The notes under the pieces were generated by a model, which made no database searches, was not told the DNA's origin, and worked only from the letters and a program-made list of their open reading frames with translations. A stretch of 34,003 bases of DNA from Stenoxybacter acetivorans DSM 19021. GTDB lineage: Bacteria; Pseudomonadota; Gammaproteobacteria; Burkholderiales; Neisseriaceae. Each line of letters begins with the position of its first letter. Positions within the stretch are counted from its first letter, which is position 1. Shown here one piece after another: positions 1 to 34,003 of this stretch. The stretch covers positions 573 through 34,575 of the forward strand of contig NZ_JQKE01000026.1 of the NCBI RefSeq assembly GCF_000745895.1. The letters run 5' to 3'. Position numbers and translations under genes: made by a program.

Positions 1-52
1 TTTGATTGCTGCATTTGATTGCTGCATTTGATTGCTGCATTTGATTGCGGCA
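1..52. repeat. 13-bp tandem repeat, four copies
   Basis: Three perfect copies of TTTGATTGCTGCA (1-13, 14-26, 27-39) are followed by a fourth with one change (40-52, T to G at its tenth base). The array starts at the window edge, so it may extend further left. The unit is not a multiple of three, so copy-number change would shift a reading frame if the array were coding. One frame on the minus strand stays open across it, but I see no gene to attach it to. Confidence 0.9.
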
Positions 53-63
53 GAAGCAGGTTT

Positions 64-108
64 TTTCAGGCAGCCTATGATTATCTATCGGTGGCTGTCT
101 GAAATTTT
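64..108. terminator. Uptake-sequence inverted repeat, probable terminator
   Basis: TTTCAGGCAGCC (64-75) pairs with GGCTGTCTGAAA (93-104) over 12 bp with one G-T wobble and a 17-nt loop, followed by TTTT. The left arm plus the next T is a full uptake sequence (TTCAGGCAGCCT, 65-76); the right arm is diverged. The T-run suggests termination of a rightward transcript entering from the left. It is about 270 bp beyond the ruvA stop, so its link to ruvA is weak. Confidence 0.5.
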
Positions 109-379
109 ATGAAAAACAGGAAAGTAACGAAGCTCGCCCCTTCTATTGCTTTTCCAAGGCATAAAAGGTTCTACTTTTTTTCATTGAATATTGGTCAATT
201 CTAATCTATCTATTTGTTTATTATGAACCATGTTGCTAAATGCCTACAGACCCCAGATAAACCATTCAATTTAAACTGCCAAACTAAATGTCGCTTTCTG
301 ATTCCAAAAATAATTAATCCTGTTCATTTGGTTTTGTTTTTCCGAAAATGATTTGCTCATCTTTATAAATACTTGTGAG

Positions 380-961
380 CTATTTCAGCATATTTTTCAA
401 AGCCTGCCGTACACCTTCACTCACATCAATATTTTCAGGCAGCCCTTTGCAAGCTGCTTGTGCTTCGCGTTCGGTATAGCCCAAAGCCAGTAAGGTATTG
501 ATGATGTCATCGTGTTGGTTGATGAATGAAGTTGCTTGTTCGGGGTTCGGCACATAAAAATCCGTTAATTTACCGCGCAGTTCCAAAATCATGCGTTCGG
601 CGGTTTTTTTGCCGATTCCGGGTGCGGCAGACAGGCGTTTGATGTCTTCATTTGCCACGGCTTGCGCCAATTCCGCGCTGTTCATTGCCGATAAAATGCC
701 CAAGGCAATTTTCGCGCCGATGCCCGATACTTTTATTAATTGGCGAAATGTTTCACGTTCTGCTCGTTCAATAAAACCGAATAATAGATGGGCATCTTCA
801 CGAATAATCTGCTGGGTGTGGAGTTGTACGCGCTCATTCAATGGCGGCAAGGCATAAAAGGTTTGCATGGATACGTCGATTTCGTAAGCAACACCTTGCA
901 CGTCCACCAGTACTTTGGGTGGTTGTTTTTCAATCAAAATTCCGGTTAAACGGCTAATCAT
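380..961 (-). CDS. ruvA: Holliday junction branch migration protein RuvA
   Basis: RuvA binds four-way DNA junctions as a tetramer and loads the RuvB motor during recombinational repair. The 193-residue length is normal. The N-terminal OB-fold domain (about 1-62) carries the acidic pin residues E55-D56, at the same numbers as in E. coli. Two helix-hairpin-helix motifs follow: around 71-90 (VSGIGAKIA) and 107-126 (APGIGKKTA). A C-terminal domain (about 149-193) is the part that contacts RuvB in the family. It is the last of three leftward genes, 9 bp after the DUF1289 gene. ruvB is not adjacent. The gene contains an 11-of-12 match to the uptake sequence near 434-444. Confidence 0.97.
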
Positions 962-970
962 GCTTTTTCC

Positions 971-1222
971 TTAAAACTCAAAACTATTTTGCGGCGAGGT
1001 GTTGTCTGCGGATATTGGCTGCTGCCTTGTTTGTTCTTGTAAATCGCGCTTTTTGCGCAGCCGGCACAGGCGCAAAATTTTTTGTTTTTCTGCATCACTG
1101 AATTTCAACCAATATTGCCTCTCTTCCCGCCGACGATAACAACCTTTGCAAAAGCCTTTGGGGTTGGTATCACAAACGCCTTTGCATGGGTTGGGAATGG
1201 TGAAAAATTCAAGCTGTTCCAT
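971..1222 (-). CDS. DUF1289 family small cysteine-rich protein
   Basis: This 83-residue protein has four cysteines near its N-terminus spaced C-x3-C-x7-C-x2-C (C13, C17, C25, C28; PCKGVCDTNPKGFCKGCYRR), then a basic helical stretch. That is the DUF1289 pattern, a family of small, presumably metal-binding proteins with no firmly assigned function. The C-terminal 20 or so residues are polar and look disordered. It lies between aceK (44 bp upstream) and ruvA (9 bp downstream) on the same strand, so it is probably co-transcribed with ruvA. The cysteines suggest a zinc or Fe-S site, but that is inference. Confidence 0.85.
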   Translation of the reverse strand: MEQLEFFTIPNPCKGVCDTNPKGFCKGCYRRREERQYWLKFSDAEKQKILRLCRLRKKRDLQEQTRQQPISADNTSPQNSFEF

Positions 1223-1266
1223 AAGGTAACAATGGGTGAAATTACTGATTTATGAGTTAATGTTTT

Positions 1267-3054
1267 TTATACGTCCGGTTTATCGGCAGCATCAGTTTGC
1301 ACGGTACACACGTAAAAGCGGGCAGACTGCGGATAGGGGAAAAAATCTTCCAGAATACCCGCTTGAAGACGTTCTTTTTTTTGCTGCCAAAATTCAGGGG
1401 TGAGCAGATCGCGGTGGTGTTGCAAAAATACTTGGCGCACATCAGGTTCACCCAAAAGGAAGGGGCCGAATTCTTCAGGGAATACATCGCCTTTATTCAC
1501 GGGATACCACACTTCTCCCGACATTTCGTATTCGGGATTGGGTGCTTCGGGAATGGCGCGAAAATTGCAGTCGGTCATGTATTCAATTTCGTCGTAGTCG
1601 TAGAAAATCACGCGTCCAAAGCGCGTCATGCCAAAATTTTTGTAGAGCATGTCTCCGGGGAAAATATTGGCGGCGGCAAGCTCTTTGAGTGCGTAGCCAT
1701 AATCAATAACGGCGGCGGCTTTGGCTTGCGGATCGGCAATTTGCATAAACAAATTCAATGGTTTGAGTCGGTATTCGATATAAACGTGTTTTACAATCAA
1801 TAAATCGTCGGTTTCTTCAATTTGGGTGGGTGCGAGTGTATGCAGTTCTTGCAATAAATCCGGGTGGCAGCGAGATTTGGGCAGGGCGACATTGGAAAAT
1901 TCCAGTGTATCAGCCATGCGGCCAACGCGGTCGTGCCGTTTTACCAGTAAGTATTTTTCGCGTACATAATCGCGGTCAAAATCTTTATTGGGACCGAATT
2001 TATCTTTAATGACTTTAAATACATAGGGAAATGAGGGTAAGGTAAATACACTCATTACCAAGCCTTTTACGCCCGGTGCCAGAATAAATTGGTCATACGA
2101 ATATTCCAGATGCCGATGAAACTCGCGGTAAAAAATATTTTTACCCTGTTTTTGTAAGCCCAGCATGGTGTATAAATCGCCAACCGAACGGGTGGGCAGC
2201 ATGGTTTGTAAAAACTGTACATAGCCTGAAGGCACGGGCATGTCTACCAGAAAATAAGCGCGGGCAAACGAAAACAATACGCCGATTTGCTGCGCATCGA
2301 AGAGCGCGGCATCAACAAACAAACCGGGTGAACCGTCATCACAGCTGCCGTGAACAACAGCAAAAGCAAAAGGGTAGCGCACATTGCCGTTGATGATTTG
2401 TCCGAATACATACGCGCTTTTGTTGCGGTAAAACGCGCTGTTCAATACTTGTAAATGCAAATTCAATTCGCCTAAGGGCCAATCGCCGCGCATGCGTTGT
2501 TTGGCGGCGCGCAGAATATTGGCAACATCGCGCCCCAGATTCACAAACGGGATTTGCCAGTTAAACTGGCGGAAAACCCGTTTCAGGCAGCCTCTTAAAC
2601 CTTGTTCATTGGGATAAAATGCATTAAAGGTATGCGGTTCGGAATCAATGTATTCGGTGGAAATTGCCGGTTTAACAAAGATAAATTGGTTGTTGTAATA
2701 CTCTTTGTCCAGAATTTGTGTGGACACGGAATTAAAAAAAGTTTCTGCCAATTCCGGTTGTTTGTGATTAACCAATAAGGCAATGTATTCGATTTTTGCC
2801 AACACCCAGACGTCATCGCTCAATAGATTTGCCATGACCTCGCGGCGCAATACTTCAATGGCTTCGTGCACGCGGTCGTCATACATTTGGATACGGTCGG
2901 CAACCAACTGTTGAATGCCGTGCCAATCGGCTTGCTCAAACAATTCTTTCGCCTGCGAACTGGCGGCGCGAAACATACGGTAGTGTTTATTGAAGCCGTC
3001 TAAAATGGTGGCAGCCACCAAGTGGGCTTGTTCGTGCATTAAATTCAGACTCAT
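1267..3054 (-). CDS. aceK: Isocitrate dehydrogenase kinase/phosphatase AceK
   Basis: AceK reversibly phosphorylates isocitrate dehydrogenase and so sets the split of isocitrate between the TCA cycle and the glyoxylate bypass. The protein is 595 residues (E. coli 578). The kinase core is well conserved: the ATP-site lysine lies in YVFKVIKDKFG (K347, by alignment to E. coli K336), the catalytic segment is FPGDMLYKNFG (D468, N473), and the metal-binding motif is FYDYDEIEYM (D486, D488). The N-terminal regulatory half (about 1-300) is complete. No aceA or aceB lies beside it, unlike the enterobacterial aceBAK operon. A full uptake sequence sits inside the gene at 2582-2593. Confidence 0.97.
   Translation of the reverse strand: MSLNLMHEQAHLVAATILDGFNKHYRMFRAASSQAKELFEQADWHGIQQLVADRIQMYDDRVHEAIEVLRREVMANLLSDDVWVLAKIEYIALLVNHKQPELAETFFNSVSTQILDKEYYNNQFIFVKPAISTEYIDSEPHTFNAFYPNEQGLRGCLKRVFRQFNWQIPFVNLGRDVANILRAAKQRMRGDWPLGELNLHLQVLNSAFYRNKSAYVFGQIINGNVRYPFAFAVVHGSCDDGSPGLFVDAALFDAQQIGVLFSFARAYFLVDMPVPSGYVQFLQTMLPTRSVGDLYTMLGLQKQGKNIFYREFHRHLEYSYDQFILAPGVKGLVMSVFTLPSFPYVFKVIKDKFGPNKDFDRDYVREKYLLVKRHDRVGRMADTLEFSNVALPKSRCHPDLLQELHTLAPTQIEETDDLLIVKHVYIEYRLKPLNLFMQIADPQAKAAAVIDYGYALKELAAANIFPGDMLYKNFGMTRFGRVIFYDYDEIEYMTDCNFRAIPEAPNPEYEMSGEVWYPVNKGDVFPEEFGPFLLGEPDVRQVFLQHHRDLLTPEFWQQKKERLQAGILEDFFPYPQSARFYVCTVQTDAADKPDV
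2582..2593 (-). repeat. DNA uptake sequence (AGGCTGCCTGAA on minus)
   Basis: An exact 12-mer, read TTCAGGCAGCCT on the plus strand, inside aceK. It marks this gene as core sequence adapted to species-specific natural transformation. Confidence 0.85.
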
Positions 3055-3525
3055 GTTTTCTCCGTTGTATTTGTTTTGGGTATTTTAAATACAGCTTGCT
3101 GTTTTTGAGTAAAGATTTTTTGGCGGTGTTCGCCATAACAAGCGATATGGCTTGGCAGCGGCTGTGTCAATGGCTGTTTATTATCGGCAATTTTGAATGG
3201 CAGTGTAAAGAAAATAGCTCAGGAAAACCACAAAAATCAAAGTGTTTTTGCTGCGGTTGCTGCCGGCTTGTTGATTGGTAATTGATTGGTGAACGGTGTG
3301 TGATAGTCGGCAGAAATGGGGTTTGCGGGTACAATATTCAGCTTCTCAGAAAAACAATGCCGCATCAGCGTGTGTTGGTAATAAAGTTGCTTTTTAAGAT
3401 GAAAAATTTTAAAAAATAACTTAAATAATTGGTTTTGCTTTTCGATAATGAAATGATGAGTGGTTTCGCACAGTAAAAGCAAATACATCAGATCGGCTGA
3501 AAGCGGGCGACAGGGTGATAAAACA
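3055..3525. other. Divergent intergenic region, aceK / murD
   Basis: This 471-bp region separates leftward aceK from rightward murD and must hold both promoters. I could not fix either one. A GATAAT at 3444-3449 is a possible murD -10, with only a weak TTAAAT 17 bp upstream. An 11-bp tandem duplication with one mismatch (TTGATTGGTAA then TTGATTGGTGA, 3271-3292) is the only repeat noticed. Short open frames here have no recognisable protein features and no good ribosome-binding site. Confidence 0.5.
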
Positions 3526-4866
3526 ATGATGATTTGGCAAAATAAAAAAGTATTGGTTATGGGGCTGGGCAGCACAGGTGTGTCGCTGTTGTCGTTTTTA
3601 GCGCAAACAGAAGCGCAGGCGGCAGGTTATGATGAACATTTGAGCGAAGAACGGCGTGAGGCATTGCAGCAGCAGTTTGCCGTACCATTATTTTCAGGTA
3701 GCCTGAATAACGAATTATTAAGCCAATTTGACATATTGGCGTTAAGCCCGGGTGTGAGTGAACGGTTGCCTGTTTTTGCGGCGTTTAAAGCAGCGGGCGG
3801 GCAGATTATCGGCGATGTCGCCATTTTGGCGGATTTGCTTATTGGCAGCGGCAGCAAAGTGATTGCCATTACCGGGGCGAACGGCAAAACCACCACCACC
3901 AGTTTGGTGGGGTTTTTGTGTGAACGCTGCGGGCTGGATACGGTAACCGCGGGCAATATCGGCACACCGGTTTTAGATGCTTATCTGGCAAGGCAGGGCA
4001 AAGCGGCCGATGTTTGGGTGTTGGAATTATCCAGCTTTCAGTTGGAAACCACCGAAAATCTCAACGCCGATGCGGCGGTGGTATTGAATATTTCCGAAGA
4101 TCATTTAGACCGCTACGATGATTTATTGGACTACGCCCACACCAAAGACCGTATTTTTCGCGGACAAGGCGTACAGGTGTTGAATGCCGATGATGTATTT
4201 TGCCGTGCCATGAAACGCCCTGACCGCACGGTGAAATGGTTTTCTCTGAAAGAAACAACAGATTATTATTGGCAAGACGGTGCATTATTTGCCGATAAAG
4301 ATATGTTGCTGCCGCAAAATGAATTGGCTTTGCAGGGGCGGCACAATGCTGCCAATGTGTTGGCGGCGTTGGCTTTGTGCGAAGCCATCGGCTTGCCGCG
4401 TGATGCGTTATTGCGTCATGTGCGCGATTTTAAAGGCTTGCCGCACCGTGTGGAAAAAGTGGCAGACATCGGCGGTGTGTGTTTTATTGACGACTCCAAA
4501 GGCACAAATGTTGGTGCAACTTGTGCCGCGATTGAAGGATTTGATATGCCGCTGGTGTTGATTGCAGGCGGTTTGGGCAAGGGGCAAAATTTTACGCCGT
4601 TGGCGGCGGCATTGCGCCATAAGGCACGGGCAGTATTGTTGATCGGGCGAGATGCCGCACAAATCGGCGCGGTATTAAACGGCGAAGGGTATCCGATTGA
4701 ATATGCCGACAGCTTGGAAACCGCTGTTGAACGTGCTTATCGGCTGGCACAAAGCGGTGATGCCGTTTTGCTCAGCCCCGCTTGTGCCAGTATGGATATG
4801 TTCCGTGATTATGCACACCGCAGCCAAGTATTTATTGAAGCGGTTTACCGCTTACAGGCAGCCTGA
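3526..4866 (+). CDS. murD: UDP-N-acetylmuramoylalanine--D-glutamate ligase MurD
   Basis: MurD is the cytoplasmic ATP-dependent ligase that adds D-glutamate to UDP-MurNAc-L-Ala. From the start at 3526 the protein is 446 residues. Visible motifs: Rossmann-like N-terminus (VMGLGSTG), P-loop GANGKTTTT (117-125), EDHLDRY (191-197), the lysine of HTKDRIF (K208, the carbamylated lysine of the family), HNAAN (273-277) and DDSKGTN (322-328). The frame is open back to an ATG at 3460, but those 22 residues are non-homologous and AGGGTG at 3512-3517 supports 3526. The stop is 2 bp before ftsW. An Eikenella-type uptake variant lies at 3693-3704 and a Kingella-type copy spans the stop codon. Confidence 0.96.
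3693..3704 (-). repeat. Variant DNA uptake sequence (AGGCTACCTGAA on minus)
   Basis: TTCAGGTAGCCT on the plus strand, inside murD. It differs by one base from the main form in this window and equals the dialect described for Eikenella. Confidence 0.6.
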
Positions 4867-4867
4867 A
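4856..4867 (+). repeat. Variant DNA uptake sequence (AGGCAGCCTGAA)
   Basis: This 12-mer covers the murD stop codon. It equals the Kingella-type dialect and differs by one base from the main form here. Confidence 0.6.
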
Positions 4868-4868
4868 A

Positions 4869-6029
4869 ATGATGATTATTCCGCCGCCGCAACCGATTGA
4901 ACGCAAACTTTTATACCGCGGCAATACTTTTGATGTGTCGCTGGTCTGGATGGTTTTATTGCTGCTGGGTTTTGGCTGGGTGATGGTGTATTCCGCATCA
5001 TCGGCTTACGCGCTGGCAGATAGAGGTAATGCGTATTTTTACGCCATACGGCACGGTGCTTTTTTATGTATTGGCTTGTTTTTTCTGTGGGTAACAACCA
5101 AAATTCCGCTGAAGATTTGGTGCAGCCGCTCTGTTATGGTGTTGGTGTGCAGCTTGTTGCTGCTTGCGTTGGTATATTTTATCGGTACAGAGGTTAATGG
5201 TGCACGGCGTTGGCTGCGCTTGGGACCGGTGAATATTCAAGCCTCCGAGGTGTTTAAATTGGCAGTGATTGTGTATTTGTCGGGTTTTATTATGCGGCGG
5301 GTGCATGAATTAAGCCGGTTAAAGCGCGTGTGGTGGGTGATGCTGCCGATCGGACTGGGCTTGTGGCTGGTGCTGCGTGAGCCGGACTTGGGTTCGGTGG
5401 TGGTTATCAGTATTATCGCCGTGGGTTTGTTGTTTTTGGCGGGTTTGCCGTGGAAATGGTTTGGTTTAACCGTATTGCTGGGTGTGCTTGTTATTGCTGC
5501 ATTGATTGTCAGCGAGCCTTATCGGCTGGTGCGGGTCAGCACTTTTCTTGACCCGTGGCAAGACCCTTTGAACACCGGTTATCAGCTGTCGCAATCGCTG
5601 ATGTCAATCGGGCGCGGCTATTGGAAAGGCATGGGCTTGGGCGCGGGCATCGGGCAGCGGTTTTTCCTGCCCGAAGCGCATACTGATTTTATTTTTGCCA
5701 TTATCAGCGAAGAATTGGGTTTTATCGGCGGTTCATTGCTGGCAATGTGCTATGGCTGGCTGGTTTGGCGTGCGGCGGCGATTGGCAGACAGGCGCATAA
5801 TTTGGGACAGCTGTTTGGTTCTTTGCTTGCCTACGGTGTAACCATTTGGGTGGGTGTGCAAAGTTTTTTCAATATCGGCGTGAATATGGGTTTGCTGCCT
5901 ACCAAAGGCTTAACCTTGCCGCTGATTTCCTACGGCGGCTCTTCTATGGTGATGATGTTGATTGCTTTGGGGCTGCTGATACGGGTGGACATCGAAAATC
6001 GCATGGTGATTCGCGGTTTTCGGGTGTGA
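4869..6029 (+). CDS. ftsW: Septal peptidoglycan glycosyltransferase FtsW
   Basis: FtsW is the SEDS-family polymerase that makes septal glycan strands with its partner penicillin-binding protein (FtsI). The 386-residue protein is almost entirely membrane helices (about ten). Diagnostic motifs: GARRWL (111-116); PEAHTDFIFA at 268-277, with D273 corresponding to the essential aspartate (E. coli D297); and the C-terminal LLPTKGLTLPLISYGGSS (342-359). These favour FtsW over RodA, as does the position between murD and murG. It starts 2 bp after the murD stop, so translation is probably coupled. Confidence 0.96.
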   Translation: MMIIPPPQPIERKLLYRGNTFDVSLVWMVLLLLGFGWVMVYSASSAYALADRGNAYFYAIRHGAFLCIGLFFLWVTTKIPLKIWCSRSVMVLVCSLLLLALVYFIGTEVNGARRWLRLGPVNIQASEVFKLAVIVYLSGFIMRRVHELSRLKRVWWVMLPIGLGLWLVLREPDLGSVVVISIIAVGLLFLAGLPWKWFGLTVLLGVLVIAALIVSEPYRLVRVSTFLDPWQDPLNTGYQLSQSLMSIGRGYWKGMGLGAGIGQRFFLPEAHTDFIFAIISEELGFIGGSLLAMCYGWLVWRAAAIGRQAHNLGQLFGSLLAYGVTIWVGVQSFFNIGVNMGLLPTKGLTLPLISYGGSSMVMMLIALGLLIRVDIENRMVIRGFRV

Positions 6030-6072
6030 GTTTTGGGTGTTCGGCAGCTCTTGAAAAACGGAGAACGCGTAA

Positions 6073-7152
6073 ATGGACGGTAAAACTTTTCTTTTGATGG
6101 CGGGCGGCACCGGCGGTCATATTTTTCCCGCTTTGGCGGTTGCCCAATCACTGCGCAAACGCGGTCATCACGTGATTTGGCTCGGCAGTGAAGATGCGAT
6201 GGAAACGCGTATTGTGCCGCAATATGATATTCACTTGGAAACTTTGGCAATCAAAGGTGTGCGCGGCAATGGTTTAAAACGCAAGCTGATGCTGCCGTTT
6301 ACCTTATGGAAAACCGTTCAGGCAGCCTTGAAAATGATTAAACAGCATCGCATCGATGCGGTGATTGGTTTTGGCGGATTTGTTACCTTTCCCGGCGGCA
6401 TCGCGGCAAAATTAGCAGGTATTCCGCTGATTATTCATGAACAAAATGCCATTGCCGGTTTGTCGAATAAAGTATTGTCGCATTTGGCCAATCAAATATT
6501 GTGTGCGTTTCCGCAGGTTTTTACCCAACAAAAAGGGCAGTGGGTGGGCAATCCTGTGCGTGCGGATATTGCCGCATTGCCCGAACCGTCTGTTCGCTTT
6601 GCCAATCGCGAAGGCGCGCTGCGTTTGCGGGTGCTCGGCGGCAGTTTGGGTGCGGACGCACTTAATCAAATCTTGCCTGAAGCCTTGGCATTGCTGCCTG
6701 AAAACGAACGCCCGCAAGTTTTACACCAAACAGGGCGCGGCAGATTATCAGGCGTAGAGGCACGTTATCATTCGGTGGGTGTGGAAGCGTTGTGTGTGGA
6801 ATTTGTTGATGACATGGCGGCACTTTATCGCGATGCCGACATATTGCTGTGCCGCGCAGGCGCATTAACCATTGCCGAATTAACCGTTGCCGGCGCAGGT
6901 GCGTTGCTTGTGCCGTTTCCTTTTGCTGTGGACGATCACCAAACCGCCAATGCCCGCTATCTGGCACAAGCGGGTGCAGGGTTGCTGTTGCCGCAGGCGC
7001 AATTAACCGCGCAAAAATTGGCACAAGTTTTGGGCGGCTTAACGCGGGAACAATGTTTGCAGTGGGCAATTCAAGCCAGAACGCTGGCGCAGCCGGACAG
7101 TGCTGATAAAGTGGCAGAAATTGCCGTCGAAACGGTTGCCAAGTACGATTAA
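6073..7152 (+). CDS. murG: Lipid II synthase MurG (UDP-GlcNAc transferase)
   Basis: MurG transfers GlcNAc from UDP-GlcNAc to lipid I on the inner face of the membrane, completing lipid II. The protein is 359 residues with two Rossmann-like domains: GGTGGHIFPA (11-20) in the N-terminal acceptor domain, GGSLGA (189-194), and RAGALTIAEL (261-270), whose E269 lies in the UDP-GlcNAc site. A ribosome-binding site GGAG lies about 10 bp before the ATG. In most relatives murC follows, but here a SirB2-family gene does. A full uptake sequence lies at 6317-6328. Confidence 0.97.
   Translation: MDGKTFLLMAGGTGGHIFPALAVAQSLRKRGHHVIWLGSEDAMETRIVPQYDIHLETLAIKGVRGNGLKRKLMLPFTLWKTVQAALKMIKQHRIDAVIGFGGFVTFPGGIAAKLAGIPLIIHEQNAIAGLSNKVLSHLANQILCAFPQVFTQQKGQWVGNPVRADIAALPEPSVRFANREGALRLRVLGGSLGADALNQILPEALALLPENERPQVLHQTGRGRLSGVEARYHSVGVEALCVEFVDDMAALYRDADILLCRAGALTIAELTVAGAGALLVPFPFAVDDHQTANARYLAQAGAGLLLPQAQLTAQKLAQVLGGLTREQCLQWAIQARTLAQPDSADKVAEIAVETVAKYD
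6317..6328 (-). repeat. DNA uptake sequence (AGGCTGCCTGAA on minus)
   Basis: An exact TTCAGGCAGCCT on the plus strand, inside murG. Confidence 0.85.
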
Positions 7153-7171
7153 AAGTTTGTTTCTCTAATTA

Positions 7172-7222
7172 AAATGCCGAAAAATTCAAATGCTTTATGA
7201 TAAAAAATAAAGCATGGCATTT
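7172..7222 (+). terminator. Nested hairpins after murG, possible terminator
   Basis: An inner 9-bp stem (ATGCTTTAT, 7190-7198, with ATAAAGCAT, 7207-7215) is enclosed by a second 7-bp pairing (AAATGCC, 7172-7178, with GGCATTT, 7216-7222). It starts 19 bp after the murG stop. A classic U-tract is missing, so termination is plausible but not certain. Confidence 0.4.
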
Positions 7223-7278
7223 GCTGTTTCATTTGCTTGAACGGCAATAAATGAATGACCGCGCCTGCATCGGCATTT

Positions 7279-7290
7279 TTCAGGCAGCCT
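7279..7290 (-). repeat. DNA uptake sequence (AGGCTGCCTGAA on minus)
   Basis: An exact TTCAGGCAGCCT in the short gap before the SirB2-family gene. Its position supports the downstream start at 7315 for that gene, because the longer frame would have to translate through it. Confidence 0.8.
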
Positions 7291-7314
7291 GTTTATCTCT
7301 TTTACAGACACACG

Positions 7315-7689
7315 ATGTACCTCATCGTTAAATACGGTCATCTGACTTTTGTTGCATTCACTTTTATTTTATTCAATCTGCGCGTGGGTCTGAGACAGGC
7401 AATGCCCGCCAAACCCTTGCCCAAATTGCTGCGTATTTTGCCGCATTTAAACGATACTTTATTGCTGATAACCGGCTTGTGGCTGATTCATCTCACGCGC
7501 TGGATACCATTTGTTAACGCCAACTGGCTGGGCGTGAAACTGATTTTTTTGGTGCTGTATGTACTTTGGGGTGCGCTGGCATTGCGTATTGCGCCGCGCA
7601 GTAAACGCGGTTTATTTGCCTATGGCATGGCAATGTGCTGTTTTGCCGCCATTGTGCTGTTGGCTTGGTTTAAACCGCTATTGTGGTGA
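7315..7689 (+). CDS. SirB2-family integral membrane protein
   Basis: From the start at 7315 this is a 124-residue protein with about four membrane helices: near 8-25, 44-62, 70-90 and 98-118. Motifs HLTFVAFTFILFNLR and LNDTLLLITGLWL fit the SirB2 family (named from a Salmonella invasion-regulator region). Its biochemical role is unknown to me. The frame opens at 7255, but the extra 20 residues are low-quality and include an uptake sequence, so I prefer 7315. It stands between murG and the methyltransferase gene and shows no evident functional tie to either. Confidence 0.8.
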   Translation: MYLIVKYGHLTFVAFTFILFNLRVGLRQAMPAKPLPKLLRILPHLNDTLLLITGLWLIHLTRWIPFVNANWLGVKLIFLVLYVLWGALALRIAPRSKRGLFAYGMAMCCFAAIVLLAWFKPLLW

Positions 7690-7720
7690 ATAAAAATCAA
7701 GCCAAGCGCGAAACAAAACC

Positions 7721-8290
7721 ATGCTTTTAGAAAACAGCCTTGCTTTTTCACACAGCTTATTGTCCCGCCATGTACAAGCGGGCGATATTGTGGTTGATGC
7801 CACCGCAGGTAATGGGCATGACACGGTATTTCTGGCGCAGTATGTCGGTGAATACGGGCAAGTTTATGCGTTTGATATTCAAGAAATTGCTTTGCAGCGC
7901 ACACAAGAGCGATTGCAGCAAGCCAAGCTCGCAAAACGTGTTCAATTGATTCATGCGTCTCATGCGGATTTGGCAGAGTATGTACCGCCCAATATTGCCA
8001 CCGTGATGTTTAACTTTGGCTATCTGCCCGGCGGCGATAAGCAATTGAGCACCCAAACCCACAGTAGCCTTGCGGCATTGCAGTCGGCGTTGAAACTGTT
8101 GGCGGTGGGCGGGGTTGTCAGTGCGGTACTGTACCCGGGGCATTTTGCAGGCGCAGCAGAAAGCGCGGCGGTGTTGCAGTGGGCGCAAAATTTGCCGCAG
8201 CAAGCATTTTCGGTATTGCAATATGGGTTTATCAATCAACGCAATCAACCGCCGATTTTGTTGGTGATTGAGAAGCTAAGATGCACATAA
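7721..8290 (+). CDS. MnmM/YtqB-like class I SAM methyltransferase
   Basis: This 189-residue Rossmann-fold methyltransferase has the SAM-binding motif DATAGNGHDT (26-35), an acidic residue closing strand 2 (FDIQ, D52), and the family signature NFGYLPGGDK (98-107) in place of a DPPY motif. The family was long called putative rRNA methylase. Its Bacillus member YtqB has been reported as MnmM, which makes the final methylation of the wobble base mnm5s2U in certain tRNAs. That activity is a reasonable inference here, not shown. Only 31 bp separate it from the SirB2-family gene, so co-transcription is likely. It is the last ordinary gene before the AT-rich cassette. Confidence 0.8.
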   Translation: MLLENSLAFSHSLLSRHVQAGDIVVDATAGNGHDTVFLAQYVGEYGQVYAFDIQEIALQRTQERLQQAKLAKRVQLIHASHADLAEYVPPNIATVMFNFGYLPGGDKQLSTQTHSSLAALQSALKLLAVGGVVSAVLYPGHFAGAAESAAVLQWAQNLPQQAFSVLQYGFINQRNQPPILLVIEKLRCT

Positions 8291-8361
8291 ACCAATGAAA
8301 GATTTCCTGAAAAACTGGTGATTTTTTCCATATTCAGCTACACTGAGCAGGTTGAGAAAAC

Positions 8362-8376
8362 TTCCAACATCTGGAA
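8362..8376 (+). promoter_or_regulatory. Inverted repeat overlapping the ATPase ribosome-binding site
   Basis: TTCCA (8362-8366) and TGGAA (8372-8376) form a perfect 5-bp inverted repeat with a 5-nt centre just before the ATPase start at 8383. The only Shine-Dalgarno-like sequence, GGAA (8373-8376), is in the right arm. The element could be an operator, or a small hairpin hiding the ribosome-binding site. A 5-bp stem is short and could be chance. Confidence 0.3.
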
Positions 8377-8382
8377 TTTAAA

Positions 8383-9585
8383 ATGATCATCACTCGGATA
8401 AAAATTGATAATCTGTATTCTTTTCAAAATACAGAAATTGATTTCACCTATAGCAGAAAAAAAACAAACAGCACCATTGATGGTGAATTTTTGGATTTTG
8501 CACCTAAGTTTTATTTTAAAAAAGTTTGCATTATTTCAGGAACAAATGCCAGTGGTAAAACGGCATTGGGTAAGGTATTGTGTTATTTTTTGAATTTCAT
8601 AACAGGAAAAAACAATACCATTTCTGATATTGTCTCAGGGGTTTTCGATAAAGAGAGAAATGCTTTATTGGAACTGGATTTTGTTACACTTTCTGATCAA
8701 AAAATTCATCGAGTTAAGATTGAGGTTGCGAGTAATAGCGTAAACTCATTGAAAACCTTATTCTATGTTGCCACAAAAATAAATGGAAATGACAGCGCAG
8801 AAAAGGCAAAGCAAAAACTGAAAGATATTGAAGAAAAACAAAAAGGCGGGACATACATTAATAGTGAACAAACTTCTCTTGATGAAGTATATGAGCAACT
8901 TATAAATAAAAATATTCAACAAAATTGGTATTTTTTAGTTTCTGAAAATGAAACTGGTAGTTCATCTGGAAAAATAAATGAATTTTCTGTTGATTTATTA
9001 GGAAAATTATTGAAAATATTTGATCCGTCAGTTAGTAAGGTAAACCCTATTTTTAAAGAAGTTGAAGTTAATGGGAAGATTATTAGACTCAATGAGGGTT
9101 GCGAAGTTATTTTTGCCAATGGTGATAAAGCTAAAATTGATGATGATTGTCAAGTAATGACTGATCCTAATCGGTTTTCAAAAGGTACTTTTGAAATATT
9201 GCAAGTTGCTGGTTTTATTAACCGCATCATGAATAGTTCTGATTCTAAAGTTCCTGATGAATATCAAATTGGTACTTTTTTTCTGGACGAAAAAATGGCA
9301 TACAGTAATTCTCATTTAGAGCAAGCTGTGGTTACTTTGATTATCAGTAAATTGGGTAGGTACGCACAGTTTTTCTACACCACTCACAATTACGATATTT
9401 TGGATTTAAATTTACCTGTCCATAGTTTTTTGTTTATGAAAAAAGATATGCATAATACAGAAATTATTCATCCTGATCATACGTTTCAAAAGAACGACAG
9501 AAAATTACTTAACTATGTTAAAAATGATTATTTTCATACTATCCCCGACATGGAAATACTCGATGAATTAATCTTTGGAGAGTGA
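8383..9585 (+). CDS. SMC/OLD-type AAA (ABC-like) ATPase of a two-gene cassette
   Basis: This 400-residue protein resembles the AAA_15/AAA_21 ATPases of defence systems such as OLD, PARIS AriA and RloA. Visible in order: N-terminal strand MIITRIKIDNLYSF, Walker A GTNASGKT (53-60), a charged helical insert with coiled-coil character (about 135-155), a signature-like SKGT (267-270 region), Walker B with catalytic acid FFLDE (D302-E303), and a switch histidine in TTHN (H335). There is no transmembrane segment and no TOPRIM domain within this chain; the next gene supplies a candidate. The DNA is markedly AT-rich (only 12 of 60 bases G/C at 8881-8940) and lacks uptake sequences, which suggests horizontal gain. 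The exact family is not assigned. Confidence 0.85.
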   Translation: MIITRIKIDNLYSFQNTEIDFTYSRKKTNSTIDGEFLDFAPKFYFKKVCIISGTNASGKTALGKVLCYFLNFITGKNNTISDIVSGVFDKERNALLELDFVTLSDQKIHRVKIEVASNSVNSLKTLFYVATKINGNDSAEKAKQKLKDIEEKQKGGTYINSEQTSLDEVYEQLINKNIQQNWYFLVSENETGSSSGKINEFSVDLLGKLLKIFDPSVSKVNPIFKEVEVNGKIIRLNEGCEVIFANGDKAKIDDDCQVMTDPNRFSKGTFEILQVAGFINRIMNSSDSKVPDEYQIGTFFLDEKMAYSNSHLEQAVVTLIISKLGRYAQFFYTTHNYDILDLNLPVHSFLFMKKDMHNTEIIHPDHTFQKNDRKLLNYVKNDYFHTIPDMEILDELIFGE

Positions 9586-9588
9586 TAA

Positions 9589-10119
9589 ATGGCAACGATT
9601 ATTCTTGTGGAGGGTGAAACAGAGCAAGCATTTTGGAAAGTATTTTATCAAGGGCAAACGAAAAAAATTAATTTATGGGATTGTAAAGAAAAAGACATTA
9701 ATAATATTGCCCTTTCTGTAAAGAATAATGATGAACTTATCATTATTTTTGATACTGATGTAACTGATAATTACGCAAGATTTTTGAGTAATTTAAAATC
9801 TATTAGGCAGAAAATTAGTGGGAATCGTGTTTTTTTATTGCAGCAGAATAAAAACTTTGAAGATGAATTGTGTAAGGCTTGTAATTGTAAACAAGATAAA
9901 TTAAATCAGCATTTTAATCATGCCCGTAGTGTAGGAAAATTTAAATCTGAATTTATCGAACATTTTAAAAATAAAAAATTGAGAGAGAAATTGGAAGAAT
10001 TATCTATTGATCTTGGAAAAATGTGGGTAGCTGAGTTGATTGAATGTTTAAATTTGGAAGAAGTGAAAAAAATCAAAATAGATGGACAACACAAAAAAAT
10101 TAAAGCGCTTAAAAGATGA
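9589..10119 (+). CDS. Small TOPRIM-like protein paired with the ATPase
   Basis: This 176-residue protein starts 3 bp after the ATPase stop. Its layout fits a minimal TOPRIM fold: strand plus glutamate in ILVEGETEQAF (E8 and E10), then a D-x-D in IIIFDTDVTD (D55, D57), then NFEDEL (89-94), which resembles the conserved segment after the acidic motif in RloB-like and OLD-like proteins. The C-terminal 60 residues are lysine- and glutamate-rich and helical. TOPRIM proteins paired with such ATPases often act as nucleases; that role is inference here. It is shorter than PARIS AriB. Its stop codon overlaps the start of the following ABC-F gene in ATGA. Composition is AT-rich like its partner. Confidence 0.75.
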   Translation: MATIILVEGETEQAFWKVFYQGQTKKINLWDCKEKDINNIALSVKNNDELIIIFDTDVTDNYARFLSNLKSIRQKISGNRVFLLQQNKNFEDELCKACNCKQDKLNQHFNHARSVGKFKSEFIEHFKNKKLREKLEELSIDLGKMWVAELIECLNLEEVKKIKIDGQHKKIKALKR

Positions 10120-12032
10120 TCGAACTCAAAAACCTCACACTTCAGCGCGGTACAAAAGTATTGCTTAATCAAACCAATGTCATGATTGCGCCCGGCAAGC
10201 GGGTGGGGATTATTGGTAAAAACGGTAGCGGTAAATCCAGCTTATTTGCGTTGCTGAAAGGTGAAATCAGCCAAGACGGCGGTGAAGTGGGTATGCCCAA
10301 ACATTGGCAAATGGCGGCGGTGGCGCAGGAAACGCCTGCGTTGGACATCAGTGCTTTGGATTATGTATTGCAAGGCGATGCGGCATTGCAAGATTTTCAG
10401 GCAGCCTTGACGCAAGCGGAAGCAGACGGCGACGGCATGAAGCAAGCCGAATACCATGCCAAATTGGAAGAAATTGATGCCTACAGCGCACCTGCCCGTG
10501 CTGCCAAACTGCTTACCGGTTTGGGATTCAGTCAAGAACAGCATGGTTTTCCCGTAAAAGCATTCAGTGGTGGCTGGCGTATGCGCTTGAACTTGGCGCA
10601 AGCTTTGATGTGCCGCGCTGATTTATTGCTGTTGGATGAACCCACCAATCACTTGGATTTGGAAACCGTGCTGTGGCTGGAAAATCATCTGGTGTCTTTA
10701 AATGCCACCCAATTGATTATTTCTCATGACCGCGATTTTTTGAACGCCGTTACCACCCAAACCGTGGAATTGGCGCAGCAAAAACTCACGCTTTACGGCG
10801 GTAATTATGATTTTTATCAACAAGAGCGGGCATTAAGATTGGCGCAGCAGCAATCGGCGTATGTCAAACAACAGACGCACATCAAGCACTTGCAATCATT
10901 TATTGACCGCTTCAAAGCCAAAGCCACCAAAGCCGCGCAAGCACAAAGCCGAATGAAAGCCTTGGCAAAATTGGAACACATTGCGCCGGCGCACTTAGAC
11001 AGCGAATTCAGCTTTGAATTTACCGCGCCGGAACATTTACCCAATCCTTTATTGAAGCTGGATCATGTGGATTTGGGTTACAACGGGCAAAGTGTGCTAC
11101 GGCAAATATCATTGTCGGTGGAATCCGGTGCGCGTTATGGTTTATTGGGCGTGAATGGCAGCGGTAAATCCACTTTAATTAAAGCCATTTCAGGCCGCCT
11201 GAAACCTTTATCAGGGCAGATTATCCGTGCTGAAAAGCTGAATATCGGCTATTTTGCACAGCATCAGCTGGAAACTTTGCGTGAAGACCAATCGCCGATT
11301 TGGCATATTCAGCAATTATCGCCTTTGGTGCGTGAGCAAGAAATCCGCAATTTTTTGGGCGGTTTCCATTTTGCGGGTGAAATGGCGTCGCAATCCATTG
11401 AACCTTTTTCGGGCGGTGAGAAAGCACGGCTGGCATTGGCAATGATTGTGTGGCAAAAACCCAATTTATTACTGCTGGACGAACCCACCAACCACCTGGA
11501 TTTAGACATGCGCCACGCCTTGACGGTGGCATTGCAAAGTTTTCAGGGTGCTTTAATTGTGGTGTCGCACGACAGAAGTCTGCTGGAAGCAACTGCCGAC
11601 AGTTTTTTGCACATTAATCAAGGCTGCCTGAAAATATTTGACGGCGATTTAAACGATTACCGAACATGGCGTTTAAATCAAGAAAAAGAAACACAGCAGC
11701 AAAACGCTGATTCAGCATCAAATGACAATACAAACAGCCGCAAGGAGCAAAAACGCGCGGAAGCGAAAATGCGGCAAGAATTGTCTCGTTTAAGCAAACC
11801 CATACAGCAAAAAATTGCCAAAACAGAAGCCGATATGGCGGCATGGCACACGCAGCAGACAGAATATGAAACTTTTCTGGCAAGCGAAGAGGCGTACCGC
11901 GAAGAAAATAAAGATAAGTTAAAGCAATATCTCAATGATTTGGCACAAGTGAAAAACCGATTGGCATCGGCAGAGGAAAATTGGCTGATGTGGCAGGAAG
12001 AATTGGAAGCCATTCAACAACAAACCGCTTAA
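10116..12032 (+). CDS. ABC-F family ATPase, YheS-like
   Basis: ABC-F proteins are soluble tandem ATPases that bind the ribosomal E site and modulate translation. The 638-residue length matches E. coli YheS (about 637), and long stretches resemble it more than Uup or EttA. Domain 1 has Walker A GKNGSGKS (34-41), signature FSGGW (150-154) and Walker B LLLLDEP (170-176). The interdomain helical linker is about 235-290. Domain 2 has GVNGSGKS (345-352), FSGGEKARL (431-439) and LLLLDEPTNHLD (451-462). A charged coiled-coil tail occupies about 545-638. G/C returns to the chromosomal level (35 of 60 at 10561-10620). The start overlaps the TOPRIM stop by 4 bp, and I see no clear Shine-Dalgarno just before it. 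Confidence 0.92.
   Translation: MIELKNLTLQRGTKVLLNQTNVMIAPGKRVGIIGKNGSGKSSLFALLKGEISQDGGEVGMPKHWQMAAVAQETPALDISALDYVLQGDAALQDFQAALTQAEADGDGMKQAEYHAKLEEIDAYSAPARAAKLLTGLGFSQEQHGFPVKAFSGGWRMRLNLAQALMCRADLLLLDEPTNHLDLETVLWLENHLVSLNATQLIISHDRDFLNAVTTQTVELAQQKLTLYGGNYDFYQQERALRLAQQQSAYVKQQTHIKHLQSFIDRFKAKATKAAQAQSRMKALAKLEHIAPAHLDSEFSFEFTAPEHLPNPLLKLDHVDLGYNGQSVLRQISLSVESGARYGLLGVNGSGKSTLIKAISGRLKPLSGQIIRAEKLNIGYFAQHQLETLREDQSPIWHIQQLSPLVREQEIRNFLGGFHFAGEMASQSIEPFSGGEKARLALAMIVWQKPNLLLLDEPTNHLDLDMRHALTVALQSFQGALIVVSHDRSLLEATADSFLHINQGCLKIFDGDLNDYRTWRLNQEKETQQQNADSASNDNTNSRKEQKRAEAKMRQELSRLSKPIQQKIAKTEADMAAWHTQQTEYETFLASEEAYREENKDKLKQYLNDLAQVKNRLASAEENWLMWQEELEAIQQQTA
10396..10407 (-). repeat. DNA uptake sequence (AGGCTGCCTGAA on minus)
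   Basis: An exact TTCAGGCAGCCT in the first third of the ABC-F gene. It is the first copy after the cassette, so the ABC-F gene belongs to the core genome. Confidence 0.85.
11621..11632 (+). repeat. DNA uptake sequence (AGGCTGCCTGAA)
   Basis: An exact plus-orientation copy inside the ABC-F gene. A degenerate double-ended form (TTCAGGCCGCCTGAA) lies about 430 bp upstream in the same gene. Confidence 0.85.
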
Positions 12033-12216
12033 ATCAAGTAGAATTCGAATTTCTTTTATTTCGATTTGTTTAACACCGCTAAATAGCAATTATTTGTACA
12101 GCCAACCCGTGAATTCATTTCAAGCATTCAGATGCAATTAATTGCTGCACTGCTTGCGAAAACACAACAGGGTGTACAAGTTTTTAATGTTTCAGCCATA
12201 CACAAGGATTTCTGCC

Positions 12217-13044
12217 ATGCAAAAAATGCTTCGTTCTCTCTTGGGCGGTACTGTTGCTGCCTTAACATTGGCTGCCTGCGGCGGCGCACCTGCCGACAAC
12301 ACCCCGGCGGCGTCCGCCGAGGCTACCGCTGCTTCTGCCGCGTCTGCTCCTGTTGTCGCGTCTGAGGTGGTTATCGGTTTGGACGACAATTTCCCGCCTA
12401 TGGGATTTCGTGATGACAACAATGAAATCGTTGGTTTTGACATTGACATGGCACGTGAAGCTGCCCAACGTGCCGGTTTAACCGCTACATTCCAACCAAT
12501 TGATTGGAGTGCCAAAGAAGCGGAATTAAAAAGCGGCCGCGTGGATATGCTGTGGAACGGCTTAACCATCACAGAAGAGCGTAAGCAAAACATCTTGTTC
12601 TCCAATCCGTATATGGAAAACCACCAAATCATTGTGGTTCGCGCAGATTCACCGATTAAAGTCAAAGCCGATTTGGCGGGTAAAGTGGTGGCGGTGCAGG
12701 ACGGCAGCAGCGCGGTAGATGCAGTCAATGCCGATGACGTATCCAAGTCGTTTAAAGAATTGAAAAAATTCGGCGACAATGTTATGGCGTTAATGGATTT
12801 GGGTGCGAAACGTGCCGATGCCGTGGTGGTGGACGAAGTGGTTGGCCGCTATTATGTGGCGAAAAAACCGGCTGAATACACTGTATTGGCAGACAATTTT
12901 GGTACTGAAGAATACGGTGTGGGCTTCCGCTTGGAAGATGCGGCATTGCAGCAAAAAATCCAAAAATCTTTGGACGACATGAAAGCCGACGGTGCATCTG
13001 CCAAAATTTCCGATAAATGGTTTGGTAAAAACATTGTTAAATAA
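12217..13044 (+). CDS. Polar amino acid ABC transporter substrate-binding lipoprotein
   Basis: This is a 275-residue extracytoplasmic solute-binding protein of family 3 (SBP_bac_3). The start at 12217 is chosen because it gives a proper lipoprotein signal (LAAC, C21) and has AAGGA at 12204-12208. The frame is open further back, to 12142. After the signal comes an alanine/serine-rich linker (about 24-48), then the binding domain. Family motifs: GLDDNFPPMGFRD near its N-terminus, GFDIDMAREAA, and the ligand-contact region WNGLTITEERK. The substrate cannot be told from sequence; arginine, glutamine and cystine are typical of the group. The permease and ATPase genes follow, with a hairpin at 13062-13089 between this gene and the permease. 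Confidence 0.92.
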   Translation: MQKMLRSLLGGTVAALTLAACGGAPADNTPAASAEATAASAASAPVVASEVVIGLDDNFPPMGFRDDNNEIVGFDIDMAREAAQRAGLTATFQPIDWSAKEAELKSGRVDMLWNGLTITEERKQNILFSNPYMENHQIIVVRADSPIKVKADLAGKVVAVQDGSSAVDAVNADDVSKSFKELKKFGDNVMALMDLGAKRADAVVVDEVVGRYYVAKKPAEYTVLADNFGTEEYGVGFRLEDAALQQKIQKSLDDMKADGASAKISDKWFGKNIVK

Positions 13045-13061
13045 TTAAACTGACTTAAATC

Positions 13062-13089
13062 AGGCTGCCTGAATGTTTTCAGGTAGCCG
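13062..13089 (+). terminator. Uptake-sequence hairpin between transporter genes
   Basis: AGGCTGCCTGAA (13062-13073) is followed after TGTT by TTCAGGTAGCC (13078-13088), giving an 11-bp stem with one G-T wobble and a 4-nt loop. No T-run follows. It may act as a partial terminator or 3'-end stabiliser, so that more binding protein than permease is made. This is a common arrangement in binding-protein operons, though not shown here. Confidence 0.5.
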
Positions 13090-13150
13090 TAAAACCTGTA
13101 TTCCGGTTGGCAAAATGTGAATACAGGTTCTTCTTTTGTTGGAAATCCAA

Positions 13151-13795
13151 ATGGATTATTTGTTGCAAATACTGCCGGTGATGTGGACAGGCGTGAAAGT
13201 AACGCTGTCTTTATTTGCCGTTACCTTATTGCTGTCAATCCCCTTGGGTTTGATACTGGCATTGATGCGCTTGTCGAAAATCAAGATATTGGATTACACC
13301 GTTAATGCGTATATCTGGTTAATGCGCGGCACACCATTGATGCTGCAATTGTTTTTTGTTTATTTTGCCTTGCCGGCAATTGATATTCGGCTGGAAAAAT
13401 TTCCCACCGCCGTGGTGGCTTTTTCGCTTAATTACGCCGCTTATTTTGCCGAAATTTTCCGCGGCGGCATTCAATCCGTCGGCAAAGGGCAATACGAAGC
13501 CGCTAAAACACTGGGCATGAATTACAGCCAAACCATGCGCCGTATTGTTTTGCCGCAAATGTGGAAAAAAATCTTGCCGCCTTTGAGCAATGAAACCATT
13601 ACATTGGTGAAAGACACGTCTTTGGTTTATGTATTGGCACTGCAAGACGTGATGAAGATAACCTTTCAAATTGTTTACCGTGAATTCAGTGTTACTCCGT
13701 TTGTGGTTGCTGCGGCGTTTTACCTCATCATGACGCTGATTTTGACTTGGGCTTTCCAAAAAATGGAGCGACGCTATGCACGCTACGACGACTGA
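13151..13795 (+). CDS. Polar amino acid ABC transporter permease
   Basis: This 214-residue inner-membrane permease of the HisM/GlnP family has about five helices. The ATPase-contact EAA loop reads [20 protein letters not shown] in the middle of the chain. The ATG at 13151 is preceded by GGAA (13141-13144), which is better than the TTG codons at 13136. The N-terminus [19 protein letters not shown] is typical. The end overlaps the ATPase gene by 20 bp, implying translational coupling. Two copies of this subunit would form the channel for the binding protein encoded upstream. Confidence 0.93.
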
Positions 13796-14555
13796 TTTAA
13801 TGATAGATGCGCGCCAAATTCACAAATCATTCGGACACTTGGAAGTATTAAAAGGCGTGGATTTGCAAGTAAAACCTTCGGAAGTTGTGGCAATTATCGG
13901 TTCATCCGGATCAGGTAAATCTACTTTACTGCGCTGTTTAAATCATTTGGAAACCATACACTCGGGCAGCATTGCCATTGAAGGCGATTACTTGGTGCGC
14001 CAAGATGAAAACCGACAAAGCCGCTATGCGCCCGACAAAGACATTAAACGCATTTGCGCCAAAATCGGCATGGTGTTTCAGCAGTTTAATTTATTCCCGC
14101 ACATGACCGTGCTTCAAAACATCATTGAAGCACCGATAACCGTAAAAAAACAAAACAAAAACGACATTATTCCACTGGCGCAAAATTTGTTAAATAAAGT
14201 GGGGCTGGCTGAAAAACAGGATTGTTATCCATCGCAATTGTCGGGCGGACAAAAACAGCGTGTTGCGATTGCCCGTGCTTTGGCGATGCAGCCGGATATT
14301 ATGCTGTTTGATGAACCCACGTCGGCACTTGATCCTGAACTCACGGGAGAAGTATTAAAAACCATGCAAAAGCTGGCTGAAGATAAAATGACCATGGTTG
14401 TGGTTACCCACGAAATGGGTTTTGCCCGCGAAGTAGCGGATACCGTGTTGTTTATGGACAGCGGCGTGGTGTTGGAGCGTAATCATGCCCGTGATTTTTT
14501 TGCCAATCCGGAGCACAAACGCACACAAGCATTTTTAAGTGCCATGCTGAAGTGA
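13776..14555 (+). CDS. Polar amino acid ABC transporter ATP-binding protein
   Basis: This 259-residue GlnQ/HisP-type ATPase powers the permease encoded just before it. Motifs: Walker [10 protein letters not shown] (42-50), Q-loop FQQFNLFPH (101-109), signature [10 protein letters not shown] (155-164), Walker B IMLFDEP (175-181), D-loop SALD, and switch H212 in VTHEMGF. The start at 13776 has GGAG 8 bp upstream, and an in-frame ATG at 13800 is an alternative. A short insertion after strand 3 (about 72-92, [18 protein letters not shown]) is common in the arginine/histidine branch, but this is not enough to name the substrate. Confidence 0.94.
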
Positions 14556-14635
14556 TGCTGCAGGGCGTTGCTTTAAAATCATAACGTTAAAAATAATCAA
14601 AAAAATAATACGCATTACTCGGAAATGAGCCATTT

Positions 14636-15964
14636 ATGTTTCATCATCAAGCAGATGAATTAAAAAATTTATGTGAATCCGTCTTAAATCAAGCCAAACG
14701 AGACGGTGCTACGGCGGCGGAAGCCGATGTCAGCGAATCGGTTGGTCAATCGGTGCAAGTGCGCAAACAAGCGGTGGAGCAGATTGAATATCAGCAGGAT
14801 AAATCGCTGGATATTACGGTTTACGTGGGGCAAGCCAAAGGACGCGCCAGCACTGCTGATTTTTCTGCCAATGCCGTGGCACAAACCGTTCAAGCGGCTT
14901 TGAACATTGCCCGCTATACGGCGCAGGACGAATGCGCGGGCTTGGCAGATGCCGAACTCATGGCAAAAAATATCGGCGACACCGATGCGTATCACCCGTG
15001 GATTTTGCCGACGGAAGATGCCATTGATTTGGCAAAAAGCACTGAAGCGGCGGCATTGGCTGCCGATTCTCGCATCAGCAATTCTGAAGGTGCAAGCGTG
15101 CAAACCGACCATTACCAGTATGTTTACGGCAACAGCTACGGTTTTTTGGCACACAAACAAGGCAGCCGCCACAGTGTTTCATGCAGCGTGGTGGCGGAAG
15201 ATGAAAGCGGCATGCAGCGTGATTATTGGTATGACACCGCGCGCGCACGTGAAGATTTAACCAATGCAGAAAGCATCGGCATACAAGCGGCACAGCGCGC
15301 TGCCCGCCGATTGGGTGCTCGCGCGATACCGACAGGCAATTACCCTGTGGTGTTTGACGCCACCGTTTCAGGCAGCCTGCTGGGGCATTTGGTGGGCGCA
15401 TTAAGCGGCGGTGCTTTGTATCGGCAAGCCAGTTTTTTAACCGACAGCTTGGGTAAAATGGTTTTGGCATCGTGGGTAAATGTGCGTGAATTGCCGCATT
15501 TGCCGCGGGCATTGAGCAGTACTTATTTTGATGCCGAAGGCGTGGCAACACATGACCGCACCGTGATTGACGGCGGCACAGTAGCAGGCTATTTTCTCGG
15601 CAGTTACAGTGCGCGTAAATTGGGCATGACAACCACTGCCAATGCCGGCGGCGTCCATAATTTACACATGAACCATACCCATGCGGCACAAGCCGATTTA
15701 TTGCGCGAAATGGGCAGCGGCTTGTTGATAACCGAGCTGATGGGGCAAGGCGTAAACAGCATTACCGGCGACTATTCGCGCGGTGCGGCGGGTTTTTGGG
15801 TGGAAAACGGTGAGATTGCCTATCCTGTGGAGGAAATCACGGTTGCCTCACGCTTGCAAGACATGTTTCTGGGGCTGCAAGGCGCGGCAAACGATGCGTT
15901 GAAACGCAGTGCCAATAAAATCGGTTCGGTTTGGGTAGATAAGATGACGGTAGCGGGGCAATAA
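14636..15964 (+). CDS. pmbA: TldE/PmbA, regulatory half of the TldD-TldE metalloprotease
   Basis: PmbA (TldE) pairs with TldD to form a cytoplasmic peptidase known to process microcin precursors and the CcdA antitoxin in E. coli. The 442-residue chain shows the family C-terminal signature GQGVNSITGDYSRGAAGFWV, and ATHDRTVIDGGTVAGYFLGS in the second half. As expected for TldE, the zinc-binding HExxxH of TldD is absent. tldD is not in the window. An uptake sequence lies inside at 15367-15378. dsbB follows after about 30 bp on the same strand. Confidence 0.95.
   Translation: MFHHQADELKNLCESVLNQAKRDGATAAEADVSESVGQSVQVRKQAVEQIEYQQDKSLDITVYVGQAKGRASTADFSANAVAQTVQAALNIARYTAQDECAGLADAELMAKNIGDTDAYHPWILPTEDAIDLAKSTEAAALAADSRISNSEGASVQTDHYQYVYGNSYGFLAHKQGSRHSVSCSVVAEDESGMQRDYWYDTARAREDLTNAESIGIQAAQRAARRLGARAIPTGNYPVVFDATVSGSLLGHLVGALSGGALYRQASFLTDSLGKMVLASWVNVRELPHLPRALSSTYFDAEGVATHDRTVIDGGTVAGYFLGSYSARKLGMTTTANAGGVHNLHMNHTHAAQADLLREMGSGLLITELMGQGVNSITGDYSRGAAGFWVENGEIAYPVEEITVASRLQDMFLGLQGAANDALKRSANKIGSVWVDKMTVAGQ
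15367..15378 (-). repeat. DNA uptake sequence (AGGCTGCCTGAA on minus)
   Basis: An exact TTCAGGCAGCCT on the plus strand, inside pmbA. Confidence 0.85.
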
Positions 15965-15994
15965 GGTATCATTTTGCCAACTTTAAGGAAGAAC

Positions 15995-16483
15995 ATGATG
16001 ACATATCGCAAGGCTTTATTTTTCGTATTTTTAATGACGGTTGCCGCTGTTATGGTTTCATGTTATTTGCAGTATGTGCAAGGCATGAATCCGTGTGTTT
16101 TGTGTATTGTGCAGCGCGTAGCGGTGATATTCACGGGTTTAATTGCTTTATTGTGCTTGCTGTTGCCGCTGCAAAAACCGATATTCCGCGGTGTGGCTGC
16201 GATGGCGAGCAGCCTAGTGCCGATTGGCGGCTTGGGTGTGGCTTTGTATCAAATATATATTCAAAGCCTGCCGATAACCGAGCAGCCTTCGTGCGGTGCA
16301 CCGTGGACTTTCCGCTTACAGGACGCACCTCTGTTTCATTGGTATGAGCCGATTATTCGGGGTACGGGCAATTGCGGTGAAGTTCTGCGTTTATTTGGCT
16401 TGTCTTTGCCGACTTGGAGTGCCTTGTTTTTTACGGCAGTGCTGGCGTGGCTGTGGTTGATGCTGAAATACACTCGGAAATAA
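15995..16483 (+). CDS. dsbB: Disulfide bond formation protein DsbB
   Basis: DsbB re-oxidises periplasmic DsbA and passes electrons to quinone. The 162-residue protein has four membrane helices. The first periplasmic loop holds the redox pair C-V-L-C (MNPCVLCIVQR) and the second holds two further cysteines (PSCGAP and GNCGEV), matching the Cys41-Cys44 and Cys104-Cys130 layout of E. coli. AAGGAAG at 15985-15991 supports the ATG at 15995 or the next one at 15998 rather than the upstream TTG at 15974. It ends before a strong bidirectional terminator. Confidence 0.94.
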   Translation: MMTYRKALFFVFLMTVAAVMVSCYLQYVQGMNPCVLCIVQRVAVIFTGLIALLCLLLPLQKPIFRGVAAMASSLVPIGGLGVALYQIYIQSLPITEQPSCGAPWTFRLQDAPLFHWYEPIIRGTGNCGEVLRLFGLSLPTWSALFFTAVLAWLWLMLKYTRK

Positions 16484-16547
16484 ACAATATCCGTAATTGA
16501 ATCAAAGCGATTGAATAGAAAATTTTCTGTGATTGCTGCGTTAAATA

Positions 16548-16580
16548 AAAAGGCTGCCTGAATATTCAGGCAGCCTTTGT
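16548..16580. terminator. Bidirectional terminator made of paired uptake sequences
   Basis: AGGCTGCCTGAA (16551-16562) and TTCAGGCAGCCT (16565-16576) form a perfect palindrome about 30 bp long including flanking A/T. T-rich sequence follows on the plus strand (TTTGTTGT) and A-rich sequence precedes it, so it can work both ways. It separates dsbB (rightward) from putA (leftward, stop at 16721). Confidence 0.88.
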
Positions 16581-16720
16581 TGTGTCAAAAATGTGGCTAA
16601 ACAGCAACACCGCATTTGGCTCAAAGCCCCAATCAAGAAAAAGGATATTCACAACCTTTTTTAAAAAAGCATCAGTGAATTATGTTGTTCCTTGCTATGA
16701 TTGGTTTTGGTACGGGCGTT

Positions 16721-19700
16721 TTACAGCTCCGACATTGCCATTAAGCTGGCGTTGCCGCCCGCAGCTGTGGTGTTTACGCTGATGCTGATTTCTTGATACA
16801 AGCGCAGAATGTCCAAGCCGTTTTGAGCGTTTACCAAATGCATAATTGCGCCGTCGCGCTTTGCCAATTCCGCTTTTAATGGCAGTGGTAACGGTTCAAG
16901 CTGAACGGCGTGGGTGATGCTTTCGTGTGCGGGATTAGGGCTGACGTGCAGACAATCGCCCAAATGATCGTGCCACAGGCTCAACGGGTGATTGGGAGTA
17001 ACATAGGTTTGAATATTTACCGCCGCCAATTCAATCAGCACCGCAACCGATTGTTTCAAATCACCGCCGTAAAGCCATACTTTTTTCGGGGCATGCCATT
17101 GCAGGGTATTGCGCTCACCGGTTGGTCCGTCCAATACCCATTCCGCACCGCGCAGGGTTTGTATTTTGGTTTTACCTTCAATTGCCGCTAAATCCAAGCG
17201 GTCAGCATGGGAGAACCCCATTTCGTTGATGATTTCGCTCAAAACATTCAGTGCTTGGGTATCGGGTTTGCCGATGCGCGTTAATACAGGCATATGCCAG
17301 TGGCGGCAGTGCACCAAGCGTTGTAAATAAAACGGACCGCCCGCTTTGGGTCCTGTGCCGGATAAGCCATGACCGCCAAACGGCTGCACCCCCACCACCG
17401 CACCGACAATATTGCGGTTTACATAAATATTGCCCGCTTCAATGCGTTCGCTGATGTGTGCAACGGTGCTGTCAATGCGGCTGTGAATGCCGTGAGTGAG
17501 CGCATAGCCTTTGGCGTTGATTTGATCAATGACTTTATCCAAATCATCGGCGGCATAGCGCACCACATGCAATACAGGGCCAAATACTTCGCGCTGCAAT
17601 TCGTCCAGATTATTCAATTCAAATAAAGTGGGTGCAATAAAAGTGCTGTTGGCGGCGGCGTTTGCAATCGGTACTTGGTGAACGGTTTTGGCAGTGCTTT
17701 TTACGCGTTCAATGTGTGCCAGCAAATTTTGCTGTGCTTCGGCATCAATGACAGGACCAATATCCGTCTTCAGCAGCATCGGATTACCCACCTGCAATTC
17801 ATTCATTGCACCTTGAATCATGGCAAGCATAGAATCGGCAATGTCGTCTTGTAAACACAATACCCGCAGTGCCGAACATCGCTGCCCCGCCGAATCAAAG
17901 GCAGAATTCAATACATCGGTGCATACTTGCTCTGCCAAGGCGGTGCTGTCCACAATCATTGCGTTTTGCCCGCCGGTTTCTGCAATCAATACGGGGTTGT
18001 CTTCGCGTTTTGCAAGGTTTTGGTTAATGAGTTTGGCAACTTCGGTTGATCCCGTGAAAATCACACCGTTTATCCGCGTATCTTGGGTGAGTGCCGCGCC
18101 CACATCGCCCGCACCCAAAATCAATTGCAGTACATCACGCGGCACGCCCGCTTCATGCAATAGGTTTACCGCATAATGTACAATGATGCCGGTTTGTTCT
18201 GCTGGTTTGGCAATCACCGTATTGCCCGCCGCCAAAGCGGCAACGGTTTGCCCGATAAAAATCGCCAGCGGGAAATTCCACGGGCTGATGGTAACCACTG
18301 TTCCCAAAGGTTTTGCATCAGCCGTTAAGGTTTGTTCGGCTTCTTGGGCGTAATAGCGGCAAAAATCAACGGCTTCGCGCACTTCGGCAATGGCATTGCT
18401 TAAGGTTTTGCCCGCTTCACGCACTGCCAGCATCATTAAATCTGCCGTGTTTTCTTCCATTAAATCGGCAAAACGGCGCAGGCAATCACCGCGCTCGGCA
18501 GCAGATTTGCCTGCCCAGTCACTTTGAGCAGCCAGCGCGGCATCAATCACCGACGGTACTGCGCTTGGTAAACTGAATACCACTTCACCAACCACATCAT
18601 CATGATTGGCGGGGTTGCGCACCAAATGCGTCGTATCCGCGTGGTTGGCAACCGCCAATAAAGAGACCGCCTGAATGGGTTCGGTCATGGCAGCGTTCAA
18701 GTTGTGCTGCAATTGCTGCAATACCAATTCATTGCTTAAATCCAAGCCCATCGAATTTAAGCGTTCATTGCCGTAAAGATGACGCGGAAGCGGCAAAGCG
18801 GCGTGCGCCCGTCCGCCGTAGCCTGCCGCCAAATCCAGCGGGCATTGCACCAAATCTTCGATATGGACATTGTCGTCCACAATTTGATTGACAAATGAAG
18901 AGTTTGCGCCGTTTTCCAATAAGCGGCGCACCAAATACGCCAACAGGGTTTCATGTGTGCCGACAGGCGCGTAAATACGCACGCGGCGTCCTAAATATTT
19001 CTCGCCCACTACTTGGTCGTACAGGGTTTCTCCCATGCCGTGCAAACATTGAAACTCAAATTCTTTACCCATGCCCATTTGATATACTGCCGCCAGCGTA
19101 TGGGCATTGTGGGTGGCAAATTGCGGAAATACCGCATCTTGTGCCGCCAATAATTTGCGTGCGCATGCCAGATACGATACGTCAGAGTAGGCTTTGCGGG
19201 TATAAACCGGATAGCCGTCCATGCCGTCCACCTGCGCCCATTTTATTTCGCTGTCCCAATACGCACCTTTTACCAAACGGATCATCAGCCGCTGCTGATG
19301 ACGGCGCGCCAAATCCACTAAATAATCAATCACAAACGGGCAGCGTTTTTGATATGCCTGCACCACGAAGCCAATGCCCTGAAAGCCTTTTAAATCCGCA
19401 TCGCCTACCAAAGATTCCATTAAATCCAGCGATAATTCCAAGCGGTTGGCTTCTTCGGCATCAATATTCAAACCAATATTGTATTGTTTGGCGAGTAAGA
19501 ACAACGCTTTCAGGCGCGGCAATAATTCATTCATCACCCGCTCATGCTGGGCGCGGCTGTAGCGCGGGTGAATCGCGGATAATTTTACTGAAATACCGTT
19601 GCCGTCATAAACCCCGCGCCCTGCACTTTGCTTGCCGATGGCATGAATGGCATTGACATAATCTTGGTAATAGTGGTCGGCATCGGCTTGAGTCAATGCC

Positions 19701-20323
19701 GCTTCACCCAGCATATCAAACGAAAAGCGATAGCCCATTTCTTCGCGCTGTTTGCCGTTTTCTAATGCTTCTTCAATGGTTTGCCCGGTAACAAACTGCT
19801 TACCCAGCAAGCGCATGGCATAATCCACCCCTTGACGAATTAAAGGCTCGCCGCCCTTACCCAAAAGACGGTTTAATGCGGCACTCAAGGTTTGCTCATC
19901 GCTGCGTGTGGTGAGTTTTCCTGTAATCAGCAAGCCCCACGCAGCAGCATTGACAAACAAAGACGGGCTGTGATTCAAATGTTTTTTCCAATTGCCGCCC
20001 GATAGTTTGTCTTGAATTAATTTATTGCGGGTTGCTTTATCGGGAATGCGCAGCAAGGCTTCCGCCAAACACATCAAAGCAACGCCCTCTTCACTTGACA
20101 GAGAAAATTCATGCATCAGCGCGTCCACACCGGAAGATTTGCTGCGATTTTGGCGCACTTGGGTAACCAAACGCCGCGCCAGTTTATCGGCTTCTTCTTT
20201 TTCCGATACCGACATTTGTGCCTGTTGCAGCATATCATTTACGGTTTGAGCCTCATCGCGGCGGTATGCGCGGGTAATTGCCTCACGCAACCCGCTTTGC
20301 GGTGCTTGTGCAAATGCAAACAT
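16721..20323 (-). CDS. putA: Bifunctional proline / P5C dehydrogenase PutA
   Basis: PutA oxidises proline to glutamate in two steps: FAD-dependent proline dehydrogenase, then NAD-dependent pyrroline-5-carboxylate dehydrogenase. The protein is 1200 residues. The proline dehydrogenase barrel covers about 90-500 (MIRLVKGAYWD at 347-357). The aldehyde-dehydrogenase domain covers about 570-1040 (PWNFPLAIF 681-689, FTGSTEVAK 756-764, general base E782, catalytic C816 in SAGQRCSAL). A C-terminal domain follows to 1200. It lacks the N-terminal ribbon-helix-helix DNA-binding domain of E. coli PutA (1320 residues), so it is unlikely to repress its own gene. TAGGAGAG precedes the ATG. Confidence 0.97.
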   Translation of the reverse strand: MFAFAQAPQSGLREAITRAYRRDEAQTVNDMLQQAQMSVSEKEEADKLARRLVTQVRQNRSKSSGVDALMHEFSLSSEEGVALMCLAEALLRIPDKATRNKLIQDKLSGGNWKKHLNHSPSLFVNAAAWGLLITGKLTTRSDEQTLSAALNRLLGKGGEPLIRQGVDYAMRLLGKQFVTGQTIEEALENGKQREEMGYRFSFDMLGEAALTQADADHYYQDYVNAIHAIGKQSAGRGVYDGNGISVKLSAIHPRYSRAQHERVMNELLPRLKALFLLAKQYNIGLNIDAEEANRLELSLDLMESLVGDADLKGFQGIGFVVQAYQKRCPFVIDYLVDLARRHQQRLMIRLVKGAYWDSEIKWAQVDGMDGYPVYTRKAYSDVSYLACARKLLAAQDAVFPQFATHNAHTLAAVYQMGMGKEFEFQCLHGMGETLYDQVVGEKYLGRRVRIYAPVGTHETLLAYLVRRLLENGANSSFVNQIVDDNVHIEDLVQCPLDLAAGYGGRAHAALPLPRHLYGNERLNSMGLDLSNELVLQQLQHNLNAAMTEPIQAVSLLAVANHADTTHLVRNPANHDDVVGEVVFSLPSAVPSVIDAALAAQSDWAGKSAAERGDCLRRFADLMEENTADLMMLAVREAGKTLSNAIAEVREAVDFCRYYAQEAEQTLTADAKPLGTVVTISPWNFPLAIFIGQTVAALAAGNTVIAKPAEQTGIIVHYAVNLLHEAGVPRDVLQLILGAGDVGAALTQDTRINGVIFTGSTEVAKLINQNLAKREDNPVLIAETGGQNAMIVDSTALAEQVCTDVLNSAFDSAGQRCSALRVLCLQDDIADSMLAMIQGAMNELQVGNPMLLKTDIGPVIDAEAQQNLLAHIERVKSTAKTVHQVPIANAAANSTFIAPTLFELNNLDELQREVFGPVLHVVRYAADDLDKVIDQINAKGYALTHGIHSRIDSTVAHISERIEAGNIYVNRNIVGAVVGVQPFGGHGLSGTGPKAGGPFYLQRLVHCRHWHMPVLTRIGKPDTQALNVLSEIINEMGFSHADRLDLAAIEGKTKIQTLRGAEWVLDGPTGERNTLQWHAPKKVWLYGGDLKQSVAVLIELAAVNIQTYVTPNHPLSLWHDHLGDCLHVSPNPAHESITHAVQLEPLPLPLKAELAKRDGAIMHLVNAQNGLDILRLYQEISISVNTTAAGGNASLMAMSEL

Positions 20324-20350
20324 ATTCTCTCCTAATTTTGATATTCGATT

Positions 20351-20372
20351 GAATCAATACAGAGTCAATACA
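20351..20372 (-). promoter_or_regulatory. 11-bp tandem repeat upstream of putA, possible operator
   Basis: GAATCAATACA (20351-20361) is followed directly by GAGTCAATACA (20362-20372), one mismatch, placing two similar half-sites on one face of the helix about 28-49 bp before the putA start. On the minus strand TTGACT within it could serve as a weak -35 with GAATAT 16 bp on. A regulator-binding role is inference. Confidence 0.4.
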
Positions 20373-20398
20373 AAAAAGACACAGATAACAATCTGTGT
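20372..20398 (-). terminator. Hairpin with T-run upstream of putA (terminator or attenuator)
   Basis: A perfect 8-bp stem (ACACAGAT, 20379-20386, with ATCTGTGT, 20391-20398) and 4-nt loop is followed on the minus strand by CTTTTTT. In the leftward direction this is a short intrinsic terminator. It lies 230 bp beyond the mdh uptake-sequence terminator and about 55 bp before the putA start. It either stops read-through from upstream or acts as a leader attenuator of putA. Confidence 0.6.
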
Positions 20399-20607
20399 TG
20401 GTTCGGGAAAACACCGATATTGTTGATATTTTACTACGTAAACCCTTGCATCGGCTGATACAGCAAGCGTTTTTTCATTGCCTGCGGGTTTAGCCGCTGT
20501 CCAAAAACACAGCTGAACTGCTTTCTTTTTCATCACGCAGCAATCCGAAACAATTAAGCCCTGTATGGTAGAAAGGAATGAAAAGCGGTACTCACCCATC
20601 AAACGTT

Positions 20608-20645
20608 AAAACAGGCTGCCTGAAGTTTTTCAGGCAGCCTGTTTT
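20608..20645 (-). terminator. mdh terminator made of paired uptake sequences
   Basis: AGGCTGCCTGAA (20613-20624) and TTCAGGCAGCCT (20629-20640) extend with flanking AAAAC and GTTTT to a 17-bp perfect stem with a 4-nt loop. On the minus strand the stem ends in a T-run. It lies 16 bp after the mdh stop. Confidence 0.9.
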
Positions 20646-20660
20646 ATCGGCGGGCGGGGA

Positions 20661-21641
20661 TTATTTTAATAAATGCGCCACGCCTGCTTTTTCTTCTTCC
20701 AGTTCGTTCAAGGTTACATTGATGCGTTCTTGGCTGAATGCGTCAATATCCAAACCTTGCACAATGGTGTATTCGCCGTTTTCGCAGGTAACCGGAAAAC
20801 CAAACAGGGTATCTTTGGGAATGCCGTAAGAGCCGTCGGAGGGAATGCCCATGGTTACCCATTTGCCGTGAGTACCCAAGACCCAATCGCGGATGTGGTC
20901 AATGGCGGCATTAGCGGCACTGGCGGCGGAAGATAAGCCGCGCGCTTCAATAATGGCTGCACCGCGTTTGCCGACAGTGGGCAGAAAGACGTTGGCATTC
21001 CAATCTTGATCGTTAATCAGGTCTTTTACTTTTTCACCGTTAATGGTGGCGAAGCGGTAGTCGGCATACATGGTGGGGCTGTGGTTGCCCCAAACACACA
21101 GTTTTTCAATGTCGCCGACGGCTTTACCTGTTTTTTCCGCCACTTGGCTCAAGGCGCGGTTGTGGTCTAAACGCAGCATGGCGGTGAAATTTTTCGCCGG
21201 CAAATCGGGGGCAGATTTCATGGCGATATAGGCATTGGTATTAGCGGGGTTGCCTACCACCAATACTTTAACATTGCGGCTGGCCGCTTTGTTTAATGCC
21301 GCACCCTGAACGGTGAAAATTTCGGCATTTGCTGACAATAAATCAGCGCGTTCCATGCCTTTGCTGCGTGGGCGTGCACCCACCAAAATGGCGATGTCAG
21401 CATCTTTAAATGCGACTTCCGGGTCGTCGGTGGCAATCATGCCTGCCAGCAGCGGAAAGGCACAGTCTTGCAATTCCATCATCACGCCTTTAACGGCATT
21501 TTGGGCTTGAGGCAAGTCCAGAAGCTGCAAAATAACGGGGGTATCTTTGCCCAACATTTCACCGCTGGCAATGCGGAATAATAGGGCATAACCGATTTGA
21601 CCGGCGGCGCCGGTAACAGCAACACGTACGGGTGTTTTCAT
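20661..21641 (-). CDS. mdh: NAD-dependent malate dehydrogenase
   Basis: Mdh interconverts malate and oxaloacetate in the TCA cycle. The 326-residue protein shows the NAD-binding GAAGQIG (11-17), the substrate arginine region [15 protein letters not shown] (89 onwards), LRLDHNRA with the catalytic aspartate D159, and the catalytic histidine H187 in [11 protein letters not shown]. This is the longer dimeric, cytosolic-type bacterial Mdh rather than the E. coli type. AGGAGC lies upstream of the start. It is flanked by divergent proQ and followed by a strong terminator, so it is likely monocistronic. Confidence 0.97.
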
Positions 21642-21913
21642 AAAAATGCTCCTGATATAGATGAAACAAAAATTTTCTCATTAGTGATTGTTAATGATGA
21701 ATTGGTGTCTATTGCGGTTTACCAAAACTTAACAAAACTTGTACATCATACCAAAAAACAGGCAAGGTAAGCAGAATTTGCATGATGGTGCAACACTTAA
21801 TACACAATTAAAGAGTATGTTGTTTGAATATGGAGCTGCGTTATGGTTGAATGTCTTTGCCTATGCTATCATTGATAAATTTAAAACAATAATTAATATC
21901 TATACGGTGTGTC

Positions 21914-22360
21914 ATGAAAGACAATACAAATATGAATCAGCAAACTGCCTTAGGCGAGGCATTGAAGTCTGCCGTACAAACCATGAGTAAAAAAAAGCAA
22001 ACGGAGATGATTGCCGAACACATTTATAATAAATATGAAGTGTTTAAGCGGTTTAAGCCTTTGGCTGTGGGGATTGATAAAGATTTGGCAGAAGCGTTGC
22101 CGCAATACGATGTTTCGCTGATTGCTCGTGTGTTAGCCAATCATTGCCGCCGCCCGCGCTACATCAAATCTTTGGCTCTCGGCGGCAAACGCTTTGATTT
22201 GAATAACCGATTTAAGGGTGAGGTATCACCGGAGGAACAGGAAATCGCCAAGCAGAATCCTGCCATGCAGCAAAATAAGAAAACCCCGAAAACCGATGTT
22301 GCTCAGGCCGTTAATGATGCGCAGCCAAAAGCGGCGGCGGGTGAAACAATCAGCGAATAA
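21914..22360 (+). CDS. proQ: Minimal ProQ/FinO-family RNA chaperone
   Basis: This 148-residue protein is close in size to the minimal meningococcal ProQ, which consists of the RNA-binding FinO domain with little else. The domain covers about 1-115; recognisable segments are YNKYEVFKRFKPLAVGI, YDVSLIARVLANHCRR and YIKSLALGGKRFDLN. The C-terminal 30 residues are low-complexity and polar, without the Tudor-like domain of E. coli ProQ. The family binds 3' terminator hairpins of mRNAs and small RNAs and affects their stability. An in-frame ATG at 21932 is an alternative start; the ribosome-binding site is weak for both. A very strong terminator follows. Confidence 0.92.
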   Translation: MKDNTNMNQQTALGEALKSAVQTMSKKKQTEMIAEHIYNKYEVFKRFKPLAVGIDKDLAEALPQYDVSLIARVLANHCRRPRYIKSLALGGKRFDLNNRFKGEVSPEEQEIAKQNPAMQQNKKTPKTDVAQAVNDAQPKAAAGETISE

Positions 22361-22390
22361 ACAGCAATGATGTGTTCATCTTGCCAATTC

Positions 22391-22429
22391 AAAAAAACAG
22401 CACTGTGTTAATACAAGTGCTGTTTTTTT
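22391..22429 (+). terminator. Intrinsic terminator of proQ
   Basis: A perfect 14-bp stem, AAAAAAACAGCACT (22391-22404) with AGTGCTGTTTTTTT (22416-22429), with an 11-nt loop and a seven-T tract. It begins 30 bp after the proQ stop. The A-run on the left arm also allows function in the reverse direction. Confidence 0.92.
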
Positions 22430-22504
22430 GTTTGCATTGTATTGCTGAATTGATGTGATAACGGGTTATTTTTGTGGGTTATTGGGTTGTGGATATATTG
22501 GTAT

Positions 22505-22536
22505 TGGGCTGCCTGAAACGATTTTCAGGCAGCCTG
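22505..22536. terminator. Uptake-sequence hairpin between proQ and the cupin gene
   Basis: GGGCTGCCTGAA (22506-22517, first base diverged) pairs with TTCAGGCAGCCT (22524-22535) over about 11-12 bp with a short loop. It lies 12 bp after the cupin stop (leftward) and forms the convergent boundary with proQ. Confidence 0.75.
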
Positions 22537-22547
22537 ATTATATTATT

Positions 22548-22931
22548 TCAGCTGCGCACAAATACGGTAATTAAAGGTTCATCACCGATTTGGCGGCTGC
22601 AATGACCATGAATGGCAGGATTAAATGTTTCGCCTGAGGGTAAGGTGTCGGCAGAATAAAAATGTTCACCTGCTTTGAATCGGCGAACACTGCCATCACG
22701 CAGACCAATTTCCATGATGCCTTGCAACACAAACAGCCATTGTGGTTTTCCGGTGCAGTGAAAATCACTTTTAAAGCCCACGGGGCTTTGGCGCAGCTGC
22801 AAACCTTCGGCGGCTTGCCACGGAGATAGGCGGGCAGCTTCTGTGCCTTCGCTTAATTCAATGGTTTCTTCACGAAAACGAGCATAGCCATTGGTGTCGG
22901 TAAATAAAATTATTTGAGTGAATGCGGTCAT
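22548..22931 (-). CDS. Cupin-domain protein
   Basis: This 127-residue single-domain cupin fits the small all-beta metal-binding barrel. The second half has the conserved pattern GKPQWLFVLQGIMEIGLRDGSVRRF, then FKAGEHFYSADTLPSGETF, ending in GDEPLITVFV. The substrate is unknown. The frame stays open to 23015, but the 28 extra residues are unlike the family and the ATG at 22931 (MTAFTQIILFTD) fits the fold. It is convergent with proQ and has no linked pathway genes. Confidence 0.8.
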   Translation of the reverse strand: MTAFTQIILFTDTNGYARFREETIELSEGTEAARLSPWQAAEGLQLRQSPVGFKSDFHCTGKPQWLFVLQGIMEIGLRDGSVRRFKAGEHFYSADTLPSGETFNPAIHGHCSRQIGDEPLITVFVRS

Positions 22932-23156
22932 TTTGGTTTCCTGAATGTTGGTGGGTTGTTGATTTTTTCGGCAAATACACTGTTTTGGACGGTATTTCAG
23001 ATATGTTACAGCCAAAATACAGAATGGTCATGCAACCCGATATTGCGGCAAATGTGTTACTTTGATGCGGCGCAATAACAGCAATTGTTTTTTAGGCTAC
23101 CTTAATATATTGCCTTAAAAAGCAGTTAGATAACAGAGTGTTTGTTTAAAAATGGG

Positions 23157-23642
23157 CTACCATAAATATTTACGCATCAGTAAACAATCCACTGCCACTT
23201 TTTTGTTTAAAGGCAAAACGCACTCACCCAAAGATTCAAAACCGTTGATTTCATAAAAGGGAATGGAGTTAAGGGAAGCATACAGTTTCATCATGCCCAA
23301 TTGTGCTTGCTGTGCTTGTTTTTCGGCACAATGCAGCAGGGCTGTGCCTAAGCCTAAATTGTGGACAAAGGGGTGTACATATAAAGCATCAAGCTGAGCT
23401 TGGCAGAAATCCAATTGAAAAAAACCTTGAATATGATTTTTGAATTCGATTACCCACAAGGTTTTATCGGGATTAGACAGGGTTTCAGCGTAACTTTCGG
23501 GGCTGAGTAAATCCAACCACGCCGATAAAATTTCGGTGTTGTAACTGCGGGCGCAGGTATAGCGCACGGCGTATTGATGCGCATTGAAAATATCTTCGCA
23601 GTCAGTCAGCAAGGCAGGGCGCAGCAGGGTTAGCACATTCAT
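23157..23642 (-). CDS. GNAT-family N-acetyltransferase
   Basis: From the preferred start at 23642 this is a 161-residue acyl-CoA-dependent acetyltransferase. The N-terminus LLRPALLTDCEDIFNAH is the usual first strand and helix. LDALYVHPFVHNLGLGTALL carries the acetyl-CoA-binding motif (here HNLGLGTAL, a variant of Q/RxxGxG/A), and the C-terminus has MKLYASLNSIPFYEINGF, the typical last strand and helix. The substrate is not predictable. The open frame extends to 23771, but no start there has a good ribosome-binding site; the choice of 23642 rests on the domain boundary. Confidence 0.82.
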   Translation of the reverse strand: MNVLTLLRPALLTDCEDIFNAHQYAVRYTCARSYNTEILSAWLDLLSPESYAETLSNPDKTLWVIEFKNHIQGFFQLDFCQAQLDALYVHPFVHNLGLGTALLHCAEKQAQQAQLGMMKLYASLNSIPFYEINGFESLGECVLPLNKKVAVDCLLMRKYLW

Positions 23643-23874
23643 TACGGCACACGAAAAAATGGAGCAAGGATAACGCGTAATATAACGCATCAGACGCGTT
23701 TTGGCTTGAGGAAGGTTAAGGAGAAATGAAAAGATAAGGCTGTACTGTTTCTTTTTCGGGTTGAAAAGCACTGAAAATCGGTTGTTTAGAGAGTTTTAGC
23801 GGATTTCTTTAATAACATGAATAAAACAATGCTGTGCTAAAATTACAGAGTCTTGTTTTGGGTATTGCGTGGCC

Positions 23875-24312
23875 ATGAGCGTTAAAACCATTAGCAAAAA
23901 TGTGCTGGTGTTGCACAGTACGCAGCAAATGTTTGAACTGGTGGATACCGTTGAGAATTATCCGCAGTTTTTGCCGTGGTGCAGTTGTGCAGATGTATTA
24001 AAGCGTGAAGATAATGTACTGGAAGCGGTGCTGCACATGGATTATATGAAAGTGAAGCAATCGTTTGGTACGCGCAACCACAATACACCGCCCACGGAGA
24101 TTCGTATGGATTTATTGACGGGACCTTTTAAACAATTAAGCGGCACTTGGCGGTTTACTTCGCTGGGTGATTTGGGTTGTAAGGTGGATTTTCATTTACA
24201 GTATGAATTTGCCGGCAGTTTGCTGTCTGCGCTGATTGCGCCTGTTTTTAACCGCATTGCCGAAAGTTTGGTAGATGCGTTTATTCAAGAGGCAGATCGG
24301 CGTTATGGATAA
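23875..24312 (+). CDS. RatA/Coq10-like START-domain protein
   Basis: This is a 145-residue member of the polyketide cyclase/START family that includes E. coli RatA (reported as a toxin affecting 70S assembly) and the ubiquinone-binding Coq10. Signature segments are VDTVENYPQFLPWCS near the N-terminus, MDLLTGPFKQLSGTWRF in the middle, and FNRIAESLVDAFIQEA at the C-terminus. The ATG at 23875 is preferred to the GTG at 23869. It overlaps rnfH by 8 bp. Whether it acts on ribosomes or quinone is not decided by sequence; the ratA-rnfH (ratA-ratB) pairing is the standard one. Confidence 0.9.
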   Translation: MSVKTISKNVLVLHSTQQMFELVDTVENYPQFLPWCSCADVLKREDNVLEAVLHMDYMKVKQSFGTRNHNTPPTEIRMDLLTGPFKQLSGTWRFTSLGDLGCKVDFHLQYEFAGSLLSALIAPVFNRIAESLVDAFIQEADRRYG

Positions 24313-24637
24313 GCAAATGCTTGAAGTTGAAGTGGCTTATGCTTCGCCGCAGAAACAGGTTTTGTGCTGTCTGAAAGTAGCGGCGGGTACTTGTGCGCGG
24401 CAAGCGGTGCTGCAATCGCGGTTGCCTGAAAATTTTCCTGATGTGGATTTTCAGGTAGCCGCGATTGGGATTTTCGGCAAGAAAATCGCCGATGATGTGG
24501 TTTTGCATGAATTTGATCGGGTGGAAGTGTATCGCCCGTTGTTAATTGACCCCAAAGAAGGCCGGCGGAATCGGGCAAAAAACCATAAAGTGAAAACCGT
24601 TAAAAGCAGCGCAGGGGATATGTTGAATGATGGCTGA
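24305..24637 (+). CDS. RnfH-family (RatB) ubiquitin-like fold protein
   Basis: This 110-residue protein of the RnfH family (UPF0125) has a small beta-grasp fold. The N-terminal LEVEVAYASPQKQVL and the C-terminal DRVEVYRPLLIDPKEGRRNRA are the family hallmarks. The basic tail is common. The function is unknown despite the name. The start overlaps ratA by 8 bp, so the two are translated together. A diverged uptake sequence (TTCAGGTAGCC) lies within the gene near 24450. Confidence 0.88.
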   Translation: MDKQMLEVEVAYASPQKQVLCCLKVAAGTCARQAVLQSRLPENFPDVDFQVAAIGIFGKKIADDVVLHEFDRVEVYRPLLIDPKEGRRNRAKNHKVKTVKSSAGDMLNDG

Positions 24638-24682
24638 TAATGTAAACGTTGGCACGTTGCTTGCTTTAATTGCGATGATACT

Positions 24683-24712
24683 TTGATTTTGAGTATGGTA
24701 ATATATTATAAA
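24683..24712 (+). promoter_or_regulatory. Possible promoter of the OB-fold protein gene
   Basis: TTGATT (24683-24688) and TATAAA (24707-24712) are spaced by 18 bp in a very AT-rich gap, about 57 bp before the ATG at 24769. The match is fair, not strong. Confidence 0.35.
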
Positions 24713-24768
24713 TTGTTATTATTATATTGTTATTTTCTCAATTGGTTTTATAGGCAAATTAATCGGCA

Positions 24769-25374
24769 ATGAAACAGAAAAAATCCACGGCAAAAAAGCC
24801 GGCATCTGAAGGTAACGTCTCTTCTCGCTTATTGGTGATTGGCGGCGTGATTGTGATGTCGGCAGCCGTTGTTTTCTTTTTCGTGTTACCGTCTTCTCAA
24901 GCACCTGCTGCAAAATCACACGAAGATGCGGCGGTATCTGCGGTTTATGCTTCTGATGTTGGCGTGGAAGCGTTGTCTGTTGGCGGAACGGCACAGGCAT
25001 TGTTGAAAAAATACCTCAACACGACCCACCGAGCCGGTACGCCGCAAAGCCCTTATATTGTTACGCCGAACAATATTGTCAAAGCATATAAAGAAAGTGC
25101 TGATGCAACCCTTGAAGCCTTAACGGGTAAAACCTTATCGGTTTTGGGCGTGGTTTATGGCGTGTTCAGCAACAGTAACACCCTGATGCTGCAAAGCGGA
25201 GAGCCTGATTTCACGGTAATCACCAATGTTGATGCACGGTCATTTCAAAAATTTGCCGATGCCAATCATTTGGAAGAAGGTGCGGTTATTTTGCTGTCTT
25301 CCTGCCAATTGACGGGCATTAAAAATAAAATTATCAATCTTAATCAATGTCGTATCATTGAAGCCAATCAATAG
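24769..25374 (+). CDS. Membrane-anchored protein, probable OB-fold (tRNA_anti-like)
   Basis: This 201-residue protein has a short basic cytoplasmic N-terminus, one membrane segment at about 20-42 (RLLVIGGVIVMSAAVVFFFV), an alanine-rich linker, and a periplasmic domain. The domain reads as an OB-fold of the tRNA_anti-like type: VTPNNIVKAYKESADATLEALTGKTLSVLGVVYGV, then beta strands to the end (CQLTGIKNKIINLNQCRIIE). The first half of that phrase is typical of proteins where the small domain follows a helix. The function is unknown. It stands alone between rnfH and hemC. Confidence 0.7.
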   Translation: MKQKKSTAKKPASEGNVSSRLLVIGGVIVMSAAVVFFFVLPSSQAPAAKSHEDAAVSAVYASDVGVEALSVGGTAQALLKKYLNTTHRAGTPQSPYIVTPNNIVKAYKESADATLEALTGKTLSVLGVVYGVFSNSNTLMLQSGEPDFTVITNVDARSFQKFADANHLEEGAVILLSSCQLTGIKNKIINLNQCRIIEANQ

Positions 25375-25375
25375 T

Positions 25376-25390
25376 TTCAGGCTGCCTGAA
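25376..25390. repeat. Overlapping uptake sequences on both strands
   Basis: TTCAGGCTGCCTGAA holds AGGCTGCCTGAA on the plus strand (25379-25390) and, read on the minus strand, the Kingella-type AGGCAGCCTGAA. It starts just after the stop of the OB-fold gene; a stem could form but the loop would be too tight for a good terminator. Confidence 0.7.
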
Positions 25391-25469
25391 ATTCAAAGCA
25401 ATGCGGTTCGCGGGCGGGATGTATGTGAATATGGTAAACTGACTGCCATTTTTTATTCACCGCATTGTC

Positions 25470-26420
25470 ATGTCCAATACTCCTGTTCAATATCCCGAAG
25501 AATTAGTGATTGCCAGCCGTGAAAGTCTGCTGGCAATGTGGCAAGCCGAACACATTCAAGCCTGTTTGCAAACCCTGTACCCAAATATGCGGGTGCGCAT
25601 TGAGGGCATGACCACGCGAGGTGATCAGATTTTAGACAAAACATTGTCTAAAATTGGCGGCAAGGGTTTGTTTATTAAAGAGCTGGAACAAGCCTTACAA
25701 GAAGGACGTGCTGATTTGGCAGTGCATTCCATTAAAGATGTTCCCATGGATTTGCCGCAAGGCTTTGCATTGGCTGCGATTACCGAGCGTGCTAATCCGT
25801 TTGATGCTTTTGTGTCCAATCAATATGCTTCTTTGGCTGAAATGCCAACAGATGCGGTGGTGGGAACAGCGAGTTTGCGCCGCGAAGCACAAATTCGCGC
25901 CGCGTTCCCTCATCTGCAAATCAAACCGCTACGCGGCAATGTACAAACCCGTTTGCGTAAATTGGACGAAGGTGAATACGATGCGATTATTCTTGCCGCT
26001 GCCGGTTTAGATCGGCTGGCATTGCATGAGCGTATTCGTACATTATTGCCGCCTAATGAGAGTTTGCCCGCTGTTGGGCAAGGGGCGTTGGGTATTGAAA
26101 TTGCCGATACGCGCACGGATTTATTCGATTTGCTGCAACCTTTAAATCATGCGCAAACCGCTGCATGCGTGTTGGCGGAGCGCGCTTTGGCACGGGCGTT
26201 GGGCGGTAGCTGCCAAGTGCCGCTGGCGGGTTTTTGCACTGAAGAAAACGGCATACTTACTTTGCGCGGTTTGGTGGGGCAGCCCGACGGTTCACGCACA
26301 CTCACGGCATCAGCACAAGCACCCGTTGCCTATGCCGATGCGCTGGGGCGCGCCGTTGCCAAACAATTGAGTGAGGACGGTGCGCAAGACATCATCAACG
26401 CTTTATTAACAGCGTCGTAA
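25470..26420 (+). CDS. hemC: Hydroxymethylbilane synthase HemC
   Basis: HemC (porphobilinogen deaminase) joins four porphobilinogen units into hydroxymethylbilane. The 316-residue length is usual. The dipyrromethane cofactor attaches to C248 in GGSCQVPL. The catalytic aspartate is D90 in HSIKDVPMD, and the substrate-binding arginines lie in TASLRREAQ (134-142) and [11 protein letters not shown]. It is the first gene of hemC-hemD-hemX-hemY, with hemD starting 4 bp after its stop. Confidence 0.97.
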
Positions 26421-26424
26421 AAAT

Positions 26425-27171
26425 ATGGTTCAGCCGGCTGTTGTATTATTGCGTCCGAATACGCAGAATGAGGCTGATGCTGCGTTGTGCCGATCTTTGG
26501 GCTGGCAGCCAATCCCTTTCGGAACGCATAAACTGGTTGCCGATGCGGCGGCTTTAAACAGGCTGCCTGAAAAAGGCAATGATGCCGATGCCGTGTTTTG
26601 GGTCAGCCCCGGTGCTGCGGACATTGCCGCTGGTGCATTGCTGCCGTATTCAGGCAGCCTGAAACCGATACACATTGCCGTGGGTGAAGCCACGGCGCGG
26701 CGGTTGCGTGAATTGGGTTTTGCGCAGGTGATTTGTCCGCAAGACGGGCATGACAGCGAAGCGGTATTGCGCTTGCCACTGTGGCGGGAAAAAACGGGGA
26801 AATTATTGATTGTGCGCGGCACATTCGGACGTGATGTGCTGGCGGAAACTGTGCGCGGTTTGGGCTGGCAAGTGTGTGTTGCCGAGGTATATTCGCGCGA
26901 AACCGTGCGCTTGGATTGGCATGCGTTGGAAGTGTATCAAAACACAGGCTGCCTGAAAGCCGTTTATGTAACTGCCGTTGCGCAAGTACACGAATGGTTT
27001 TGTCAAGCACCGCCGGCATTTACCCCTGTATTGAAAAGATTGTTATACTTCACCCATCATCCGCGTATTGCCGAGGCTTTGGCTGCACATCAAGTTTCTC
27101 GCATTTTCGTTGGTTCTTTACGTGAAGGATTATCCTCCACCGCAAACAAGGAAACCATAAACCATGAGTGA
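26425..27171 (+). CDS. hemD: Uroporphyrinogen-III synthase HemD
   Basis: HemD closes and inverts ring D of hydroxymethylbilane to give uroporphyrinogen III. The 248-residue sequence is divergent, as is usual for this family. Recognisable parts are VLLRPNTQNEADAALC at the N-terminus, FWVSPGAADIAAG, GKLLIVRGTFGRDVLAETVRGLGW in the middle, and the EVYSRETV segment. Position between hemC and hemX settles the call. Three full uptake sequences lie inside this short gene (26560, 26649, 26946). It overlaps hemX by 8 bp (ATGAGTGA). Confidence 0.9.
   Translation: MVQPAVVLLRPNTQNEADAALCRSLGWQPIPFGTHKLVADAAALNRLPEKGNDADAVFWVSPGAADIAAGALLPYSGSLKPIHIAVGEATARRLRELGFAQVICPQDGHDSEAVLRLPLWREKTGKLLIVRGTFGRDVLAETVRGLGWQVCVAEVYSRETVRLDWHALEVYQNTGCLKAVYVTAVAQVHEWFCQAPPAFTPVLKRLLYFTHHPRIAEALAAHQVSRIFVGSLREGLSSTANKETINHE
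26560..26571 (+). repeat. DNA uptake sequence (AGGCTGCCTGAA)
   Basis: First of three exact copies within hemD, in plus orientation. Confidence 0.85.
26649..26663. repeat. Double-ended uptake sequence in hemD
   Basis: TTCAGGCAGCCTGAA contains the main form on the minus strand (26649-26660) and the Kingella-type form on the plus strand (26652-26663). Confidence 0.8.
26946..26957 (+). repeat. DNA uptake sequence (AGGCTGCCTGAA)
   Basis: Third copy within hemD, in plus orientation. Confidence 0.85.
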
Positions 27172-28537
27172 ATCCACCAATAACACACTGCCGCCTGAAT
27201 CTGCTGATTCAAGCGATGCCGCTCAAAACCTGCCGGTGAATGCTGAATCGGAAAAACTTGCTGCCGATAACCAGCGGCCAACACCATTGCCAACGTTTGT
27301 TAAACACACAGAGAAAACCATGTCTGATACACCAAACAACATACCTGCCGCGCCCATTGTGATTAAACAATCTTCCGGAAAAGGCATGGCACTGGGTGCG
27401 CTGGTTTTGTCTTTACTGGCATTGGGTGCTGCCGGTTTCTTGTTTGTGGAAGGGCAAAATGTTTTAAAACGGCAGGAAATCAGCTTTGATCAGAAATTTC
27501 AAACAGTCGGTGAGAATGGCAGTAAAAGCATTGATTTGGCGCAGCATAATTTAAGTAAAATTGAACTCATCAGCCAAGAATTGCAAACCTTGCAAAACAA
27601 CAGCAAACAGCAGGCAGAGCAGGTAAACGCTGTACAAAAAGCGTATCAAGAATTGATTAAAAGCCGCAGTGATTGGTTGGTGGACGAAATTGAAGCAACG
27701 CTGAATCTGGCGGCGCAGCAACTGATTATTTCCGGCAATGTGCCGACCACTGTTCAAGTGCTGGAAAATTTGGAAACCCGTTTGGCACGGTTTGATCAGC
27801 CGCAGCTACTGCCGATTAAACAAGCCGTCAGCAATGATTTGAATCAACTCAAAAGCCAGCCCTATTTGGATACCGCCGGTGTTTCTTTGCGATTGAATCG
27901 CTTGGAAACAGCCGTGTCAAGTTTGCCTTTGGTGATTGACGACACGCTGCAACCCAAAGCCTCAGTCACCGCACCCATATTGAGTGATCCCACTGCGCCG
28001 TGGTGGCGGTGGGCGTGGCAAAAAACATGGCAAAGTTTGGCGGGTATGGTGGAAGTGCGCCGTTTAAACAGCAATGACTCCATGTTGATGTCGCCTGAGC
28101 AAACTTATTTTGTTCGTGAAAATCTGCGTTTACGCTTGTTGGATGCGCGCATCGCGCTGATACAGCACAACAGTGAAATTTATGCCGGGGATTTGAATGC
28201 GGCACAGGCGGCAGTGAATCAATATTTTGACACTCAATCACCGCAAACTCAGTCGTGGCTGAACGAATTAACCCAAATTCGGGATTTGGATATTCAAAAC
28301 AGCCCGAAAAACAATATGCTGGCTGAAAGTTTAGCTGCTGTGCGTGCCTATCAAAAACAAGCAAATATGGTGAGTAATATTGATGCCGCATCTGAACCTT
28401 CGCAAGCGAGTGAATCAATTGCCGAAGGGGCGGCAGCGGGTGAGCAAGCGGCTTCTGCTGCTTATGTGCAGCCACTGCCAAAACCACTTTCTGAAAATGC
28501 CGCTTCAGGCAGCCGCACGGAGGGACGCGCATTATGA
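27164..28537 (+). CDS. hemX: HemX-family membrane protein (HemX-HemY operon)
   Basis: This 457-residue protein has a polar N-terminal tail (about 1-75), one membrane helix at about 77-96 (ALGALVLSLLALGAAGFLFV), a coiled-coil stretch (about 115-170, QNLSKIELISQELQTLQNNS), and the HemX domain with WLVDEIEATLNLAAQQLII and PWWRWAWQKTWQSLAGMVEVRR. The C-terminal 60 residues are alanine- and serine-rich. Databases often label HemX a uroporphyrinogen methyltransferase, but this chain shows no SAM-binding motif that I can see. It probably has a structural or scaffolding role with HemY. A second ATG (27320, MSDTPNNIPAA) mirrors the first (MSESTNNTLPP). The stop overlaps hemY in ATGA. Confidence 0.88.
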   Translation: MSESTNNTLPPESADSSDAAQNLPVNAESEKLAADNQRPTPLPTFVKHTEKTMSDTPNNIPAAPIVIKQSSGKGMALGALVLSLLALGAAGFLFVEGQNVLKRQEISFDQKFQTVGENGSKSIDLAQHNLSKIELISQELQTLQNNSKQQAEQVNAVQKAYQELIKSRSDWLVDEIEATLNLAAQQLIISGNVPTTVQVLENLETRLARFDQPQLLPIKQAVSNDLNQLKSQPYLDTAGVSLRLNRLETAVSSLPLVIDDTLQPKASVTAPILSDPTAPWWRWAWQKTWQSLAGMVEVRRLNSNDSMLMSPEQTYFVRENLRLRLLDARIALIQHNSEIYAGDLNAAQAAVNQYFDTQSPQTQSWLNELTQIRDLDIQNSPKNNMLAESLAAVRAYQKQANMVSNIDAASEPSQASESIAEGAAAGEQAASAAYVQPLPKPLSENAASGSRTEGRAL

Positions 28538-29742
28538 AAAGCCTGATTTGGATTATTGTGCTGTTTGCTGTGGCAGTGGGGCTGGTGCTGGGTGCAAAAT
28601 TCTACAGCGGTGATGTCTATATTGCCGTGGAACAAACCTTGATTCGCATTGATTTGCATCTGTTTGCGGGTTTTGTGCTGTTGGCGGTGGTGTTGCTGTA
28701 TGTGTTGCTGAACTTGGTTTTGGGTACATTGCATCTGCCGCAGCGCATGCGCCGTTTTACCGAAAATCGGCGTGGACACAAAGCCGATGTGGCGTTGAAC
28801 CGTGCCGGTTTGTCTTATTTTGAAGGCAAATTTCAACAAGCGCAGGCACAAGCGCAGAAAGTATTGGACAACAAAAACGGCGGACACAACAAAGCCTTGG
28901 CTTTGCTGATTGCCGCGCACAGTGCCGATCAAATGGACGATGCCGACAGCCTCAATCGTTATCTGCAAGACATTGCCGCTTTGCCGGTTAAACAGCAACT
29001 GTCGCGTCATTTATTGCTGGCTGAATCGGCTTTGGTGCATCGAAATTACACTGCTGCTGAAGCTGCGCTTGCTGATGCCGCGGCGATTAACCCGAATTTA
29101 ACTCGTTTGGTTGAATTGCAGCTGCGTTTTGCATTTGAACAAAACCAACCGCTGACCGTGCTGGAAAAAACCGCTAAACTTCATAAAGTAGATGCAATCA
29201 GTGACAGTGAAAACCAGCAATATCAACTTTGGGCATACCGTAAACTGCTTGTACAAGCGCAAGACGCAGATGCCTTAAAAGCCTGTTTAAAACGGATTCC
29301 GGCTGATTTGCAGGCGGGAGAAATGAATGCTGAAATCGCCGCCAAATACGCCGAATTGGGTTTGTATCCGCAAGCGGTAAAATGGGTGAATAAATATTAT
29401 TCGAGCAATCAAAATCCGGCGTTGCTGCCGACTTTGATTCACAGCAGTCAATATTTAAGCGACAAAGAACAGCAAAAAGCGATGGACATTGCCGAGGGCT
29501 GGCTGAAAACCACGCCCGATAATGCGCCCTTATTGTTGAATTTGGGGCAAATGGCATTTGATAAACAGCTTTGGGGTAAAGCGCGGGCGTATTTGGAAGC
29601 GAGTTTAAATATTCAAGACGATTCAACGGCGCGGTTGGTGTTGGCAAAAATTTTAGACCAAGCCGGTGAACACACTGAAGCCAAAACACAGCGCAATCTT
29701 GTGCTGAAAAAAATAGATGATCAAAACGGAGATGAAATTTAA
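28534..29742 (+). CDS. hemY: HemY-family membrane TPR protein
   Basis: This 402-residue protein has two N-terminal membrane helices (about 2-22 and 43-65) and then a long helical region of TPR-like repeats, for example ALNRAGLSYFEGKFQQAQAQ, LLLNLGQMAFDKQLWGKARAYL and EHTEAKTQRNL. This is the proteobacterial HemY of the hemCDXY operon, unrelated to the Bacillus protoporphyrinogen oxidase of the same name. Its role in tetrapyrrole synthesis is not settled; it may organise membrane-bound enzymes. It begins in a 4-bp overlap with hemX. A terminator follows its stop. Confidence 0.9.
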   Translation: MKSLIWIIVLFAVAVGLVLGAKFYSGDVYIAVEQTLIRIDLHLFAGFVLLAVVLLYVLLNLVLGTLHLPQRMRRFTENRRGHKADVALNRAGLSYFEGKFQQAQAQAQKVLDNKNGGHNKALALLIAAHSADQMDDADSLNRYLQDIAALPVKQQLSRHLLLAESALVHRNYTAAEAALADAAAINPNLTRLVELQLRFAFEQNQPLTVLEKTAKLHKVDAISDSENQQYQLWAYRKLLVQAQDADALKACLKRIPADLQAGEMNAEIAAKYAELGLYPQAVKWVNKYYSSNQNPALLPTLIHSSQYLSDKEQQKAMDIAEGWLKTTPDNAPLLLNLGQMAFDKQLWGKARAYLEASLNIQDDSTARLVLAKILDQAGEHTEAKTQRNLVLKKIDDQNGDEI

Positions 29743-29761
29743 ATCCTGATTTGTTTAAATG

Positions 29762-29796
29762 AATGCTTGCCAAAATTTCGGCAGGCATTTTGTTAT
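29762..29796 (+). terminator. Terminator after hemY
   Basis: A 10-bp stem (AATGCTTGCC, 29762-29771, with GGCAGGCATT, 29780-29789, one T-G wobble) with an 8-nt loop, followed by TTGTTAT. It starts 19 bp after the hemY stop and would end the hemCDXY transcript. Confidence 0.7.
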
Positions 29797-29939
29797 AGCG
29801 GCTTACTTTCAGATCACAGCGGTGTTTTTCTTTGCGTATTGCTGATATCGCATTGCCGGAGTTTGCCCTGCTTTAAAAATTAAGCCATTGTATGGCAAAC
29901 ATTGAAACATCAATCCATTCATAAAAAACAGAGAACTTC

Positions 29940-31022
29940 ATGAAACCTTTGCAAAACGATACTTTTCTACGTGCTTTATTGAAAGAACCGACTGAATACA
30001 CCCCCATTTGGATGATGCGGCAAGCAGGGCGGTATTTGCCTGAATACAAAGCCACCCGCACCCGTGCAGGCAGCTTTTTAGATTTGTGCAAAAATACCGA
30101 GCTGGCAACCGAAGTAACCATTCAACCATTGGAACGCTTTGATTTAGATGCGGCGATTTTATTTTCCGATATTCTCACTGTTCCTGATGCCATGGGTTTG
30201 GGTTTGTATTTTGCCGAAGGTGAGGGGCCCAGATTTGAACATCCTTTGCAAAACGAAGCCGATATTCGGGCATTGGCTGTACCGAATATGGAAAAATTAA
30301 GCTATGTGTTTGACGCTGTGCGCAGTATTCGCCGTGCTTTAGACGGACGTGTGCCGCTGATTGGTTTTTCAGGCAGCCCGTTTACTTTAGCGTGTTACAT
30401 GGTGGAAGGGGGCAGCAGCAAAGAATTCCGTACCATCAAAACCATGATGTATTCGCGGCCTGATTTATTGCATCGTATCTTAGACATCAATGCGCAAGCA
30501 GTAACGGCTTATCTTAATGCGCAAATTGCAGCCGGTGCACAAGCTGTGCAGATTTTCGACACTTGGGGCGGTGTGCTGAGTGATGTGGCGTTTGCTGAAT
30601 TCAGTTTGCAGTATTTGCGGCAAATTGTTGCGGGTTTAACCCGAGAAGCCGATGGCAGACGGGTCCCTGTGATTGTATTTGTGAAAGGCGGCGGTTTGTG
30701 GCTGGAGCAAATGGCAGGCATCGGTGCAGATGCGCTGGGTTTGGATTGGACTTGCAATATTGGTCAAGCCCGCGCTCGAGTGGGTCAATACGTTGCGTTG
30801 CAAGGCAATTTTGATCCCATGGCATTGTTTGGTTCGCCTGAAGCCATTGAAGCGGAAGCCGCACGAATTTTGGCAGATTACGGTCAAGGCTGCGGGCATG
30901 TATTTAACTTGGGACACGGCATTAACCAACACGCCAATCCCGAACATGCCAAGATTCTGGTGGACACCGTACATCAATTATCGCGAGAGTATCACAGCAA
31001 TTTAGATAATAATTATAATTAA
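29940..31022 (+). CDS. hemE: Uroporphyrinogen decarboxylase HemE
   Basis: HemE removes four acetate carboxyls from uroporphyrinogen III to give coproporphyrinogen III. The 360-residue length is typical. The N-terminal signature [15 protein letters not shown] (22-36) holds the active-site arginines; [15 protein letters not shown] carries the essential aspartate; and [17 protein letters not shown] and FNLGHGI at the C-terminus are family marks. It follows hemY after about 200 bp and a terminator, so it likely has its own promoter. A near-match to the uptake sequence (11 of 12) lies at 30368-30378. Confidence 0.97.
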
Positions 31023-31034
31023 AACAAAATGATA

Positions 31035-31058
31035 TTTATTATTTGTACAAATAATAAA
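31035..31058. promoter_or_regulatory. 24-bp perfect palindrome upstream of the phasin gene
   Basis: A perfect palindrome centred on TTGTACAA (31043-31050) with TTTATTA / TAATAAA arms. It lies 13 bp after the hemE stop and 147 bp before the phasin start. It could be a repressor operator; a T-rich right arm is missing, so it is a poor terminator. It contains one of two TGTACAAATA copies (31044-31053). Confidence 0.6.
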
Positions 31059-31073
31059 ATTGTCACAACAATT
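31058..31073. promoter_or_regulatory. Inverted repeat AATTGT-CACA-ACAATT
   Basis: A perfect 6-bp inverted repeat with a 4-nt centre, directly abutting the 24-bp palindrome. The TTGTCA within it (31060-31065) resembles a -35 hexamer, so a bound protein could block RNA polymerase. A matching -10 was not clear. Confidence 0.45.
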
Positions 31074-31084
31074 GGCAATAATAT

Positions 31085-31108
31085 GGATAATATTATCCTG
31101 TACAAATA
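31085..31108. promoter_or_regulatory. GGATAATATTATCC palindrome with adjoining TGTACAAATA
   Basis: A perfect 14-bp palindrome (31085-31098) is followed at once by the second TGTACAAATA (31099-31108), 55 bp from the first copy (close to five helical turns). GATAAT within the palindrome could be a -10 element. Confidence 0.5.
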
Positions 31109-31189
31109 CAGCAAGATGTGTTAAAAGCATTAGGAAGCAATGAGAGGACTTATTAGGGATTTTCCAATTTTCCGCAGTCTGTTTCTATC

Positions 31190-31198
31190 TAAGGAGGT
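31190..31198 (+). promoter_or_regulatory. Strong ribosome-binding site of the phasin gene
   Basis: TAAGGAGGT is a full-length match to the anti-Shine-Dalgarno sequence, ending 7 bp before the ATG at 31206. It fixes the start there rather than at 31140 and indicates high expression. Confidence 0.85.
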
Positions 31199-31205
31199 TT
31201 TACCT

Positions 31206-31574
31206 ATGTACACCGATATTTTTAAAGCATTTAACGATCAATCTAAAACCACGCTTGAGCCGGTGGTGAAATTTAACCAATTGGTTGCCAAAAATTTCAC
31301 TGAATTGACTAATTTGCAATTGGATTCTGCTCGCCAGTATGCTGAAATCGGCTTGGCTCAGCTGCAATTGAACAGTCAAGTGAAAGACATGCAGTCTTTG
31401 ATGAATAGTGGCAGCAAACAAATGGAAACCATGAATCGCATCAGCCAGCAAATGATTGAAGACGGCAAGAAATTGTCTGCATTGGCAACCGAATTCAAAA
31501 CCGAATTGGATAAATTGGTTGCAGACAGTGTTGTTAAAGCGCAAAAAGAAGCTGCCGTAAAACCTGCAAAATAA
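31206..31574 (+). CDS. Phasin-family granule-associated protein
   Basis: Phasins coat polyhydroxyalkanoate granules and control their number and size. The 122-residue protein is almost wholly helical: MYTDIFKAFNDQSKTTLEPVVKFNQLVAKNFTELTNLQ gives the usual N-terminal phasin pattern (written here as seen: FNQLVAKNFTELTNLQ is the diagnostic part). A heptad-like amphipathic helix then runs to about 100, with a short lysine/alanine tail (KEAAVKPAK) at the end. The open frame extends to 31140, but the ribosome-binding site at 31190-31198 fixes the start. phaC follows, with a terminator-like hairpin between them. The upstream region is rich in palindromes. Confidence 0.88.
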   Translation: MYTDIFKAFNDQSKTTLEPVVKFNQLVAKNFTELTNLQLDSARQYAEIGLAQLQLNSQVKDMQSLMNSGSKQMETMNRISQQMIEDGKKLSALATEFKTELDKLVADSVVKAQKEAAVKPAK

Positions 31575-31598
31575 GTATGTGTAATAAAATAATAGGGA

Positions 31599-31637
31599 TT
31601 TCAGGTAGCCGGTCATTTCAGGCTGCCTGAAATTTTA
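31599..31637 (+). terminator. Hairpin between phasin and phaC genes
   Basis: TTTCAGGTAGCC (31599-31610) pairs with GGCTGCCTGAAA (31621-31632), 12 bp with one T-G wobble and a 10-nt loop, followed by TTTTAT. The right arm is an exact uptake sequence (31620-31631). It should end most phasin transcripts, leaving phaC at lower level or on its own promoter. Confidence 0.75.
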
Positions 31638-31725
31638 TGCGCTTTTGCACTGCATTCATCAAAGCATCAAAGAAGTTTCACTTTGCGGTAAATACGCGCT
31701 TTCACCACGCCCATTCAGTATCCAC

Positions 31726-31730
31726 GGAGG
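31726..31730 (+). promoter_or_regulatory. Ribosome-binding site of phaC
   Basis: GGAGG lies 6 bp before the ATG at 31737 and fixes the phaC start. Confidence 0.75.
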
Positions 31731-31736
31731 ATCATC

Positions 31737-33506
31737 ATGGAGCAGGCTCAATTTAAGCTTAACGAATCCGTTCAGCAAATGTTGCAGTACAACGATGACA
31801 TCTGGCAAAAAATTCAAGAATTTTACTTTGGCGATAATCCTGTCAGTGATGCTTTGGCACAGCTGAATGCTGAAGATTTGTCAAAATTTTATGAAGCCTT
31901 AGCCAAAAATCCGACACACATGATGCATTTGCAAATGAAGTGGTGGCAGGGGCAAATGGATATTTATAAAAATTTCATGCTGCGAAGCATGGGTGAAGAT
32001 GTGCCGTCGGTGATTGATGATTTGCCCGGTGATCGCCGTTTTTCCAGTGAATTGTGGAAGCAAAATCCCAATTTCGATTTATTGCGTCAGTCTTACTTAC
32101 TGTTCACCACCACCATTCGCGATATGATTGATATTGTGGAAGGTATTTCTGATCGAGTGCGTCAACGGCTGCATTTTTTCACACGTCAAATGATAAATGC
32201 CATGAGTCCGGGTAATTTTTTGTGGTCAAATCCGGAAGTGCTGAAAATCACTCAAGAAGAGGGCGGTGCGAATTTATTGCGCGGTGCACAGCTTTTTCAT
32301 GATGACCTTCTCAAAAGCGGACAATATCTGAAAATCCGTATGATGAAAGGTCATGCTTTTGAAGTGGGTAAAGATTTGGCTTATACCGACGGTAAGGTGA
32401 TTTTCCAAAATGATGTATTTGAATTGATTCAGTATACGCCAAAAACAGATACCGTATATCAAACGCCGTTATTGATTGTACCGCCGTTTATCAATAAATA
32501 TTATATACTTGATTTAAAAGAGAAAAATTCGTTTGTTAATTGGCTGGTAGCGCAAGGGCACGCTGTCTTTTTGATGTCTTGGCGCAATCCGAGTAAAGAA
32601 CAAGCGCAAATTGATTTTGGCAATTTAATTACCGATGGTGTGATGGAAGCCGTTAAAGCCATTGAAAGCATTACAGGTGAAAAAGAAGTCAATGCCATTG
32701 GTTATTGCATGGGCGGTACATTGTTGGCAGCAACCCAAGCCTATTATGTCGGCAAACGCCTGAAAAACCGCATTAAAAGTGCCACCTATTTGGCGACACT
32801 CTTGGATTTTGACAAACCCGGTGAATTGGGTGTTTTCATCAATGACCCAATCATCACCGCCATTGAAGCCTTGGAAAAACAAATCGGCTATTGTGATGGC
32901 CGCCAGCTGGCGGTTACTTTCAGCTTATTGCGTGAAAATTCTTTGTATTGGAATTATTACATTGAGAATTACTTAAAAGGACAAGAACCCGGTGAATTTG
33001 ACATCTTGTATTGGAACAGCGACGGTACAAATGTAACGCCGCCGATTCACAGTTTTATTCTGCGCAACTTGTATCTGAATAATGAGTTAAGCCAAGGCAA
33101 AGTGAAAATCAATGGTGTTGGCTTGCATTTGCCGAAAGTGGAAACGCCTAATTTTTTTATCTCCACCAGAGAAGATCACATCGCGCTGTGGGACGGAACA
33201 TTCAAAGGTGCGCAGGCTTTGGGCGGCGACCGTACTTTGGTTTTGGGTGAGTCAGGACACGTTGCCGGTATTGTGAATCCGCCTGCCAAAAATAAATATG
33301 GTTACTACACCAACACAGAAACTTTTGAAAACGACAAGCAATGGCTGGCAAAAGCCGAATACCATGCCGGTTCATGGTGGGTCTATTGGCAAGAGTGGGT
33401 TACCCAATATGCGGGTAAAAAAGTATCTGCTTATGCCGTTGGTAATGGGCAATACCCGATACTGGCTGACGCGCCGGGTGAATATGTTAAGGTGAATTTG
33501 GTTTGA
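31737..33506 (+). CDS. phaC: Class I polyhydroxyalkanoate synthase PhaC
   Basis: PhaC polymerises hydroxyacyl-CoA (mostly 3-hydroxybutyryl-CoA) into granule polyester. At 589 residues it equals the Cupriavidus necator enzyme. The alpha/beta-hydrolase core has the lipase-like box GYCMGG with catalytic C324, D480 in STREDHIALW and H508 in GESGHVAGIVNPP. The N-terminal 190 residues form the family's helical domain. Single-chain length and motifs mark class I rather than class III (PhaC-PhaE). The phasin gene is just upstream. phaA and phaB are not seen in the roughly 500 bp that remain before the window ends, where an insertion sequence begins. Confidence 0.96.
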   Translation: MEQAQFKLNESVQQMLQYNDDIWQKIQEFYFGDNPVSDALAQLNAEDLSKFYEALAKNPTHMMHLQMKWWQGQMDIYKNFMLRSMGEDVPSVIDDLPGDRRFSSELWKQNPNFDLLRQSYLLFTTTIRDMIDIVEGISDRVRQRLHFFTRQMINAMSPGNFLWSNPEVLKITQEEGGANLLRGAQLFHDDLLKSGQYLKIRMMKGHAFEVGKDLAYTDGKVIFQNDVFELIQYTPKTDTVYQTPLLIVPPFINKYYILDLKEKNSFVNWLVAQGHAVFLMSWRNPSKEQAQIDFGNLITDGVMEAVKAIESITGEKEVNAIGYCMGGTLLAATQAYYVGKRLKNRIKSATYLATLLDFDKPGELGVFINDPIITAIEALEKQIGYCDGRQLAVTFSLLRENSLYWNYYIENYLKGQEPGEFDILYWNSDGTNVTPPIHSFILRNLYLNNELSQGKVKINGVGLHLPKVETPNFFISTREDHIALWDGTFKGAQALGGDRTLVLGESGHVAGIVNPPAKNKYGYYTNTETFENDKQWLAKAEYHAGSWWVYWQEWVTQYAGKKVSAYAVGNGQYPILADAPGEYVKVNLV

Positions 33507-33678
33507 ATTCGGTTTGCAAATATAGCTAAACTATTAAAATTTTCAAAACGATTAGCTGGAAAAACTATGGCTAATTGCCTGAAATCTGCTGAACTAAGTC
33601 ATGTTTGCTTTTTTGAAAAAATAATAGTACAGCTATAACAGAGTAAATTGAGTGTATTTGCTTTGTTGGTTATACAGC

Positions 33679-34003
33679 CAGGGCAATCGCATGAAAAATT
33701 TTCTCTCACCATTTTAATCAATTAAGCCATAGTGTATTATTTTCCATAAATTACTCTCATCAGAAAGAAACTCATCATAGAAAAAACAGATAATTTGTTG
33801 GATTTATTGGTAAAAATTAAAGATCCACGCGGAAAACACAAAATTGCTTACTCGTTGCCTGCCATTTTAACCATTGCCATATGTGCCTCGTTGGCAGGGG
33901 CGGATACTTTTGTTGAGATGGAGCAATGGGCAAAAGAAAAAATTGAATGGTTTCAGAAGTTAATTCCTTCTTTACCCTGCATTCCCTCACACGATACTTT
34001 TGG
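33679..34003 (+). mobile_element. Left part of an ISAs1-family insertion sequence
   Basis: The element runs off the window edge. The transposase frame begins near 33780. CAGGGCAATCGCATG at 33679-33693 may be the left terminal inverted repeat, judged only by its position and its CAGGG start; the other end is not available for comparison. No target duplication can be tested. Confidence 0.55.
33780..34003 (+). CDS. ISAs1-family transposase, N-terminal part
   Basis: The frame translates to about 74 residues with the DDE_Tnp_1-associated N-terminal pattern: LLDLLVKIKDPRGKHK, then AILTIAICASLAGADTF and MEQWAKEKIEWFQ, then PSHDTF at the window end. The catalytic DDE domain lies beyond the window. 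I see no ATG before the conserved part: the codon before EKTDNLL is ATA. Either a TTG (33795) is used or the start has mutated, so the copy may be inactive. It lies 270 bp after phaC. Confidence 0.75.

Follow-up and report, generated by a model that had tools for sequence, protein, structure and literature searches.

A probable two-gene, split OLD-like immune cassette with a lineage of its own

We consider a pair of adjacent genes in a stretch of DNA of 34,003 nucleotides (the window), which we read with fair confidence as an immune cassette of split OLD-like type, made of two genes, in which the ATPase probably keeps the nuclease encoded beside it in check. Judged from sequence comparison, the cassette forms a separate lineage, whose ATPase places it nearest to AbiLi/RloA, and its role is most likely anti-phage; it appears closest to AbiL/RloAB and PARIS, yet a member of neither. 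Defence is the most likely role because the pair is patchily spread, is carried by phages and a plasmid, occurs in the P2 interval of old and tin, and has AbiLi and AbiLii as its nearest models. The earlier note on this DNA had proposed an ATPase with a TOPRIM-type partner as a candidate anti-phage system; an ATPase together with a predicted TOPRIM-type nuclease is well supported, while defence keeps the standing of the most likely role. The features of the cassette are collected in Table 1.

Table 1. Coordinates in the window of the two genes, their motifs and the downstream junction
Feature	Coordinates	Strand	Basis
ABC/SMC-head-type ATPase gene, 400 aa (proposed sensor and restraint)	8383..9585	+	profile matches, AF2 model
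Small stand-alone OLD-like TOPRIM protein gene, 176 aa (proposed nuclease effector)	9589..10119	+	profiles, AF2
Walker A region GTNASGKT, ATPase residues 53-60	8539..8562	+	alignment, 50 rows
ABC signature-like motif SKGT, ATPase residues 266-269	9178..9189	+	alignment, 50 rows
Walker B end D302-E303, ATPase	9286..9291	+	invariant, 50 rows
Switch TTHN, ATPase residues 333-336	9379..9390	+	alignment, 50 rows
TOPRIM Glu motif E8-x3-E12	9610..9624	+	invariant, 49 rows
TOPRIM D55-x-D57	9751..9759	+	invariant, 49 rows
E91-x-E93 (proposed second-metal ligands)	9859..9867	+	invariant, 49 rows; helix start after strand 4
K119 (proposed catalytic lysine)	9943..9945	+	invariant, 49 rows
ATGA overlap, TOPRIM gene stop and downstream gene start	10116..10119	+	read from sequence

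The two reading frames lie where the earlier note had drawn them, with the same gap of 3 bp. Their AT-rich composition, which had been described as unlike both sides, is confirmed by the numbers: the cassette has 29.6% GC against a mean of 46.9% elsewhere in the 34 kb (sd 3.1, minimum 38.8%, from 576 overlapping cassette-length segments of the rest), and its two genes have a GC3 of 0.25 and 0.22, where four neighbouring genes have 0.49-0.59. On the right the low-GC cassette ends at the ATGA overlap. We take the gene downstream to be of the ABC-F type and, by eye, the gene upstream to be of the methyltransferase type; the other neighbours presumably have ordinary functions in cell division, transport and haem metabolism (ftsW, murG, hemC, hemE and others). 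Around the cassette there are short repeats only and none of the flanking repeats typical of a mobile element. The promoter scan returns 6 promoter-like sites where shuffled sequences give 9.5, and none of the 6 is on the plus strand.

To describe the ATPase we use an alignment of 50 rows, consisting of 48 of 63 non-redundant ATPases, the window protein and one identical copy. G53, N55, G58, K59, S266, G268, T269, D302, E303 and H335 are invariant in all 50, which bears out the Walker A, SKGT, D302-E303 and H335 assignments made from the single sequence; T333 and N336 of the switch are invariant as well, and T334 is kept in at least 90% of the rows, as are A56 and T60 of Walker A. Among PADLOC models the ATPase matches AbiLi best (E 1.4e-24, 85 bits in the protein scan) and AriA at 1.6e-4; phrog_5836 is matched at E 2.3e-59, and Pfam AAA_23 at 1.3e-5, slightly below the cut-off. 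Over the 50 family ATPases the AbiLi model matches every one (best 2.4e-30), while the counts are 48, 33 and 19 with three AriA models (best E 3.6e-11), 46 with mad3 and at most 18 with the PtuA models, the best scores of mad3 and PtuA being weaker than that of AbiLi. The AF2 model (pLDDT 89.0, 50 rows) aligns best to Rad50 (VIA-align Z 20.8, 277 residues, 3.4 Å), with PtuA not far behind (Z 18.9, 299 residues, 5.0 Å). Rad50 is also found at 9.6e-6 when solved structures are searched by sequence with the 50 rows; with the single ATPase or the single TOPRIM protein as the query, that search gives no firm match.

The TOPRIM partner is described by 49 aligned rows, namely the window protein and 48 of the 54 non-redundant partners that pass the length and profile thresholds; the six omitted are three near-copies and three that are damaged or short (L073, L092, L100). 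M1, E8, G9, E12, D55, D57, Q86, E91, E93 and K119 are invariant throughout, including the three acidic residues (E8, D55, D57) that had been named from the one sequence. In a separate first set of nine, E12 is replaced by D in one partner, which comes from a phage (NatCom_17901). The two-metal site of Bp OLD is built from E400, D455 and D457 for metal A, E404, T506 and E508 for metal B, and the lysine K562 (PMC6755086). The spacings E8-x3-E12, D55-x-D57 and E91-x-E93 match those of E400/E404, D455/D457 and T506/E508, with the lysine on a later helix and E91 in the place of T506. The partner thus appears to have the full OLD-type two-metal residue set (ExxxE, DxD, a second acidic site and a lysine), where the correspondence beyond D57 is one that we infer. 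This OLD-like set is the strongest single sign of what would be a working nuclease.

How far can this correspondence be followed with profiles? An hhalign comparison of the partner profile with eight OLD TOPRIM sequences gives E 9.1e-5 over an alignment of 61 columns, while three RloB sequences give 0.029 and 20 response regulators 0.63; the control is weak, with OLD TOPRIM against RloB at just 0.76. Because the alignment is short and the control weak, the equivalence of E91, E93 and K119 rests on residue order and secondary structure. The window partner matches phrog_10204 at 2.3e-28 and PADLOC AbiLii at E 5.4e-5 (22 bits), and in Pfam, searched to E ≤ 10, it matches OLD-like_TOPRIM alone (0.011, below the cut-off). 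At E ≤ 0.01 eight Pfam families in all are matched by at least one of the 49 partners, among them DUF3226 (4 partners), OLD-like_TOPRIM_1 (2), RloB (2), Toprim (1) and OLD-like_TOPRIM (1); one of the 49 also matches the NCBIfam retron Eco8 effector at 1.7e-5. RefSeq names the partner of the E. coli relatives a "TOPRIM nucleotidyl transferase/hydrolase domain-containing" protein. The copies of PADLOC-DB 2.0.0, Pfam and NCBIfam that we searched contain no closely fitting family, and the families that do fit are two PHROG families of unknown function.

The AF2 model of the partner (pLDDT 91.5, 49 rows) has strands at residues 3-7, 23-26, 49-55 and 80-86, each followed by a helix (10-19, 34-43, 62-75 and 90-98). 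E8 comes right after strand 1 and D55/D57 stand at the end of strand 3; acidic positions after strands 1 and 3 are what the topology of a TOPRIM domain leads one to expect. The predicted fold of the second protein thus has TOPRIM topology, the feature whose absence the earlier note had named as a refutation. In the structure searches, of which Foldseek had been recommended there, TOPRIM proteins are not among the top matches. Foldseek with this model against PDB and BFVD gives nothing at E ≤ 0.001, and the PDB top 50 of Foldseek and of VIA-align contain other Rossmann-like folds first and no TOPRIM or OLD entries; in BFVD, four DnaG-type or TOPRIM-named rows appear weakly (E 0.12-0.15). When solved structures are searched by sequence, nine partner rows find OT3 (0.0019) and Retron Eco8 OLD (0.15), both absent with 49 rows.

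The pair is rare among relatives of the host, and its two genes are inherited together. Of the 83 genomes of the host's bacterial family 5 carry the ATPase, as do 3 of the 369 in the class sample (the host's own genome is counted in both), and the TOPRIM profile matches the identical genomes, with the genes adjacent in each; in one class genome (G191) both are decayed remnants. The upstream methyltransferase-type gene, on the other hand, is matched in 79 of the 83 family genomes, three of them weakly and partially. When 30 loci of this gene are fetched, none of the 29 other than the window's has the cassette within 1.5 kb of it, nor does any of them show, over this distance, a gene closely matching the downstream one. 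This spread and the loci of the upstream gene make the pair an accessory insertion, for which these loci, all from other genera, show no exact insertion site. In the ATPase tree a support of 99/87 joins the window protein to one from Marinicella (Gammaproteobacteria), whereas L083, the sole other Neisseriaceae protein included, stands apart from it, which suggests transfer; the cassette was probably acquired horizontally.

Beyond these genomes the scans give at least 57 loci on genome contigs and 34 on viral contigs, the first genome-contig scan with the single TOPRIM protein as the query having yielded no matches. Among the matches listed the family occurs in Pseudomonadota, Bacillota, Fusobacteriota, Spirochaetota, Verrucomicrobiota, Riflebacteria and others. 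The 65 listed pairs that pass simple thresholds have a median gap of 2 bp and a median partner length of 172 aa (range 87-201), so that the window partner, which had been called unusually small, is of normal size at 176 aa. Through the TOPRIM protein 23 viral loci are found, with the ATPase on the same contig in 20 and the contig ending 24 bases upstream in the other 3; no orphan TOPRIM gene is thus seen in these 23 loci.

The family is also mobile. Relatives are carried by the Acinetobacter phage Ab105-3phi, by an Acinetobacter plasmid, which is mobilizable, and by a gut phage, and in each the small partner lies directly downstream. With a viral relative (L054) as the query, 6 of 5,426 E. coli genomes are matched at 79% identity, two of them being one strain; the three that we inspected are P2-like prophages, in which the pair sits between portal and replication genes. 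The P2 gpQ-gpA interval holds the pair in 12 of the 34 viral loci, several of which are near-copies of each other (in one viral locus, L060, only the gpQ end is on the contig), and in none of the 57 genome-contig loci listed. This interval, in which the pair of the three inspected E. coli prophages also lies, is described as a hotspot of anti-phage genes, where P2 itself has old and tin (PMC9122126).

These observations suggest the following scheme. The Rad50/PtuA-like ABC ATPase probably assembles into an oligomer and keeps the small TOPRIM protein bound and inactive. A phage-derived trigger would change the nucleotide state of the ATPase, and the TOPRIM protein, to judge by its residues a compact nuclease with a complete two-metal set, would be freed or switched on. 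The cutting of nucleic acid would then stop the growth of the phage and usually that of the cell, as PARIS and AbiL lead us to expect. RNA, perhaps tRNA, may be by a narrow preference the substrate rather than DNA, since AriB, the TOPRIM protein that stands alone in PARIS, acts as a tRNase.

A hint of the restraint comes from the decay of the two genes. Among the 91 loci listed both genes are intact in 63; an intact ATPase accompanies a TOPRIM gene that is damaged (10) or missing (5) in 15, where some of the missing ones leave remnants; the reverse, an intact TOPRIM gene with a broken ATPase, is seen in 2, of which L130 is perhaps merely cut by a contig end; and neither gene is intact in 3, one of which, L134, is really truncated by its contig end. 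The remaining 8 are set aside as contig-end cut, including L087, in which a transposase-like frame comes after a broken TOPRIM frame. With twice the length of the TOPRIM gene, the ATPase gene is expected to be hit oftener by chance. All calls of intact and damaged depend on thresholds of our choosing. The 15:2 asymmetry points to an ATPase that restrains the TOPRIM protein, and it is no more than a hint, because the ATPase was the means by which the loci were found and many of them come from metagenome assemblies. Since deletion of either PARIS gene is described as non-toxic (PMC9122126) and lactococcal AbiLi and AbiLii as without toxicity in E. coli (PMC3985639), the restraint model is not general.

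The same asymmetry would be expected of a plain toxin-antitoxin or addiction module, with the TOPRIM protein as toxin and the ATPase as antitoxin, that stabilises mobile elements and has no part in defence. One relative does lie on a mobilizable plasmid, and toxicity-neutralisation tests of NetFlax are reported for S. agalactiae TOPRIM_OLD(D60):AAA and for a C. algidicarnis pair with the toxin node D44 (PMC10440598). The AbiL proteins speak on both sides, for AbiLii of F. nucleatum shows toxicity in E. coli, yet the AbiLi of that species gives no neutralisation, and lactococcal AbiLii is non-toxic there (PMC3985639). With the window pair standing alone on a chromosome and relatives in a P2 interval known for defence genes, we hold a mere addiction module to be unlikely, though it is the best placed of the alternatives.

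Returning to the immune cassette, a broader claim can be made more tentatively, as we hold it to be somewhat doubtful in full: that the pair represents an unnamed, stand-alone immune family of about six phyla, in which an OLD-type nuclease of about 170 aa is silenced by a Rad50-like ATPase in a toxin-antitoxin-like manner, is fired by infection, and serves P2-like phages, and others too, in competition with their rivals. In the literature searched, the family is unnamed and has no phage, defence or toxicity assay. Pairs of ATPase and TOPRIM are a recurring defence design, in which the functions of the TOPRIM part are described as largely unknown (PMC12409363). With a stand-alone predicted nuclease of 170 aa, an ATPase whose fold class is known and relatives that P2-like prophages carry in E. 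coli, the compact family is an easy test case for the restraint of a nuclease by an ATPase and for RNA against DNA cutting, and it would supply a model for defence-finding tools.

Is the pair simply AbiL/RloAB (AbiLi with AbiLii), diverged in the host lineage? Both have two adjacent genes in the same order, ATPase and then TOPRIM-like protein. At E ≤ 0.001 the AbiLi model is matched by all 50 ATPases and the AbiLii model by 10 of the 49 partners, the window's included. The PADLOC check that had been suggested thus finds AbiLi/AbiLii as the nearest models, a similarity that does not extend to RloAB membership. A PADLOC match alone as the ground for AbiL membership we reject, since in the host's bacterial family the same models score RloAB loci far higher. 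In its 83 genomes eight loci reach 299-360 bits with the AbiLi model against 88 bits for the window ATPase; seven of the eight have a complete ATPase followed by a partner of 212-233 aa, the eighth lying at a contig end. All seven partners belong to Pfam RloB (137-161 bits), and all seven match AbiLii at 91-112 bits, whereas the window partner, with 176 aa, has 22 bits and no Pfam RloB, a family that at E ≤ 0.01 is matched by 2 of the 49 partners, not including the window's. Conversely, RloA-type loci reach 15-43 bits with the family ATPase profile, for which the median within the family is 410, and the family TOPRIM profile finds no RloB in 10 loci. In a tree of the 50 family ATPases and, for the AbiL/RloAB side, seven RloA, the two sets are split at 100/100. 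A diverged AbiL/RloAB is, in our estimate, slightly less probable than an addiction module.

A DNA-repair or housekeeping ATPase-nuclease pair, for which the Rad50 structures as the closest folds of the ATPase could be cited, is very improbable given the low GC, the carriage by phages and a plasmid, and the absence of the cassette from within 1.5 kb of the upstream gene in 29 of 29 other loci, and in its housekeeping form, a family kept at this locus by all relatives, it is ruled out by a distribution of 5 of 83 family and 3 of 369 class genomes, one of them with decayed copies.

There remains the comparison of the split cassette with the other known systems. PARIS is likewise made of an ATPase and a TOPRIM protein in separate genes. 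Its effector AriB is a DUF4435 protein, its trigger is a phage anti-restriction protein, and its action is the cleavage of tRNA. DUF4435 is absent from the Pfam families that the 49 partners match at E ≤ 0.01, and the DUF4435 loci sought for comparison occur in just 2 of 114 genomes. AriB has been described as a two-metal TOPRIM nuclease (PMC12409363; PMC9122126). The earlier note could not place the pair in a named system, and the comparison with the effectors of AbiL/RloAB and PARIS brings us to the same conclusion.

With OLD proteins of classes 1-3 (P2 Old, GajA, retron OLD) the pair shares the order and spacing of the active-site residues and the partnership of ATPase and TOPRIM, and its relatives occupy the P2 interval of old and tin. 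OLD, however, is one polypeptide where the cassette has two genes, and in the loci table no single open segment matches both the ATPase and the TOPRIM profile. No helicase or retron genes are seen by eye beside the cassette. Gabija can be set aside, as there is no GajB helicase next to the pair, whose flanks by eye are presumably of the methyltransferase and ABC-F types; so can Septu, as there is no PtuB HNH partner and no HNH family among the Pfam matches of the 49 partners. The design of an ATPase with a TOPRIM protein is itself not new: in NetFlax, AAA ATPases of node D29 adjoin separate OLD_TOPRIM toxins, and node D44 is called RloB-like (PMC10440598). By its published description AAA(D29):TOPRIM_OLD resembles our pair, an AAA ATPase beside a separate OLD_TOPRIM toxin, and at the same level of description NetFlax nodes such as D60 or M70 may hold relatives of it.

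The short TOPRIM genes at L100 and L073, two other loci with relatives of the window's ATPase-TOPRIM pair, still match both ends of the TOPRIM profile, a pattern like that expected after internal in-frame losses. At L087, a further locus of this kind, the TOPRIM frame is disrupted; a transposase-like frame comes after it on the opposite strand, and the ATPase alongside is intact. In the window itself, the downstream ABC-F-type gene starts within the TOPRIM stop codon (ATGA), so that the cassette may now influence the translation of this gene.

Positions of the features at the pair, its relatives and elsewhere in the S. acetivorans genome
Locus	Positions	Feature	Remarks
Window	10116-10119	TOPRIM stop/ABC-F-type start	
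L100	7156-7512	short TOPRIM gene	118 aa, far below family norm (median 172 aa); adjoins intact ATPase
L073	7091-7354	short TOPRIM gene	87 aa, far below family norm; adjoins intact ATPase
L087	7221-7762	disrupted TOPRIM frame, transposase-like frame	
L116	4690-5841 and 6001-7603	diverged second ATPase and, shortly downstream of it, complete pair	
L123	11448-12734	RloA-like ATPase	~4 kb downstream of complete pair
G000:C59	156-1271	further ATPase	open frame 434 aa

Additional ATPases are also found close to complete pairs. The one at L116 belongs to the same superfamily and gives, with the ATPase-TOPRIM pair, a tandem layout. The ATPase at L123 is assigned as RloA-like from its motif, and together with the complete pair it perhaps forms a defence cluster. 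In the window's own genome, a further ATPase matches the PADLOC model AbiLi (7.9e-20).
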